Part shown: positions 1 to 64,000 of the stretch, in pieces
How the letters are laid out: each line of letters starts with the position of its first letter
How positions within the stretch are numbered: position 1 is the stretch's first letter
Assembly: GCF_029581395.1 (NCBI RefSeq)
Contig: NZ_CP121113.1
Span: 2,972,001 to 3,036,000, forward strand
Source: Roseinatronobacter sp. S2
GTDB lineage: Bacteria; Pseudomonadota; Alphaproteobacteria; Rhodobacterales; Rhodobacteraceae
DNA: 64,000 nucleotides
Reading direction: 5' to 3'
Made by a program: the position numbers and the translations under genes
The notes under the pieces: model-generated
Seen by the model: the letters and a program-made list of their open reading frames with translations, nothing else
What the model was told of the DNA's origin: nothing
The model's database searches: none

Positions 1-123
1 AACATGACCATCAGCGGCGGGGTCCAATACACCAGGATTGGCAGTGCCACCACCAATACCGGTGGCCAGTTCGGCAGCAACTCCGCCATTGGTGCAGGGA
101 TCCGCGTGGGCTTCAGCTTCTGA
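1..123 (+). CDS. C-terminal end of an outer-membrane beta-barrel protein (partial)
   Basis: Only the last 40 codons lie in the window; the gene enters from the left edge in frame 1 and stops at TGA 121-123. The visible tail alternates polar and hydrophobic residues, is rich in Gly/Ser/Thr/Asn and ends in Gly-Phe-Ser-Phe. A terminal aromatic residue after such a strand is the usual C-terminal signal of Gram-negative beta-barrel proteins inserted by the Bam complex. The pattern recalls FadL/OmpP1-type hydrophobic-substrate channels, but 40 residues are too few to name the family. A good intrinsic terminator follows immediately, so this is the last gene of its transcript. Confidence 0.55.
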   Translation, partial: NMTISGGVQYTRIGSATTNTGGQFGSNSAIGAGIRVGFSF

Positions 124-150
124 TCAAGCGCCCCCCTGTATGACCATACC

Positions 151-180
151 AAGGCCCTGCCCCCGCGGCGGGGCCTTTTC
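151..180 (+). terminator. Rho-independent terminator after the outer-membrane protein gene
   Basis: Arms AAGGCCC and GGGCCTT enclose a GC-rich loop and are followed by TTTTC. It lies 27 nt after the TGA of the partial barrel gene and before the next start, so it fits as that gene's terminator. Confidence 0.75.
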
Positions 181-251
181 ATGTGGCATTGACCCCGCGC
201 GCGCCTGTGGCTAGGCAGTGTCACCACCTTGCCACCAAGGACTGCACGCCC

Positions 252-1109
252 ATGTTGTACCCCAATGCCGATACCTGGCGAGATGCTACCGCAAAGCGTG
301 TCATGCTGTTTGGCATGTCCGGCCTTGGCAAAACGCATCTGTCAAAACTGCTGCGCGACGCGGGCGACTGGTTCCACTATTCCGTCGATTACCGGATCGG
401 CACGCGCTATATGGGCGAATTCATTGCCGATAATTTCAAGCGCGAAGCGATGAAAGTGCCGCTGCTGCGTGAATTGCTGTTGTCGGATTCGGTCTATATC
501 AGCTCCAACATCACCTTTGACAATCTGGCGCCGCTATCCACCTATCTGGGCAAACCGGGCAACCCCGATCAAGGCGGGTTGCCGTTTCATGAATATATGA
601 CCCGTCAGGAACAACACCGCGCCGCTGAAATCGCGGCCCTGTCAGACACCGCCCATTTCATTGCCCGCGCGGGCGATCTGTATGGATACGCAAATTTCAT
701 CTGCGACACTGGCGGATCAATCTGCGAGGTGATCAACCCCAACGACCCGCAAGACCCGCTGATGACGCGTTTGACAAAACATGTGCTGCCGGTCTGGATA
801 AAGGGGTCCGATGCGCATACATCCGAACTGATCCGCCGTTTTGACCGCGCCCCCAAGCCCATGTATTATCAGCCTGATTTCCTGCAAGATGCATGGGCCG
901 CCTATCAGCGTGAAACCAACCTGCCCGCCGCGCGTATCAACCCGGACGCCTTTGTGCGCTGGACCTATGCACGCGCGTTGGCCCATCGCGCGCCCCGTTA
1001 CGCTGCCATGGCCGAAAACTGGGGACTTACCGTCACCGCAGAGGAGGTTGCAAATATACGCACCGCCTCTGATTTCACGGACCTGATTGCCGGAAAACTG
1101 CCCGACTGA
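252..1109 (+). CDS. P-loop ATPase-like protein of unknown function
   Basis: A 285-residue soluble protein. The only recognisable motif is an N-terminal Walker A loop, Gly-Met-Ser-Gly-Leu-Gly-Lys-Thr, at about residues 21-28 after a short beta-strand, typical of P-loop NTPases or kinases. I see no transmembrane segment or signal peptide. An upstream ATG at 183 would add 23 residues, but the ATG at 252 has an AAGGA ribosome-binding site about 10 nt ahead and puts the P-loop at its usual distance from the N-terminus, so I chose 252. metA follows after 28 nt on the same strand, so the two are probably co-transcribed. I recall conserved 'ATPase' annotations for this type of protein in Rhodobacteraceae but know no assigned function; the substrate cannot be deduced. 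Confidence 0.75.
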   Translation: MLYPNADTWRDATAKRVMLFGMSGLGKTHLSKLLRDAGDWFHYSVDYRIGTRYMGEFIADNFKREAMKVPLLRELLLSDSVYISSNITFDNLAPLSTYLGKPGNPDQGGLPFHEYMTRQEQHRAAEIAALSDTAHFIARAGDLYGYANFICDTGGSICEVINPNDPQDPLMTRLTKHVLPVWIKGSDAHTSELIRRFDRAPKPMYYQPDFLQDAWAAYQRETNLPAARINPDAFVRWTYARALAHRAPRYAAMAENWGLTVTAEEVANIRTASDFTDLIAGKLPD

Positions 1110-1137
1110 CGACTGACTGACCAAGGAAACGCCGCCC

Positions 1138-2055
1138 ATGCCCATCAAGCTGCCTGCCATGCTGCCTGCCTTTGACGTGTTGTCACGCGAAGGGGTCATG
1201 GTCATGTCCGACACGGACGCCGCGCGGCAGGACATCCGGCCCCTGCGCATCGGGCTGTTGAACCTGATGCCCAAGAAAATCCAGACTGAAACCCAGTTCG
1301 CGCGGCTGATCGGGTCCACCCCCCTACAAATCGAACTGTCGCTGATCCGCATGTCGGAACATGAAACCAAGAACACCGCCGCCGAACATATGGCCGAATT
1401 CTACCGCCCGTTTCAGGACGTCAAGGATGAACGCTTTGACGGGCTGATCATCACCGGCGCCCCGATCGAGCATTTGCCCTATGAAGATGTGACCTATTGG
1501 GATGAACTGACCCAGATTATGGACTGGACGCAAACCCATGTGCACAACACGTTCGGCGTGTGCTGGGGGGGCATGGCCATGCTGTGGCATTTCCACGGGA
1601 TCAACAAGCACATGCTGGACACCAAGGCGTTCGGCTGTTTCCGGCACCGCAATCTGGCACCGGCTTCGCCCTATTTGCGGGGGTTTTCGGATGATCTGCT
1701 GATTCCCGTCAGCCGCTGGACCGAATTGCGCCAGACCGATATTGACGCGGTCACGGGATTAAGCACGCTTATCGCGTCTGATCAGGCAGGCCCTTGTCTG
1801 GTCGAGGACCCTAAGCACCGCGCGCTGATGATCTTTAACCATTTCGAATATGACAGCACCACGCTGAAGGATGAATATGACCGCGACATCGCCGCCGGAA
1901 AGCCCATAAATGTGCCCCAAAACTACTATCCTGATGACAATCCCGCGAAAATGCCCCTCAATCGCTGGCGAAGCCACGCGCATCTTCTATATGGCAACTG
2001 GATAAACCAGATTTACCAGACAACACCCTATGACCTTGAAAATATCGGCCAGTAG
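1138..2055 (+). CDS. metA: Homoserine O-acetyltransferase (MetA family)
   Basis: Activates L-homoserine by acylation at the first committed step of methionine biosynthesis in the cytoplasm. The 305 residues cover the whole MetA/HTS fold. The catalytic Cys142 sits in Phe-Gly-Val-Cys-Trp-Gly-Gly, and His235 and Glu237 complete the triad in Asn-His-Phe-Glu-Tyr. Residue 111 is Glu, in Gly-Ala-Pro-Ile-Glu. In this family Glu111 marks acetyl-CoA use and Gly111 marks succinyl-CoA use, so the enzyme is better called an acetyltransferase although databases often label MetA as succinyltransferase. An AAGGAAA ribosome-binding site lies before the ATG. The last 26 nt overlap the following hydrolase gene in another frame. 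No SAM riboswitch can fit in the 28-nt leader. Confidence 0.95.
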
Positions 2056-2986
2056 ACTTGCAGCACTTGCCCTTGGCGCGGGCATTGTGACCGCATGCGT
2101 GGGCGTGGTGGAGGACCGGATGGCCCATGCCCAGACCCAGCCTGAAGGGGCGTTTGTCGCCCTGCCCGACGGGCGCATTCATGCGGTGATCCGTGGGCAA
2201 GGGCCGGATCTGGTGATGATCCATGGCGCAAACGGCAATGCACGCGATTTCAGTTTTGATCTGATCGACCGGATGGCGGCTGATTTTCGTGTCATTGCAC
2301 TGGACCGGCCCGGTTTCGGGTTTTCCGATGATTTTGGCGGGCCGGACGGTCCGGTGGAACAGGCCGATATACTGCGCGCCGCCGCCGCCGAACTGGATGT
2401 GACCCGCCCCGTTGTGCTGGGCCATTCCTACGGGGGCGCTGTTGCGCTGGCATGGGCGTTGCGCGGCGGCGATGATGTGGCGGGGCTGACATTGCTGGCA
2501 CCTGCATCCCATCCCTGGCCCGGTGATCTGGGGTTGTGGTATCGCATCAGCGCATCTGCCTTGGGCCGGAATGTCGTGCTGCCACTGGTGGCGCGGTTTG
2601 CGCCTGCATCGGCGGTAGATTCGACACTGGCCGGTGTATTTGCGCCCAATCCGGTGCCAGACGGGTATCTGGACCATCTGGGACGCGATCTGACCCTGCG
2701 CGCCGAACAACTGTCACTGAATGCACGGCAGGTGAACAGCCTGAAACACCATGTCGAGGCGATCGCACCGGGCTATCCCGCGCTGAATATTCCGATTGAG
2801 GTGGTGCATGGCACAGCAGATGAAACTGTGGGCCTGTCCATACATTCCGAACGGCTGGAGCGCGAGGTCAGTTCGGTAACCCTGACGCGGCTGGACGGGG
2901 TCGGCCATATGCCCCACCACGCCCACCCCGATGCCGTTGCAGATGCCATATTGCGCACCGCGCAGCGCGCCGGCCTTATCCGATAA
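2030..2986 (+). CDS. Alpha/beta hydrolase, probable lipoprotein
   Basis: A 318-residue alpha/beta-hydrolase. The N-terminus is a hydrophobic export signal ending in a lipobox-like Val-Thr-Ala-Cys (Cys23), so the mature protein is probably lipid-anchored in the envelope. The fold is shown by the oxyanion-side His-Gly-Ala-Asn around residue 65, the nucleophile elbow Gly-His-Ser-Tyr-Gly-Gly with Ser133, Asp264 in His-Gly-Thr-Ala-Asp, and His293 in Val-Gly-His-Met-Pro. The substrate is unknown; esterase, lipase and haloalkane-type activities share these motifs. It overlaps the end of metA by 26 nt, suggesting translation coupled to metA, and its own ribosome-binding site is poor. It meets the leftward TSUP gene tail to tail with an 11-nt overlap. 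Confidence 0.85.
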
Positions 2987-3758
2987 GCAGCGCGGACACC
3001 CCGTCCCAGACAAGTTTCAGGCCCACCAGCGTTATCATCACATACATCAGCGGGTAGAACACTTCGGCACGCAGGCGTTTGACAACCGCAGCGCCCATCA
3101 ACGTCGCAATAGCGGCAAGGGGCAGCATCACGGCCGCCGAAACAAGTGTCACACGGTCAAACTGGCCCAATGCTGCATAGGGGACCACCTTGATTGCATT
3201 GACCACGGCGAAGAAAATCACGCTTGTGCCGGTAAACACTTTCGGGTCCAGCCGCAGGGGCAGCACATAAACCTGAAATGGCGGGCCGCCCGCATGGGCC
3301 ACGAAACTGGTAAACCCCGCAACCGTCCCCCAGAACCCGCCACGCACATGCCCTTGCCCTTGGGCCGCGCCACCGGACCGCGCCAGCGCCATGCGCGCCA
3401 CAAAGCCCAGTGCGACCACCCCCACGATCAACCGCACCAGCGCTTCGGATGTGAAGGCCGCCGCCAGCCCGCCAATGGCAATGCCCAGCAAGGCCCCTGG
3501 AAGCAGGTGTACCAGCGTGGCCCGGTCGAACCAGCCGCGCCACGCCCACAGGCTGATTCCGTCCATCATCAGCAGGATGGGCAACAACAGCGCTGCCGCC
3601 TGAACCGGCGACATGACAAGCGCCAGAATCGGCACCCCCAGCAACGCAAATGCGCCCCCAAGCCCGCCTTTGGACAGCCCCACAAGAAAGACGGCGACAA
3701 GCGCCGCCGCCAATGTAGGCCAGTCCCCGAACAGGGTGGTCTGTTCCAGAAGGGTCAT
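2976..3758 (-). CDS. TSUP-family (TauE/SafE) membrane transporter
   Basis: A 260-residue polytopic membrane protein with about eight hydrophobic segments. The N-terminal half has the glycine-rich Leu-Ser-Lys-Gly-Gly-Leu-Gly-Gly stretch near residue 30 that is characteristic of the TSUP (sulfite exporter TauE/SafE) family, and a similar Ser-Phe-Val-Ala-His-Ala-Gly-Gly-Pro stretch opens the second half, reflecting the internal repeat. Family members move sulfite, sulfoacetate or other organosulfur and carboxylate anions across the inner membrane; the substrate here is not known. The start lies 6 nt after the guaB stop, so the two genes are probably one transcription unit. Confidence 0.88.
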   Translation of the reverse strand: MTLLEQTTLFGDWPTLAAALVAVFLVGLSKGGLGGAFALLGVPILALVMSPVQAAALLLPILLMMDGISLWAWRGWFDRATLVHLLPGALLGIAIGGLAAAFTSEALVRLIVGVVALGFVARMALARSGGAAQGQGHVRGGFWGTVAGFTSFVAHAGGPPFQVYVLPLRLDPKVFTGTSVIFFAVVNAIKVVPYAALGQFDRVTLVSAAVMLPLAAIATLMGAAVVKRLRAEVFYPLMYVMITLVGLKLVWDGVSALLIG

Positions 3759-3764
3759 GCGCGC

Positions 3765-5255
<1,491 letters not shown>

Positions 5256-5298
5256 TCACGTCTTGGCGGAAATGAAAACCCCTGAGTCAGGCTTCGTC

Positions 5299-6291
5299 TC
5301 AGGCTTCGGCGGCGTTGGTTTTGGCCGCCAGAGTGCCACCCGGCCACATTTTCAGAACCTTGTAGGCGATGACAGGCACAACACATGTGGCCAGCGCCAG
5401 AACCACGCCCGCCCCCAGCCCCAAAACACCCGTTCCGCCCGACGCCAGCATCAGCGCACTCGCAAAGGCCGCCAAAGGAAAGGTAAACGCCCCCCAAAGG
5501 GGTGAAAACCCGGATTCGGTCAACCACCGCAGCGACACCAGAAGGGCTGTAAAAATTACCCCCGCAAGCACGGCAAACCCCTGGGCCGCCATCGGCATGC
5601 CCGCCCCATGGGAGACAATCGTGAACAGGCTGGCAGGGGCAAGATGTATGGCCAGCAACGGGCGCAGCGGTGCGGGCGGGACGCGCGTGATGATCTGGCG
5701 CAGGCTGATCCCCCAGATTGTCCCCGCGGGGACAAGCATGGCCCAGACGATCCAGCGCGCGACATCATGATGGCCCAGCGCATTGGCCGCGACACCCCCG
5801 ATGATAAAGCCCACGAAACTCAGATGAAAGACAGGGGTTACCACGCGCCCCTCTAGGGGGCTTGTGCGCAGCACATAAACCAGCAACGCAACCAGCCCCA
5901 GATGAACGACAAATGCGCATAGCGCCAGCACGGTTGCAACACGCGGTGCCAGTGGCGCAAGGCTGGCGGCCAGCAACATCAGTGACAGGCTGGCAGCGGC
6001 AAGCCCCGCCCGCCCTGGCAACACGCGCATATCCTCGATCAACACGGCAATACGGCGCACCGGTTTTGCCACATACGCCACCAGCGCGAACACAAACACC
6101 ACCGACACCGCCCCAAGGATCATATCGCCGATGGCGGGCGACATGCCAAATACCGCCGCCCCTTCGCGCCAGCCCAGCCCCAGCCCGAACAGCCCCATGA
6201 TGGGCGCAAATACCGCAGGCGGGGTGCGCCGCCCGAAACCGGGTTTGGGCACATACAAGGGGGGCGGCATCGGGCGGCGGGGTTGGGTCAT
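5299..6291 (-). CDS. TDT-family (TehA/SLAC1-like) membrane transporter
   Basis: About 330 residues with roughly ten hydrophobic helices, matching the length and topology of the tellurite-resistance/dicarboxylate transporter (TDT) family of TehA, Mae1 and SLAC1-like anion channels. The N-terminus is a short Pro/Arg-rich cytoplasmic stretch. The open frame extends 60 codons further upstream inside gph, but those residues are not membrane-like; the ATG at 6291 has a GAAGG ribosome-binding site and lies 10 nt after the gph stop, so I place the start there. It is the last gene of an rpe-gph-transporter unit. The transported anion is unknown. Confidence 0.8.
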   Translation of the reverse strand: MTQPRRPMPPPLYVPKPGFGRRTPPAVFAPIMGLFGLGLGWREGAAVFGMSPAIGDMILGAVSVVFVFALVAYVAKPVRRIAVLIEDMRVLPGRAGLAAASLSLMLLAASLAPLAPRVATVLALCAFVVHLGLVALLVYVLRTSPLEGRVVTPVFHLSFVGFIIGGVAANALGHHDVARWIVWAMLVPAGTIWGISLRQIITRVPPAPLRPLLAIHLAPASLFTIVSHGAGMPMAAQGFAVLAGVIFTALLVSLRWLTESGFSPLWGAFTFPLAAFASALMLASGGTGVLGLGAGVVLALATCVVPVIAYKVLKMWPGGTLAAKTNAAEA

Positions 6292-6301
6292 GTGCGGGCC
6301 T

Positions 6302-6961
6302 TCATCCTGGCTGGAATAACTGACCGGACATCTGCCGGTAATCATCAAACCGGAAATGGTGGTACATCTGCTCAACCGGGGTCTTGCGATAGCCCTGCGT
6401 ATAAAGGCCAAACCTTGCGCCCGCCCGTTCGGCGGTTTCCGCATCAGTTTCACTGTCACCGATATAGACAATATCGGGCAGCGTCAGCCCCAACCCTGTC
6501 ACCACAGCCAGCAGTGGCGCGGGGTCGGGTTTGGCGACATCCAGACTGTCGCCCCCGATGACCACATCAAACACCCCGTCCCAGCCCAGATGCGCCAGAA
6601 CAGCCAGCGTGGGCCGCATGGGTTTGTTGGTGCACAGGCCAAGCGCCAGCCCCTTGCCGCGCAATTCCGCCAGCAATTCGGGAACATGCGGATAGATTTT
6701 CGTGTGTTCATGCGCGCGTTCATAGAAATACAGAAACCGCGCATGCAGGTGCGCCGTGCGGGCTGGTTCATTGCCGCCCATGACCGCATGTTCCATGCGT
6801 TCCACAAACACACGCGCGCCGCGCCCGACAAAACCGCGCGCCTGATCGGGGCTGATGCGTGGCAACCCCTCGCCTTGCAGCACCATATTTGCTGCGGCAT
6901 GAATATCCGGGGCGCTGTCAATCAGCGTGCCGTCCAGATCAAATATAACAGCGCGCCTCAC
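6302..6961 (-). CDS. gph: Phosphoglycolate phosphatase (HAD family)
   Basis: A 219-residue HAD-superfamily phosphatase. Motif I is Phe-Asp-Leu-Asp-Gly-Thr at residues 7-12 (nucleophile Asp8, acid/base Asp10), motif II is the Thr in Cys-Thr-Asn-Lys-Pro, a lysine follows in Lys-Pro-Asp-Pro, and motif IV is Ile-Gly-Asp-Ser-Glu-Thr-Asp. An all-alpha cap lies between motifs I and II, as in Gph. It probably hydrolyses 2-phosphoglycolate from DNA repair or from oxygenase side reactions. Its ATG overlaps the rpe stop by 4 nt (ATGA), so it is translationally coupled to rpe; rpe-gph pairs are common in proteobacteria. Substrate assignment rests on family and context. Confidence 0.88.
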   Translation of the reverse strand: MRRAVIFDLDGTLIDSAPDIHAAANMVLQGEGLPRISPDQARGFVGRGARVFVERMEHAVMGGNEPARTAHLHARFLYFYERAHEHTKIYPHVPELLAELRGKGLALGLCTNKPMRPTLAVLAHLGWDGVFDVVIGGDSLDVAKPDPAPLLAVVTGLGLTLPDIVYIGDSETDAETAERAGARFGLYTQGYRKTPVEQMYHHFRFDDYRQMSGQLFQPG

Positions 6962-7656
6962 ACCGCGACCCCGATGGCATTTTCAGCAGCAGCGCGGATG
7001 GCACGGATATTGTCGCCGTAAGGCGCGGGGTTATCGACCGATCCGCCCTTGAACACCGCAGATCCCGCAACCAGAACATCCGCGCCCGCGCGCGCCATTA
7101 CGGGCGCCGTGTCGGTTGCGATACCTCCGTCGATCTCAATATGGATGGGGCGCGCCCCGATCATGGCGCGCAGGCGCTGCACCTTGTCGGTCATATCGAT
7201 GAATTTCTGCCCGCCAAAACCGGGGTTCACCGTCATCACGCAGACCAGATCAATCATATCCAGCAGGTTTTCAACCCCGTCCAACCCTGTGCCGGGGTTC
7301 AGGGCCAGCCCCGCTTTTGCGCCACTGGCACGGATGGCTTGCAAGGTGCGGTGAATATGCGGCCCTGCTTCCATATGGGCGGTGATGAAATCCGCGCCCG
7401 CCTTGGCGAAGCCGTCAATATACGGGTCCACCGGCGCAATCATCAGGTGCACATCCATGATGCCGCGAATATGGGGGCGGATGGCCGCGCAGGTGGCAGG
7501 GCCAAAGGTGATATTGGGAACGAAATGTCCGTCCATCACATCGACATGCACCCAATCCGCGCCCTGATCTTCGACCGCGCGGCATTCGGCCCCGAAATTG
7601 GCGAAATCAGCGGCCAGAATGGATGGCGCAATCTTGATGGCGCGGGAAAAGCTCAT
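6958..7656 (-). CDS. rpe: Ribulose-phosphate 3-epimerase
   Basis: Interconverts ribulose 5-phosphate and xylulose 5-phosphate in the pentose phosphate pathway. The 232 residues form a TIM barrel with the family signatures: Ala-Pro-Ser-Ile-Leu-Ala-Ala-Asp-Phe near the N-terminus, His-Val-Asp-Val-Met-Asp-Gly-His-Phe-Val-Pro-Asn at about residues 37-48 carrying metal-binding His and Asp, Met-Thr-Val-Asn-Pro-Gly-Phe-Gly-Gly-Gln near 140, and Glu-Ile-Asp-Gly-Gly near 175. AGGAG lies ahead of the ATG. The stop overlaps the gph start. It is the first gene of the leftward rpe-gph-transporter unit. Confidence 0.96.
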   Translation of the reverse strand: MSFSRAIKIAPSILAADFANFGAECRAVEDQGADWVHVDVMDGHFVPNITFGPATCAAIRPHIRGIMDVHLMIAPVDPYIDGFAKAGADFITAHMEAGPHIHRTLQAIRASGAKAGLALNPGTGLDGVENLLDMIDLVCVMTVNPGFGGQKFIDMTDKVQRLRAMIGARPIHIEIDGGIATDTAPVMARAGADVLVAGSAVFKGGSVDNPAPYGDNIRAIRAAAENAIGVAV

Positions 7657-7756
7657 GATGCAGCACTCCTGAGTCGGCTTGTTGGCCTGTTCATAGCGCC
7701 CGATCCGGACAAATGCACGCCTTCACATCAGGTCATAAAGCCGCGCCTATCGGGGT

Positions 7757-7777
7757 TTCATCTTGCCACAAATACTC
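7757..7777 (-). repeat. Short 3'-UTR motif, divergent copy, after lipA
   Basis: On the minus strand it reads GAGTATTTGTGGCAAGATGAA. It resembles, with a small shift, the pair of nearly identical 21-mers at 23464-23484 and 49655-49675. It starts 42 nt past the lipA stop, in the orientation of lipA transcription. Confidence 0.5.
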
Positions 7778-7819
7778 TCTGCCGAAGGCATAGAACATAA
7801 CGGTCCTGCGCCACCGCAG

Positions 7820-8770
7820 CTACGCGCCGGCCAGCTTTGCCAGCCGTGCATCGCGCAGACGCGCGAAATCATCGCCCGCGTGATAGCTGGAGCGCGTCAG
7901 CGGCGTGGCCGACACCATCAGGAACCCCTTGCCGAATGCGGCTTTTTCATAGGATTTGAATTCATCCGGCGTCACGAAACGGTCGACACGGTGATGGCGC
8001 GGGGTGGGTTGCAGATATTGGCCAATCGTGATGAAATCGACATCTGCCGCGCGCATGTCATCCATGACCTGCAACACGCCCTGCCGCTCTTCGCCCAGCC
8101 CCACCATGATGCCCGATTTGGTGAACATCGACGGGTCCAGTTCCTTGACCCGCTGCAACAGGCGCAGGCTGTGAAAATAGCGCGCGCCGGGGCGCACTTC
8201 GGGATAAAGGCCGGGCACGGTTTCCAGATTGTGGTTAAACACATCAGGGCGCGCCGCCACCACGGTTTCCAGCACCGATGGTGCGCATTTCAGGAAATCA
8301 GGGGTCAGAATTTCAATCGTGGTGCCGGGGCTGCGGTGGCGCACGGCGCGGATGGTCTGGGCGAAATGTTCCGCCCCGCCATCATCCAGATCATCGCGGT
8401 CCACCGAGGTGATGACCACATGTTTCAGGCCCAGTTTTTCGACCGCATGGGCCACGCGCCCCGGTTCGAACGCATCCAGCGTATCGGGGCGACCCGTGGC
8501 CACGTTGCAAAACGTGCACCCGCGGGTGCAGATTTCACCCATGATCATCATGGTTGCATGACCCTGCGACCAGCATTCGCCCACATTCGGGCAACCGGCT
8601 TCTTCACACACGGTGGTCAGCTTGTGTTCGCGCATGATCTTATGCGTTTCGGCATAGCCCTTGCCGCCGGGGGCCTTGACGCGAATCCAGTCGGGCTTCT
8701 TGGGTTGGGCCTGCACCGCGCGGCGGGCTTTTTCCGGGTGGCGCTGGTCAGGCAATTTCAAGTCGCGCAA
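7820..8770 (-). CDS. lipA: Lipoyl synthase (radical SAM)
   Basis: Inserts two sulfur atoms into protein-bound octanoyl groups to make the lipoyl cofactor of 2-oxoacid dehydrogenases and the glycine cleavage system. The 316 residues include both [4Fe-4S] sites: the auxiliary cluster Cys55, Cys60 and Cys66 in [12 protein letters not shown], and the radical-SAM cluster Cys81, Cys85 and Cys88 in Cys-Thr-Arg-Gly-Cys-Thr-Phe-Cys. The C-terminal Arg-Ser-Ser-Tyr-His-Ala, whose serine ligates the auxiliary cluster, is present. The start is TTG with a strong GAGGAGG ahead of it. It is 103 nt downstream of oxyR on the same strand; no lipB is in the window. Confidence 0.97.
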
Positions 8771-8873
8771 GGCTTCCCCTCCTCTGGACGCTGCCAGCTT
8801 TCATCTAGCCCTAATTCATGGGAAAAACAACGGCAACAGTTCAAGCCTGCCATGCGCTGGCTGCATGGCCGTT

Positions 8874-9809
8874 TCACATTGGCGCGCAACGGACACGGGC
8901 GGCTGCAATCAAATCCTGCCCTGCAACGCACAGATGCGCGGCCAGATCGTCAAACCATGTCCCCCCATCCGATGATGCACGGCGCAACAGCGCGATTTGG
9001 CGGAACGGTTCGGGCTGGCCAAAGCGTTGCAGCACAATGCCCTGCCCGCCCGTCGCCTCGGCGCGCACCGCAAGTTCGGGCAGCAATGTCAGCCCGAACC
9101 CCTGCGCCACCAGCCCGCAAAGCGTGGACAGCGTGGATGCGCCCAGATCAAGCCGCGTCTGCCGCCGGTCAATTGCGCAAAAGGCAAGCGCCTGATCGGC
9201 CAGACAATGGCCATCATCCAACAGCAACAGATGATCGGGGTTCAGCGCGGTCGGGTCCAGCGCATGGTGCCCCTGATCCAGCGCGCCAAGGCGCCCTTCG
9301 GACCCCGCCAGCACGAACCGGTCCTGAAACAGGGGCGCTATGACCAGATCGGGCGCAGGCACAGGATCGGCCAGCACGACCGCATCCAGCCGCCCCGCGC
9401 GCAGCCCCGACAGCAGGTCACTGGTCTGCGCCTCGCGCAGGCGCAGATCGCGCGTAATGTCGCCCGCACGCAGCCGCGCAAGGGTTCCGGGCAACAGATA
9501 TGGTGCGATCGTGGGGATCATGCCCAGCGTCAGCGCAGCCTGCAACCCCTGCCGCCGTGCCGAGGTTTCCAGTTCCATCGTTTCGGACAGGATCCGTTCT
9601 GCACGCGCCAGAACATCGCGCCCCGCACGCGTCAGGCGCACATCACGCGGCAACCGTTCCACCAACGCCACGCCAAGAATACCTTCCAGTTCCTTGATCT
9701 GCATCGACAGGGCGGGCTGCGTGACATTCACAAGTTCCGCCGCGCGCCCGAAATTATGCGCCTGCGCAAGGGCACGGAAATAGGCAAGCTGTTTTAGGGT
9801 AACTTTCAT
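8874..9809 (-). CDS. oxyR: OxyR-type peroxide-sensing LysR regulator
   Basis: A 311-residue LysR-family transcription factor. The N-terminal winged helix-turn-helix covers about residues 1-60 (Leu-Ala-Tyr-Phe-Arg-Ala-Leu-Ala...Thr-Gln-Pro-Ala-Leu-Ser), and a periplasmic-binding-protein-like sensor domain follows. The sensor carries Cys202 and Cys211 in Asp-Asp-Gly-His-Cys-Leu-Ala-Asp-Gln-Ala-Leu-Ala-Phe-Cys, with the same 9-residue spacing as the redox pair Cys199/Cys208 of E. coli OxyR, so it should sense hydrogen peroxide by disulfide formation. No catalase, ahpC or other usual partner is adjacent: lipA lies downstream and a repeat element plus mfd lie upstream. The 63 nt before the ATG presumably hold its promoter. 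Confidence 0.93.
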   Translation of the reverse strand: MKVTLKQLAYFRALAQAHNFGRAAELVNVTQPALSMQIKELEGILGVALVERLPRDVRLTRAGRDVLARAERILSETMELETSARRQGLQAALTLGMIPTIAPYLLPGTLARLRAGDITRDLRLREAQTSDLLSGLRAGRLDAVVLADPVPAPDLVIAPLFQDRFVLAGSEGRLGALDQGHHALDPTALNPDHLLLLDDGHCLADQALAFCAIDRRQTRLDLGASTLSTLCGLVAQGFGLTLLPELAVRAEATGGQGIVLQRFGQPEPFRQIALLRRASSDGGTWFDDLAAHLCVAGQDLIAAARVRCAPM

Positions 9810-9872
9810 AAGGCAGTCTTATCAAAAACGCCCAAAGATTGCCAAGTGTTCTGATTGCCACACCACACTTTT

Positions 9873-10058
9873 CCTTATGGTGGTGTCATGCCAGATGGGA
9901 TCGTAGGGCGGGTTAATTCCGGCCTGAAGCAGTCGCCCAAGGCGCGGAATCAAGGGCGCAGCCCGCCGCGCCATCGGCGGGCCGTCCCGCGGCCTGCCGA
10001 TGGCGCGGGCTTTATCCAAGCGCGCACATCCCCGACAGGCCAGCACCACCCAACCGGA
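9873..10058 (-). repeat. Interspersed repeat element, copy A (3' of mfd)
   Basis: This 186-nt non-coding stretch matches 17548-17832, with long identical runs at both ends (for example AAGGGCGCAGCCCGCCGCGC and CAGCACCACCCAACCGGA). Copy A lacks the 99 nt present in the middle of copy B. It begins 15 nt after the mfd stop and ends 63 nt before the oxyR start. Positions 9966-10008 fold into a hairpin with 19 consecutive base pairs. I am sure of the repeat relationship; what the element does is unknown. Confidence 0.85.
9966..10008 (-). other. Perfect 19-bp hairpin inside repeat copy A
   Basis: Arm 9966-9984 pairs with 9990-10008 around the 5-nt loop TCCCG. All 19 pairs form, with one G-T wobble (9979:9995). 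No T-run follows on either strand, so it is not a standard intrinsic terminator. Confidence 0.85.
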
Positions 10059-10073
10059 TGCGCCTGCCACATT

Positions 10074-13000
10074 CTAGCCCTTCGCATCCGCCTTCACCGC
10101 CAGATCGCGCGCAATGGCAAAGGCCCCGCGCACGCGCTCTTTTTCAGTGCTCCAGTCGCGGCGCACGACAATCTTGTTGTCGCGCACCTTTGCCAGTCCC
10201 TGCTGGTCGTTCACGAATTCCACCAACCCCGCCGGATTGGCGAATTTGTCATTGTGGAACTGGATCGTCGCGCCCTTTGGCCCTGCGTCCAGTTTGGCGA
10301 TGCCCGCGCGTTTGCATTCGGCCTTGATGCGCATGACCACCAGAAGCGTGTTCACTTCGCGCGGCAACTTGCCAAACCGGTCAATCAGTTCGGCAGCGAA
10401 CCCTTCCAGATCGACCTTGTTGGTCAGCCCCGACAAGCGCCGATACAGCCCCAGCCGCACATCCAGATCGGGCACATAGTCATCCGGTATCAGCACCGGC
10501 ACGCCCAGATTGATTTGCGGTGCCCATTGCCCGTCCAGATCAGACACATCCGCAATCTCGCCCGAGCGTATCTTGGCAATCGTGTCTTCCAGCATCTGCT
10601 GATACAACTCGTAGCCCACTTCGTTGATATGGCCGGATTGTTCTTCGCCCAGAATATTGCCCGCGCCGCGCAGGTCCATGTCATGGCTGGCAAGGTTGAA
10701 CCCCGCCCCAAGGCTATCCAGACTGGCCAGCAGGCGCAAACGTTTCTGGGCCTGCGGGGTCAGGGGCGCGCGGGGTTTCGTGGTCAGGAAGCAATAGGCC
10801 CGCGTTTTGGCCCGCCCGACGCGCCCGCGTATCTGATACAGCTGCGACAACCCGAACATATCGGCGCGGTGCACGATCATCGTATTGGCGCGCGGAATAT
10901 CAAGGCCGGATTCAACAATGCTGGTCGCGACCAGAACATCATATTTGCCATCATAAAAGGCGTTCATCCGTTCATCCAGATCGCCCGCAGGCATCTGGCC
11001 GTTGGCGGTGACATAGGTGATTTCAGGCACCTGATTGCGCAGGAAATCCTCAACCTCGGGCAGGTCAGAGATGCGCGGCACCACAAAGAACGACTGCCCG
11101 CCGCGATAATGTTCGCGCAACAGCGCCTCGCGCAGGGTCACAGTGTCGAATTCGCTGACATAGGTGCGGATGGCCAGCCGGTCCACAGGCGGGGTCTGGA
11201 TGATGGACAGATCGCGCACCCCTGTCAGTGACAGCTGCAAGGTGCGCGGGATGGGCGTTGCGGTCAGTGTCAGCACATGAATATCGCTGCGCAATTCCTT
11301 CAGGCGTTCCTTGTGGGTCACCCCGAAATGCTGTTCTTCGTCAATGACCAGCAGGCCCAGATTGGCGAACTTCACACCCTTGGCCAGCAGCGCATGAGTG
11401 CCGATGCAAATATCGACTGTGCCCTTGGTCAGCCCGTCGCGGGTGGCGCTGGCATCCTTGGCGGACACGAAACGCGACAGCGGCCGGACTACGACCGGCA
11501 GACCACGGAAGCGTTCCGAAAATGTCTTGAAATGCTGGCGCGCCAGCAGCGTGGTCGGTGCGATGACAGCCACCTGCACCCCTGACATGGCCGCAATGAA
11601 GGCCGCGCGCATGGCGACTTCGGTTTTGCCGAACCCCACATCGCCCACCACCAGCCGGTCCATGGGGCGTCCGGACTCAAAATCATCCAGCACATCTTCG
11701 ATGGCGCGCAACTGGTCATCGGTTTCGGCATAGGGGAAGCGGGCCAGAAATTCGTCCCACATCCCTTCGGGCGGGCTGAACTGTGGCGCGCTGCGCAACT
11801 GGCGTTCGGCCGCAATGCGGATCAGCTTGTCTGCAATCTCGCGGATGCGCTGTTTCAGCCGCGCTTTCTTGGCCTGCCATGCGCCGCCGCCCAGCTTGTC
11901 CAGCAACCCTTCTTCATGGCCATAGCGCGACAGAAGTTCGATATTTTCCACCGGCAGGAACAACCGGTCCCCGCCTGCATATTCCAGCGCAATGCATTCA
12001 TGCGGCGCGCCCATTGCCGTGATCGTCTCTAACCCCGTATAGCGGCCCACCCCATGATCGACATGCACGATCAGATCGCCCGGCGACAGGCTTTGCGCTT
12101 CGGTCAGAAAGTTTTCTGCCCGCTTGCGCCGTTTGGCCCGCCCGACCAGCCGTTCGCCCAACACATCCTGTTCGGAAATCACGGTCAGGTCCGGCGTCTG
12201 AAAGCCCTGATCCAACGGCCAGACAGTCAGGAACAAACGCCCCTTTGGGCCTGTGCCCATATCGCGCGCCGTGGTGATATTCTGCGCGCCCTTTGCACCG
12301 TGATCGTCCAGCAAGCCCGACAGCCGTTCGCGCGCCCCGTCCGAATGACTGGCAATCACCACATCACCATGCGCGCGCCGGTCATTGACGTGGGCTGCCA
12401 GCGCATCGAACACATTGGCTTCGGCCTGCCGTTCGGGGGCAAAGCTGCGCCCCATGCGCCCGCCTGCATCCAGAACCCCCGGCCCCGGTGCGGTTTTCGA
12501 CGGCTGCAACTGGATAACCCGCCTGCCGGACAGGGCCTGCATCCATGCCGCTTCATTCAGATACAGCTGTTCAGGGGGGCAAGGCTTATAGATTGTGTCC
12601 AAACGCTTGCGGTCTGCCATTGCCTCGCGCCGGGCATCATACTGGTCGGCGATCCCGTCCCAGCGCGAAATGCGCGCGGCCACGATCTGGTCGTCCAGCA
12701 TGACGGACGCATCTGGCAGGTAGTCAAACAGCGTTTCCATGCGGGCGTGAAAGAAGGGCAGCCAATGCTCCATCCCCTGATGTTTGCGCCCTGCGCTGAC
12801 GGCTTCATAAAGCGGGTCGTCACTGCCTGCTGCGCCAAATTCGATGCGGTAATTCTGCCGGAACCGCGTGATCGCGGCGTCATCCAGAATGATCTCGGAC
12901 ACGGGGGCGAATTCCACCACATCCAGCTTTTCCAGACTGCGCTGGGTGGCCGGATCAAAACGGCGCGCGGCGTCCAGCACATCACCAAACATATCCAGCC

Positions 13001-13544
13001 GCACTGGTCCCAGATCACCGGGGGGGAAAATGTCGATAATGCCGCCACGAATGGCGTAATCGCCCGGTTCGGTAACCGTGGGGGCCTGCGTGAAGCCCAT
13101 GCGCACCAGCCAGCCACGCAACGCCCCCTCATCAATGCGCCGCCCGACCTGCGCGACAAAGGATGCGCCCGCCACAACATCGCGCGCGGGCACGGCCTGC
13201 ATGGCCGCAGATAGCGTGGTCAACACCACAAACGGCCCCGGCACGCCATGCGCCAGGGCGGCCAGCGTGGCCATGCGCGCGCTGGACACATCGGCATTAG
13301 GGGACACACGGTCAAAGGGCAGACAATCCCATGCGGGAAAGCGCAGAACCGTGATTTCGGGCGCAAAGAATGCCAGCGCGCGGGCCATCGCCTCGGCGCG
13401 TTTGTCGTCGCGCGCGACATGCAGCAGGGGCGCGCCGGATTTGTCCAGCTCTCGCGCCAGCAGCGCTGCATCAAAACCTTCGGGCGCACCGCCCAGCGTG
13501 ATCAGAGAATGGGCCAGCCCGATCTGAGAATTAGAATGTGTCAT
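10074..13544 (-). CDS. mfd: Transcription-repair coupling factor
   Basis: A 1156-residue DNA translocase that removes RNA polymerase stalled at lesions and recruits UvrA. The N-terminal UvrB-like module covers about residues 1-340, the RNA-polymerase-interaction domain lies around 480-550 (Leu-Ser-Pro-Gly-Asp-Leu-Ile-Val-His-Val-Asp-His-Gly-Val-Gly), and a RecG-like superfamily 2 motor follows with Walker A Gly-Asp-Val-Gly-Phe-Gly-Lys-Thr near residue 632 and a DEEQ box in Ile-Asp-Glu-Glu-Gln-His-Phe-Gly. The translocation motif region and the C-terminal TRCF domain are intact. Length and domain order are normal. It is transcribed alone toward repeat copy A. Confidence 0.97.
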   Translation of the reverse strand: MTHSNSQIGLAHSLITLGGAPEGFDAALLARELDKSGAPLLHVARDDKRAEAMARALAFFAPEITVLRFPAWDCLPFDRVSPNADVSSARMATLAALAHGVPGPFVVLTTLSAAMQAVPARDVVAGASFVAQVGRRIDEGALRGWLVRMGFTQAPTVTEPGDYAIRGGIIDIFPPGDLGPVRLDMFGDVLDAARRFDPATQRSLEKLDVVEFAPVSEIILDDAAITRFRQNYRIEFGAAGSDDPLYEAVSAGRKHQGMEHWLPFFHARMETLFDYLPDASVMLDDQIVAARISRWDGIADQYDARREAMADRKRLDTIYKPCPPEQLYLNEAAWMQALSGRRVIQLQPSKTAPGPGVLDAGGRMGRSFAPERQAEANVFDALAAHVNDRRAHGDVVIASHSDGARERLSGLLDDHGAKGAQNITTARDMGTGPKGRLFLTVWPLDQGFQTPDLTVISEQDVLGERLVGRAKRRKRAENFLTEAQSLSPGDLIVHVDHGVGRYTGLETITAMGAPHECIALEYAGGDRLFLPVENIELLSRYGHEEGLLDKLGGGAWQAKKARLKQRIREIADKLIRIAAERQLRSAPQFSPPEGMWDEFLARFPYAETDDQLRAIEDVLDDFESGRPMDRLVVGDVGFGKTEVAMRAAFIAAMSGVQVAVIAPTTLLARQHFKTFSERFRGLPVVVRPLSRFVSAKDASATRDGLTKGTVDICIGTHALLAKGVKFANLGLLVIDEEQHFGVTHKERLKELRSDIHVLTLTATPIPRTLQLSLTGVRDLSIIQTPPVDRLAIRTYVSEFDTVTLREALLREHYRGGQSFFVVPRISDLPEVEDFLRNQVPEITYVTANGQMPAGDLDERMNAFYDGKYDVLVATSIVESGLDIPRANTMIVHRADMFGLSQLYQIRGRVGRAKTRAYCFLTTKPRAPLTPQAQKRLRLLASLDSLGAGFNLASHDMDLRGAGNILGEEQSGHINEVGYELYQQMLEDTIAKIRSGEIADVSDLDGQWAPQINLGVPVLIPDDYVPDLDVRLGLYRRLSGLTNKVDLEGFAAELIDRFGKLPREVNTLLVVMRIKAECKRAGIAKLDAGPKGATIQFHNDKFANPAGLVEFVNDQQGLAKVRDNKIVVRRDWSTEKERVRGAFAIARDLAVKADAKG

Positions 13545-13602
13545 CGCGCCTGACCTACCCCGCAGTGATCCCGTGTCAATGCCTGAAATCCGTCCGCTGC
13601 CG

Positions 13603-14148
13603 CTAGAACGACAGGACCGATGCCGTCATGACCCGCAACATACCCCAGATGGCTGTAAGAAATATGATGACAACCCCCAGAAGCTGCATCCACAGCCGGT
13701 GGCGCAACAGGGCCCGCAACAACCGGTCATCGGTCAACCCTTCGCGTTCGACACGAAAGGCAAGCCGCAACGCCATCATCCGTGTAATCGTCAGCGGCAG
13801 CAGCAACAAAAACACGGCCTGCGCCAATTCCAGCCCGTAGAGAAACGCCAGCACGAAGATCAGCGACATCACCGTGGTGACAAACCCCAAAATCCAATGC
13901 CCGATATTGCGCACCATCGCCAGCATGCGCCGCACATGGATTTCCACCAGCGTCTGCACATCCGCCAACGGCTGTCCGCCCTTCTTGCGCGCCTGCACAA
14001 TCATGTCATAGGACACACCCAGCACATTATGTGTCACCGCAGACCAGAACAGGGCCACGACAATCCAGAACCAGACAGAGGAAAAGGACCGCATATCGAT
14101 CAGGCTTAGGATATTTTCGAAAAGGGCCAAACCGGTCTGCTCCTGCAT
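13603..14148 (-). CDS. Conserved membrane protein of unknown function
   Basis: 181 residues with about four hydrophobic segments, near residues 22-45, 82-105, 107-130 and 150-172, separated by basic loops. The N-terminus contains Ile-Asp-Met-Arg-Ser-Phe-Ser-Ser-Val-Trp-Phe-Trp, which I recall from a Rhodobacteraceae family often labelled 'component of SufBCD complex'. Nothing in the sequence supports a role in Fe-S assembly and no suf genes are here, so I leave the function open. It lies 58 nt upstream of mfd on the same strand and diverges from gap1. Confidence 0.7.
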   Translation of the reverse strand: MQEQTGLALFENILSLIDMRSFSSVWFWIVVALFWSAVTHNVLGVSYDMIVQARKKGGQPLADVQTLVEIHVRRMLAMVRNIGHWILGFVTTVMSLIFVLAFLYGLELAQAVFLLLLPLTITRMMALRLAFRVEREGLTDDRLLRALLRHRLWMQLLGVVIIFLTAIWGMLRVMTASVLSF

Positions 14149-14272
14149 GGTCGGGGAATGTTTCGCGGGCGCGCCCGCCCTACTTCTTGCAACGGCACGG
14201 CACGCGGCGCAAGGGGCGCGCGAATGAACGCAGCGCCTATTTGCGCAGCAGCGTTAGCCCTATCATCCCAAG

Positions 14273-14284
14273 ATTGCGCTAACG
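14273..14284 (+). promoter_or_regulatory. Operator-like site upstream of gap1
   Basis: The word ATTGCGCTAACG shares its first 11 nt with the reverse complement of 16009-16020 upstream of gap2. Its last seven bases, GCTAACG, also form an inverted repeat with CGTTAGC at 14252-14258. The site lies 87 nt before the gap1 start. GC-centred words of this kind are typical of LacI-family operators. Confidence 0.4.
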
Positions 14285-14371
14285 TATTCGATCTGAACAG
14301 GATTTGACCCTTTTTTCGCCCTGATCCGCTGTCTATACCCAGCGCAGGTAGCACAGCGCGGAGAATGGGAC

Positions 14372-15376
14372 ATGACAATCACCATCGGGATCAACGGATT
14401 CGGGCGCATCGGGCGCTGCACGCTGGCGCATATCGCCGAAAGTGCCCGCAACGATGTTGAAGTGGTCAAAATCAACGCCACCGGCCCCATTGAAACCAAC
14501 GCCCATTTGCTGAAATACGATTCCGTCCATGGCCGCTTCCCCGGCACTGTCAGGATTGAAGGCGACACACTGGATCTGGGGCGCGGTCCGATCAAGGTGA
14601 TGTCCACCTACAACCCCGAAGAACTGGATTGGGACGGTGTCGATGTCGTGCTGGAATGCACCGGCAAATTCAACGAACGCGACAAGGCTGCGGTGCATCT
14701 GGGGCGCGGTGCGTCGCGCGTGCTGGTATCGGCACCTGCCAAAAATGCGGATGCAACCATTGTTTACGGCGTCAACCATCGCAGCCTGCGCGCAGACCAG
14801 CTGGTGGTGTCCAACGGGTCGTGCACGACGAATTGTCTGGCCCCGCTGGCCAAGGTTCTGAATGACGCGATCGGCATTGAATCCGGTGTCATGACAACTG
14901 TGCACAGCTATACCGGTGACCAGCCCACACTGGACCGCCGCCACAAGGACCTGTATCGCGCGCGTGCTGCCGCCATGGCCATGATCCCCACATCAACAGG
15001 CGCGGCCAAGGCTTTGGGCGAAGTGCTGCCCGAGCTGGCGGGCAAACTGGACGGCACCGCCCTGCGCGTGCCCACCCCGAATGTCAGCGCGGTCGATCTG
15101 ACCTTCTATGCCAGCCGGGATGTCACCGTGGACGAAGTGAATGCCATTATGCGCGCCGCCGCAAATGGCCCCATGGGGGCCGTGCTGGCCTATGATCCCG
15201 AACCCAAAGTGTCGATCGATTTCAATCACACGCCGCATTCGTCCATCTTCGCGCCGGACCAGACCAAGGTTGTGGGCGGCCGCATGGTGCGTGTGCTTGC
15301 TTGGTATGACAATGAATGGGGCTTTTCCTGCCGCATGGCCGATGTTGCAGCCGCAATGGGCCGTCTGATTCACTGA
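14372..15376 (+). CDS. gap: Glyceraldehyde-3-phosphate dehydrogenase, probable NADP(H)-accepting form
   Basis: First of two tandem type I GAPDH genes. The 334 residues have the Rossmann start (Ile-Asn-Gly-Phe-Gly-Arg-Ile-Gly), the catalytic Cys151 in Ser-Asn-Gly-Ser-Cys-Thr-Thr-Asn-Cys, and Trp-Tyr-Asp-Asn-Glu-Trp-Gly-Phe near the C-terminus. At the end of the second strand, where NAD-specific enzymes have Asp (Asp32 in Bacillus numbering), this protein has Ala36. The S-loop residues equivalent to Leu187-Pro188 are Arg-Arg. Loss of that Asp is the usual mark of NADP acceptance, so this copy may work in the gluconeogenic or reductive direction. A GGAG ribosome-binding site precedes the ATG, and a terminator follows. 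gap2 lies 0.7 kb downstream. Confidence 0.95.
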   Translation: MTITIGINGFGRIGRCTLAHIAESARNDVEVVKINATGPIETNAHLLKYDSVHGRFPGTVRIEGDTLDLGRGPIKVMSTYNPEELDWDGVDVVLECTGKFNERDKAAVHLGRGASRVLVSAPAKNADATIVYGVNHRSLRADQLVVSNGSCTTNCLAPLAKVLNDAIGIESGVMTTVHSYTGDQPTLDRRHKDLYRARAAAMAMIPTSTGAAKALGEVLPELAGKLDGTALRVPTPNVSAVDLTFYASRDVTVDEVNAIMRAAANGPMGAVLAYDPEPKVSIDFNHTPHSSIFAPDQTKVVGGRMVRVLAWYDNEWGFSCRMADVAAAMGRLIH

Positions 15377-15416
15377 CCCATGCCTTTGTGACCAATGCCT
15401 TTGTGAAAACCTGCCC

Positions 15417-15444
15417 AAGGCCCGCCCCCGAAAGGCGGGCCTTT
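15417..15444 (+). terminator. Rho-independent terminator after gap1
   Basis: The arms AAGGCCCGCC (15417-15426) and GGCGGGCCTTT (15434-15444) form a 10-bp GC-rich stem with a 7-nt loop, ending in a short T-run. It lies 41 nt past the gap1 stop. Confidence 0.85.
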
Positions 15445-15520
15445 GTCATGCGACGCTCTGTCCCCTTTTGGGCATGACACCCCCCTGATACATATTCAAA
15501 AACCATAAAGGTGTCCTTGA

Positions 15521-15934
15521 ATGCGCGTTCTAGCCCCGATCCTGTTTGCCCTGACATGCCTTGCCGCGCCCGCAGTTGCTGGTCAGGTCTTCACGGCCCA
15601 GCCATCCGCGCAGCAGTTGCAGGACGCGCCGGTTCTGCTGGTTGATATTCGCCAGCCGCATGAATGGATTGAAACCGGGGTTCTGCCCAACGCGGTTTTG
15701 CTGCCATTTGACAGCCCCGATGCCTTTGTGGCCGCGTTGCGCCCGCATTTGCAACCCGGCCAGCCTGTTGCGCTGATATGCCGGACCGGCAACCGCACAA
15801 GCCGCGCTGCGCGCATTCTGGCACAACGGCTGGATGTGCCTGTCATCGATGTGCAGGGTGGCATGTTCGCGCTGATGGATGCAGGCTATGCGCCAGAACG
15901 CCCGACACGCGCGCAGGGCTGCACCATCTGCTGA
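15521..15934 (+). CDS. Periplasmic rhodanese-like protein
   Basis: A 137-residue exported single-domain rhodanese. The signal peptide ends at Ala-Val-Ala/Gly (cleavage after residue 20). The rhodanese domain has Leu-Val-Asp-Ile-Arg-Gln-Pro-His-Glu-Trp at its start and the active-site loop Cys87-Arg-Thr-Gly-Asn-Arg-Thr. Single-domain periplasmic rhodaneses such as PspE transfer sulfane sulfur, but the natural acceptor here is unknown. The tail ends in Gly-Cys-Thr-Ile-Cys, a CxxC pair (Cys134/Cys137) outside the core domain. It stands alone between gap1, which is terminated ahead of it, and gap2 on the same strand. Confidence 0.88.
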   Translation: MRVLAPILFALTCLAAPAVAGQVFTAQPSAQQLQDAPVLLVDIRQPHEWIETGVLPNAVLLPFDSPDAFVAALRPHLQPGQPVALICRTGNRTSRAARILAQRLDVPVIDVQGGMFALMDAGYAPERPTRAQGCTIC

Positions 15935-16008
15935 AGAACCAACCGGGGTAAAGCCCCTATACCGCGCCATGTTTTACCGCTTGCCGCTTGATTTTCGTGT
16001 GCCGATCA

Positions 16009-16020
16009 TGTTAGCGCAAT
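16009..16020 (+). promoter_or_regulatory. Operator-like site upstream of gap2
   Basis: TGTTAGCGCAAT is the reverse complement of the gap1 site over 11 of 12 positions. It lies 43 nt before the gap2 start, close to where promoter elements are expected. Confidence 0.4.
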
Positions 16021-16063
16021 CACAGAATTTCAAACCACGCTTCAAACATGGGGAATAAGGCTG

Positions 16064-17065
16064 ATGACCACACGTCTTGCCATTAACGGGTTTGGCCGTA
16101 TCGGGCGGCTGGTGCTGCGCGCCTTGGTCGAGCAGAACCGCGATGATCTGGAAATCGTTGCCATCAACGACCTTGGCCCGGTTGAAAACAGCGCGCATCT
16201 GCTACGTTTCGATTCCGTGCATGGCCGGTTCCCGGCAGAAGTTACGGTTGACGGCGACAGCATCAATGTCGGGCGCGGCCCGATCAAGGTGACCGCCGAA
16301 CGCGATCCCGCGAACCTGCCATGGGACGATATTGATATCGTGCTGGAATGCACCGGCATTTTCACCGATGCCGACAAGGCCAAGGTGCATCTGGGCCGCG
16401 CAGGCAAGGTTCTGGTATCGGCCCCGTCAGGGGGCGCGGACAAGACGATTGTGTTTGGCGTGAACCATGACCAACTGACCGCTGCGGACCGCATTGTGTC
16501 CAACGGGTCGTGCACCACCAACTGCCTTAGCCCTGTGGTCAAGGTGTTGAATGACACAGTGGGCATTTCACGCGGCTTCATGACCACCATCCACAGCTAT
16601 ACGGGCGACCAGCCCACGCTGGATACGATGCACAAGGACATGTATCGCGCCCGCGCCGCCGCCATGAGCATGATCCCCACATCAACAGGCGCCGCACGCG
16701 CTGTGGGTCTGGTGCTGCCCGAACTGAACGGCAAGCTTGACGGTGTGGCCATTCGCGTGCCCACGCCCAATGTATCAGTCGTTGACCTGACATTTGAAGC
16801 ATTGCGCGATGTCACTGCCGATGAGATCAACGCCGCCATGATCGCCGCCGCCAGTGATGGCCCGCTGAAGGGCATTCTGGGCGTCACCGACCAGCCGAAT
16901 GTAAGCATGGATTTCAACCATGACCCGCGTTCATCGATTTTCCATCTGGACCAGACCAAGGTTCTGGAAGGGCGCATGGTGCGCGTCCTTAGCTGGTATG
17001 ACAACGAATGGGGCTTTTCAAACCGGATGCTCGACACGGCCGCCGCCATGGCGCGCGCGGGCTGA
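16064..17065 (+). CDS. gap: Glyceraldehyde-3-phosphate dehydrogenase, NAD-type
   Basis: Second GAPDH, 333 residues, closely related to the upstream copy. It has the same Rossmann start, catalytic Cys150 in Ser-Asn-Gly-Ser-Cys-Thr-Thr-Asn-Cys, and the C-terminal Trp-Tyr-Asp-Asn-Glu-Trp-Gly-Phe. It keeps Asp36 (Ile-Asn-Asp-Leu-Gly) at the coenzyme-selecting position, so it should be the NAD-dependent glycolytic enzyme. The residues equivalent to Leu187-Pro188 are Thr-Met, unlike both the classical NAD enzyme and gap1. A strong terminator with a TTCG loop follows. The promoter region carries the operator-like word shared with gap1. Confidence 0.95.
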
Positions 17066-17087
17066 ACACAGGCTTGAAAAGCCGGGG

Positions 17088-17115
17088 AAAGCCGCATCTT
17101 CGGATGCGGCTTTTT
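17088..17115 (+). terminator. Rho-independent terminator after gap2
   Basis: AAAGCCGCATC, a TTCG tetraloop and GATGCGGCTTTTT form an 11-bp perfect stem ending in five T. It lies 22 nt past the gap2 stop. Confidence 0.93.
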
Positions 17116-17260
17116 ACATTTGGACAAAAGCCCCCGTATCGCGTCGCCACATATGCACCAAGCGCAAGCCGGGCTTGCAACCAGGACGGGTTGTTCTGCA
17201 CCGCAGCATGCCCCATCTTCGAGTCAAGAACATTCATGACCCGAAGAACAGGAGCATATC

Positions 17261-17425
17261 ATGAGCACGCTTCTAACCCGCATCCAGACCCGCCTGCGCC
17301 AACGCGCAGCCTATGCCCGCACCGTGAACGAAATCCGCAACATGCCGCTGGATGTCGCCATCGATCTGGATATCTACAAGCCTGATGCGCGCAAGATTGC
17401 CGCGCAGGCCGTCTACGGACAATAA
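17261..17425 (+). CDS. Small DUF1127-like protein
   Basis: A 54-residue basic protein with the ATG at 17261 and AGGAG 7 nt before it. The N-terminal half is Arg-rich and helical (Arg-Leu-Arg-Gln-Arg-Ala-Ala-Tyr-Ala-Arg-Thr-Val-Asn-Glu-Ile), followed by Met-Pro-Leu-Asp-Val-Ala-Ile-Asp-Leu-Asp-Ile and a tail with Ala-Val-Tyr-Gly. This matches the layout of DUF1127 (YjiS-like) proteins, several of which are RNA-binding or stress-related in Rhodobacter and its relatives. It is the first gene after the gap2 terminator, so it should have its own promoter in 17116-17260. Repeat copy B lies downstream. Family assignment is from pattern only. Confidence 0.7.
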   Translation: MSTLLTRIQTRLRQRAAYARTVNEIRNMPLDVAIDLDIYKPDARKIAAQAVYGQ

Positions 17426-17547
17426 GCCCCCCTGCCCGCGCGCAATCTCCAGCGTTTCGATCTTTCGTTGTGTCGGAAAAACGCTGTAGCGTATGGGTTT
17501 TCCGCAATTTCAAACCGAAAAAATCTAACAGCTTCTTCCTGAAGTTG

Positions 17548-17832
17548 CCTTATGGCGGGGTCATGGCAGTTGGAACCGCAAGGCTGGTTAATGCTGGCCT
17601 GAAGCTGACACCCCAAGGCGCGGAGCAAAGGGCGCAGCCCGCCGCGCCATAGGTCTGGCCGTCCCGCGGCCTGCCGATTACTCTGATGACAGTCCAAGCC
17701 TTTGATCTTGGGAGTATGCAGCCTGCATAAACTGCATTCTTATAATGTCGGATCGGCAGTCCCCGGCCCACCGCTGGCGCGGGCTATGTCCAAACACAAA
17801 CGTCTCCGTCACGCCAGCACCACCCAACCGGA
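17548..17832 (-). repeat. Interspersed repeat element, copy B (3' of coaD, with 99-nt insert)
   Basis: Second copy of the element at 9873-10058. Its outer parts align with copy A from CCTTATGG to CACCACCCAACCGGA. About 99 nt not present in copy A sit after CTGCCGAT (17671-17678), and the far side of the insert carries ATCGGCAG (17752-17759), the reverse complement of that flank. The insert also holds a small hairpin, ATGCA-GCC-TGCAT (17716-17728). The element starts 26 nt after the coaD stop. With 17426-17547 it fills the 433-nt gap before coaD; I see no gene there. Confidence 0.85.
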
Positions 17833-17858
17833 CGTTTTCACCTGATCTGACCCACCCT

Positions 17859-18353
17859 CTAGCGCGGGTATTTCGCACCCAGCGCTTCGGTAATGGCCGG
17901 GGACACAAAATTCGACACATCGCCACCCAGCCGCGCGATTTCCTTGACCAGTTTGGATGCGATCGCCTGATGGCGGGCTTCTGCCATAAGAAATACCGTT
18001 TCGATACTGGCATCCATGGCGCGGTTCATGCCGACCATCTGGAATTCATATTCGAAATCGGTGACCGCGCGCAGGCCGCGTATGATGATCTGCGCGCCCA
18101 CGTCGCGCGCGCAATCAATCAGCAGGTTCTCGAACGGGTGGGCGATAATCTCGACCCCGGTGTGCACACTCAGCGTCTGCACCTCGGCCTCGATCATGGC
18201 GACACGTTCTTCCAGCGTGAATAGCGGGCCTTTGTCGCGGTTTATCGCAACGCCGATCACCAGGCGGTCCACAAGCTGCGTCGCGCGGGTGATAATATCG
18301 ATATGCCCCTTGGTCAAAGGGTCAAAAGTTCCTGGATAAAGACCGATCCGCAT
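17859..18353 (-). CDS. coaD: Pantetheine-phosphate adenylyltransferase
   Basis: Fourth step of coenzyme A synthesis: transfers AMP from ATP to 4'-phosphopantetheine. The 164-residue length is typical. The nucleotidyltransferase signature Gly-Thr-Phe-Asp-Pro-Leu-Thr-Lys-Gly-His lies at residues 8-17, and the C-terminal half has Gly-Leu-Arg-Ala-Val-Thr-Asp-Phe-Glu-Tyr-Glu and Val-Ser-Asn-Phe-Val-Ser-Pro. It is transcribed leftward into repeat copy B, with the CBS-domain gene 79 nt upstream on the same strand. coaX, for the first step of the same pathway, is also in this window at 51.4 kb. Confidence 0.97.
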   Translation of the reverse strand: MRIGLYPGTFDPLTKGHIDIITRATQLVDRLVIGVAINRDKGPLFTLEERVAMIEAEVQTLSVHTGVEIIAHPFENLLIDCARDVGAQIIIRGLRAVTDFEYEFQMVGMNRAMDASIETVFLMAEARHQAIASKLVKEIARLGGDVSNFVSPAITEALGAKYPR

Positions 18354-18432
18354 TGCGCGCCCCCTTCACATCTTCACGGGCACGCAACAATATTGCGCAG
18401 GGATATGCAACCCTTCAGGGCGCGAAAACACC

Positions 18433-18867
18433 CTAGTAGCCCATGATCATGCCGGTCAGGGCGTCTTTTTCCAGTTCCAGCTCCGACATACGCGCTGCGA
18501 CCACGTCACCAATGGAAATCAGGCCAAGCATCTGGTCCCCCTCCATAACCGGAATATGGCGAAACCGCTTCATGGTCATCGTTTGCAACACCAGATCGGC
18601 ACTGTCATCGGGTTTGCAGCCATAGACATTGCGGGTCATCACATCATCAACCGTATCGGACAAACAGCCGGCACCGCGCTTGCCAAGTTCACGCACGATA
18701 TCGCGTTCTGACAGGATGCCCGCCACTTTTTTACCGTCGGATGAGACGACAAGCGCACCGATACGGTTCTCGCTCAGGACCTTCACGACTTCGGACAGGG
18801 GGGTGCCCGGCGCGACAGTCACGACCGACTGGGTTTCCTTGTTTCTCAGAATTTGGCTCACCAGCAT
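18433..18867 (-). CDS. CBS-domain pair protein
   Basis: A 144-residue stand-alone pair of CBS domains, at about residues 8-62 and 76-130. Each ends in the usual Ile-Leu-Ser-Glu-Arg-Asp-Ile or Leu-Ile-Ser-Ile-Gly-Asp-Val. Such proteins bind adenosyl nucleotides and act as regulatory or sensor modules; the partner is unknown. The frame remains open 30 codons further upstream, but the ATG at 18867 has AGGAGGG in front and starts directly with the first CBS strand (Met-Leu-Val-Ser-Gln-Ile-Leu), so I chose it. Confidence 0.85.
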   Translation of the reverse strand: MLVSQILRNKETQSVVTVAPGTPLSEVVKVLSENRIGALVVSSDGKKVAGILSERDIVRELGKRGAGCLSDTVDDVMTRNVYGCKPDDSADLVLQTMTMKRFRHIPVMEGDQMLGLISIGDVVAARMSELELEKDALTGMIMGY

Positions 18868-19100
18868 GCGCACGCCCTCCTCTTGGCTGAAGCAGAGTTG
18901 CCGCATCACACCCGGCCCTCTGGGGGAAGGGTCCGACATTGCAGGGCCATCTGTCAAGTCGCCAGATCAATGCAGTGCAGCAAAAGCGCGCGCGACCACA
19001 GTCGCGACCATAGCCCGCCTATACGGCAGGGACCGGGCAACCGGCAGGTCTGCCCCGCCATGAGTGCCCCCTCGATGGGGGCCGAATGGCGTCCCCCCCC

Positions 19101-20294
19101 TCAAAGATACCGCATCGGGCTGACGTCTTCGCCGCGCACCAGCCGCGCGTGTTCCTGAATTGCAAACCGGTCGGTCATGCCAGACACATAATCAGCCACA
19201 ATCCGTGCAAGCTCGGTCTCTGAGTCTGCTGCATCCACATCGCGGCGCCACTCAGTAGGCAGGTGCCGGGGCTGCTCCATGAACAACGGAAACAGGTCAC
19301 GCACAATTCCTGTGACCTGCGCGCGCATTTCCACCACCGACGGCGCGCGATACATCCGCGTGAACAGGAATTGCCGGATCACCTTCAGTTCCCGAAACAG
19401 CCGGTCCGAAAAGCGAATGATCGTCAGGTTCAGATCACGAATATCCTGCGCCGAATTCAAATCTGCCGGACCCAGCCGCGTGCCCGCCACCAGCAGCACA
19501 TCTTCGACCATGATACCAAACACACGGCGCAGCGCCTCATGCCTGCGGCGCATCCCCTCCAGCCCGGGATACAGCCTGTCCACTTCGGCGAATGCAGGGC
19601 CGGTGATCGGCAGGTCCATCAGGTCGCTTTCCGAAAACAGCCCCGATCGCAACCCGTCATGCAAATCATGGTGGTTATAGGCAATGTCATCCGCAATCGC
19701 GGCCACCTGCGCCTCGGCACTGGCAAAGCCGCGCAGTTCCAGATCAAACCCCGCATTGCATTCGACCAGCGCGTAGGGCAGCGCATCCCCCTTCAAGGGC
19801 GCGCCCTGCGCATCGGCCACAGGGCCGTTATGCTTGGCAATCCCTTCCAGCGTTTCCCAGGTCAGGTTCAGCCCGTCGAAATCTGCGTAATGGCGTTCCA
19901 GCCGCGTGACAATGCGCAAGGCCTGGGCGTTGTGGTCAAACCCGCCATAGGGGGCCATCAGATCGCATAGCGCATCTTCGCCAGTGTGGCCAAAGGGCGG
20001 GTGGCCCAGATCATGGGCCAGCGCAATCGCTTCGGCCAGTTCGGTGTTCAGCCCCAAGGCCCCCGCCAACGTGCGCGCGACTTGCGCCACCTCGATGGAA
20101 TGGGTCAGGCGGGTGCGGTAATAATCGCCCTCATGCTCGATGAACACCTGTGTCTTGTGCTTCAGCCGCCGGAAGGCGCTGGAATGGATAATCCGGTCAC
20201 GGTCGCGCTGAAAGGGCGATCGGAAGGTGCTCATCGCTTCTGTGAAGCGGCGCCCCCGCGACTGGTCCGGTTGTGTCGCATATGGTTTCAGCAT
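19101..20294 (-). CDS. dgt: Deoxyguanosinetriphosphate triphosphohydrolase-like protein (HD domain)
   Basis: A 397-residue dNTPase of the HD superfamily, which hydrolyses dNTPs to the deoxynucleoside and tripolyphosphate. The N-terminal Gly-Arg-Arg-Phe and Phe-Gln-Arg-Asp-Arg-Asp-Arg-Ile-Ile-His-Ser-Ser-Ala-Phe-Arg-Arg block is typical. The metal ligands are in Arg-Leu-Thr-His-Ser-Ile-Glu-Val (His) and His-Asp-Leu-Gly-His-Pro-Pro-Phe-Gly-His (His-Asp), with a later Asp in Ala-Asp-Asp-Ile-Ala-Tyr. The length fits the shorter Dgt2-like class, so preference for dGTP is uncertain. GGGAG lies before the ATG. It is divergent from erpA across 89 nt that must hold both promoters. Confidence 0.93.
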   Translation of the reverse strand: MLKPYATQPDQSRGRRFTEAMSTFRSPFQRDRDRIIHSSAFRRLKHKTQVFIEHEGDYYRTRLTHSIEVAQVARTLAGALGLNTELAEAIALAHDLGHPPFGHTGEDALCDLMAPYGGFDHNAQALRIVTRLERHYADFDGLNLTWETLEGIAKHNGPVADAQGAPLKGDALPYALVECNAGFDLELRGFASAEAQVAAIADDIAYNHHDLHDGLRSGLFSESDLMDLPITGPAFAEVDRLYPGLEGMRRRHEALRRVFGIMVEDVLLVAGTRLGPADLNSAQDIRDLNLTIIRFSDRLFRELKVIRQFLFTRMYRAPSVVEMRAQVTGIVRDLFPLFMEQPRHLPTEWRRDVDAADSETELARIVADYVSGMTDRFAIQEHARLVRGEDVSPMRYL

Positions 20295-20383
20295 CTGTTA
20301 CTCCCATCACCTTGTCGGGCTTGCTGTCAGTGTCTATATCAAAGTAAAGTCATCGGAAATATGACATCGCCCAAAGGAAGCCC

Positions 20384-20716
20384 ATGACCCTGACCCTGCC
20401 CCCCCGCGTAAGCGACCGTGCCTTTGCCCGTCTGGCCGAAATCGCCGAAGACACAGGCGAGGTCAAGGCCCTGCGTGTTGCCGTTGACGGGGGCGGCTGT
20501 TCAGGGTTTCAGTATGACATCCGCTTTGATGACCCCGCCGAGGGCGATCTGGAACTGGAAAAAAACGGGCAGAAAGTGCTGATCGACCCTGTGTCGCTGC
20601 CGTTTCTGGAAAACGCGGTCATTGATTTCTCCGAAGAACTGATCGGGGCGCGGTTTATCGTCGACAATCCCAACGCATCCTCCAGCTGCGGCTGCGGTAT
20701 CAGTTTTTCGATGTAG
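20384..20716 (+). CDS. erpA: Iron-sulfur cluster insertion protein (ErpA/HesB A-type carrier)
   Basis: A 110-residue A-type carrier that passes Fe-S clusters to apoproteins. The three conserved cysteines are present: Cys39 in Gly-Gly-Gly-Cys-Ser-Gly-Phe-Gln-Tyr, and Cys102 and Cys104 in Ser-Ser-Cys-Gly-Cys-Gly-Ile-Ser-Phe. Size and motifs fit ErpA/IscA. The choice of ErpA over IscA or SufA rests on the lack of isc or suf genes nearby and on the divergent dgt neighbour, an arrangement common in Alphaproteobacteria. An AAGGAAGC ribosome-binding site precedes the ATG. Confidence 0.92.
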   Translation: MTLTLPPRVSDRAFARLAEIAEDTGEVKALRVAVDGGGCSGFQYDIRFDDPAEGDLELEKNGQKVLIDPVSLPFLENAVIDFSEELIGARFIVDNPNASSSCGCGISFSM

Positions 20717-20858
20717 TGGCACCCTGAAAAGGCGTTTCATATTTGCCCACCCCTTCGGCATAACACGAAGTTTAACACCACCGATGACGACCAACGGTTG
20801 ACCATACGCCCTCACTGCCCCAAAGCTTCGTCAAACAAGTTATGCGTGGGAGGCATTT

Positions 20859-21476
20859 TTGAAACCTGAAGCCATTACTGCCAGCTACCGCCGCTGGGCA
20901 CCGATTTACGACATGACTTTCGGGCGCATCACCAATACCGGTCGCCGACATGCCACCAAGGTTGCCAACAGCACAGGCGGCAAGGTGTTGGAAGTGGGGG
21001 TCGGCACCGGACTTGCCCTGCCGTTCTACGATCCGTCACTGGATGTCACGGGTATCGATTTCTCCGAAGACATGCTGACCCGCGCCCGCACCAAGGTCGC
21101 AGATGAAAAGCTGGGCCATGTGCGCGAGCTGCGTCAGATGGACGCACGAAAGCTGGATTTCCCGGATGCCAGCTTCGACACAATCGTCGCCATGCACCTG
21201 ATTTCGGTGGTCCCCGACCCCGAACAGGTCATGGCCGAAATGGCACGAGTGTGCAAACCGGGCGGGCAAATCCTGCTGGTCAACCATTTCGCCCGCGATG
21301 AAGGCTGGCTGGCATGGCTGGAACGCAAATTTGCCCCTTTTGCCGATTATATGGGCTGGCATTCCAATTTCCCGAAGGATCGGGTGCTGGGGGAAAAAGC
21401 CCTTCGGCTGGTTGAAGAAACCCCCCTGACAAAGCTGGGAGTCTTCACCTTTCTGCGCATGGAGAAAACCGCCTGA
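20859..21476 (+). CDS. pmtA: Phosphatidylethanolamine N-methyltransferase (PmtA)
   Basis: A 205-residue SAM-dependent methyltransferase of the Rhodobacter-type PmtA family, which methylates phosphatidylethanolamine stepwise to phosphatidylcholine at the inner membrane. SAM motif I is Val-Leu-Glu-Val-Gly-Val-Gly-Thr-Gly-Leu-Ala-Leu (about residues 43-54), with Asp-Phe-Ser-Glu-Asp-Met-Leu and Leu-Asp-Phe-Pro-Asp-Ala-Ser-Phe-Asp as later motifs. The N-terminal Tyr-Arg-Arg-Trp-Ala-Pro-Ile-Tyr-Asp is typical of this group. The start is TTG with GGGAGG 6 nt ahead; no better ATG exists. The next relative would be UbiE-like methyltransferases, which have a different C-terminus. Confidence 0.88.
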   Translation: MKPEAITASYRRWAPIYDMTFGRITNTGRRHATKVANSTGGKVLEVGVGTGLALPFYDPSLDVTGIDFSEDMLTRARTKVADEKLGHVRELRQMDARKLDFPDASFDTIVAMHLISVVPDPEQVMAEMARVCKPGGQILLVNHFARDEGWLAWLERKFAPFADYMGWHSNFPKDRVLGEKALRLVEETPLTKLGVFTFLRMEKTA

Positions 21477-21635
21477 GCGCCGACACGTTGGCCGATGTCA
21501 GCATTCGCCAGCCATTCGCCCGCGCCGCGCCATCCGCATGCGGGGCGCGTCAATGATCGCACAGGCAGCTTGCGGGCTTGCCCCACCCCCCTGTTCTGAC
21601 CTAAACCCATGCCCAACACAAAGGGCCGGAACAGC

Positions 21636-23423
21636 ATGAGCGACACATCAATTTCTAGCGATACGCGCGCCAAATCCAGAAATCTGGGGGCGTTGCATGG
21701 GTTGTGGCCGTTCATGCGCCCCTATCGCGGGTTGCTTGCGGCCGCTATTCTGGCGCTGGTGGCGACCGCGACCATCATGTTGATATTGCCGCTGGCAGTG
21801 CGGCGGGTCGTGGACGGGTTCGAAGCGCGCGAAATGGAATTGCTGAACCAGTATTTCGGCGGCGCATTGGGGCTGGCGGTGCTTCTGGCCATAGGAACGG
21901 GGCTGCGGTATTATCTGGTCACACGACTGGGGGAACGCATCGTTGTGGACATCCGCAAAACGCTGTTTGCCCGCGTCATCGACCGCAGTCCCGCATTTTA
22001 CGAACGCATCATGACTGGCGAGGTGCTGTCGCGCCTGACCACCGACACCACGCTCATTCAATCGGTCATCGGGTCTTCGGTGTCCATTGCCCTGCGCAAT
22101 GCACTGATGCTGCTGGGCGGGTTGGTGCTGCTGGGGCTGACATCGGCCAAGCTGACGGGTTTTGTGCTGCTGATGGTGCCTGCCATCATCATCCCCATCG
22201 TCATCATGGGCCGCAAGCTGCGCAAGCTCAGCCGCGAGAATCAGGACTGGATTGCCGCCAGTTCGGGCAATGCATCCGAAGCGCTTCTGTCGGTGCAGAC
22301 CGTTCAGGCCAACACCCATGAAGCCGCCAGCCGCGCCGCCTTCGACCGTGTCAGTGAAATCAGCTTCGACGTGGCGCGCAAACGCATCCTGACCCGCGCG
22401 GTGCTGACTGTCATTGTCATCTTTCTGGTCTTTGCCGGCATTCTGGGCACGCTTTGGGTCGGGGCGCGCGACGTCTCGGCCGGCGTCATGACACCGGGCG
22501 AGCTGGCGCAATTCGTGATCTACGCAGTAATTGTCGCAGGGTCCGTCGGGGCCTTGTCGGAAATCTGGTCCGAATTGCAGCGCGCGGCCGGTGCGACCGA
22601 ACGCCTTGTTGAATTGATGACCGCGATTGACAGCATCCAGGACCCTGCCGCCCCCCTGCCCCTGCCCCGCCCGACCCGTGGCGAGGTGCGCTTTGAAAAT
22701 GTGCGCTTCCACTACCCCACACGCCCCGGCCAACAGGCCCTGGATGATGTATCGCTGACAATTGCAGCCGGTGAAACCGTGGCACTTGTCGGCCCCTCTG
22801 GCGCGGGCAAAACCACGATCCTGCAACTGTTGATGCGGTTTTACGACCCGCTCGGCGGGCATATCCGCATTGATGGTCAGGACTTGCGCGATATGGCCCG
22901 CACGGACTTCCGGCGCGCCCTCGCACTGGTGCCACAAGATCCGGTCATCTTTGCGACCTCGGCCATGGACAATATCCGCTTCGGGCGTCCCGGTGCCTCC
23001 GACAGCGAAGTGATTGCCGCGGCCAAGGCTGCCAATGCCGATATGTTTCTGAACCGTCTGCCCGACGGATACATGACCGAACTGGGCGAACGCGGTGTCA
23101 TGCTGTCGGGCGGCCAGAAACAGCGCGTCGCCATCGCGCGCGCCATCCTGCGCGACGCCCCCATCCTGCTGCTCGATGAAGCCACCAGCGCGCTTGACGC
23201 CGAATCTGAAGCCGCCGTGCAACGCGCTGTGGATCACCTGTCACGCGACCGCACCACAATCGTCATCGCCCACCGGTTGGCCACCGTCAAACAGGCCGAC
23301 CGCATCATCGTCTTTGACGAAGGGCGCATCACTGCCACCGGCACACATGATGAACTGGTGGCACAGGGCGGGCTTTATGCGCGACTGGCACGCTTGCAGT
23401 TCACGTCCGAACGCGCCGCCTGA
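21636..23423 (+). CDS. ABC exporter, fused permease and ATPase (MsbA/LipA-type)
   Basis: A 595-residue half-transporter that works as a homodimer. The N-terminal domain has six transmembrane helices (about residues 25-310). The ATPase domain has Walker A Gly-Pro-Ser-Gly-Ala-Gly-Lys-Thr-Thr near residue 387, signature Leu-Ser-Gly-Gly-Gln-Lys-Gln-Arg near 490, Walker B Ile-Leu-Leu-Leu-Asp-Glu-Ala-Thr and the switch His in Ile-Ala-His-Arg-Leu. It belongs to the lipid/multidrug exporter type; the substrate is unknown. An ATG 27 nt upstream (21609) is in frame but has no ribosome-binding site, so I prefer 21636, whose own site is also weak. It converges with the DUF3422 gene. Confidence 0.9.
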   Translation: MSDTSISSDTRAKSRNLGALHGLWPFMRPYRGLLAAAILALVATATIMLILPLAVRRVVDGFEAREMELLNQYFGGALGLAVLLAIGTGLRYYLVTRLGERIVVDIRKTLFARVIDRSPAFYERIMTGEVLSRLTTDTTLIQSVIGSSVSIALRNALMLLGGLVLLGLTSAKLTGFVLLMVPAIIIPIVIMGRKLRKLSRENQDWIAASSGNASEALLSVQTVQANTHEAASRAAFDRVSEISFDVARKRILTRAVLTVIVIFLVFAGILGTLWVGARDVSAGVMTPGELAQFVIYAVIVAGSVGALSEIWSELQRAAGATERLVELMTAIDSIQDPAAPLPLPRPTRGEVRFENVRFHYPTRPGQQALDDVSLTIAAGETVALVGPSGAGKTTILQLLMRFYDPLGGHIRIDGQDLRDMARTDFRRALALVPQDPVIFATSAMDNIRFGRPGASDSEVIAAAKAANADMFLNRLPDGYMTELGERGVMLSGGQKQRVAIARAILRDAPILLLDEATSALDAESEAAVQRAVDHLSRDRTTIVIAHRLATVKQADRIIVFDEGRITATGTHDELVAQGGLYARLARLQFTSERAA

Positions 23424-23438
23424 ACATTCTGAAGCTTA

Positions 23439-23460
23439 GGGGCTGAAGCTGCCCCTTTGC
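23439..23460 (+). terminator. Possible terminator after the ABC exporter
   Basis: AGGGGC and GCCCCT form a 6-bp stem with a 7-nt loop, followed by TTG and then CCCTTT. It lies 15 nt past the stop in a convergent gap. The T-run is short. Confidence 0.45.
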
Positions 23461-23463
23461 CCT

Positions 23464-23484
23464 TTCATTCTGGTCCAAATATCC
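23464..23484 (-). repeat. Short 3'-UTR motif after the DUF3422 gene
   Basis: On the minus strand it reads GGATATTTGGACCAGAATGAA, identical at 20 of 21 positions to 49655-49675. It starts 33 nt past the stop of the leftward DUF3422 gene. Confidence 0.7.
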
Positions 23485-23517
23485 AAAAAATCACCCGCTC
23501 AGGCTGGCGCGCGCGGC

Positions 23518-24801
23518 TTACTCAAACTTCCGCCTGATCCCGCGCACCATGGCCCAAACGCCCAGCACCACCACAGGCACCAGAACTGCCATTGTCACAG
23601 GTTTTGACAGGCCCAAAGGCTCTGTCACCGGCAGCACCAGATAGGCCACCAGATTGATCGCGTAATAGCTGATCGCCACCACCGACAACCCTTCAACCGT
23701 GTGTTGCAGGCGCAATTGCATATCCGCGCGCCGGTCCATGCTTTCCAGCAGGCGCTGGTTCTGGGCTGATCGTTCCACATCCACGCGCGAGCGCAGCAAC
23801 TGCCCCGCGCGCATGGCCCGTTCGGCCAGCCGCGTCAGCCGCGCCTCAGTCGATTTGACAGTACGCATGGCAGGGTCATAGCGGCGGGTCATGAATTCGC
23901 GCAAGGACTGGCGCCCCTCGAACCGGTCTTCGCGCAGAACTTCGATACGCTGGTGCACCAAAGCTTCGTAAGCCCCTGTCGCGGCAAAGCGAAACGCGCT
24001 TTCCACCATCATGTTTTCCAACTCGCTGGAGATGCGCAGCAACGCCTCCAGCGTTTCATCCGACCCTGTTCCGGGTGTGTTCATGGCACGGGACAACTGC
24101 GTCAACTGGTCATCCAGCACCCCCATCTGTGACGACAGCGACCGCGCCCGCAGCAACCCCAGCATCGATATGGTCTTATAGGTTTCAATCTCGCACAGGC
24201 GTTGCAAAATGCGCCCCACGCGCCGCCCGCCCGTGCCGGGTTTGACGAACACCGCCATGCGGATATGACCCGCACGGTCAATGCGGAAATCACTGGCAAT
24301 CACCGCCGTTCCATCCAGAACACAGGCCGCAGCAAGGCTTTCTGGAACGAACCAGTCTTGCAGTTTTGCGGTAATTTCGGCGGGGTCTTCGGGCATGGTT
24401 TCTATCTGGAACAGGATTGATGTCAGGCGCGACCCGGGCGCCTGTTCCAGCCAGTCATCGGCGAAAACATCAAAACTGTCGGGGTCGAACGGGCGTTTGG
24501 GCACCCCTTGTTCAAAGGCCGTGTAGGTCACGAATTCCGTATGGCTTTCCCATTTCAGATGATGGCGGCCAATATCGGCGGAATGATGCGTGGCTTCCGG
24601 TGCGGGATGGCCCGCACCGTGGCGGTCCAGCAGTGCCAGCAAATGCGCGCGATCCTTGTCGCGGTCACGCTTGGCCGCACCGCTTTCGGGCTTCACCGCC
24701 AGAAACACCGCCACGCCGGGCGGGACGACCTTGGTTGCAGGGCGCGCGTGCAGTTCATTGACAAGCGCATAGCGGTGCAGATGGTCGGCAATGGGGGGCA
24801 T
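23518..24801 (-). CDS. DUF3422 family membrane-anchored protein
   Basis: 427 residues from the ATG at 24801. The large soluble part begins with the family hallmark Asn-Glu-Leu-His-Ala-Arg-Pro and contains a long helical, Arg-rich region (about residues 270-370) likely to be coiled coil. Two transmembrane helices lie at the C-terminus (about 375-395 and 400-420). This is the layout of DUF3422, widespread in Proteobacteria, with no established function; the C-terminal pair of helices after a coiled coil loosely recalls CorA-type topology. The frame stays open to 25020 and other ATGs exist (24858), but family members start near Met-Pro-Pro-Ile-Ala-Asp-His, and GAGG precedes this ATG. Confidence 0.8.
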   Translation of the reverse strand: MPPIADHLHRYALVNELHARPATKVVPPGVAVFLAVKPESGAAKRDRDKDRAHLLALLDRHGAGHPAPEATHHSADIGRHHLKWESHTEFVTYTAFEQGVPKRPFDPDSFDVFADDWLEQAPGSRLTSILFQIETMPEDPAEITAKLQDWFVPESLAAACVLDGTAVIASDFRIDRAGHIRMAVFVKPGTGGRRVGRILQRLCEIETYKTISMLGLLRARSLSSQMGVLDDQLTQLSRAMNTPGTGSDETLEALLRISSELENMMVESAFRFAATGAYEALVHQRIEVLREDRFEGRQSLREFMTRRYDPAMRTVKSTEARLTRLAERAMRAGQLLRSRVDVERSAQNQRLLESMDRRADMQLRLQHTVEGLSVVAISYYAINLVAYLVLPVTEPLGLSKPVTMAVLVPVVVLGVWAMVRGIRRKFE

Positions 24802-25234
24802 AGGGGCCTCGGGGAGCGCGCGCGCGTTGGGGTGGATTGAGAGATCAGGATAAGCCATTGGCACAAAATGAAAACGCCCCAATTCAGCACACCATTGCAC
24901 ACTTGTATTTTCGCCACAAACGCGGGGGAAAATTTTGTTGCTGCGCTGGATAAATGGCGCTGTGGGGCTGAGGATTCTGTCAGAGGCAGGGAAGGCCGAT
25001 TCGCGCGGCATTTCTGCCATTCACTGCACCTGCGCTGAAATCGGTAGCTGTTGCCGCATCACCGATAACGAAGGTAGCCCAGGTCACACAAGCGATCGGC
25101 TGCTCAAATAGCGGTCACCGGCCCTATGGCGCGCGCCCCAACAAACACAAAATGCTTGATCGGCGCGGATGATCAGGTGACATTAATGTCCAATGGCGCA
25201 CCATTTTTAACATTCCGCTTTAAAGGAATTTAAT
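24802..25234. other. Gap between the DUF3422 gene and the small secreted-protein gene
   Basis: The left part (24802-25020) is an in-frame extension of the DUF3422 gene that I consider untranslated or of low value. The right part (25021-25234) becomes AT-richer toward the downstream gene and ends in AAAGGAATTTAAT before its ATG. I see no RNA gene, terminator or clear promoter in it. Confidence 0.5.
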
Positions 25235-25618
25235 ATGAAAAGTGTAAATTTCAAAATCATCGTGATCACGGCAGGCACCATCATGCTTGCGACATCGGTT
25301 CAGGCGGCCTGCACAGGAAGCAATGGGCGGGGTTGGGCCAGCGGATCTGGTGATGGAAAATTCGAAATGCTGGCCTCTGACAGGGCGTGCAGCATCCCTT
25401 TTCCAAACTTCATCGTGGGTGAAAGACGCACCCCGGCAACCGAAGTCGCGTTGACCACCGCACCCAGAAACGGCACGGTTGGGATCGCAGCGGGACAGGG
25501 GCTGGTCTACACCCCTAACGCCGGCTTCAAGGGGAACGACAGGTTCTGCACGCGCAACACAACACCAGCTTTTGCAGGTCAGTCGCTGTCTGGCTGCATT
25601 ACCGTTACGGTGAAATAG
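25235..25618 (+). CDS. Small secreted protein with a bacterial Ig-like domain
   Basis: A 127-residue exported protein. A classical signal peptide ends at Ser-Val-Gln-Ala/Ala (cleavage after residue 24). The C-terminal half, with Pro-Arg-Asn-Gly-Thr-Val, Tyr-Thr-Pro-Asn-Ala-Gly-Phe-Lys-Gly-Asn-Asp-Arg-Phe and a final Ile-Thr-Val-Thr-Val, matches the repeat unit of bacterial cadherin/Ig-like (Big_9 or VCBS-like) domains. These usually come in long tandem arrays in adhesins; here there is one. Four cysteines (26, 52, 105, 121) could form two disulfides. AAGGA precedes the ATG. The gene stands alone and is poorer in GC than its neighbours, which suggests acquisition or a relic of a larger protein. 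Function unknown. Confidence 0.75.
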   Translation: MKSVNFKIIVITAGTIMLATSVQAACTGSNGRGWASGSGDGKFEMLASDRACSIPFPNFIVGERRTPATEVALTTAPRNGTVGIAAGQGLVYTPNAGFKGNDRFCTRNTTPAFAGQSLSGCITVTVK

Positions 25619-25920
25619 TCGGTCTGTTTTTGTGCCGTTGCGATAATGCGTTTGCATTGCCCTGATCTTGGTAAAGCCATAGGTCAACCGCGCGAAACTT
25701 GCGCCGCGCGATGAACAATCGGCTGTTTGGGCGAAGCGGCATCGCAGCATGCAAAGGACGCAGGCCATCAGTCAAGGGGCAGGTATATCCTGCGTCTGAA
25801 AGCAGATTAGCGTCGCTACAGGACGTATGAGTAACCGCTGCGGACTCGTTTACGCCCCCCCATTCATGAAAAAACCCCGGCCTTGCAGCCGGGGTTTTCT
25901 ATGTCGCATCAAACCATAAA
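25619..25920. other. Non-coding gap between the small secreted-protein gene and pntB
   Basis: Contains an 8-bp inverted repeat, GACGCAGG (25757-25764) and CCTGCGTC (25789-25796), and the pnt terminator at 25871-25900. No convincing gene is present; the open frames here lack ribosome-binding sites and family features. Confidence 0.5.
25871..25900 (-). terminator. Rho-independent terminator of the pntAB operon
   Basis: AAAACCCCGGC, loop CTTGCA and GCCGGGGTTTT form an 11-bp perfect stem. Read leftward it ends in a run of six T, and it lies 22 nt past the pntB stop. It is symmetric enough to act in both directions. Confidence 0.9.
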
Positions 25921-27423
25921 TCAGTCGATCATCGGCAGCAGGCTGTCGACAGATGCTTTCGCGTCGCCATAGAACATCCGCGTGTTGTCCTTGTAAAACA
26001 GCGGGTTTTCAATGCCCGAATACCCTGTCCCCTGCCCGCGTTTGGACACGAAGACCTGTTTGGCCTTCCAGACTTCCAGAACCGGCATACCGGCAATGGG
26101 GCTGTTGGGGTCGTCTTGTGCGGCAGGGTTCACGATGTCATTGGACCCGATGACGATCACCACATCCGTGGACGGGAAGTCGTCATTGATCTCGTCCATT
26201 TCCAGCACGATGTCGTAGGGCACCTTGGCCTCGGCCAGCAGGACGTTCATATGCCCCGGCAAACGCCCCGCAACGGGGTGAATGGCGAAACGCACATTCT
26301 TGCCTTTGGCACGCAGCTTGCGGGTCAGTTCCGACACGGTTTGCTGCGCTTGCGCGACCGCCATGCCGTAACCTGGCACGATGACCACGCTGTCTGCGTC
26401 ATTCAGGGCCGCGGCCACGCCGCCTGCGTCAATGGCGATCTGCTCGCCCTCGACCGCCATCTGCGGGCCGGATGTGCCGCCAAAGCCGCCAAGAATGACG
26501 CTGATGAAGCTGCGGTTCATGGCCTTGCACATGATATAGCTCAGGATTGCGCCCGAACTGCCCACAAGCGCGCCCACAACAATCAGCAATTCATTGCCAA
26601 GGCTGAAGCCGATGGCCGCTGCCGCCCAGCCGGAATAGCTGTTGAGCATGGACACCACCACCGGCATATCGGCCCCGCCAATGCCCATGATCAGATGATA
26701 GCCGATGAACAACGCCAGCGCTGTCAGCACGATCAGCATGAAGATCGACGCGCCCGCACTTTCGGCAAAGGCCAGATACAGCCCCGCGAAAACAACCGAC
26801 AGGATCGCCGCACCCGCGTTCAGCATATGCCCGCCGGGCAGTTGTTTGGCGGCTGTGTCCACGCGGCCCGCCAGTTTGCCATAGGCAATGATCGACCCGG
26901 TGAAGGTGACCGCCCCGATCCAGATGCCGATCATCAACTCAACCCGCAGAATTGTCACCTCGACAGCGGTTTTCTTGCCGATGATGGCTGCAAAATTGCT
27001 CAGGCTTAGCCACAGTTCATAGGCGGGGACTGACATCAGCCCCTCTGGCTGCGGGAAGGGCAAGGCGTTTTCGGCGAACACCTGCGCCACGCGATCAATT
27101 TCCAGATGCGCGTTCAACCCCACCAGCACGGCGGCCAGACCCACCAGCGAGTGCATGAAGGCCACAAGTTCCGGCATTTGTGTCATCTGCACGCGGGTCG
27201 CAAGCTGCCAGCCGACAATGCCGCCGATTGCGATCAGCACGACAGTCAGCCCCCACATGCCCGAACCGGGGCCGACCAGCATGGCCAGCACGGCCACAGT
27301 CATGCCCGCAATGCCATACCAGATTGCGCGTTTCGCGCTTTCCTGCCCTGACAGACCGCCAAGCGACAGGACAAAGAGAACTGTCGCAACCGCATAGGCC
27401 GCAACTGTAAATCCGAAATCCAT
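25921..27423 (-). CDS. pntB: NAD(P) transhydrogenase subunit beta
   Basis: Membrane subunit of the proton-translocating transhydrogenase, which uses the proton gradient to reduce NADP+ with NADH. 500 residues: about nine transmembrane helices form domain II (residues 1-280), followed by the soluble NADP-binding domain III with [12 protein letters not shown] near residue 350 and [10 protein letters not shown] near 425. AGGAGG lies ahead of the ATG. It starts 18 nt after the pntA stop, and the operon ends at the terminator downstream. Confidence 0.97.
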
Positions 27424-27441
27424 CTCTTATTCCTCCTGCCG

Positions 27442-29010
27442 TCAGGATTTCTGGAACATGGCGAGCATGCGCCGTGTCACCATGAAACCACCAAAGATAT
27501 TCACTGCCGCCATCAGAAGCGCCAGCGCCGCCAGAACCGTGATCAACCCCGAGGTTGACCCGATCTGCAACAACGCACCCACGATGATGATCGAGGAAAT
27601 TGCGTTGGTCACAGCCATCAGGGGCGTGTGCAGCGAATGCGACACTTTCCAGATCACCTGGAAGCCCACAAAGACCGCCAGAACGAAAATGATGAAATTG
27701 CGCATGAAGGATTCAGGCGCAACCAGCCCGACGGCCAGCACAAATGCCGCGCCACCTGCCAAAAGCGCCACTTGGGTTTTGGTCTGCGCCTTGAAGGCCG
27801 CGATTTCATTCGCGCGCTTTTCCTCTGGCGTCAGTTCCTTGACCTTTTCCTTGGGCTTGGCGGCAATCGCCTTTACCTTGGGTGGCGGCGGCGGGAAGGT
27901 GATTTCACCTTCATGCGTGACAGTCGCCCCGCGGATGACGTCATCTTCCATATTGTGGTTAATGACGCCGTCCTTGGCCGGTGTCAGATCATGCAGCATG
28001 TGACGGATGTTCGTCGCATACAGCGTGGACGACTGCGTGGCCATGCGTGAGGGGAAATCAGTGTAGCCAATGATGATGACACCGTTTTCCGTCACAAGGC
28101 GTTCATCCGGCACGGTCAGATCGCAATTGCCCCCCTTTTCGGCCGCAAGGTCAATGATAACGGAGCCTGGCTTCATCATCTGGACCATGTCTTCGGTCCA
28201 TAGTTTCGGCGCGGGGCGGCCCGGAATCAGCGCTGTGGTGATAACAATGTCCACATCGGGGGCCAGTTCGCGGAACTTTTCCAACTGCTTTTCGCGGAAC
28301 TCGGGGCTGGACGGGGCTGCATAACCGCCCGTGGCCGCACCGTCCTGAGACTCCTCGAAATCAAGGAACACAAATTCCGCACCCATGGATTCGATCTGCT
28401 CGGCCACTTCGGGGCGCACATCGAAGGCCATTGTAATGGCCCCAAGGCTGGTGGATGTGCCAATGGCTGCAAGGCCAGCAACACCGGCGCCCACAATCAG
28501 CACGCGCGCGGGCGGCACCTTGCCTGCCGCAGTCACCTGTCCGGTGAAGAAGCGGCCAAAGTTATTGCCAGCCTCGATGACCGCGCGGTAGCCTGCGATA
28601 TTGGCCATGGACGACAACGCATCCATTTTCTGCGCACGCGAAATCCGTGGCACCATGTCCATGGCAATGGCGGTCGCGCCCTGATCCTTGGCGGCGGCCA
28701 GCAGGTCTTCGCTTTGTGCGGGCCAGAAGAAGGAAATCAGTGTCTGGCCTTTTTTCAGGCTTTTGACCTCGTCCAGGGATGGTTCGCGCACCTTGATGAC
28801 GACATCAACCGCGTCGATCAGGGCTGTGGCGTCCTTCACGACGGTCACACCGGCCTTTTCATATGTTTCATCATTAAAGCCCGCAGCCACACCCGCACCG
28901 GATTGCACGAAACATTCATGCCCCAGTTTCTGGATCTGCGTTGCGCTGTCTGGTGTCAGCGCGACACGCGCCTCACCCGATTTGATTTCCTTTAAGGCCC
29001 CGACTTTCAC
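27442..29010 (-). CDS. pntA: NAD(P) transhydrogenase subunit alpha
   Basis: 522 residues. The soluble domain I binds NAD(H) (about residues 1-380; Rossmann motif [10 protein letters not shown] near 170). A Lys/Glu/Pro-rich linker follows ([14 protein letters not shown]), then about four transmembrane helices. This is the fused PntAA-PntAB form found in E. coli, not the split form with separate pntAA and pntAB genes. The frame is open 25 codons further upstream, but the start is best placed at GTG 29010, where the conserved Lys-Val-Gly-Ala-Leu-Lys-Glu begins and an AGGGGG ribosome-binding site lies 7 nt ahead. Confidence 0.93.
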
Positions 29011-29446
29011 GCGCCGTCCCCCTTTCTTCAGGTTAACCGAATTTTGCGACCGCAAAATGCGTTCTTTTTGGCATCGCGCTTGCATACCCTGCGCAAGATT
29101 GTTTCACAAGCAGGCAATAAGATTTGCCGGATACATGCAAGGACATACCCGAAGGCCCACATCACCGGCACGAACGCGGCTTTCAGCTATTCTAGAATAT
29201 CAGCTACTTGCATTCCCCCACTCGAACAAGCCCGGAATGCCACAACAACATGTGCAACCGCGACAGAATGCGATTTTTTTGCGCGATAATTGCTAATTCC
29301 TGCCAAAAAACCGGCATCCCGAACCCACACCGGCTGCATGCCCACCGTGCGCGGTGAATCGCCCGCGCTTTTCCACCGTCAGATCAAAACAAACTTGACC
29401 TTGCACGGCACAAGCGGCACCCATAATCCACATACCGGAGGGACAT
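29011..29446. other. Divergent promoter region between pntA and kynU
   Basis: 436 nt without a credible gene. It must hold the pnt promoter (leftward) and the kynU promoter (rightward). It contains the 18-bp palindrome at 29041-29058 and an AT-rich patch near 29270-29300. Near kynU, TTGACC (29395-29400) and CATAAT (29422-29427) resemble promoter boxes but are 21 nt apart, too far for a standard sigma-70 promoter. Confidence 0.5.
29041..29058 (-). promoter_or_regulatory. Perfect palindrome upstream of pntA (candidate operator)
   Basis: ATTTTGCG-AC-CGCAAAAT, two 8-bp arms with a 2-nt spacer. It lies 30-48 nt before the pntA start codon, in the region where a promoter and its operator would be. 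Confidence 0.5.
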
Positions 29447-30640
29447 ATGACCGATTTCGCCGCCACCCGTGCCATGTTCGATCTGCCCGAAGGGGTGATT
29501 TATCTTGACGGCAATTCGCTTGGCCCCCTGCCCCGCGCCGTTGCCACGCGCGTTGGGCGCGCCATCACAGACGAATGGGGCCAGATGGTCATTACCGGCT
29601 GGAACCGCGCGGGCTGGATGGACCTGCCTGCGCGCGTGGGCGACCGTGTGGGGCGGCTTATCGGTGCGCCTGCGGGCAGTGTGATCATGGGCGACACACT
29701 GTCGATCAAGGTCTATCAGGCGCTTGCCTCGGCGCTGGAGTTGCGCGCTGATCGCCGTGTTATCCTGTCTGATACTGGGAACTTTCCATCAGATCTGTAT
29801 ATGGCCGACGGGCTGTGCCGCACGCTTGGCCCCGATTACCGGCTGAAAACCGTGCCCCCAGAAGTGGTGGAAAGCGCCATCGACGACACGATTGCCGTGC
29901 TGATGATCACCGAAGTGGATTACCGCACAGGGCGCAAACACGACATGGCGCGCCTGATCGCCAAGGCGCATGAACACGGCGCGCTGGTGGTCTGGGATCT
30001 GGCCCATTCGGCAGGGGCGATTCCCGTTGATGTGGCGGGTGCGGATACGGATTTTGCGGTCGGGTGCAGCTACAAATATCTGAATTCCGGCCCCGGTGGC
30101 CCTGCCTTCATCTATGTCGCGCCGCGTCTGGTGGGCAAGGTGCAGCCCGCGCTTTCGGGCTGGCTGGGCCATGAAGCGCCCTTTGCCTTCGATCTGGAGT
30201 ATCGCCCCGGCCCCGGAATTGAACGGATGCGTGTGGGCACGCCGCCCATTTTGCAACTGGTGGCCCTTGATGCCGCGCTGGATGTCTGGGACGGGGTTGA
30301 TATGAACGATCTGCGCGCGCGCTCGCTGGAGTTGCAGCAGATATTCATCGACCGTGTTGCAGCGGGTGCGCCCGAACTGCGGCTTGCCTCGCCCGTTGAT
30401 GGACATGCGCGCGGCTCTCAGGTCAGTTTTCACCATGAAGACGGCTATGCCATCATTCAGGCCCTGATTGCCGAAGGCGTTATCGGGGATTTTCGCGCCC
30501 CTGACATTCTGCGCTTTGGGTTCACACCGCTGTATCTGACACCGCAAGATGTGACCAAGGCCGCTGACACACTTTGCGCCATTATTCAGCACCGCCGCTG
30601 GGACCAGCCGGAATTCAAGACACGTTCAAAAGTTACCTGA
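29447..30640 (+). CDS. kynU: Kynureninase
   Basis: PLP enzyme of tryptophan breakdown that cleaves kynurenine to anthranilate and alanine. The 397 residues include the N-terminal Tyr-Leu-Asp-Gly-Asn-Ser-Leu-Gly-Pro-Leu-Pro, Trp-Asp-Leu-Ala-His-Ser-Ala-Gly (Asp184 contacts the PLP ring nitrogen), and Cys-Ser-Tyr-Lys-Tyr-Leu-Asn-Ser-Gly-Pro-Gly-Gly, where Lys210 forms the internal aldimine. The tail has Arg-Gly-Ser-Gln-Val-Ser-Phe and Asp-Ile-Leu-Arg-Phe-Gly-Phe-Thr-Pro-Leu-Tyr. A GGAGG ribosome-binding site precedes the ATG. No kynA or kynB is in this window, so the rest of the pathway must be elsewhere or absent. Confidence 0.95.
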   Translation: MTDFAATRAMFDLPEGVIYLDGNSLGPLPRAVATRVGRAITDEWGQMVITGWNRAGWMDLPARVGDRVGRLIGAPAGSVIMGDTLSIKVYQALASALELRADRRVILSDTGNFPSDLYMADGLCRTLGPDYRLKTVPPEVVESAIDDTIAVLMITEVDYRTGRKHDMARLIAKAHEHGALVVWDLAHSAGAIPVDVAGADTDFAVGCSYKYLNSGPGGPAFIYVAPRLVGKVQPALSGWLGHEAPFAFDLEYRPGPGIERMRVGTPPILQLVALDAALDVWDGVDMNDLRARSLELQQIFIDRVAAGAPELRLASPVDGHARGSQVSFHHEDGYAIIQALIAEGVIGDFRAPDILRFGFTPLYLTPQDVTKAADTLCAIIQHRRWDQPEFKTRSKVT

Positions 30641-30736
30641 CCCCCGAATCAGGCGTGTATTCCCATTGTGCTGCCATATTTTGCGGCTAGGGTGCATTTT
30701 GCCCGAAGCGGCAAGGCAAAACAGCATTTTTGGCAG

Positions 30737-32083
30737 ATGGACAGCAGATTGCAGGCGCACCCTTCCCTGGTTTCAAGACTGATGCGCGGCGCGGCATTGA
30801 CAGGCGGCAGCTTCGTGCTGGCACAGGTCATGCGCTTCGGCTCGAACCTTATTCTTGCGCGATTGCTGTTTCCCGATGCGTTCGGGTTGATGGCGCTGGT
30901 CACCATGATCCTGTTTGGCCTGACCATGCTGTCAGATGCAGGTGTGCAGCAATCCATCATGCAAAACGCGCGGGGGGATGACCGCGATTTTCTGAATACC
31001 GCGTTTACGCTGAACGCGGCGCGCGGGGTGGTGCTGTGGCTGTTGGCCTGCGCGCTGGCATGGCCTGCGGCCGCATTTTATGATGCGCCTGAACTTTTCC
31101 TTGTTCTGCCTGTCTGCGCGGTATCGCTGCTGCTGTCCGGCCTTGCGCCCACGCGGGTCTTCACCGCCGAGCGGCATATCAGACTGGGCCGCATTATGGT
31201 TGTCCAGCTTACGTCACAGGTCGTGGGCATTGTGGTCATGATTGCGTTTGCATGGGGCACAGGCAGCTACTGGGCCATGGTCTGGGGCATGGTCAGTGCG
31301 GCAATTGTGAAACTGGGGCTGGAATGGTCCATCATTCCCGGCCAGACCAACCGCCTGCGCTGGGAACGCAGTGCTGCACGCGAGTTGTTGCGCTTTGGCG
31401 GCTGGATCATGATGTCATCAGGCTTCGGGTTTCTGCTGGCGCAAGGCGACCGTGCAATTCTGGGCTATTTCTATTCGCTGGCCCAACTGGGCATTTACAA
31501 CATCGCCTGGTTTCTGGCCGCATTTCCGGTGATGCTGATGCAGGCCATGATCGAGAAAATGCTGATTCCGGCCTATCGCGAATCCTTTGACGCCGAAAAT
31601 GGCGAGGGCCCAGCGAAACTGCGACGCATACGCTACATGCTGACGGCGGGCGTGATGGCAATGCTGGCAGTGATGGCGCTCATGGGACCATGGCTCATAA
31701 GCCTGCTGTATGATGACCGCTATGCGCTGGCTGGCCCTATGATTGTGCTGATAAGCTGCGCGCAACTGCTGCCGCTGATCGGCGAAACCTATCAGCATGC
31801 GGCCCTTGCCCGCGGCGAATCGCGGCTGTTCTTTCGGCTGACCGCGTTTCGCGCACTGACCCAAAGCGCGCTGTTTCTGACGGGGTTTTTGCTGATGGGC
31901 CTGCCCGGCGCACTGGCCGGACAGGCGCTGGCGGCAGTGCTGGTGTATCCGGCAGTGGTGCGGCTGGCGCGGCATACGGGCGTTTGGGACAAAACCCATG
32001 ATCTGGTGTTTTTTCTGGCGGCGCTGTGCATTATCGCGCTGGCATTGCTGATAAACGGCGACATCCTGACTGCGCTTAGGTAA
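30737..32083 (+). CDS. Oligosaccharide flippase family membrane protein (MOP superfamily)
   Basis: About 448 residues with roughly 12 to 14 transmembrane helices. The N-terminal Gly-Gly-Ser-Phe-Val-Leu-Ala-Gln and Leu-Ala-Arg-Leu-Leu-Phe-Pro-Asp-Ala-Phe-Gly-Leu-Met-Ala are typical of the PST/Wzx branch that flips lipid-linked sugars or moves polysaccharide precursors. No glycosyltransferase genes lie nearby, so the substrate is unknown. The start is uncertain: a GTG at 30668, ATG 30737 and ATG 30782 are all possible and none has a good ribosome-binding site. I chose 30737 because the amphipathic segment before the first helix then has the usual length. It follows kynU by 96 nt on the same strand. 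Confidence 0.78.
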   Translation: MDSRLQAHPSLVSRLMRGAALTGGSFVLAQVMRFGSNLILARLLFPDAFGLMALVTMILFGLTMLSDAGVQQSIMQNARGDDRDFLNTAFTLNAARGVVLWLLACALAWPAAAFYDAPELFLVLPVCAVSLLLSGLAPTRVFTAERHIRLGRIMVVQLTSQVVGIVVMIAFAWGTGSYWAMVWGMVSAAIVKLGLEWSIIPGQTNRLRWERSAARELLRFGGWIMMSSGFGFLLAQGDRAILGYFYSLAQLGIYNIAWFLAAFPVMLMQAMIEKMLIPAYRESFDAENGEGPAKLRRIRYMLTAGVMAMLAVMALMGPWLISLLYDDRYALAGPMIVLISCAQLLPLIGETYQHAALARGESRLFFRLTAFRALTQSALFLTGFLLMGLPGALAGQALAAVLVYPAVVRLARHTGVWDKTHDLVFFLAALCIIALALLINGDILTALR

Positions 32084-32188
32084 CGGCCTGCGCTGCTCGG
32101 GATTGCCGCGCAGGTTACGGATTATAAACTTTCATCATGCTTAGTTGCCCCACAGACCAGCAAGAAGCGGTCGATTCGGAGCAGCGGA

Positions 32189-32929
32189 ATGCCCAAACCC
32201 AGCGACACAACGGCGGCCATAGCGCTGCAATGGCTTTATCCCGCCATCGCCACCGTATTGGTCAGTGTCATTTCCGTATCGGCGGCCCAATCCCGTGGCA
32301 CGGCGCCCGCTGACCCGTCGCAGTTGTGCCTGACGGCGGCACACCACGCCGCACGCCAGCATAATGTGCCCTTCGATGTGATGCATAAAGTCTCGCTCGT
32401 GGAAACCGGCCGCCAGAGCGCGGCAGGCGTGACCCCTTGGCCATGGGCCGTGCATGCCACCGCGCAAGGCCACTGGCCCGCAACACGCGAAGGGGCGCTT
32501 GCCATCATCCGGTCGGCATTGAATGCCGGACATAGCAATATCGACATCGGTTGCTTCCAGATCAACTACCACTGGCATAGCGAAAACTTCGCGTCACTGG
32601 ATGCGATGCTGGACCCCGCACAGAACGCCGATTACGCCGCGCACCTGTTGCACGGCCATTATCAACGGCTGGGGTCGTGGACAGCGGCGGTCGGCGCGTA
32701 TCATTCCGCAACACCCGAACTGGCGCAGCGCTATATCGCGCGCTTCAATGCCATTGCGACGAATTCGCGCAGCACGGCCAGCCCGACACCACCCCCGCAA
32801 GGCACACAAACAACCTATGCACTGCTGCAATCCGGCGCGGGCGGGGCGTTGGGGTCACTTGTGTCGCAGTCGCTGACGCAGACGCAGACCACGCGCCCCT
32901 TTGTGGATACAGGACTGCAACGCCCATGA
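32189..32929 (+). CDS. sltF: SltF-like flagellar lytic transglycosylase
   Basis: 246 residues with an N-terminal hydrophobic export segment (about 15-33) and an SLT domain. The catalytic Glu72 lies in Val-Ser-Leu-Val-Glu-Thr-Gly-Arg, and the typical second motif is Asp-Ile-Gly-Cys-Phe-Gln-Ile-Asn-Tyr near residue 118. Ala-Val-Gly-Ala-Tyr-His-Ser further on matches the third. The Ser/Thr/Gln-rich tail resembles the flexible end of Rhodobacter sphaeroides SltF, which opens the cell wall for the flagellar rod. The stop overlaps the flhA start by 4 nt (ATGA), supporting the flagellar role. The assignment is from motifs and position. Confidence 0.82.
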   Translation: MPKPSDTTAAIALQWLYPAIATVLVSVISVSAAQSRGTAPADPSQLCLTAAHHAARQHNVPFDVMHKVSLVETGRQSAAGVTPWPWAVHATAQGHWPATREGALAIIRSALNAGHSNIDIGCFQINYHWHSENFASLDAMLDPAQNADYAAHLLHGHYQRLGSWTAAVGAYHSATPELAQRYIARFNAIATNSRSTASPTPPPQGTQTTYALLQSGAGGALGSLVSQSLTQTQTTRPFVDTGLQRP

Positions 32930-35013
32930 CCCAGCTAAGCGCAAAAGCCCTGTTCAGCCCGACTGTTTTGCTGGCATTGGCATTGATGGCCATCATCGTC
33001 ATGATGATCCTGCCGGTGCCGGCATGGCTGCTGGACCTTGGTCTGGCGACATCTTTCGCACTGGCGATTTTGATGTTCACGGTCACGTTGTTCATACAGC
33101 GCCCGCTTGATTTTTCGATCTTCCCGACAGTCCTTCTGGCCTCGCTCATGTTGCGGCTGTCGTTGAATGTGTCCTCCACCAAACTGATTATCGGCGAAGG
33201 GCATACAGGCACCGGCGCTGCGGGCGGGGTCATTCAGGGCTTTGCCAGCTTCGTGATGGGCGGGTCGGTTTTTCTGGGCGTCGTGATCTTTCTTGTGCTG
33301 CTGATCGTCAATTTCATCGTCATAACCAAAGGTGCGGGCCGTATGGCCGAAGTTGGCGCGCGATTCGCCCTTGACGGGATGCCGGGCAAACAACTGGCCA
33401 TCGACAGCGATATGTCCGCAGGCGCAATCGACCATCAGGAAGCCAAGCGGCGGCGCGAAACCGAACAGGCTGAAACAAATTTCTACGGGTCGCTGGACGG
33501 TGCGTCGAAATTCGTCAAGGGCGATGCGGTCGCGGGCCTGCTGATCACGCTGCTGAACATTGTCATGGGGCTGATCAATGGCACGATGATGCACGGGATG
33601 AGTCTGGGGTCCGCCTTTGAAACCTATGCCATTCTGACCGTCGGTGACGGGTTGGTGTCACAAATTCCGGCTGTCATTATTTCAATCGGGGCGGCCCTGC
33701 TTTTGGCGCGCGGCGGGGCAAATGGCGCCACTGATAGTGCACTTTTCGAACAATTGGGCCGCCACCCGTCGGCATTGGCAACCGTGGGCATGCTGATGGC
33801 CCTGTTTGCGTTTGTTCCCGGCCTGCCCTTCGTGCCGTTTGTCATCGGGGCCACGGTTCTTCTGGGGCTGGCATGGATGGCCCAGCAAGCGCAGGCCCGC
33901 CTGCGCGCCGAAGCGGCCATGCCCGCCACGCTGGCGGACCTCGCGCCCGAACGCATGCTGGGCGATGATCTGGATGTTGATGAAATACATGTTCAGTTCG
34001 CCCCCGATCTGGTGCCCATGGTGCTGGACCCCGGCATTGGTCTGGATGCGCGCATTTCCTCTATACGGTCGCATATTGCGCGGAATTTCGGTTTGATCCT
34101 GCCGGAAATCCGGCTGACAGATGATGCCAGCCTGCCTGCCGGCAGCTATGCAATTCTTATTCAGGGCGTCGAGCAGGCCCGCGACCAACTTCGCCCCGGC
34201 AAGGTGCTGGCGCTGGTTCAGGACGCGTCCGGCTTCGATTTGCAGGGCGAAGATGTGCGCGAGCCTGTCTACAAGGCCCCCGCGCGCTGGATCGATGCCC
34301 GCGATCAGGAAGAAGCGGCCCTTGGCGGAACCACGGTCGTCAACCCGACAGAGGTTCTGGCCACCCATCTGCTGGAAGTGCTGAAAGCGAATTTTGGGCG
34401 TTTGCTGAACTACAAAAGCCTGAACCGCATTCTGGATGAAATGACACGGCTGTCGGATTCGTCGCGCGCCGATGCCAACAAGCGTTTGCTGAACGAGCTG
34501 ATCCCCGACAAGGTGCCTGTGGAATTGCTGCTGGCCGTGTTGCGCCTGTTGCTGGAAGAACGGGTTTCCATTCGCAACCTGCCCCTTATTCTGGAAGCTA
34601 TCGCAGAAATTCGTGGCGCATTGCACGGGCCGGAATCGGTGTGCGAACATGTGCGCCAGCGGTTGGGCTTCCAGCTGGTCGCCCCCCTGAAGCGCAGCGA
34701 CGGCACGCTGCCGCTCATCCAGCTTGCCCCTGACTGGGAAGACATATTCACAACCTATCAACTGTCAGGCGATCACGGTGCCGCTGATGTTGCCCTCCCC
34801 CCCGAGGATTTCGCCCGCCTGACCGACCGTGTGGCCGAAAAACTGGGTAATTTGGCGCAAAACGGTGAAAGCCCAGCACTTGTCACATCCGCCCACAGGC
34901 GGCGCTTTCTGCGCACGGTGCTGACAGCAAAGGGGCTGGTCACGCCAGTTCTGTCCTATGAAGAAATCGGACTGGAAGCGCGCCCTGCCCTTTTGGGAAC
35001 AATCGCCACATGA
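32926..35013 (+). CDS. flhA: Flagellar export gate protein FlhA
   Basis: Core of the flagellar type III export gate. 695 residues: about eight transmembrane helices in the first 330, including the FHIPEP signature region Gly-Arg-Met-Ala-Glu-Val-Gly-Ala-Arg-Phe-Ala-Leu-Asp-Gly-Met-Pro-Gly-Lys-Gln, then the large cytoplasmic domain that docks chaperone-substrate complexes and builds the nonameric ring. I place the start at the ATG overlapping the sltF stop; the frame is open further upstream but there it is antisense-like, Arg/His-rich sequence. The stop overlaps fliR by 4 nt. Confidence 0.97.
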   Translation: MTQLSAKALFSPTVLLALALMAIIVMMILPVPAWLLDLGLATSFALAILMFTVTLFIQRPLDFSIFPTVLLASLMLRLSLNVSSTKLIIGEGHTGTGAAGGVIQGFASFVMGGSVFLGVVIFLVLLIVNFIVITKGAGRMAEVGARFALDGMPGKQLAIDSDMSAGAIDHQEAKRRRETEQAETNFYGSLDGASKFVKGDAVAGLLITLLNIVMGLINGTMMHGMSLGSAFETYAILTVGDGLVSQIPAVIISIGAALLLARGGANGATDSALFEQLGRHPSALATVGMLMALFAFVPGLPFVPFVIGATVLLGLAWMAQQAQARLRAEAAMPATLADLAPERMLGDDLDVDEIHVQFAPDLVPMVLDPGIGLDARISSIRSHIARNFGLILPEIRLTDDASLPAGSYAILIQGVEQARDQLRPGKVLALVQDASGFDLQGEDVREPVYKAPARWIDARDQEEAALGGTTVVNPTEVLATHLLEVLKANFGRLLNYKSLNRILDEMTRLSDSSRADANKRLLNELIPDKVPVELLLAVLRLLLEERVSIRNLPLILEAIAEIRGALHGPESVCEHVRQRLGFQLVAPLKRSDGTLPLIQLAPDWEDIFTTYQLSGDHGAADVALPPEDFARLTDRVAEKLGNLAQNGESPALVTSAHRRRFLRTVLTAKGLVTPVLSYEEIGLEARPALLGTIAT

Positions 35014-35801
35014 CCCCCGACATGTTTGATGCGCTTCTGGCCCATATCGACAGCCTGATGCCGGAACTGGTCAACGGTTTTGGCGTCTTTCTGCGGGTGG
35101 GCGCAATGATGGCGCTGATGCCCGCGTTTGGCGAAACTGTCATTCCGGTGCGGGTGCGGCTTGCACTTGCCATTGCGTTCACACTGATCATCACCCCCGC
35201 CATCGGCACCGACCTGCCACAACTTCGCGGCGGCCCGGTCCCGCTGGTTACTGTTATTGCGGCCGAAGGGCTTGCCGGTCTGACACTGGGTGTGGGGTTG
35301 CGGCTGTTTGTAATTGCCTTGCAGACTGCGGGCACAATCGCTGCACAGGCGACTTCGCTTTCGCAATTCTTCGGCGGCGCGGGCGTGGACCCGCAACCTG
35401 CCATGTCGCAGATCCTTGTCATGGCGGGGCTGGCACTTGCGGTCATGAACGGGCTGCATGTCCGGTTGGCGGAATTTCTGATCCTGTCCTACAGCTTCTT
35501 TCCTCCGGGGCAATTTCCGGGCGGGGGCAATATGGGCGACTGGGGCACGACGCAAGTGTCGCGAGCCTTCACGCTGGCGTTCACACTCGCCATGCCGTTT
35601 GTCATCATGTCGGTGCTTTACTATGTGGCCCTTGGGGCGATCAACAAGGCGATGCCGCAATTGATGGTCGCATTCGTTGGTGCACCAGCAATCACCTTCG
35701 CGGGCCTTGCATTGCTGTTTTTATCCGCGCCCCTGATCCTGCCGCTGTGGCATTCGGCATTTGAAGGCTTCATCGCAGACCCTACGGGCACCCCCCGATG
35801 A
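35010..35801 (+). CDS. fliR: Flagellar export gate protein FliR
   Basis: Integral membrane component of the FliP-FliQ-FliR export channel. 263 residues with six hydrophobic segments; characteristic stretches are Gly-Ala-Met-Met-Ala-Leu-Met-Pro-Ala-Phe-Gly near the N-terminus, Glu-Gly-Leu-Ala-Gly-Leu-Thr-Leu-Gly near residue 85 and Asn-Gly-Leu-His near 148. It overlaps flhA and flhB by 4 nt at either end. fliP is not in this window although fliQ is. Confidence 0.95.
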   Translation: MTPDMFDALLAHIDSLMPELVNGFGVFLRVGAMMALMPAFGETVIPVRVRLALAIAFTLIITPAIGTDLPQLRGGPVPLVTVIAAEGLAGLTLGVGLRLFVIALQTAGTIAAQATSLSQFFGGAGVDPQPAMSQILVMAGLALAVMNGLHVRLAEFLILSYSFFPPGQFPGGGNMGDWGTTQVSRAFTLAFTLAMPFVIMSVLYYVALGAINKAMPQLMVAFVGAPAITFAGLALLFLSAPLILPLWHSAFEGFIADPTGTPR

Positions 35802-36886
35802 GCGAAGAAGACCAGAGTGGCGAAAAGGAATTCGAAGCCACCGAACAAAAGCTGGCCGAACAGCGCCGCAAAGGCGAGGTGCCGCGTTCCACCGACCTGA
35901 ACACGGCGGCAGCGTTTTTCGGCCTGCTGCTGGCCGCAATGGCGCTTGGCCAGATCTCGCTTATACGGATCGGCGAAATTGGCACTGTCATTCTGGACCA
36001 GTCAGACCAGATTTCGACAATGCTGACACAACATGCACGAACCCTGCTGGGCGGGCTGATGGGCAATGTGGCGCTTGCCGCATTGCCGCTGCTGGCGGTC
36101 CCGTTTCTGGTTGTCTGGGCCATGCTGTTTGCCCAACGCGTTGTTATTTTTGCCCCTGAGAAGCTGAAACCCAAGGCATCGCGCGTGTCCGTCCTTGCCA
36201 ATGCCAAGAACAAGTTCGGGCGTAGCGGGCTGTTCGAATTCGCCAAAAGCACCGTAAAGCTGATCATCATTTCGACAGTGCTTTGGGTGTTTCTTATGCA
36301 CAATCTGCCGCTTATTCTGGGCAGCCTGTATCTGACACCGGCATTGGCCACGACAGAACTTCTGGGGCTTGTCATCCGGTTTCTGATGCTTGTGTTTGTC
36401 GTCAAACTTGTCATCGGCGGGATCGATTTTTTCTGGCAACGCGCGGAACACCTGCGCAAAAACCGCATGTCGCATAAGGACATGCGCGATGAAATGAAAC
36501 AATCCGAAGGTGACCCGCACGCCAAGGGTGAACGGCGCAGGCGCGGGCGCGAAATCGCAAGCAACCGCATGCTGGATGCCGTTCCCGACGCCAGCGTCGT
36601 GATCGTCAACCCGACGCATTACGCCGTTGCACTGAAATGGTCACCGCATGAGGCAGGGGCGCCGGTTTGTGTCGCAAAAGGCGTGGACGAAATCGCGCTA
36701 CGCATTCGCGAGCGCGCAAAAGATGCAGGTGTGCCCATCCATTCCGACCCCGTGACGGCACGCGCGCTTTTCGCCAGCATAGAGCTGGAACAGGAAGTGC
36801 AGGCAGAACATTACGCCGCAGTCGCAGCCGCAATCCGGTTTGCCGACACAATGCGCGCGAAAGCACGCAAAGGGCGCTGGTCATGA
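35798..36886 (+). CDS. flhB: Flagellar export switch protein FlhB
   Basis: Controls the change of export substrate from rod/hook to filament proteins. 362 residues: a charged N-terminus (Glu-Lys-Lys/Arg-rich, Thr-Glu-Gln-Lys-Leu), four transmembrane helices between about 35 and 215, and a cytoplasmic domain with the autocleavage site Asn-Pro-Thr-His at 271-274. The stop overlaps the following small gene by 4 nt. Confidence 0.97.
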   Translation: MSEEDQSGEKEFEATEQKLAEQRRKGEVPRSTDLNTAAAFFGLLLAAMALGQISLIRIGEIGTVILDQSDQISTMLTQHARTLLGGLMGNVALAALPLLAVPFLVVWAMLFAQRVVIFAPEKLKPKASRVSVLANAKNKFGRSGLFEFAKSTVKLIIISTVLWVFLMHNLPLILGSLYLTPALATTELLGLVIRFLMLVFVVKLVIGGIDFFWQRAEHLRKNRMSHKDMRDEMKQSEGDPHAKGERRRRGREIASNRMLDAVPDASVVIVNPTHYAVALKWSPHEAGAPVCVAKGVDEIALRIRERAKDAGVPIHSDPVTARALFASIELEQEVQAEHYAAVAAAIRFADTMRAKARKGRWS

Positions 36887-37212
36887 CACAGCACGATCGC
36901 CTTCAGCGGCTTCAGGTTCTTGCGCAGATGATCCGCGACAGGGATATGGCACGTCTGCAAAAACTGGCACAGGCGCGAACGGACACCCGTGATCGCGCCC
37001 AGCGCCTTTTGCAGACTGTTCCGCTTGCGCAGGACCCGACGCTTTTTGCCGCCCGTCAATTGCATGCCAAATGGGCGCAGGAGCAACGCATACGCCTGAA
37101 CCGCACGCTGGCGCTGCAAACCGCGCGCATGATTGAACAGCGCGACAAGACTGCCCGCAGCCATGGACGCGCAGACGTGCTTGCGCGCTTGTGCCGCCAA
37201 AAACCCCGTTAA
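36883..37212 (+). CDS. Small helical flagellar protein, FliJ-like by position
   Basis: 109 residues, almost entirely predicted helix, rich in Arg, Gln, Ala and Leu, with heptad-like spacing of Leu from about residue 8 to 95. No transmembrane segment or cysteine. Its ATG overlaps the flhB stop (ATGA), so it is translated with the export-gate genes. A short, charged coiled coil in a flagellar operon fits FliJ-type export chaperones, but the sequence does not let me confirm homology; FliJ is poorly conserved. It ends tail to tail with the M29 peptidase gene, overlapping it by 4 nt. Confidence 0.6.
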   Translation: MTQHDRLQRLQVLAQMIRDRDMARLQKLAQARTDTRDRAQRLLQTVPLAQDPTLFAARQLHAKWAQEQRIRLNRTLALQTARMIEQRDKTARSHGRADVLARLCRQKPR

Positions 37213-38495
37213 GCGGTGACCCATTCACCCGCGTGCATCAGTGCGACCACTTCGCCGTCCGCCTGCACCCCATCAACGTTCATTTGGCCAGATCCGATCA
37301 TCCAGTCCACATGGATCAGGCTTTCATTGCCGCCCCGCGCCAGAATTTCCTCTTTTGTCAGCGTATCGCCCCCTTCAAGGCAGGACGCATAGCATTGCCC
37401 CATTGCGATATGCGATGCCGCGTTTTCATCAAACAATGTGTTGAAAAACAAATGCCCGCTTTGCGAAACAGGCGAGCTGTGCGGCACAAGCGCCACCTCG
37501 CCCAGCCTTGCGGCCCCTTCATCGGTCGCCAGCATATCGCGCAGCACATCGCCCCCGCAGGTGGCGCGCGCATCCACAGCGCGCCCCGCTTCAAAACGCA
37601 TTTCAATCTCCTCGATCAACGTGCCGTGATGCGACAGGGGTTTTGTCGCGCGCACATAGCCGTCCACGCGCGCCGCATGCGGGGTGGTAAAGACCTCCTC
37701 GGTGGGGATGTTCGGGTTGCACCGCACCCCGTTGCGCGCCACCGATGCCCCGCCCTGCCAGAAATGCCCCTCTGCCAGACCCACCCGCAGGTCGGTGCCG
37801 GGGGCTTGAAAATGCAGGCTGTCAAAACGGGCGGCATTCAACATCTGGCAGCGCCGCGCCAGATTTTCGTTATGCCTGGCCCAGGCCGCAACGGGGTCAG
37901 GCTGGTCAAGCCGCGCTGTCTGGCGGATTGCCTGCGCCAGCAGCGTCAGGGCATCATCGGGTGCATGGTCGGGAAACATGCGCTGCGCCCAATCCGGCGT
38001 CGGGCACGGGATGATCGACCAGTTGATATGAAATCCAGCAATCGGGGCCAGTGCAGGGCGGTATGCCGCAGCATTGGCGCGATTTGCACGCCCGACCTTT
38101 GATGCATCCTGCTGCGCCAGCAAAAAGGGGTCTTCGCCCACAAGTGCCAGGCGCGCGGCGCCGTTCTCATAGGCTTTTGCCATCGCCTCATACAGCCAGT
38201 CGGGGGCCTTGTCGAAACTGGCGTCATGGGCGTGTTGAAACCGCGCCAGCGTCATATCCCGGTCGGCCACAAGCGCGCTGACCAACCCTGCGCCCGCGCG
38301 ATAGGCCTCTGCGGTGATGGCACGCGCCAGCGGAAGCGCCGAAGTCGGGGTGGTCATCACAAGATCCTGCCCCGGTTGCAGATTTAGCCCCACATGCACC
38401 GCCAATCGGGCAAGGCCCGTCAACAAGGACGGGTCAAGCCCGTGTTCTGTGGCAAGCGGCGGGTGGGATGGTGCGGTATCATCGGTCATGCGCAT
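37209..38495 (-). CDS. M29 family aminopeptidase
   Basis: 428 residues, the usual length of clan MQ, family M29 metallo-aminopeptidases (AmpS/PepS, aminopeptidase T). Expected ligand motifs are present: Pro-Thr-Glu-Glu-Val-Phe-Thr near residue 263, a second Glu near 330 (Gly-Glu-Val-Ala-Leu-Val-Pro-His-Ser), and His-Val-Asp-Trp-Met-Ile-Gly near 397. It is cytoplasmic, with broad N-terminal amino acid release. It lies 73 nt after fliL at the end of the leftward flagellar operon, with no terminator visible between, so it may be co-transcribed with it; nothing ties it to flagella by function. Confidence 0.88.
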   Translation of the reverse strand: MRMTDDTAPSHPPLATEHGLDPSLLTGLARLAVHVGLNLQPGQDLVMTTPTSALPLARAITAEAYRAGAGLVSALVADRDMTLARFQHAHDASFDKAPDWLYEAMAKAYENGAARLALVGEDPFLLAQQDASKVGRANRANAAAYRPALAPIAGFHINWSIIPCPTPDWAQRMFPDHAPDDALTLLAQAIRQTARLDQPDPVAAWARHNENLARRCQMLNAARFDSLHFQAPGTDLRVGLAEGHFWQGGASVARNGVRCNPNIPTEEVFTTPHAARVDGYVRATKPLSHHGTLIEEIEMRFEAGRAVDARATCGGDVLRDMLATDEGAARLGEVALVPHSSPVSQSGHLFFNTLFDENAASHIAMGQCYASCLEGGDTLTKEEILARGGNESLIHVDWMIGSGQMNVDGVQADGEVVALMHAGEWVTA

Positions 38496-38568
38496 GGGCC
38501 TTCAGATTATGGCGATTCCCCATGAAGCTGGTCCAGCCCCCCGCGAAGGTCAAGGGCACAAGACGCGT

Positions 38569-39033
38569 TCAGGCACCACTGCGCAGAATATCCGTAATCA
38601 ACACCCCTACCACCGCCTCGCGCCCCAGCAAATTTTGCCCGGTTTCCAACAAGGCCTGACGAAGAAGCGTCATGTTATTGTTCGAGGTGAACATACCGTC
38701 AAAACCGCCGCTATTGGCATGGTCGAACATGACCTGCAAAAAGCGGTCGCGCAGCCTTGGCTCGTTGTGCAGAACCGCATCTTGTTGTGCGCCAGCCACC
38801 TCCAGTGTCAGTGACATGACGATGACAGAAACGATCCTGTCCCCGTCCAGCAACGGGACCATGAACTGATTTTTCATGTCATATAGCGTAACGTCAAGCT
38901 GGCTTATGTCCGGAAGCGGTATGTCCTGGGCGGTCACGTCGACCGGGTCCGGCAGCGGGCGCAGCCACAGACCGGCACCGATGCCACCGGCCATGCCCAG
39001 CACGATAAGTAGGATTGGTATCAGCTTTGCCAT
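38569..39033 (-). CDS. fliL: Flagellar basal-body-associated protein FliL
   Basis: 154 residues with one N-terminal membrane anchor (about residues 4-24) and a periplasmic domain. FliL rings surround stator units and support torque. The sequence is divergent, and the assignment rests on size, topology, the pattern around Tyr-Asp-Met-Lys-Asn-Gln-Phe-Met-Val-Pro-Leu and the C-terminal Leu-Ile-Thr-Asp-Ile-Leu typical of FliL, plus its position after flgH. Confidence 0.75.
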   Translation of the reverse strand: MAKLIPILLIVLGMAGGIGAGLWLRPLPDPVDVTAQDIPLPDISQLDVTLYDMKNQFMVPLLDGDRIVSVIVMSLTLEVAGAQQDAVLHNEPRLRDRFLQVMFDHANSGGFDGMFTSNNNMTLLRQALLETGQNLLGREAVVGVLITDILRSGA

Positions 39034-39058
39034 GGTGCCCCCTTTTGCGCCAGCATCG

Positions 39059-39802
39059 TCAGAACGGTGCCAGAATATCTATGATCTGCTCGCCATAGCG
39101 CGGCTGTTGCATGGTCGAAATCACCCCGCGCCCCCCATAGGAAATTCGCGCGCCGGCGATCTTGTCATAGGTGATCTCATTCTGGCGCGAGATGTCGGTT
39201 GGTCGCACAAAGCCCGTCACCAGCAATTCGCGCAATTCATGATTGACGCGGACTTCCTGACGCCCTTCGATCCGCAACACGCCATTTGGCAGGACCTCCA
39301 CAACAGTTGAGGCCACACGCAAGGTCAGCTTTTCATTGCGCCGGACCGAACCATTTCCCGCAAAGCTGCTGCCACTGTTGGTTTCAATGCCGGCACCGAT
39401 ACTGAAGCCGCCTTCATTCTTGCGGTCGATCGCCTGTGGTATGCCAAAGAATTGCGGAACCGCCATGCTGCTGGACCCCGTGCGCCCGCGCGACGTGTTG
39501 TTCGATATCTCGGCGCTGTCATTTATTTCGATCACAACGGTCATGATATCGCCTTGCCGTCCGGCCCTGCGATCACCCAGAAGGGACCGCTGGCTTACCG
39601 ACCACAGCGATGAGGGCGCGGCGGGCGAACGCGGTTCGCTGGTCTCGGGCAGCGGCACACGGTACAGGGCCGCATGCTCCACGCTTTGATCAGGTGCGCT
39701 GAAGGCGGGGGCGCGGCCCACTTCGCTAAGCGGTTGGCACGCTGTCAGCATAACCCCGCCAAGCATGATTGCGATCCGGCGCAGGGAAGATGTCTTGTTC
39801 AT
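39059..39802 (-). CDS. flgH: Flagellar L-ring protein FlgH
   Basis: Outer-membrane L-ring subunit. 247 residues with a lipoprotein signal peptide ending in Leu-Thr-Ala-Cys (Cys22). The conserved core has Gly-Asp-Ile-Met-Thr-Val-Val-Ile-Glu-Ile-Asn-Asp, Gly-Ser-Ser-Phe-Ala-Gly-Asn-Gly near the middle, and Arg-Val-Asn-Glu/His...Val-Arg-Pro-Thr-Asp-Ile-Ser-Arg-Gln-Asn toward the end. It follows flgA by 24 nt. Confidence 0.95.
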   Translation of the reverse strand: MNKTSSLRRIAIMLGGVMLTACQPLSEVGRAPAFSAPDQSVEHAALYRVPLPETSEPRSPAAPSSLWSVSQRSLLGDRRAGRQGDIMTVVIEINDSAEISNNTSRGRTGSSSMAVPQFFGIPQAIDRKNEGGFSIGAGIETNSGSSFAGNGSVRRNEKLTLRVASTVVEVLPNGVLRIEGRQEVRVNHELRELLVTGFVRPTDISRQNEITYDKIAGARISYGGRGVISTMQQPRYGEQIIDILAPF

Positions 39803-39826
39803 GATACCCTCATGGATATGTATATA

Positions 39827-40261
39827 TTATCTTAGTGACTGGCGCTGAGCGCCGACTTCCACAACGCCGGAATGCAGAACCTTGCCTTGCACCGACTGGC
39901 GCGATGCCAGGTTCATGACACTGATCTGATCCCCGATGGCACCGCGCCCCAGTGCGCGCCCTTCTGTCACGATGGTCAGCGGCCCGCGGCGATACATCAC
40001 CTGAACCATGTCATTGCGTTCCACCACAGCCGCGGGGCCAAGTTCTGACAGACGCACCGGACGCCCCGGATAGATGGCAACGCGTGTTTCCAGCCCGATT
40101 GCCTGATCTGCGGTGGTGGCCGCGCCGATAATTGTGCCGTCCTGCAAAATGACATCGCCCACATCAATGACTTCTGCCGCGCGGATCAGTCGGGTCGCAA
40201 CCAGTGACTGGCCCAGCGCGATGTCTGGTAAAACAAGCAGCAGTATCAAGATAATCCGCAT
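39827..40261 (-). CDS. flgA: Flagellar P-ring assembly protein FlgA
   Basis: A 144-residue periplasmic chaperone for P-ring (FlgI) assembly, with a signal peptide (Leu-Leu-Leu-Val-Leu-Pro...Ala-Leu-Gly). The SAF-domain pattern is visible: Gly-Arg-Pro-Val-Arg near residue 75 and Val-Met-Asn-Leu-Ala-Ser-Arg-Gln-Ser-Val-Gln-Gly near 120. It is shorter than enterobacterial FlgA (about 219 residues), lacking the N-terminal domain, as in many Alphaproteobacteria. The start overlaps the flgG stop by one base (TGATG). flgI is not in the window. Confidence 0.9.
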   Translation of the reverse strand: MRIILILLLVLPDIALGQSLVATRLIRAAEVIDVGDVILQDGTIIGAATTADQAIGLETRVAIYPGRPVRLSELGPAAVVERNDMVQVMYRRGPLTIVTEGRALGRGAIGDQISVMNLASRQSVQGKVLHSGVVEVGAQRQSLR

Positions 40262-41046
40262 CAGCGCACCTGCGTCGTTGCGCCCATCATCTGGTCGACC
40301 GCAGTAATCACCTTGGAATTCAGTTCATACCCGCGCTGCGCCTTGATGAGTTCCGTCATTTCGCGCACCGGATCGACCGAGCTTTCCTCCAGATAGCCCT
40401 GGCGCACTGTGCCCAGCCCGTCTGTGCCGGGTGCGGCATCAAACCCCGGCCCCGACGCTTCGGTTTCCAAAAACAGGTTCGAGCCGATGGCTTCCAGACC
40501 CTTTTCATTGGCAAAACCCGTCAGGGTAAGCTGGCCCAGCAACTGGGGCTGCACCTGTCCAGTGAAATAGGCGTATATCTCGCCCTCGGCATTGATGGAA
40601 ATTGCGCGCGCATCATTGGGGATGACGATGCCGGGTGTCACCTCGAACCCTTCGGAATTGACAATCAGCCCGTCACCTGTGCGTTTCATCGCACCGTCAC
40701 GGGTAAATGCGGCCTGTCCGTCCGGCAGGGTGACCGACAAGAACCCCTTCCCTTCGATCGCGATGTCCAGATCACCGTTGGTCTGGGCCAGTGCACCTTG
40801 TTGAATAAGCATGCTGACCGCCGCAGGCCGCACCCCCAGCCCAAGCTGGATACCTGTGGGCAGCACGGTTCCGTCGGCCGCGTTTATTGATCCCGCGCGT
40901 GCAAATTGCTGGTAATGCAAATCCGCGAATTCAGCACGGCGGGCATTATAGCCAGAGGTGCTCATATTGGCGAGGTTGTTGGAAATGGTGTCAACGCGCA
41001 TCTGCTGCGCGCTCATTCCCGTGGCGGCGATATGAAGCGCTTTCAT
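40261..41046 (-). CDS. flgG: Flagellar distal rod protein FlgG
   Basis: 261 residues, standard length for FlgG. The N-terminal rod motif Met-Ser-Ala-Gln-Gln-Met-Arg-Val-Asp-Thr-Ile-Ser-Asn-Asn-Leu-Ala-Asn is followed by Ser-Gly-Tyr-Asn, and the C-terminal Leu-Ile-Lys-Ala-Gln-Arg-Gly-Tyr-Glu-Leu-Asn-Ser-Lys is diagnostic. It builds the distal rod between FlgF and the hook and lies 19 nt after flgF. Confidence 0.97.
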   Translation of the reverse strand: MKALHIAATGMSAQQMRVDTISNNLANMSTSGYNARRAEFADLHYQQFARAGSINAADGTVLPTGIQLGLGVRPAAVSMLIQQGALAQTNGDLDIAIEGKGFLSVTLPDGQAAFTRDGAMKRTGDGLIVNSEGFEVTPGIVIPNDARAISINAEGEIYAYFTGQVQPQLLGQLTLTGFANEKGLEAIGSNLFLETEASGPGFDAAPGTDGLGTVRQGYLEESSVDPVREMTELIKAQRGYELNSKVITAVDQMMGATTQVR

Positions 41047-41065
41047 TGATCAATCCTTTTCATCA

Positions 41066-41782
41066 CTATCGGCCCAGCGTCTGGATCACATTCTTGATCC
41101 GGTCATCTTCGCGTTCCAGCAGGCGTTGGCCTTGTTCATAGGCACGCTGCACATCGATCATCCGCGCCATCTCGGTCATGGGGTCCACGTTTGATCCTTC
41201 GACAAAGCCCTGACGCAGGCGCGGTTGCAAAACCGGCTCCACATCGCCATCGACGGCAAACAAGGTGCCTGCCGCGCGGGTCACGGTGACCGGGTCCACC
41301 GGCTGAACCAGACCGACCTGCGCGAAGGGCTGGCCATCGGCGGAAAACGTCCCGTCCCCTGCCATGACAATCGAGCGGGCATCGGGGGGCACAAAAATCG
41401 GGGCACCACCTGCATCCAGCAGGAAATGCCCGTCCATATTGACCAATTCGCCCGCTTCATTCGGGGTGAACATGCCCGCGCGCGTAAGCCGCATGCCTTG
41501 CGGGGTTTCCAGCTGGAAAAACCCGTCCCCTTCGATGGCAAGATCGAAATCGCCATTCGTCTGCGTCAGTTCACCTTGGGTCTGAAATGTGTGGCGCGTA
41601 TTTCCCAGCGCCATGGACAGGGATGTGTCCTGCCCCTGCCCGCCCACCACGAATTCGGAAAACACCAGACCTTCGCGACGATACCCCGTCGTAGATGTAT
41701 TGGCGATGTTATGCGCGATGACCTGCATTTCGCGTGCCAAACCCGAAAGGCGTGTCAATGTGACATATGAGGGATTATCCAT
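41066..41782 (-). CDS. flgF: Flagellar proximal rod protein FlgF
   Basis: 238 residues from the ATG that overlaps the fliQ stop by one base (TGATG). The rod motif Ile-Ala-His-Asn-Ile-Ala-Asn-Thr-Ser-Thr-Thr-Gly-Tyr-Arg-Arg-Glu-Gly and the C-terminal Met-Ile-Asp-Val-Gln-Arg-Ala-Tyr-Glu-Gln-Gly are typical. The frame remains open for 76 more codons upstream inside fliQ, but those residues (Cys/His/Asp-rich) are unrelated to rod proteins. Confidence 0.94.
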   Translation of the reverse strand: MDNPSYVTLTRLSGLAREMQVIAHNIANTSTTGYRREGLVFSEFVVGGQGQDTSLSMALGNTRHTFQTQGELTQTNGDFDLAIEGDGFFQLETPQGMRLTRAGMFTPNEAGELVNMDGHFLLDAGGAPIFVPPDARSIVMAGDGTFSADGQPFAQVGLVQPVDPVTVTRAAGTLFAVDGDVEPVLQPRLRQGFVEGSNVDPMTEMARMIDVQRAYEQGQRLLEREDDRIKNVIQTLGR

Positions 41783-42051
41783 CACATACGCCCCGCGATC
41801 AGGGGGATGATCTGGTCGTGAAAGAAAGAAACAAGGGTTGCGGTCATGAAACTCATCGACACCCAGAACACGACCACAATGGCCGCCAGTTTCGGAACAA
41901 ATGTCAGGGTCATTTCCTGAATGGAGGTCAGCGCCTGAAACAACCCGACAGTCACGCCCGCAACCAGCGCAGCGGTCAGGATGGGAATGGAAATCAGCGT
42001 CGCGACCCAAAGGCCCTGCCGCAATGTGTCAAAGAAAACCGCTTCATTCAT
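41782..42051 (-). CDS. fliQ: Flagellar export gate protein FliQ
   Basis: 89 residues with two transmembrane helices separated by a short loop, the FliQ layout. Conserved Ala-Leu-Thr-Ser-Ile-Gln-Glu-Met-Thr-Leu-Thr-Phe-Val-Pro-Lys lies near residues 40-54. It sits within rod genes, between fliE and flgF, as in many Rhodobacteraceae flagellar clusters. Confidence 0.95.
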   Translation of the reverse strand: MNEAVFFDTLRQGLWVATLISIPILTAALVAGVTVGLFQALTSIQEMTLTFVPKLAAIVVVFWVSMSFMTATLVSFFHDQIIPLIAGRM

Positions 42052-42054
42052 GGC

Positions 42055-42354
42055 TCAGACCGGCATCCGAAGGATTTCGAGATACGCCTCGACCACCTTG
42101 TTGCGCACGGCAATGGCGGTTTCGACAGCCAGTTCGGTGGCGGCCACCGCTTCAACCAGCGCATGCGGGTTCGCGCCAGAAACCATGGAACTGGTCGCAG
42201 CCGTGTCCGCCTGTCGCAAGGTTTCAGTGAAACTGGCCATCTGTGCGCCAAAAGCCGCTTCGGCACGCGGGGTTGCGCCCGCTTTCGGGGCGGGGGCGGC
42301 GGCGTTGCGCGCCAGATCATAGCTTTGAACAGCAATACTTGTAGGGATATTCAT
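42055..42354 (-). CDS. fliE: Flagellar MS-ring/rod junction protein FliE
   Basis: 99 residues, the usual length. The C-terminal half has the family pattern Ala-Val-Ala-Ala-Thr-Glu-Leu-Ala-Val-Glu-Thr-Ala-Ile-Ala-Val-Arg-Asn-Lys-Val and Ala-Tyr-Leu-Glu-Ile, with the terminal Met-Pro-Val. It joins the rod to the MS ring and gate. It is 3 nt from fliQ and 16 nt from flgC. Confidence 0.95.
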   Translation of the reverse strand: MNIPTSIAVQSYDLARNAAAPAPKAGATPRAEAAFGAQMASFTETLRQADTAATSSMVSGANPHALVEAVAATELAVETAIAVRNKVVEAYLEILRMPV

Positions 42355-42370
42355 CTTCTAGGTCCTTTTT

Positions 42371-42763
42371 TCAACGGCGCAGCAGGTCAAGCAGGCCCTG
42401 CGACATTTGCCGCGCCTGATCGAACATGCGTAAATTGGCCTCATAACTGCGCCCTGCTTCGCGCGCGTCTGCGATTTCGATCATCCGGTCGACGGACGAT
42501 CCGTCATAATACCCCTGCTCATCTGCCAGCGCGTGGCCCGGATCATAGATGCGCGGCAACTCCGCGCGATCCAGCGTGACGGGGCCTACATTCACACGGG
42601 TCAATCCGGTGACCCGGTCGATCGCTGTTTGAAAATCAATGGTTTTGCGACGGTAGCCGGGCGTATCGGCATTCGCGATATTCTCCGATACATGCCGCAA
42701 ACGCCGCGATTGCGCTTCCATTCCCGAAGCCGCCACGGAAAAGACGCCGAACAGATCAGCCAT
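42371..42763 (-). CDS. flgC: Flagellar proximal rod protein FlgC
   Basis: 130 residues. The N-terminal rod motif Arg-Leu-Arg-His-Val-Ser-Glu-Asn-Ile-Ala-Asn-Ala-Asp-Thr-Pro-Gly-Tyr-Arg-Arg and the C-terminal Ala-Gly-Arg-Ser-Tyr-Glu-Ala-Asn-Leu fit FlgC. It follows flgB by 11 nt. Confidence 0.94.
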   Translation of the reverse strand: MADLFGVFSVAASGMEAQSRRLRHVSENIANADTPGYRRKTIDFQTAIDRVTGLTRVNVGPVTLDRAELPRIYDPGHALADEQGYYDGSSVDRMIEIADAREAGRSYEANLRMFDQARQMSQGLLDLLRR

Positions 42764-42774
42764 GTTCTGCCCCC

Positions 42775-43155
42775 CTAATTCCCAAGTGCCGTGCGTAGAA
42801 TGCTGCGCGCCGAGGAATAGACCGACAGTGCCATGTCATGGCTTTGGCGGGTTTCGGCGGCCCGCATCATCTGGTGTTCCAATGAGACAGTGTTGCCATT
42901 CGGGGCGCGGGTGGTCGTCGTCGGATCAATCCGCGCCGAGGGCACATTGCTGCCCGCGTCAAAGCCCAGATGGCCCGCCCGCGTGGCCCGCATCGACAGC
43001 CCGTCGCCATAGGTGGCCCCAAAACTGGGCAGATCACGCGCCTGATAGCCGGGCGTGTCGGCATGGGCGACGTTTTCAGAAATCACAACCTGCCGCGCCG
43101 CAGCGTGGCGGGCCATCTGCTGCGCCATGCGCATAACATCGGGTAGTTCGAACAT
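42775..43155 (-). CDS. flgB: Flagellar proximal rod protein FlgB
   Basis: 126 residues from the ATG at 43155. Rod motif Val-Ile-Ser-Glu-Asn-Val-Ala-His-Ala-Asp-Thr-Pro-Gly-Tyr-Gln-Ala-Arg-Asp-Leu and the C-terminal Ser-Ile-Leu-Arg-Thr-Ala-Leu-Gly fit FlgB. An ATG six codons upstream has no ribosome-binding site, whereas GGGAGA precedes 43155. First gene of the nine-gene leftward flagellar operon; the 104 nt to fliI form a divergent promoter region. Confidence 0.93.
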   Translation of the reverse strand: MFELPDVMRMAQQMARHAAARQVVISENVAHADTPGYQARDLPSFGATYGDGLSMRATRAGHLGFDAGSNVPSARIDPTTTTRAPNGNTVSLEHQMMRAAETRQSHDMALSVYSSARSILRTALGN

Positions 43156-43259
43156 GAGGGTTTCTCCCGTCATTTGAATACACCCATCCTTAAGACTGAT
43201 TCGCTTAAAGATCGGTAACCAGACATCGAGAAATCGGCCGAAACAGCGAAAGGAACGGG

Positions 43260-44609
43260 ATGAACCATCTGGATTTGCTGCGCGCAGAGGTCATGAATAT
43301 GCGGGTTGTGCGCATTTCAGGGCGCATCACACGCATCGACGGGCAGTCACTTGGGATTGCCGGGTTGGTCAGTGACGCGCGAATCGGTGATTGGCTGAAA
43401 GTCACCGCACAGGATGGAACGCATGTTTATGCCGAAATTCTGCGCATGACCGAAACCGATGTCATCGCGCTGCCCGACGGGCCCTGCGACGGGCTGACAA
43501 TCGGGGACCGCGCAGAATTGATCGGCCCGCGCGGGCTTGCGCCCGATGACAGCTGGATCGGTCGCGTGATTGACCCCTATGGCCTGCCTTTGGATGGCCG
43601 CCCGTTACTGCAAGGGCCTGTCGCGCGCACCCTGCGCCAGCCCCCGCCCGAGCCTGCACGGCGCGGGCGGCTTGGGGCGCGGCTGAACACCGGAATGGCC
43701 GTTTTCAACACGCTGCTGCCACTGGTCGAGGGGCAGCGCATTGGCCTGTTTGCAGGGTCTGGTGTGGGGAAATCCATGTTGCTGGGCAATTTTGCCCGCA
43801 ACATGCAGGCAGATGTGGTGGTGATTGCCTTGATTGGCGAGCGGGGGCGCGAACTGCGCGACTTCATCGAAGATGTGCTTGGCCCCGAAGGGATGGCGCG
43901 GTCGGTTGTGGTGACGGCCACTTCGGACCAGCCACCGCTGACGCGCAGGCGCTGTGCGGCCGCTGCCATGTGCGTGGCCGAGCATTTTCGCGATCAGGGC
44001 AAGCAGGTGCTGTATCTGGCCGACAGCATTACACGGCTGGCCGAGGCCCATCGCGAAGTCGCCTTGTCAGCCGGCGAAGAGGCCAGCCTGCGCGGATTTC
44101 CACCATCAACCGCGCATCAGATCATGGCACTGGCCGAACGCGCTGGCCCCGGACTGGACGGGGTGGGCGCGATCACGGGGATATTCACGGTTCTGGTGGC
44201 GGGGTCCGATATGGAAGAACCCGTAGCCGACATTCTGCGCGGCGTGCTGGACGGACATGTGGTGATGGACCGCGCCATTGCCGAGCGCGGGCGTTTTCCC
44301 GCGATAGATGTACTGCGCTCTGTCAGTCGCGCCCTGCCCAAAGCGGCAACGCCGGAAGAAAACGCGCGAATATCAGAAGCGCGCCGCATGCTGGGGGCCT
44401 ATGACCGCGCGGAAATGATGGTGCAGGCCGGGCTTTATGAAACCGGCACCGACCCGCTTGTGGACCGCGCGATCAAGGTCTGGCCCGCGCTGGACGCATT
44501 TGTGGGCGAAGCTGCACCGGGCGGGATACGTCAGGCCTTTGCCAGACTGGCGATCTGCCTGGACCCGCCTGCGCAACTTAATCCCGGCGCCACCAAGGTA
44601 AAAAAATAA
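43260..44609 (+). CDS. fliI: Flagellum-specific ATPase FliI
   Basis: 449-residue AAA-like ATPase of the F1-beta type that energises substrate unfolding and chaperone release at the export gate. Walker A Gly-Ser-Gly-Val-Gly-Lys-Ser lies at 166-172, Walker B with Val-Leu-Tyr-Leu-Ala-Asp-Ser near 255, and Ile-Gly-Glu-Arg-Gly-Arg-Glu-Leu between them. AAGGA precedes the ATG. It is transcribed away from flgB and alone; fliH and fliJ are not next to it. Confidence 0.96.
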   Translation: MNHLDLLRAEVMNMRVVRISGRITRIDGQSLGIAGLVSDARIGDWLKVTAQDGTHVYAEILRMTETDVIALPDGPCDGLTIGDRAELIGPRGLAPDDSWIGRVIDPYGLPLDGRPLLQGPVARTLRQPPPEPARRGRLGARLNTGMAVFNTLLPLVEGQRIGLFAGSGVGKSMLLGNFARNMQADVVVIALIGERGRELRDFIEDVLGPEGMARSVVVTATSDQPPLTRRRCAAAAMCVAEHFRDQGKQVLYLADSITRLAEAHREVALSAGEEASLRGFPPSTAHQIMALAERAGPGLDGVGAITGIFTVLVAGSDMEEPVADILRGVLDGHVVMDRAIAERGRFPAIDVLRSVSRALPKAATPEENARISEARRMLGAYDRAEMMVQAGLYETGTDPLVDRAIKVWPALDAFVGEAAPGGIRQAFARLAICLDPPAQLNPGATKVKK

Positions 44610-44675
44610 AACAGGTTTCCTCTTGGCGCGGAATTGCACTAAACGGGGGGCAATTCTGCATAAACGGGGACCATC

Positions 44676-46391
44676 ATGGCGCGAATTCTGATCACCTCGG
44701 CCTTGCCATATATCAACGGCATCAAGCATCTGGGCAACCTTGTCGGCAGCCAGCTTCCGGCAGATCTTTATGCGCGGTATTGCCGCGCGCGCGGACATGA
44801 GGTGATGTTTATCTGCGCAACCGATGAACATGGCACGCCAGCCGAACTGGCGGCGGCCAAAGCGGGCAAACCTGTCGCAGAATATTGCGCGGAAATGCAC
44901 GACGTGCAGGCCGAACTGGCGCGGGGTTTCCTGTTGTCATTTGACCATTTCGGCCGGTCCTCCAGCCAGCGCAACCATGTTCTGACCCAACATCTGGCGG
45001 GCAAGCTGGCGGATGCAGGGCGCATTTCGGAAGTGTCTGAAAAGCAGGTCTATTCCAATGCCGACGGGCGTTTTCTGCCGGACCGCTATATCGAAGGCAC
45101 CTGCCCCAATTGCGGCTATGACCGCGCGCGGGGTGACCAGTGCGAGAATTGCACCAAGCAACTGGACCCGACAGACCTGATTAACCCGCGCTCCGCGATT
45201 TCGGGGTCCACCGATCTGGAAGTGCGCGAAACCAAGCATCTGTTCCTGCGCCAGTCAGATATGCGCGAGCAGTTGGACAAATGGATCGACAGCCAGCGCA
45301 ACTGGCCGGTGCTGACCACATCGATCGCCAAGAAATGGCTGCATGACGGCGACGGGTTGCAAGACCGCGGCATTACCCGCGATCTGGATTGGGGCATTCC
45401 CGTCAAGCGCGGGGACAAGGACTGGCCCGGCATGGAAGGCAAGGTGTTCTATGTCTGGTTCGACGCCCCCATCGAATATATCGCGGCGACGGCAGAATGG
45501 GCCGATGCACAGGGGCTGGATGACAGTGCATGGCAGCGCTGGTGGCGCACCGACCTGGGCGCGGATGATGTTCGATATGTGCAATTCATGGGCAAGGACA
45601 ACGTGCCCTTCCACACGCTTGGCTTCCCTGCAACGCTGATGGGTTCGGGGGAGCCGTGGAAACTTGTAAACTACATCAAGTCATTCAATTATCTGAATTA
45701 TGATGGTGGGCAGTTCTCAACCTCGCAGGGTCGTGGCGTTTTCATGGATCAGGCGCTGGCAATTTTGCCCGCAGATTACTGGCGCTGGTGGTTGCTGTCC
45801 CATGCGCCCGAAAGTTCGGATTCTGAATTCACATGGGAAAACTTTCAGGCCAGCGTGAACAAGGATCTGGCCGATGTTCTGGGCAATCTGGTCAGCCGTG
45901 TGACAAAATTCTGCCGGTCCAAATTCGGTGAGGTTGTGCCCGAAGGCGGCAGCTATGATGCGCGCGAAACCAAGCTGATGGACGCACTGACAACCCGCCT
46001 GCGCGCCTATGAAACGCATATGGAAGCGATGGAAATTCGCAAATCAGCGGCGGAACTGCGCGCACTTTGGGTGCTGGGCAATGAATACCTGCAAGATGCG
46101 GCCCCTTGGTCTGTCTTCAAGTCCGACCCTGAACAGGCGGCCGCACAAATCCGTCTGGCGCTGAACCTGATCCGATTTTACGCCATCATCTCGCGCCCGT
46201 TCATCCCCGATGCCACAGCCAGCATGATGGCGGCCATAAATTGCGACGACTGGTCCTGGCCCGACACCGCGTCTGATGCGTTGACGCATCTGGATGCCGG
46301 ACATGCGTTCACCACCCCTGATGTGCTGTTTACCAAGATCACCGATGAGAACCGCACAGATTGGGAAACGCAGTTTTCCGGCCAACGCTAA
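44676..46391 (+). CDS. metG: Methionyl-tRNA synthetase
   Basis: 571-residue class I synthetase. The HIGH-equivalent is [10 protein letters not shown] at residues 11-20, and the connective-peptide zinc knuckle is Cys-Pro-Asn-Cys...Cys-Glu-Asn-Cys near 143-160. The KMSKS-equivalent reads Gln-Phe-Ser-Thr-Ser near 349, so the first lysine is replaced by Gln. The helical anticodon-binding domain fills the C-terminal third; there is no C-terminal EMAP-like dimerisation domain. It follows fliI by 66 nt on the same strand. Confidence 0.97.
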
Positions 46392-46432
46392 AGTGTGGCC
46401 CGTTCAGTCACGACACTCTAACCTTTGATACC

Positions 46433-46479
46433 GCATGTTCGGGACGCGCAAAACCGGTTCCCACTTTTGCGCGACATGC
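46433..46479. repeat. Palindromic interspersed repeat after metG
   Basis: Outer arms GCATGT (46433-46438) and ACATGC (46474-46479) and inner arms CGCGCAAAA (46445-46453) and TTTTGCGCG (46465-46473) form a stem with a 6-nt bulge and an 11-nt loop. The word ACATGC preceded by TTTTGCGCG resembles a dispersed palindrome that I remember from many alphaproteobacterial genomes, especially Rhizobiales. It begins 42 nt after the metG stop. Confidence 0.65.
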
Positions 46480-46533
46480 TCCAAGGGATGATTTGACCTT
46501 TTCATGTGCCAACGCCTGCAATAGGCTTGGCAC

Positions 46534-46788
46534 ATGTTTACAATCGAGCATGATTTCGACGCCACAATCGTTACCCTTGTAGATGAAGGTGCCCCGCGCG
46601 AGGAAGAATTGCGCGAAGACATCGTCATCACCGCCTTTGAAGATTGCATCACCCTGCGCCAGTTCGACCCGCAACGCGATGATGATGTGGTGATCACCCT
46701 GTCACTGGTCCAGTTGCGCGATCTGGGTGCCGCGCTTGACCTGCCCGAAGGCAGCTACAGGCTGACACCGAAGGGCCGAACGCGTTAG
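46534..46788 (+). CDS. Small conserved acidic protein, unknown function
   Basis: 84 residues, acidic, without signal peptide or membrane segment. It alternates short beta-like stretches (Phe-Thr-Ile-Glu; Thr-Ile-Val-Thr-Leu-Val; Asp-Ile-Val-Ile-Thr-Ala-Phe-Glu-Asp; Asp-Val-Val-Ile-Thr-Leu) and ends with Leu-Pro-Glu-Gly-Ser-Tyr-Arg-Leu. Codon use fits the neighbours and the start has only a moderate ribosome-binding site. I do not recognise the family and can assign no function. It stands between metG (with the palindromic repeat) and the aminotransferase. Confidence 0.6.
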   Translation: MFTIEHDFDATIVTLVDEGAPREEELREDIVITAFEDCITLRQFDPQRDDDVVITLSLVQLRDLGAALDLPEGSYRLTPKGRTR

Positions 46789-46978
46789 CCGTGAATTGTG
46801 CAATTTATCGCGCTATGCGCGCCTGTTGCCGCAGTTCTGCGTTGCAGCGTCGACATCGTTTGACAAAGCTATGTCCCCTCCGGCAGGTTGGGGCCAAGAC
46901 GGGGGACGAATCAGCCTCCCCGCACCCCCGACAGTGACATAGGAATGCGCCCCGTCCGGGGCAGAGAAAGGAAGTGCC

Positions 46979-48355
46979 ATGCTTACCAATGATCAACTCA
47001 GCCAGTGGGACCGAGAGAATTTTCTGCACCCGTCGACCGCTTTTGGCCAGCATGCACGCGGGGAAAGTGCAAACCGCATCGTGAAAACCGGCAGCGGCGT
47101 TTATATCGAAGACCGCGACGGCAACCGCCTGCTGGATGCTTTCGCAGGGCTATATTGTGTCAATGTGGGCTACGGGCGCACCGAAATCGCCGAAGCCATT
47201 TCCAAACAGGCACATGAGCTGGCCTATTATCACGCCTATGTCGGCCACGGCACCGAAGCGTCGATTACGCTGGCCAAAATGGTGGCAGACCGCGCGCCCG
47301 CGCATATGAACAAGGTCTATTTCGGCCTTGGCGGGTCGGATGCCAATGAAACCAATGTCAAACTTGTCTGGTATATCCAGAATGTGCTGGGCCGCCCCGA
47401 AAAGCGCAAGATCATCTCGCGCTGGCGCGGCTATCACGGGTCGGGCCTGATTACCGGGTCACTGACAGGGTTGACGCCGTTTCACAACAAATTCGGCCTG
47501 CCCTTGGCCGAAGTGGTCCATACCGAAGCGCCTTATTATTTCCGCCGTCCGCGCAAGGACATGTCAGAGGCAGAGTTTACCGCCCATTGCGCCGCAGAAC
47601 TGGAAGCGCTGATCGAACGCGAAGGTGCGGACACAATCGGGGCCTTTATCGGCGAGCCGATCCTTGGCACTGGCGGCATCGTTCCGCCGCCCGCCGGATA
47701 CTGGGACGCCATTCAGGCCATTTTGAAAAAACACGACATCCTGCTGATCGCAGATGAGGTGGTAACCGGCTTTGGCCGTTTGGGCACCATGATGGGATCC
47801 ACCCATTACGGGATCACGCCCGATATCATCACCATCGCCAAGGGGCTGACATCCGCCTATGCGCCGTTGTCCGGCTCCATTGTCAGTGACGATCTGTTCA
47901 AGGTGCTGGAAGAAGGCACCGACAAATTCGGGCCGTTCGGACATGGCTGGACCTATTCGGCACACCCCATCGGGGCGGCGGCGGGCGTTGCCAACCTGAA
48001 ACTGGTTGACGATCTGGGTCTGGTGCAGAATTCGCGCGACACCGGCGCCTATTTCCAGCAAGCGCTGAAAACCGCACTTGGCGCGCACCGCTTTGTGGGC
48101 GATGTGCGCGGCGAAGGGTTGATGGCGGCCGTTGAATTGCAGCACGACCCCGCCACAGGGGCCGATTTTGACGCCGCCGACAAGGTCACCGCGCGCGTGG
48201 TGGGCGAAATGGCCAAGCGCAATGTCATCGCCCGCGCCATGCCACAGGGCGAGATCATAGGCTTCGCGCCACCGCTATGCATTACGCCTGCGGAAATCGA
48301 TCTGGTGGTAGATGTAACCGTCGACGCGCTGAACGCTGTCACCGGCGGGCTGTAA
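46979..48355 (+). CDS. Class III PLP aminotransferase, probably in ectoine/diamine breakdown
   Basis: 458-residue fold-type I aminotransferase of the omega-amino-acid type. Tyr-His-Gly-Ser (about 152-155) stacks on PLP, Asp259-Glu260 in Ile-Ala-Asp-Glu-Val-Val-Thr-Gly-Phe-Gly-Arg binds the cofactor, and Lys288 in Ile-Ala-Lys-Gly-Leu-Thr-Ser forms the aldimine. The family includes putrescine, taurine and beta-alanine transaminases. The next gene is an EutD/DoeA-type ectoine hydrolase, which suggests it acts as the diaminobutyrate aminotransferase (Atf/DoeD) of that pathway; sequence alone does not prove the substrate. AAGGAA precedes the ATG, and a GCCCCG-TC-CGGGGC hairpin lies just upstream at 46949-46962. 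Confidence 0.85.
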   Translation: MLTNDQLSQWDRENFLHPSTAFGQHARGESANRIVKTGSGVYIEDRDGNRLLDAFAGLYCVNVGYGRTEIAEAISKQAHELAYYHAYVGHGTEASITLAKMVADRAPAHMNKVYFGLGGSDANETNVKLVWYIQNVLGRPEKRKIISRWRGYHGSGLITGSLTGLTPFHNKFGLPLAEVVHTEAPYYFRRPRKDMSEAEFTAHCAAELEALIEREGADTIGAFIGEPILGTGGIVPPPAGYWDAIQAILKKHDILLIADEVVTGFGRLGTMMGSTHYGITPDIITIAKGLTSAYAPLSGSIVSDDLFKVLEEGTDKFGPFGHGWTYSAHPIGAAAGVANLKLVDDLGLVQNSRDTGAYFQQALKTALGAHRFVGDVRGEGLMAAVELQHDPATGADFDAADKVTARVVGEMAKRNVIARAMPQGEIIGFAPPLCITPAEIDLVVDVTVDALNAVTGGL

Positions 48356-48434
48356 TACGTTCTGCACGCCCCTTTCCCTTGGGATCATCCGGGGGTAAGG
48401 GGCATTTTTCGCCCTGTCCAAGGTTTGTGCGCCC

Positions 48435-49616
48435 ATGACCACCACCAACCCGAATTTCACTGATGCCGAATATGAAGCCCGTGTCGCCCTGACCCGCGCG
48501 GATATGGCCAAGCGCGGCATAGACCTGCTTGTCATCTCGGACCCGTCCAACATGAACTGGATTTCCGGCTATGACGGCTGGTCCTTCTATGTGCATCAGG
48601 CGGTTCTGCTGCCGATGGACGGGGAACCTGTCTGGTGGGGGCGCGGCATTGACGAACCGGGCGCAAGGCGCACTGTCTTCATGAAAGATGGCGCGAATAT
48701 CGTGCCCTATGATGACAGCTATGTACAGAACCCGCAAAAACACACGATGGAGGCCCTGTCTGCGCTGATCATCGATCGTGGCTGGAATACCGGCTGGATC
48801 GGGGTCGAGATGGACAATTACTACTATTCTGCCGCCGCCCATCAAACATTGCTGAACCATCTGGGGGATGCACGTTTTGTCGATGCAACAGGGTTGGTGA
48901 ATTGGCAACGGCTTGTCAAATCAGACTCCGAATTGCTGTATATGCGCCGCGCCGCGCGTATTGTGGAACGCATGCATCAGGTTATTCTGGATGTGGCCGA
49001 ACCGGGAATGCCCAAAAACATGCTGGTGGCGGAAATCACCCGCGCGGGCATTCAGGGCGCGGACGGACAATGGGGCGACTATCCCGCCATTGTGCCCATG
49101 GCGCCCTCGGGCCTCGACGCGACGGCTGCACATCTGACTTGGGATGACCGCCCCATGCGCGCGGGCGAAGCCACCTTTTTCGAAATCGCAGGCGTGCACC
49201 GGCGCTATCACTGCCCGCAATCGCGCACGCTGTTTTTCGGGACCGTGCCGGACCTTTATCGCCGTGCCGAAGAAGCGGTGCTGGAAGCCACCGAAGCAGG
49301 GCTGGCCTATTGCCGCCCCGGCGCGCGCGCCGAAGATGTGGCGATTGCGTTCAATGTCACCCTGAACAAGAAGGGGTTTGAAAAGGACAATCGCTGCGGC
49401 TATTCCGTAGGCCTAAGCTATCCGCCCGACTGGGGCGAGCGCACATTGTCGTTGCGCAGCGGTGCCATGACCGAACTGAAGCCGGGCATGGTGCTGCATT
49501 TCATGCCCGCGCTTTGGCTTGAAGATGGTGGACTGGAAATTACCGAACCTGTCCTGATCACAGAAAACGGGCCGGAATTGCTGTGCGCCACCCCACGAGA
49601 GATCTTCGTGAAATAG
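48435..49616 (+). CDS. doeA: Ectoine hydrolase EutD/DoeA (M24-like fold)
   Basis: 393 residues with the creatinase/M24 pita-bread fold. The N-terminal Met-Ala-Lys-Arg-Gly-Ile-Asp-Leu-Leu-Val, Asp-Pro-Ser-Asn-Met-Asn-Trp and Gly-Tyr-Asp-Gly-Trp-Ser-Phe-Tyr-Val-His-Gln-Ala stretches match EutD/DoeA, which opens ectoine to N-acetyl-diaminobutyrate. Where metallopeptidases carry Asp ligands this protein has Phe-Glu-Ile-Ala-Gly and Tyr-His-Cys-Pro-Gln-Ser-Arg, so it should be metal-free like creatinase. It follows the aminotransferase by 79 nt. The deacetylase EutE/DoeB that should act between the two is not in the window, nor is an ectoine transporter or regulator. Confidence 0.85.
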   Translation: MTTTNPNFTDAEYEARVALTRADMAKRGIDLLVISDPSNMNWISGYDGWSFYVHQAVLLPMDGEPVWWGRGIDEPGARRTVFMKDGANIVPYDDSYVQNPQKHTMEALSALIIDRGWNTGWIGVEMDNYYYSAAAHQTLLNHLGDARFVDATGLVNWQRLVKSDSELLYMRRAARIVERMHQVILDVAEPGMPKNMLVAEITRAGIQGADGQWGDYPAIVPMAPSGLDATAAHLTWDDRPMRAGEATFFEIAGVHRRYHCPQSRTLFFGTVPDLYRRAEEAVLEATEAGLAYCRPGARAEDVAIAFNVTLNKKGFEKDNRCGYSVGLSYPPDWGERTLSLRSGAMTELKPGMVLHFMPALWLEDGGLEITEPVLITENGPELLCATPREIFVK

Positions 49617-49654
49617 CCGCCCTATCCCGGCGCGCCCTGCCCCTGGGCCTGGCT

Positions 49655-49675
49655 TTCATTCTGGTTCAAATATCC
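49655..49675 (-). repeat. Short 3'-UTR motif after rnj
   Basis: On the minus strand it reads GGATATTTGAACCAGAATGAA, differing at one position from 23464-23484. It starts 32 nt past the rnj stop in the convergent gap between the ectoine hydrolase gene and rnj. Confidence 0.7.
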
Positions 49676-49707
49676 AAACACCAAGGTTGCGGGTATTTGC
49701 CCCCGTG

Positions 49708-51381
49708 TCAGTCGTTCATAAGGCGGCTGACAACGATGGTGACTTCCGGCTTCTTGCCGATCTCTTCCATGGTGACCTGACGCACCAACCGGCGCAGGCC
49801 GTCATTCAGCTTGTCATCATCGGCCAGCGTCTTGGCACCGGCGCGTTGCAGGTATTGCGCCAGTTCTTCCTCGATAATCTCGTTCAGGGGCTGTCCGCCT
49901 TTGCCTGTCGGGCGCAATCCCACGATTTCGGCCCATGGATCACCCAGCACATCATCATCTTCGTCAAGGATAAGCGTCACGAACACATGCCCGCCAATGG
50001 CCATGCGAATGCGGTCGCGCACAACGCCGTCCATCGCGCCAATCATGCGGCTGCCGTCCAGATAGACACGGCCGGTGTCAACCTCGTCCACCAGAACGGG
50101 TGCGGCACCTGTCAGATCGACCACAGAACCGTTCGGCACCACCATGGATTGCATCCCGCGCGAAATGGCCAGTTTCGCATGTTCGTGCAACATGCGGTGC
50201 TCACCATGCACCGGGATCAGAATTTGCGGCTGAATCAGATCATGCATCGCTTCCAGATCGGGGCGGTTGGCGTGGCCCGACACATGATACAGGCGTTCTG
50301 AATTATCCAGAACGTCAACACCCATTTGCGAAAACGCATTCACCACGCGCCCGACTTCGCGTTCATTTCCCGGAATCGTCATGGATGAAAACAAGAAGGT
50401 ATCACCTTCCTTCATGTTCAGCCCCATATAGGTGCCGCGCGCCAGTTGCGCCGATGCAGCACGGCGTTCCCCCTGACTGCCTGTCACAATCAGCAACAGG
50501 TTTTCGCGTGGAACGTCCTTTGCCGCCTCGGGGCTGATGGTGGGCGGGAAATCCTTCAGGATGCCCGCTTCAGTTGCCACCTGCGTCATGCGCAGCATGG
50601 CCCGCCCCATAAGGCAGACAGACCGCCCCGCTTCATGCGCTGCCACCGCCAGCGTTTTCAGCCGCGCCACGTTCGATGCAAATGTCGTGGCAACAACCAT
50701 GCCACGCGCATCACGCATCAACTGGCCAATCGGGTCGGTCAATGTGGCCTCGGACCGGCCTGCGTGTTTGTTCATTACATTGGTGCTGTCACATAGCAGC
50801 GCCTTGACGCCGCTGCGCCCGATCTGTGCCAGCAATTCGGGGTCATGCGCCTCGCCCACGCCGGGGGTGCGGTCGGCCTTGAAATCCCCCGAATGCACAA
50901 CACGGCCCGCGGGGGTGTCGATGACCACGCCGGACGCTTCGGGCAGCGAATGCGCCACCGGAAAGAACTGCACCCGAAACGGACCAAGTTCCAGCGCTTC
51001 GGGGGCCTTGCCCACTGTGATCACCTGTTCGGGGTCCTGACCGGCATCCTGCATTTTCAGACGTGCAATCCGCGCGGTGAAATCACGCGCATAGACCGGA
51101 ACCTTCAGCTTGTGCCACAACTGGCCGACGGCACCGACATGGTCTTCATGCGCGTGGGTGATGATTATCCCTTCCAGACGGTCGCGGCGGTCTTCCAGCC
51201 AGCGCAGGTCGGGCATGATAAGGTCCACGCCGGGGCTGGTCCCCATATCAGCGAAGGTCACACCCAGATCCACAAGGATCAGGCGTTCGCGCCCTTTTGG
51301 CCCATAGCCGAAGACATAGGCATTCATGCCCACCTCGCCTGCGCCACCAAGGGGAAGATAGATCAGCCTGTCCTTGCTCAT
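49708..51381 (-). CDS. rnj: Ribonuclease J
   Basis: 557-residue metallo-beta-lactamase/beta-CASP RNase with 5'-exonuclease and endonuclease activity in RNA maturation. The metal site His-Ala-His-Glu-Asp-His lies near residues 75-80, later ligands His-Ser-Gly-Asp-Phe-Lys near 160, and the beta-CASP motif with Val-Ser-Gly-His-Ala-Asn-Arg near 365. The C-terminal domain is present. Its ATG overlaps the coaX stop by 4 nt, so it is coupled to the end of the nuo-birA-coaX transcript. Confidence 0.95.
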   Translation of the reverse strand: MSKDRLIYLPLGGAGEVGMNAYVFGYGPKGRERLILVDLGVTFADMGTSPGVDLIMPDLRWLEDRRDRLEGIIITHAHEDHVGAVGQLWHKLKVPVYARDFTARIARLKMQDAGQDPEQVITVGKAPEALELGPFRVQFFPVAHSLPEASGVVIDTPAGRVVHSGDFKADRTPGVGEAHDPELLAQIGRSGVKALLCDSTNVMNKHAGRSEATLTDPIGQLMRDARGMVVATTFASNVARLKTLAVAAHEAGRSVCLMGRAMLRMTQVATEAGILKDFPPTISPEAAKDVPRENLLLIVTGSQGERRAASAQLARGTYMGLNMKEGDTFLFSSMTIPGNEREVGRVVNAFSQMGVDVLDNSERLYHVSGHANRPDLEAMHDLIQPQILIPVHGEHRMLHEHAKLAISRGMQSMVVPNGSVVDLTGAAPVLVDEVDTGRVYLDGSRMIGAMDGVVRDRIRMAIGGHVFVTLILDEDDDVLGDPWAEIVGLRPTGKGGQPLNEIIEEELAQYLQRAGAKTLADDDKLNDGLRRLVRQVTMEEIGKKPEVTIVVSRLMND

Positions 51382-52169
51382 GCCCGCTCCTGTATACTGC
51401 TGTTGGCCTTGTTATAGTCGTATATGACGCAAAGGCCATGTAATGTCAGATCATCCTCGACCGTGTCAAACAGCGTTTGCGCCTGTGCGAACAGCGGCGC
51501 AAGCCCGCCGGTGCCGATTATTTTCATCGGTCGGCCATATTCCGCGCGAATGCGCGCCGTTATCCCTTCGATCAGGCCGATATAACCCCAGAACACGCCC
51601 GACTGCATGCAGGTGACGGTATCGGTGCCAATCACCTTGTCGGGACGCGAAATGTCGACATGCGGCAGGGCCGCCGCGCCCTGATGCAGCGCTTCCAGCG
51701 ACAGGTTCACCCCCGGAGAGATGACCCCCCCCACATAGGCCCCGTCATGTGCCACCACATCGAAATTCGTGGCGGTGCCAAAATCCACCACCACCACATC
51801 GCCACCATGCCGGTCAAACGCGCCTGCGGCATTGGCCAGCCGGTCCGGGCCGGGGCGCACCCCTTCGTCCACACGCGGGGGCACGGGCAGCAGGCAATCG
51901 GGTTTGCCGACCACCAGCGGGCGACACCCGAAATAGCGGTCGCACAGCACGCGCAGGTTGAACACCACGCGCGGCACGGTCGATGATATGATGACACCCT
52001 TGATGTCCAGCTTCACACCCTTGATATTCATCAAGGTCGACAGCCAGACATAGTATTGATCGGCGGTGCGCGTGGCTTCGGTCGATGTGCGCCATGTCGC
52101 CAGAAACTGCGTGCCATCCCAGACAGCGAAGACTGTATTTGTGTTTCCACAATCAATGGTCAGAAGCAT
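51378..52169 (-). CDS. coaX: Type III pantothenate kinase
   Basis: 263 residues. First step of coenzyme A synthesis. The ASKHA-fold phosphate loop is Asp-Cys-Gly-Asn-Thr-Asn-Thr at residues 6-12, with Gly-Pro-Asp-Arg-Leu-Ala-Asn and Val-Asp-Phe-Gly-Thr-Ala-Thr-Asn-Phe-Asp-Val in the middle and Thr-Gly-Gly-Leu-Ala near 215. Type III enzymes are not inhibited by CoA and need a monovalent cation. It starts 18 nt after birA and overlaps rnj by 4 nt. Confidence 0.96.
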   Translation of the reverse strand: MLLTIDCGNTNTVFAVWDGTQFLATWRTSTEATRTADQYYVWLSTLMNIKGVKLDIKGVIISSTVPRVVFNLRVLCDRYFGCRPLVVGKPDCLLPVPPRVDEGVRPGPDRLANAAGAFDRHGGDVVVVDFGTATNFDVVAHDGAYVGGVISPGVNLSLEALHQGAAALPHVDISRPDKVIGTDTVTCMQSGVFWGYIGLIEGITARIRAEYGRPMKIIGTGGLAPLFAQAQTLFDTVEDDLTLHGLCVIYDYNKANSSIQERA

Positions 52170-52187
52170 GGCACGGCCCTTTCGCGT

Positions 52188-52931
52188 TCAAAAAAACACA
52201 TCCGCAGCAGGGATCGCGCGCCGCCCTTGTGCTGTGCGCAGCATCAACGCCCCTGTTGCATCAATGCCTTCAAATGTGCCCTCATAGCTGTCTGTAACAG
52301 TTCGCGCGACAATGCGTTCCCCAAGCCGTGCGGCGCTGTTCATCCACGCCTGACGGATTGCAGCGAACCCGTAGGTGACAAGCTGATGTTCCCATTTTGC
52401 ATAGGCTGGCGCCAGAACATCAAGGAATTCTTCGGGGGACGTGGCAATGCCGGTTTCCGACATCAGGCTGACGGGCCGTAGTGCGCCATCTTCCGCATCC
52501 GGCGCGTGCAGCAGGTTGACGCCAATCCCGATTGCCAGATGGCTGACCTGCGCACCCTGCCCGACACTTTCCAGCAAGATCCCTGCCAGTTTGCCCCCGT
52601 TCAGCAGCACATCATTTGGCCATTTCAACGCAAAACTTTCAGGCCGCGCCGTGACCGTTACCAACGCATCATGCAAGGCCAACGCGGCAACGAAAGACCG
52701 CAATGCCACCTGATCAGGCGGGCCGCCGGGGCGGGTGACATAGGTGGCCGCGAAATTGCCTGTCTGGTCGTGCCAGTCACGCCCGCGCCGTCCGCGCCCC
52801 TGTGTCTGGCGCAATCCCAATATCCAGCAGGGACCGGAAAGGCCGGACGCCATGCGCGCGGCCTCGGCGTTGGTGCTGTCGGTTTCTGGCAGAACGCGGC
52901 GCCCTACCCCCTCGGGCCAGTTATTTGACAA
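52188..52931 (-). CDS. birA: Biotin-[acetyl-CoA-carboxylase] ligase
   Basis: About 247 residues, the short form without a DNA-binding domain, so it ligates biotin to the carboxylase carrier protein and does not repress. Motifs: Thr-Asp-Ser-Thr-Asn near residue 20, the biotinyl-AMP loop [10 protein letters not shown] near 46, Trp-Pro-Asn-Asp-Val and Lys-Leu-Ala-Gly-Ile-Leu near 110. The start is uncertain: TTG at 52931 overlaps nuoN by 11 nt and gives the family's N-terminus (Asn-Trp-Pro-Glu-Gly), while an ATG at 52964 adds 11 residues copied from the nuoN end. Neither has a good ribosome-binding site; translation is probably coupled to nuoN. Confidence 0.88.
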
Positions 52932-54360
52932 GGGCTTCTGCCGCAAGTGCCGCCATACCCTCAATCCCGAACAGGTTGATGACGCCCAGAACCATCAATG
53001 CCGCCGACGCAACCAGCAACGTTGCCTGAACAGGCGCACGCACACTGTCCAGCGGTTCCGTGGTTTCGCCGAAATACATGAAATAGACGATGCGCAGATA
53101 GTAGAACGCCCCGATAACCGAGGCGACAACGCCCGCAACCGCCAGCCATGTCATCCCCGCCTGAACAGCCGCCCACAACACATAGAACTTGCCGAAGAAG
53201 CCAACCAGCGGCGGCACACCTGCAAGGCTGAACATCAGCACCAGCAGTGCCAACGCGCGCAATGGCTCTGCCTTGGAATACTGGCGCAGACTGTCAATAT
53301 CGGTGACAGGCTTGCCATCGCGCGACATGGTCAGAATGAACGCGAAGACACCAATATTCATGGTGACATAAATCGCCATATAGACCAGCATCCCCTGCAC
53401 GCCCTGCGCCGTGCCCGCGGCCAGACCGACCAGCGCAAAGCCCATATGCGTGATGGACGAATAGGCCATAAGGCGTTTGATGTCGCGCTGGCCAATAGCC
53501 GCGATGGACCCCACGAACATGGACGCAACCGCCAAAAACGCGACAATCTGCGACCAGTCACCGGGCACCACCCCGAAGGCTTCGTGCACGACACGCGCAA
53601 CCAGTGCCATGGCCGCCACTTTCGGTGCGGTGGCAAAGAACGCGGTCACAGGCGTGGGCGCACCTTCATAGACATCGGGCGTCCACATGTGGAAGGGAAC
53701 CGCCGACACCTTGAACGCCAGCCCCGCCAGCATGAACGCCATCCCCATCAACAGCCCGACAGACATGCCGTCGGTTGAAATGGTGCTGATGATACCTGCG
53801 AACAACGTAGTGCCTGCATAGCCATAGGTCAGCGACGCACCATACAGCAACAGCCCCGATGCCAGCGACCCAAGGATAAAGTATTTCAGGCCCGCTTCGG
53901 TGGACCGCGCGGAATCGCGGTTCATGGTCGCCACGACGTAAAGCGCCAGCGATTGCAATTCCAGCCCCATATACAGCGCGATCAGGTCGCCCGCCGACAC
54001 CATCAGCATCATGCCGACAACCGACAGCGCAATCAGGATGGGGTATTCAAACCGCAACAAACCGCGCGCCAGCATGTAGGATTGCCCCATCACCATGACA
54101 ACTGCCGCCGACAGCAGCACGATCATCTTGGAGAATTGCGCAAACGGGTCGGAAATATACATTCCGTTAAAGGCCGTCTGAACCTCCAGGCCCTGCGCGC
54201 CGGAATACAGTGCCAACAGAACCATAAGCGCTGCCGTTGCCCACAAGATGGGTTCGGCCAGCTTGTCCTTGCCGCCATAGACACCCACCATCAGCGCGGC
54301 CATTGCATAAAGTGCAAGGACGATCTCTGGCAGGGCTGTGTAAAGATCAGCTCCGATCAT
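52921..54360 (-). CDS. nuoN: NADH-quinone oxidoreductase subunit N
   Basis: 479-residue antiporter-like membrane subunit of complex I with about 14 transmembrane helices. The conserved Glu/Lys-bearing helices are seen in Gly-Leu-Glu-Leu-Gln-Ser-Leu near residue 136 and [18 protein letters not shown] near 220. It pumps protons. It follows nuoM by 11 nt. Confidence 0.97.
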
Positions 54361-54371
54361 TGCGGGACCTT

Positions 54372-55913
54372 TCAGTTCTGTGCCAGCTGGGATGCAGCTT
54401 CATATGCCTGCAACGCCAGCGAATGCCCTTCGACCAATGCCGAAACCGAAGGGCCAATAATATCAGTGATAAGCGCGGGATAGATGCCAAGGATCAGCGT
54501 CATCGCAATCAGCGGCACAATCAGCGCTTTCTCGCGGCGGTCCATATCCTTGATGCCTTTCAGGGATTCCTTGATCAGCTCGCCCATGACCACGCGGCGG
54601 AACAACCACAGCGCATAGCCCGCAGACAGGATGACCCCGGTTGCCGCAAACAGCGCCACCCAGGTGTTAACCTGAAACACCGCCATGAATGTCAGGAATT
54701 CACCCACGAAACCCGATGTGCCCGGCAGGCCGACATTCGCCATGGTGAACAGCAAGAACACTGCCGCATAGACCGGCATGCGGTTGATAAGCCCGCCATA
54801 GGCCGCGATTTCGCGTGTATGCATCCGGTCATAAATGACCCCCACCGACAGGAACAAGGCGCCCGAAATAAACCCGTGGCTGATCATCTGGAAAATCGCG
54901 CCATCAACGCCCTGTTGGTTGGCTGCGAAAATACCCATCGTCACAAACCCCATATGCGCAACCGACGAATAGGCGATCAGCTTCTTCATATCGGTCTGCA
55001 TCAGCGCGACAAGGCTGGTATAGACAATCGCAATCGCAGACAGCCACAGCACCAGTGGCGCGAATATATCACTGGCGACAGGGAACATGGGCAGCGAGAA
55101 CCGCAAGAACCCGTAGCCCCCCATCTTCAGCAGCACCGCCGCCAGCACAACCGACCCCGCGGTGGGTGCCTGAACATGCGCGTCAGGCAGCCATGTATGC
55201 ACTGGCCACATCGGCATTTTGACAGCAAAGGACGCGAAGAAGGCAAGCCACAGCAGCGTTTGCATACCGCCGATCACCTGCCAGCCCATCAGGCTGAAGG
55301 TTTCGGTGCTGAACTGATGTTCCAGCAGCGCGGGAATGTCCGTGGTGCCCGCATCGACATACATCGCGATCATGGCAACCAGCATCAGAACCGACCCAAG
55401 GAAGGTATACAGGAAGAACTTGAACGCCGCGTAAATGCGTTCCTTGCCGCCCCAGATGCCAATGATCAGGAACATCGGGATAAGGCCCGCCTCGAAGAAC
55501 AGGTAGAACAGCACCAGATCCAGCGCCGTGAATACGCCGATCATCAGCGTTTCCAGCAACAGGAACGCGATCATGTATTCCTTGACGCGGTGCGACACAT
55601 TCCAGCATGCGCCAATCGTGATGGGCATCAGGAAGGTTGTCAGCATCACGAACAGGATCGAGATGCCATCCACCCCCATCTTGTAGGTGAAGCCCATGAT
55701 CCAGTCGTGTTCTTCCACAAACTGGAAGCCGGTGTCTTGCGGGTCAAACCCCACCAGCAGGATAAGCGAGGCCGCGAACGTGGCCAATGTGGCAATCAAC
55801 GCCACCCATTTTGCATTGTTTTGCGCCGCTTCATCTTCGCCGCGCAGGAAAATCGCCAGAATGGCGGCTGCGATGGCAGGGGTGAAGGTGATAATCGACA
55901 GCAGGTTCAGCAT
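54372..55913 (-). CDS. nuoM: NADH-quinone oxidoreductase subunit M
   Basis: 513-residue antiporter-like subunit of complex I. Typical stretches: Phe-Phe-Glu-Ala-Gly-Leu-Ile-Pro-Met near residue 140 (conserved Glu), [15 protein letters not shown] near 230 with the pumping Lys, and Ala-Tyr-Ser-Ser-Val-Ala-His-Met-Gly near 315. The start shares one base with the nuoL stop. Confidence 0.97.
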
Positions 55914-57877
55914 TACTGCGCCCCCCCCGCCAGTGTGACATAGGTAACGATCACGACAATCCCCAGAACCATTGCGAATGCATAATGATAGACATAGCCC
56001 GACTGCGCGCGGCCAGCGATGCGCGTGATGAACGGAATGATGCCCATGGCCAGACCGTTGATGCCACCGTCAATGACCTTGCCATCGCCTTTTTTCCACA
56101 GGAACGTCCCCACAGCCTTGGCCGGACGCACGAACAGAAAGTCATAGATTTCGTCGAAGTACCATTTGTTCAGCAAAAACTGATAGGCCCCCGGGAAGGT
56201 CTCGGCCAGGCGTTTCGGCAGGGACGTGTCACGGATATAGAACATCCACGCCAGCCCCAGCCCCAGCGCCATAGCGATGAAGGGCGATACCTTCACCCAG
56301 GCCGGCACATAATGCGCCTGTGTGACCAGATCATTGCCTTCGGCCATGAAGATGGCCGCGCCGAAATAGTCGCGCACCTGATCGGTGGACCCAAAGAAGG
56401 GTCCATAGAACACCATCCCGGCCAGCACCGACCCTATGGCCAGAACCGCAAGCGGCACCAACATCACCAACGGGCTTTCATGCGCATGTTCATGCGTGTG
56501 CTTGTCCCCGCGCGGGGTGCCCCAGAAGGTCAGGAACATAAGCCGCCAGCTGTAGAAACTGGTCATGAAGGCCGCAAACACCAGTATCCAGAACGCATAG
56601 GTGGTGCCCGACGCGAATACGGATTCAATAATGGCATCCTTGGACACGAAACCCGCAAAGCCGATGGTTGTCAGCGGAATGCCCACACCGGTTATCGCCA
56701 GCGTCCCGATCAGCATGGCCCAGAACGTCATCGGCAGCTTGTCTTTCAGCCCGCCATAATTGCGCATGTCCTGTTCGTGGTGCATGCCGTGAATAACCGA
56801 CCCTGCGCCAAGAAACAGCATTGCCTTGAAAAACGCATGCGTCAGCAGGTGGAACATGGCCACCGAATAGACGCCCACACCGGCGGCCACAAACATGAAG
56901 CCCAGTTGCGAGCATGTGGAATAGGCGATGACGCGCTTGATGTCGTTCTGCACCAGACCGACAGTTGCCGCAAACAGCGCCGTCATGGCCCCGATCAGCA
57001 CGATAAACGCCATGACCTGCGGGGCATATTCCATCAGCGGCGACATGCGCGCGACAAGGAACACACCGGCGGTGACCATGGTTGCCGCGTGGATCAGTGC
57101 GGATACGGGCGTCGGCCCTTCCATCGCGTCGGGCAACCATGTGTGCAGGAACAGCTGCGCCGATTTGCCCATCGCGCCCACAAACAGCAGGAATGCAATC
57201 AGATTGGCCGCGTTCCAGTCTGTCCACAAGAAGCTGACGGTGGTTTCCGCCAGCATGGGCGCTGCGGCGAACAGATCGTCATATTGAATGGAATCGACCA
57301 GCAGATAGATCGCCATCAGCGCAAGGATCAGCCCCATATCGCCCACGCGGTTGACGATAAACGCCTTCATCGCGGCAGCGCCCGCGCTTTGCTTGCGGAA
57401 ATAGAAACCGATCAGCAGATATGACGCCAGACCAACCCCTTCCCAGCCAAAGAACAACTGCACAAGATTGTCGGCTGTCACCAGCATCAGCATGGCAAAG
57501 GTGAACAGCGACAGATACGCGAAAAAGCGCGGGCGGTAGCTTTCGTTATCCTTGAAATTGTCGTCATGCGCCATGTAGCCGAAGCTGTACAGATGCACGA
57601 GCGCGGACACGGTGGTGATAACAATCAACATCACAGCCGTCAGCCGGTCCAGCCGGATGGCCCAGTCGCCCACCAGCGACCCGCTGTCGATCCAGCGCAT
57701 CAGCGTGATTTGCTGAACACCGCCATCATGGCCCAGAAAGATAACCCATGACAAAAACGCCGACAGAAACAAAAGCGCCGTCGAGATGATCTGCGCAGGG
57801 CGTTCCCCGATCACGCGCCAGAACAGCCCCGCGATGATGGCCCCCAGAAGTGGCGCAAAAAGAACCGTTACTGCCAT
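55913..57877 (-). CDS. nuoL: NADH-quinone oxidoreductase subunit L
   Basis: 654-residue distal antiporter-like subunit with about 16 transmembrane helices. [16 protein letters not shown] near 142 and [13 protein letters not shown] near 245 are diagnostic. The C-terminal part contains the long lateral helix. It follows nuoK by 4 nt. Confidence 0.97.
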
Positions 57878-57881
57878 GGGA

Positions 57882-58187
57882 TCAGCCTTTCATCACATTG
57901 ACGTCTTCGACGTCGATCGTGCCACGGGTGCGGAAGAAGCACACCAGAATGGCAAGCCCGATCGCGGCCTCGGCGGCGGCGACAGTCAGCACGAACAAGG
58001 TGAACACCTGACCCACCAGATCATTCAGGAAGCTGGAAAAGGCGACCAGATTGATATTCACCGACAACAGCATCAATTCAATCGACATCAGAATGATGAT
58101 GATATTCTTGCGGTTCAGAAATATCCCGAAAATGCCGATGACGAACAGCGCCGCGGCCACGGTCAGGTAATGTTCCAGTCCAACCAT
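57882..58187 (-). CDS. nuoK: NADH-quinone oxidoreductase subunit K
   Basis: 101 residues, three transmembrane helices, with conserved glutamates in Ser-Ile-Glu-Leu-Met-Leu-Leu (near 36) and Ala-Ala-Glu-Ala-Ala-Ile-Gly-Leu-Ala (near 72). It belongs to the proton path next to the quinone site. A 68-nt gap separates it from nuoJ. Confidence 0.97.
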
Positions 58188-58255
58188 TCGGTTCCCTCGT
58201 TCCGTATGTGCGGGGCCGCTTGCTGGCCCTCGTTATCGGTTGTCCCTTGCGGGCC

Positions 58256-58873
58256 TTAACCCAGCCCCTGGCCGGGTTTCACGTCTTTCAACTCCAGCGC
58301 CTTGGCAGGATCGCGGTGCATCTGTGCAATGACATTCTGGCGTTTCACATCCTTGCGGTGGCGCAGTGTCAGAACAATCGCCCCGATCATGGCAACCAGC
58401 AAAATCAGCGCTGCCACCTGAAACAGCAGGAAATACTGATCATAAATGATCATCCCCAATGCCTTGGTGTTGTGCATTTCCGCCAGGTCAGGCGTGGGTG
58501 CCTGACGCAGATCGCTTGCGCCTGCGGCTTCCTGCCATGAGCCGAACAGCAACGCCATTTGCATCAACAGCACAATGCCCACGATGCTGGCAATCGGGAA
58601 ATACCGTGCCATTTCCCCTTTTAGCGCTGCGAAATCAACGTCCAGCATCATGACGACGAACAAAAACAACACCGCAACCGCGCCGACATAAACAATGATC
58701 AGCAACATGGCCAGAAATTCCGCGCCAAGCAGCACGAACATGCCCGCAGCAGACAGGAATGTCAGAATAAGCCACAGCACCGAATGCACGGGATTGCGCG
58801 CAATGGTGACCAGAAACCCGGCACCCAGCAAGGTCACCGCGAATGCGTAGAATGTGATATCGGCAATACCCAT
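58256..58873 (-). CDS. nuoJ: NADH-quinone oxidoreductase subunit J
   Basis: 205 residues with five transmembrane helices; Arg-Asn-Pro-Val-His-Ser-Val-Leu near residue 27 and [16 protein letters not shown] near 62 are typical. A start 31 codons upstream is possible in frame, but the ATG at 58873 follows GAGGGA and begins directly before the first helix. A 96-nt gap to nuoI holds a small GCCGGA/TCCGGC hairpin. Confidence 0.94.
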
Positions 58874-58969
58874 GTCCCTCGGGTTCCCTTTTCCTTGTCG
58901 CGGGCGGCGTGTCGCGCCCATCGCCTTTTGCACAGCGCAATGCCGGAAACGGTCCGGCACCGCCACCCC

Positions 58970-60501
<1,532 letters not shown>

Positions 60502-60516
60502 TCGTCCCTCTATTCC

Positions 60517-60930
60517 TCAGACTGTGGGAATGCCCTGTTCGTGGCAATCCTCGACGATCACCTCTGCGTCCATGTTGCGCAGACCAAGCGGCAGATCCGG
60601 CGAGATGGTGTAAACCCCATCCGCCTGCCATATGCCAGCGGATTGCGTTGCATTTGTCCTGACATGGCGCGCAAAACTGTATCCGCGGATCAGCGTGTAT
60701 TGTGCAGCGGCGCAGCGGGTATAGGCGATGACGTCCTCGCGCCCGCGCGCGCCGTCCATGCGCACCACAAAACTGACCAGATCGCCATCCAGCAAGCGGG
60801 TCTGCACGCCCAGATATTGCGCATCCGGTGGCGGCGACATTGGCGCGCGCACCCGTTCTTCGTTGCCACACGCCATCAACCCGCCCGACAGGGCAAGGGT
60901 GACAACCGGCATATGAAGGATGCGCAACAC
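60517..60930 (-). CDS. Small predicted lipoprotein within the nuo operon
   Basis: 137 residues with a short signal peptide and lipobox Leu-Met-Ala-Cys (Cys21), so the mature chain should be lipid-anchored in the periplasm. The mature part has Gln-Thr-Arg-Leu-Leu-Asp-Gly-Asp-Leu-Val-Ser-Phe-Val-Val and two further cysteines, Cys93 or so in Thr-Arg-Cys-Ala-Ala-Ala and one in Glu-Asp-Cys-His. I do not recognise the family. It lies between nuoG (5 nt) and nuoH (15 nt), so it must be made with complex I; small extra genes inside nuo operons are known from Rhodobacter. A structural or assembly role is only inference. Confidence 0.75.
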   Translation of the reverse strand: MLRILHMPVVTLALSGGLMACGNEERVRAPMSPPPDAQYLGVQTRLLDGDLVSFVVRMDGARGREDVIAYTRCAAAQYTLIRGYSFARHVRTNATQSAGIWQADGVYTISPDLPLGLRNMDAEVIVEDCHEQGIPTV

Positions 60931-60935
60931 TCATG

Positions 60936-62948
60936 TCACTCCGCAGCTAACCGGGACTGGCCGCGCGCTTTGGCCATGGCCGACAATTCGGCCATAAGGC
61001 TGGATGCGCGCGCAATCGGGTTGGTCAGGTAGAAATCATCAACAGCATAGCGGAAATCGGCCTTGCCCAGCGATTTGGCCGCAATCGGTTGCCAGTCGTT
61101 TTCGGGCACGATGTCGATATCACCAAGATGCGGCATGGCCCCCGACAACTGCTTGCGCAGCGCGCCAATGGTGTCAAACGGCAAGGTTGCGCCCAGTTCT
61201 GCCGACAGGGCACGGATGATCGCCCAGTTTTCCTTGGCCTCGCCCGGTGCGAACCCCGCGCGCAGCGCCAATTGCGGACGCCCTTCGGTGTTGACAAAAA
61301 TTCCCGGTTCTTCGGTATAGGCGGCAGCGGGCAGAATAAGATCAGCGCGGTGCGCGCCGCGGTCGCCATGGCTGCCCTGATAGATAACAAAGGCCCCTGC
61401 GGCGATGTCGATTTCATCGGCACCAAGGTTATAGATCACATCGGCATCTTTGGTGGCGGCGTCCAGCCCGCCTTCGGTCACGCAGCCAATATCCATGGCC
61501 CCCACGCGGCTTGCGCCCGTGTGCAGAACCAGCAACCTGCCACCGGCCTTTTCGGCCAATGCCATGGCCTGGGCCAACACCGCTTCGCCATCAGCTTCGC
61601 GCAGGGCACCTTGGCCTATGATAACCAAGGCTTCCGTGTCATCGGATTTCGCGGATTTGACCAGTTTTTCCACTGCGGCACGGTCTGTGCCACCTTCGAT
61701 CACGTCATAGGTCAGATCGATGGCAGGGCCCACGCGGGTAATATCTGCACCGGCCAGCCATGCCTTGCGGATGCGTGCGTTCAAAACCGGCGCCTCGGCG
61801 CGGGGGTTCGTGCCAATCAGGTAGATACGTTTTGCGTGGTCAATATCTTCGATTGTCGCGGACCCGACATAGGCAGACCGGTTGCCCGCAGGCAGTTTCG
61901 CGCCGTCGGTGCGGCATTCCAGCGTGCCCCCCTGCCCTTCGACCAGCAGTTTCAGCGCATAGGCAGCTTCGACCGACGCCAGATCACCAATCAGGCCCGC
62001 AACCTTCTTGCCTTTGATCGCGTTTGCGGCGGCTTCAAGGGCTTCGGGCCAGGTGGCAGGGCGCAGCTTGCCATTCTCGCGGATATAGGGGCGGTCAAGG
62101 CGCTGGCGTTTCAGCCCGTCCCAGACATAGCGCGACTTGTCCGACAGCCATTCTTCATTCACGCCATCGTGGTTGCGCGGCAGAATACGCATGACTTCGC
62201 GGCCCTTGGTGTCCACACGAATGCTGGACCCCAGCGCATCCATCACGTCGATGGTTTCGGTCTTGGTCAATTCCCACGGGCGCGCCGTGAAGCTGTAGGG
62301 TTTGGATACCAGCGCACCAACGGGGCACAGGTCCACGATATTGCCCAGCAGTTCCGATTCAACCAGCGCCCCCAGATAGGTAGTGATTTCGGCATCTTCG
62401 CCGCGACCGGTCTGGCCCATCACGGTTTGCCCCGCCACTTCGGTGGTGAAGCGCACACACCGCGTGCATGAAATGCAGCGTGTCATATGGGTTTCAACCA
62501 GTGGCCCCAGCTGCATGTCTTCGCTGGCGCGTTTGGGTTCGCGGTAGCGCGAGAAATCGACGCCATAAGCCATGGCCTGATCTTGCAGGTCACACTCGCC
62601 ACCCTGATCACAGATCGGGCAATCCAGCGGGTGGTTGATCAGCAGGAATTCCATCACCCCTTCGCGGGCTTTTTTGACCATGGGACTGTTAGTCTTGATC
62701 ACCGGCGGCTGGCCTTCGGGGCCGGGGCGCAGGTCACGCACCTGCATGGCGCAGCTTGCCGCAGGTTTGGGCGGACCGCCCACCACTTCGACCAGACACA
62801 TGCGGCAGTTGCCCGCAATCGACAGGCGTTCATGATAGCAAAAACGTGGCACTTCAACACCGGCCAGTTCACAGGCCTGAATCAGCGTCATGGAAATGGG
62901 CACTTCGACTTCACGCCCGTCGATGATGATCTTGCGAAGGTCTGACAT
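60936..62948 (-). CDS. nuoG: NADH-quinone oxidoreductase subunit G
   Basis: 670-residue Fe-S subunit of the peripheral arm. The N-terminal [2Fe-2S] ferredoxin domain has Cys-Tyr-His-Glu-Arg...Cys-Arg-Met-Cys near 37-51, then His-x-x-Cys-x-x-Cys style N5 and N4 clusters (Thr-Arg-Cys-Ile-Ser-Cys-Thr-Arg-Cys near 155; Cys near 206), followed by a molybdopterin-oxidoreductase-like domain without cofactor. The length matches the mitochondrial 75-kDa type, not the longer E. coli NuoG with the N7 cluster. Confidence 0.96.
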
Positions 62949-62951
62949 GTG

Positions 62952-63410
62952 TTATCTCTCCCGCAATCTGCGGCCAAGTGCGGAACGGTCGGCCATTTCG
63001 GCACGCGCATAGGTGCAGACCGCCTGCGTGTTCGACGGGTCGACACCCGCCTGGATAAGAAAGCCATCGACAACGCCTTGCAGGCGTTCCTGTTCGGTTT
63101 CATCGTCCACGAAGGCTTCGATCTGGGCACGCGTAAACCCCATGCCACGCGCCCGATTGTACAGCCCCATAAAGAATGTCACCCGTTGCAGACGGTTTGG
63201 CCCCTGCAAGTCGGGACAGGAATCGACAATGTGCTTGATCAGTGCGGCCGTAAACAGCCCGTTATAGACATCGGCATTGCCGCGCAATGCGGCGTTTATA
63301 TCGGCCTGCGGCATGGCATCGGCACGAACCGGACTGGCCAGAACCACGGCAATGCCCAAAGCGGCCAATGCCGGTTTTGCCATGCTTGCGATTGAAACAA
63401 AGGGGGTCAT
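62952..63410 (-). CDS. DUF5333-type exported protein within the nuo operon
   Basis: 152 residues with a signal peptide (hydrophobic about 8-27, cleavage near Ser-Pro-Val-Arg-Ala/Asp). The mature part is helical with Phe-Phe-Met-Gly-Leu-Tyr-Asn-Arg-Ala-Arg-Gly-Met-Gly-Phe-Thr in the middle and cysteines near 68 and 132. It matches what I recall of DUF5333, a Rhodobacteraceae protein found in nuo operons. GGAG inside the nuoF end precedes its ATG, and it lies 4 nt from nuoF and 3 nt from nuoG. An ATG 23 codons upstream lies inside nuoF and was rejected. Function unknown; a periplasmic role linked to complex I is inference. Confidence 0.8.
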   Translation of the reverse strand: MTPFVSIASMAKPALAALGIAVVLASPVRADAMPQADINAALRGNADVYNGLFTAALIKHIVDSCPDLQGPNRLQRVTFFMGLYNRARGMGFTRAQIEAFVDDETEQERLQGVVDGFLIQAGVDPSNTQAVCTYARAEMADRSALGRRLRER

Positions 63411-63414
63411 GCGT

Positions 63415-64000
63415 CTACTCCGCCGCCACTTGGACTGTCGCACCACGTTTCTGCGCCTTGATCCGGTCCACGATTTCATCGCGGAAATTGCGGATCAGGC
63501 CCTGAATCGGCCACGCCGCCGCATCGCCCAGTGCGCAGATGGTATGCCCTTCGACCTGCTTGGTGACATCCCACAGCATGTCAATTTCCTCGACCTCTGC
63601 CTCGCCGCGGACAAGCCGGTCCATGACGCGCATCATCCAGCCCGTGCCTTCGCGGCAGGGCGTGCACTGGCCGCAGCTTTCGTGCTTGTAGAATGCCGAC
63701 AGCCGCCAGATGGCCTTGATGATGTCGGTCTGCTTGTCCATGACAATAACCGCAGCCGTGCCCAGACCAGAGCGCAGGTCTTTTTGCAAATAGTCATAAT
63801 CCATGATCGCGCTGCGCATGTTTTCCCCACGGACACAAGGCACGGATGAACCACCCGGAATGACCGCTTGCAAATTGTCCCAGCCACCGCGAATGCCGCC
63901 GCAGTGCTTTTCGATCAATTCCTCGAACGAGATCGACATGGATTCTTCTACGACACAGGGTTTATTGACGTGGCCCGATATTGCGAAAATCTTCGTGCCC
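63415..64000 (-). CDS. nuoF: NADH-quinone oxidoreductase subunit F (partial, 5' end outside the window)
   Basis: The C-terminal 195 codons are present and the frame is open through the right edge. The visible part starts in [12 protein letters not shown] and includes the ligands of [4Fe-4S] cluster N3 in [10 protein letters not shown] and a final Cys in His-Thr-Ile-Cys-Ala-Leu-Gly-Asp. The FMN/NADH-binding part lies outside. NuoF oxidises NADH and feeds electrons to NuoG. Confidence 0.97.

What the first reader, a model, noticed from the sequence alone, without database searches (positions are those of the whole stretch)
9873..10058. Two-copy interspersed element parked at the 3' ends of mfd and coaD
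Seen: 9873-10058 and 17548-17832 align over their full outer parts with long identical runs, share orientation, and both begin shortly after the stop of a leftward gene (15 nt after mfd, 26 nt after coaD). Both occupy the 3' untranslated side and neither contains a plausible gene with a ribosome-binding site. Inference: this is a dispersed family element (mobile palindromic repeat, 3'-UTR-derived sRNA or mRNA-stability element) that inserts or is tolerated just past stop codons. In both copies the plus-strand words Pro-Tyr-Gly-Gly-Val-Met and Val-Asn-x-Gly-Leu-Lys can be read in frame, with two of the differences at synonymous positions, so a degraded coding origin is possible.
Basis: partly seen in the sequence, partly recalled or inferred. 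Interest (0 to 1): 0.75.

Follow-up and report, generated by a model that had tools for sequence, protein, structure and literature searches.

The report
Hairpin repeat between converging gene ends
The two matching stretches belong to a large family of folded, non-coding DNA repeats that sits mostly where two genes end facing each other, and comparison with relatives suggests that the repeat at a given spot is often overwritten by another copy, in either orientation.

Summary
Copies 1 (9874-10077) and 2 (17549-17862) belong to a dispersed family; I read 103 copies in this genome. A ~169-nt core of nested hairpins recurs across Rhodobacteraceae (86 of 198 sampled genomes) with compensatory base changes. 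It reached no Rfam threshold and appears in no paper listed by my eight searches.

In this genome 82 of 103 copies lie between convergent genes (control 96 of 712 gene pairs); 7 of 9 plasmid sites with database annotation agree. Outer arms can carry the neighbouring gene's TAG stop, as at mfd and coaD.

At 31 occupied orthologous sites in a near relative the core is inverted at 15. No inverted core has the resident copy as its best whole-core match. Where alignment is clean, the break lies at short terminal inverted repeats that stay in place. So sites persist while occupants seem to be overwritten by other copies in either orientation. That pattern is shown, though the relative is probably a metagenome bin; the mechanism is inferred.

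RAYT-type REP membership fails, a decayed-gene origin is not supported, and simple in-place flipping fits poorly. It is MITE-like/REP-like with unusual turnover. Transcription and 3'-end function are untested.

The parts
9874..10077 (.). Copy 1, whole element (short form), including the mfd stop codon
9874..9920 (+). Copy 1 outer arm X
   Evidence: score 58 against arm X; 99th percentile of flank controls 21; coordinates
9920..9924 (+). Copy 1 left terminal repeat (CGGCC, family form TGGCC)
9942..9971 (+). Copy 1 hairpin 1
9973..10001 (+). Copy 1 hairpin 2; in this short form extended to a 17-bp stem over 9968-10006
10001..10002 (.). Deletion junction: about 98 nt of loop and distal strand present in copy 2 are missing here
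10038..10042 (+). Copy 1 right terminal repeat GGCCA
10042..10077 (+). Copy 1 outer arm Y, ending CTAG with the mfd stop (10074-10076, minus strand)
17549..17862 (.). Copy 2, whole element (long form), including the coaD stop codon
17549..17594 (+). Copy 2 outer arm X
   Evidence: score 74
17595..17599 (+). Copy 2 left terminal repeat TGGCC
17618..17783 (+). Copy 2 core: hairpin 1 (17618-17647), hairpin 2 (17649-17678), loop, distal strand (17751-17783)
17764..17780 (+). Copy 2 distal strand of the long-range stem, partner of hairpin 1/2 sequence
17812..17816 (+). Copy 2 right terminal repeat (CGCCA, family form GGCCA)
17816..17862 (+). Copy 2 outer arm Y, ending CTAG with the coaD stop (17859-17861, minus strand)

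Best explanation
This is a non-coding, MITE-like structured repeat family of Rhodobacteraceae. SHOWN: a ~169-nt core with two local hairpins and a mutually exclusive long-range stem, over 100 copies in this genome, intergenic and concentrated where two genes converge. SHOWN in this clade: closely similar copies often share a unit of about 231 nt running from TGGCC to GGCCA, and a part of the copies sits between outer arms X and Y that can carry the neighbour's TAG stop. SHOWN by comparison with relatives: many sites are shared while the resident core is often a different copy, in either orientation, with the terminal repeats left in place. INFERRED: replacement is ectopic and templated. A break or stalled fork in the hairpin-rich core is repaired from another copy using the short terminal inverted repeats as homology; since they are inverted repeats, the donor can enter either way round. 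INFERRED: the element is mainly selfish or neutral and survives at convergent ends because little there depends on sequence or strand; an orientation-blind 3'-end structure may help to keep it.
For: Copies and architecture. Compensatory changes in both pairings. Convergent context: 82 of 103 own copies against 96 of 712 control pairs; 27 of 36 in G012 and 24 of 38 in G018 stretches; 74 of 129 copies from other genomes; 7 of 9 annotated plasmid places. Unit edges at (T)GGCC in 8 and at GGCCA in 9 of 15 closest own pairs. Core in either orientation between arms: 9 X-core-Y, 14 Y-core-X, 1 Y-Y. Orthologous sites: G012 29 of 30 with a core, 15 same, 14 inverted; best match is the resident copy in 8 of 14 scorable same-orientation cores and in 0 of 14 inverted ones, Fisher p 0.0019. 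Breaks at the inner edge of the terminal repeats in the cleanly aligned inverted pairs. G018: 9 inverted, 3 same of 12 occupied sites; none of the 11 scored has the resident as best match.
Against: The enzyme or pathway is unknown; no recombination test exists. G012 is probably a metagenome bin. By the loop alone one inverted site (L098) has the resident tied first at 0.87, and at a 0.93 cut the contrast is only 5 of 14 against 0 of 14, p 0.041. 6 of 15 closest pairs do not end at GGCCA and 7 do not start at GGCC; exact TGGCC and GGCCA are both present in only 30 of 96 long copies. RecA-type conversion would be expected to favour same-orientation donors, yet replaced cores are more often inverted (14 of 20 in G012, 9 of 12 in G018). 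In the two donor cases followed up, duplicative copying was only suggested in one. 16 of 28 G018 sites lack a core.
Confidence: 0.5

Rival explanations
1. Ordinary MITE transposition with strict target choice: a transposase acting in trans inserts the TGGCC...GGCCA unit at palindromic sites in either orientation; old units are lost by excision or by tandem insertion and deletion, and the same site is refilled.
For: Unit edges at an inverted TGGCC/GGCCA pair; solo or deleted remnants exist (L131; L052 in G012; L422); tandem direct copies 234-376 bp apart in G127 (places); copy number per species ranges from none detected to many.
Against: No transposase gene with these ends was found, though none was searched for except Y1. 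None of the 30 G012 sites was plainly empty (stretches were partly chosen around copies). The empty G018 sites I printed show no TGGCCA at the junction (7 printed).
Confidence: 0.27
2. A selected 3'-end RNA or DNA device (bidirectional attenuator, mRNA 3'-end protector, supercoil or protein site) that works in either orientation; turnover is incidental.
For: Compensatory base changes; both strands fold better than shuffles on average, mean z -2.95 and -2.76 over 21 sequences; convergent position; sites shared with G018 at 12 of 28.
Against: Terminator-like signals are no rarer beside the element, 6 of 29 against 14 of 45, p 0.42. 112 of 198 family genomes gave no match and 10 of 24 genus genomes gave none, so it is dispensable. 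No expression data.
Confidence: 0.12
3. Simple inversion in place, as reported for Correia elements, plus independent gene conversion among copies.
For: Terminal inverted repeats; inverted occupants at half of the G012 sites; inversion of Correia elements is on record (PMC10969869, passage).
Against: If independent, inverted cores should keep the resident sequence as often as the others: 0 of 14 against 8 of 14.
Confidence: 0.06
4. The swapping is an artefact of metagenome assembly of G012.
For: Contig lengths of G012 equal those of a MAG, JAFIEO.
Against: G018, whose contig lengths equal those of Roseinatronobacter sp. HJB301, also shows 9 inverted of 12 occupied sites. Eight G012 cores are best matched by the resident own copy. 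Own copies already stand both ways between the same arms.
Confidence: 0.04
5. REP elements moved by a RAYT (Y1) transposase.
For: Extragenic palindromes, often between convergent genes, as REPs are reported to be (PMC1525189, passages).
Against: No Y1_Tnp over cut-off in G000, G012, G018, G007, G010, G019, G020 or G021; the one genome with a full hit, G001, has no copy.
Confidence: 0.01

Closest known systems
REP / BIME elements (RAYT-associated)
   Same: Extragenic palindromes in many copies, frequent between convergent genes (PMC1525189, passages only)
   Different: Unit of about 231 nt with a 169-nt two-state core; no Y1 transposase in copy-rich genomes
[quoted passage not shown]
   Same: Short, no gene of its own seen, terminal inverted repeats, dispersed (definition from passages of PMC10969869)
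   Different: No parent IS known, no target duplication shown, occupants exchanged at kept sites
Correia elements of Neisseria
   Same: Either orientation possible; inversion reported (PMC10969869, passage). Arm X often begins CTATAG and Correia ends begin TATAG (recalled, a lead only)
   Different: Here the inverted occupant is a different copy; Correia elements are described there as mainly upstream of genes, these lie at 3' ends
Bidirectional intrinsic terminators
   Same: Hairpins between convergent genes
   Different: No T-run after the core hairpins in the consensus; terminator-like signals equally common with and without the element

Membership tests
REP/RAYT | Y1 (RAYT) transposase gene in the genome | tested here: not met
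   one of 24 genus genomes over cut-off (G001), and it has no copy; G000 has only a 30-position match below cut-off in a 77-aa frame
REP/RAYT | Short unit of some 20-40 nt (recalled) | tested here: not met
   unit about 231 nt, core about 169 nt
REP/RAYT | Conserved GTAG-type tetranucleotide at the foot of the hairpin (recalled) | not tested
   no scan made
MITE | Terminal inverted repeats | tested here: met
   TGGCC / GGCCA edges, both exact in 30 of 96 long copies
MITE | Target site duplication | tested here: inconclusive
   GGCC on both sides could be element ends or a duplication; 7 empty G018 sites printed do not settle it
MITE | Related autonomous IS with the same ends | not tested
   no transposase search except Y1
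Correia element | In-place inversion of the same copy | tested here: not met
   0 of 14 inverted G012 cores have the resident as best whole-core match; by loop alone one tie
Known RNA family (Rfam 15) | Match at gathering score | tested here: not met
   no match in the window or in 10 loci from several genomes
Intrinsic terminator | GC hairpin followed by a T-run | tested here: not met
   no T-run after hairpin 1 or 2 in the consensus

The most novel reading that the evidence does not exclude
The genome keeps inherited docking sites at converging gene ends into which a two-state folded cassette is copied again and again from other sites, in either orientation, overwriting the resident through short inverted ends. 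Such a family would spread by replacement rather than by new insertion, possibly through a single-stranded intermediate.
Probability: 0.3. Interest if true: 0.75.

Novelty: new variant of a known kind. Interest (0 to 1): 0.6.

Why it matters
If right, this is an apparently undescribed structured repeat family found in close to half of the sampled genera of a major bacterial family. It gives a clean system for two questions: why palindromic repeats collect between converging genes, and how copies of a repeat overwrite one another at fixed sites. It also warns that a repeat at an orthologous intergenic site need not be orthologous.

Tried and rejected
Rfam at gathering score and lax E-value: nothing near a gathering score. 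Phage records: no match. Y1 transposase: not in copy-rich genomes. A shared genomic position for genomes with one copy: flanking proteins of a few loci read by eye, no common neighbour seen (no family search run). Empty docking sites by pattern: four loci printed, one candidate remnant between convergent genes (L422), one inside a gene (L421), one a variant (L426), one an intact end (L420). Copy 2 with arms folded as single-stranded DNA: not better than shuffles (z -1.17, 15 of 100), unlike copy 1 (z -3.59, 0 of 200). Fewer terminators beside the element: no difference. Matching arm types at the two ends: weak (p 0.064). TAG stops beside recognised arms: 26 of 68 against 30 of 115 at ends without an arm, p 0.098; the p of 0.0004 compares with a set that is not independent, so I do not lean on it. 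Duplicative copying in two donor cases: suggestive in one only. The anchor pattern at up to 3 mismatches is noisy (117 places against 100 for the control), so I rely on the listed exact and one-mismatch places. Paper searches: no listed title or abstract start describes this family; I saw listings, plus passages of PMC1525189 and PMC10969869, and read no paper whole.

Full report
OBSERVATION. The two stretches are copies of one element (84% over query 1-129, 81% over 108-186). Reading them beside 103 own copies (part of the print was cut) gives this order in the long form: outer arm X, terminal repeat TGGCC, left flank, core (hairpin 1, hairpin 2, loop, distal strand), right flank, terminal repeat GGCCA, outer arm Y. 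In 96 of 103 copies the distal end was recognised, always 106-109 nt after the hairpin-2 anchor; the other 7 include short or degenerate forms. Copy 1 is a short form; its ortholog in G012 is long.

BOUNDARIES. Of the 15 closest own pairs (above 93% identity of the core), likeness starts at (T)GGCC on the left in 8 and ends at GGCCA, give or take a few bases, on the right in 9; most of the rest stop earlier, L088/L099 runs on into both arms and L026/L086 into the left flank. The common unit is about 231 nt. Exact TGGCC and GGCCA are both present in 30 of 96 long copies, one of them in 40, neither in 26. Arms X and Y lie outside. Of 103 copies, 9 are X-core-Y, 14 Y-core-X, 1 Y-core-Y (weak), 28 show one arm and 51 none. 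Nine of 34 recognised Y arms start exactly 4 nt before the end of the gene, eight of them as C-TAG with TAG the stop codon, coaD included. For mfd the script's extrapolated arm start differs, but the sequence shows the same CTAG.

STRUCTURE. An alignment of 21 diverse sequences supports two mutually exclusive pairings. Hairpins 1 and 2: 97.6% of cells paired, 5 pairs with changes on both sides. Inner stem of hairpin 1 plus long-range stems: 93.5%, 11 such pairs. No shuffle of 500 reached the observed values, except 1 of 500 on one measure; partners slid by 1-3 columns pair at most 45.5% and 50.7%. These counts are of sequences, not independent events, and the outer stem of hairpin 1 never varies and so says nothing. 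As RNA, both strands of the 21 fold better than shuffles on average (mean z -2.95 and -2.76; single values from -0.1 to -6.0).

DISTRIBUTION. A DNA query matched 14 of 24 same-genus genomes (own included) and 0 of 16 others. A covariance model matched 86 of 198 family genomes, 85 of 197 genera, and 4 of 289 genomes drawn from the class, all four in this family, own included. Both model searches used strict filters and scored few candidates per genome, so absences are soft and copy numbers capped. Plasmid matches are Salipiger and Pseudosulfitobacter.

CONTEXT. A simple codon-usage gene finder trained on the window puts 82 of 103 own copies between convergent genes, 19 between tandem genes, 1 divergent, 1 overlapping. 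Control gene pairs from the window and G012 stretches: 96 convergent of 712, or 45 of 209 with at least 150 bp between; since about half of the control stretches were chosen around copies, the control is if anything too convergent. G012 copies: 27 of 36 classed (38 found); G018: 24 of 38. Of 129 copies from other genomes, some of the same genus, 74 convergent, 42 tandem, 7 divergent, 5 overlapping, 1 at an edge. Nine plasmid places with shipped annotation, which is incomplete by design: seven convergent, two tandem.

TURNOVER. For 30 own copies the orthologous G012 site was found; flanks are mostly 93-98% identical, lower in four sites (down to 84%). 29 hold a core, 15 in the same orientation and 14 inverted; the thirtieth (L052) is a deletion remnant. 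Of the same-orientation sites 14 could be scored: in 8 the resident own copy is the best match, in 6 it is not (rank 3-50). In the 14 inverted sites it never is (identity 0.82-0.91, rank 8-75). The loop alone agrees (Mann-Whitney p 0.0005), with L051 falling to rank 3 and inverted L098 tied first at 0.87; at a 0.93 cut it is 5 of 14 against 0 of 14. Two more sites looked up on purpose gave one same (0.954, rank 2) and one inverted (0.840, rank 45), hence 31 occupied sites, 15 inverted. In cleanly aligned inverted pairs the break lies at the inner edge of the terminal repeats; several alignments ran on into the core and do not locate it. Against G018, 28 sites: 12 with a core (3 same, 9 inverted; one, L058, at the threshold; 11 scored, resident rank 6-94) and 16 without, of which L065 holds a decayed remnant. 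A further site, L026, is occupied in G018 in the same orientation. The 19 first G012 stretches and the first 20 of 60 G018 stretches were chosen to include copies or mfd/coaD, so occupancy is biased upward; orientation should not be. The seven G012 sites from the other 20 stretches are six with a core and one remnant.

INTERPRETATION. Flip and replacement go together, so plain inversion does not explain them; a donor copied in through short inverted ends, which can align either way, does. I hold this at about even odds overall, ahead of transposition into reused sites. A 3'-end function is possible and would be blind to orientation, but nothing here tests it. REP elements are also reported to be frequent between convergent genes (PMC1525189, passages), which suits tolerance as well as function.

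Noticed in passing
L079, L096 (right flank), L042, L422: A second repeat, AGAGCRTGTTGCTCAAAAGTGGGAACCGGTTTTGAGC..., lies next to some copies between the same convergent genes; it resembles repeats recalled from Rhizobiales.
   Followed up: no
L205 (G000:C1:1354000-1368000), cores at 2796, 4810, 7516, 10913: Four copies within about 8 kb, alternating in orientation.
   Followed up: partly
G127 C3, C5 and C13: Pairs of direct copies 234-376 bp apart, as if in tandem.
   Followed up: no
L117 (G014) 1498-1662: A strongly diverged member in which hairpin 2 and the long-range stem are re-paired with other bases.
   Followed up: partly
L190 (G010), L187 (G015), L192 (G019): Family members also lie just downstream of coaD, or past the next gene, in more distant species of the genus.
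   Followed up: partly
G000:C3:467752-467882 (L131): Arms X and Y with only a short core remnant between them.
   Followed up: partly
window 9809-9874: Copy 1 ends 64 nt upstream of the start of a leftward gene (8874-9809), so it may touch that gene's promoter region.
   Followed up: no
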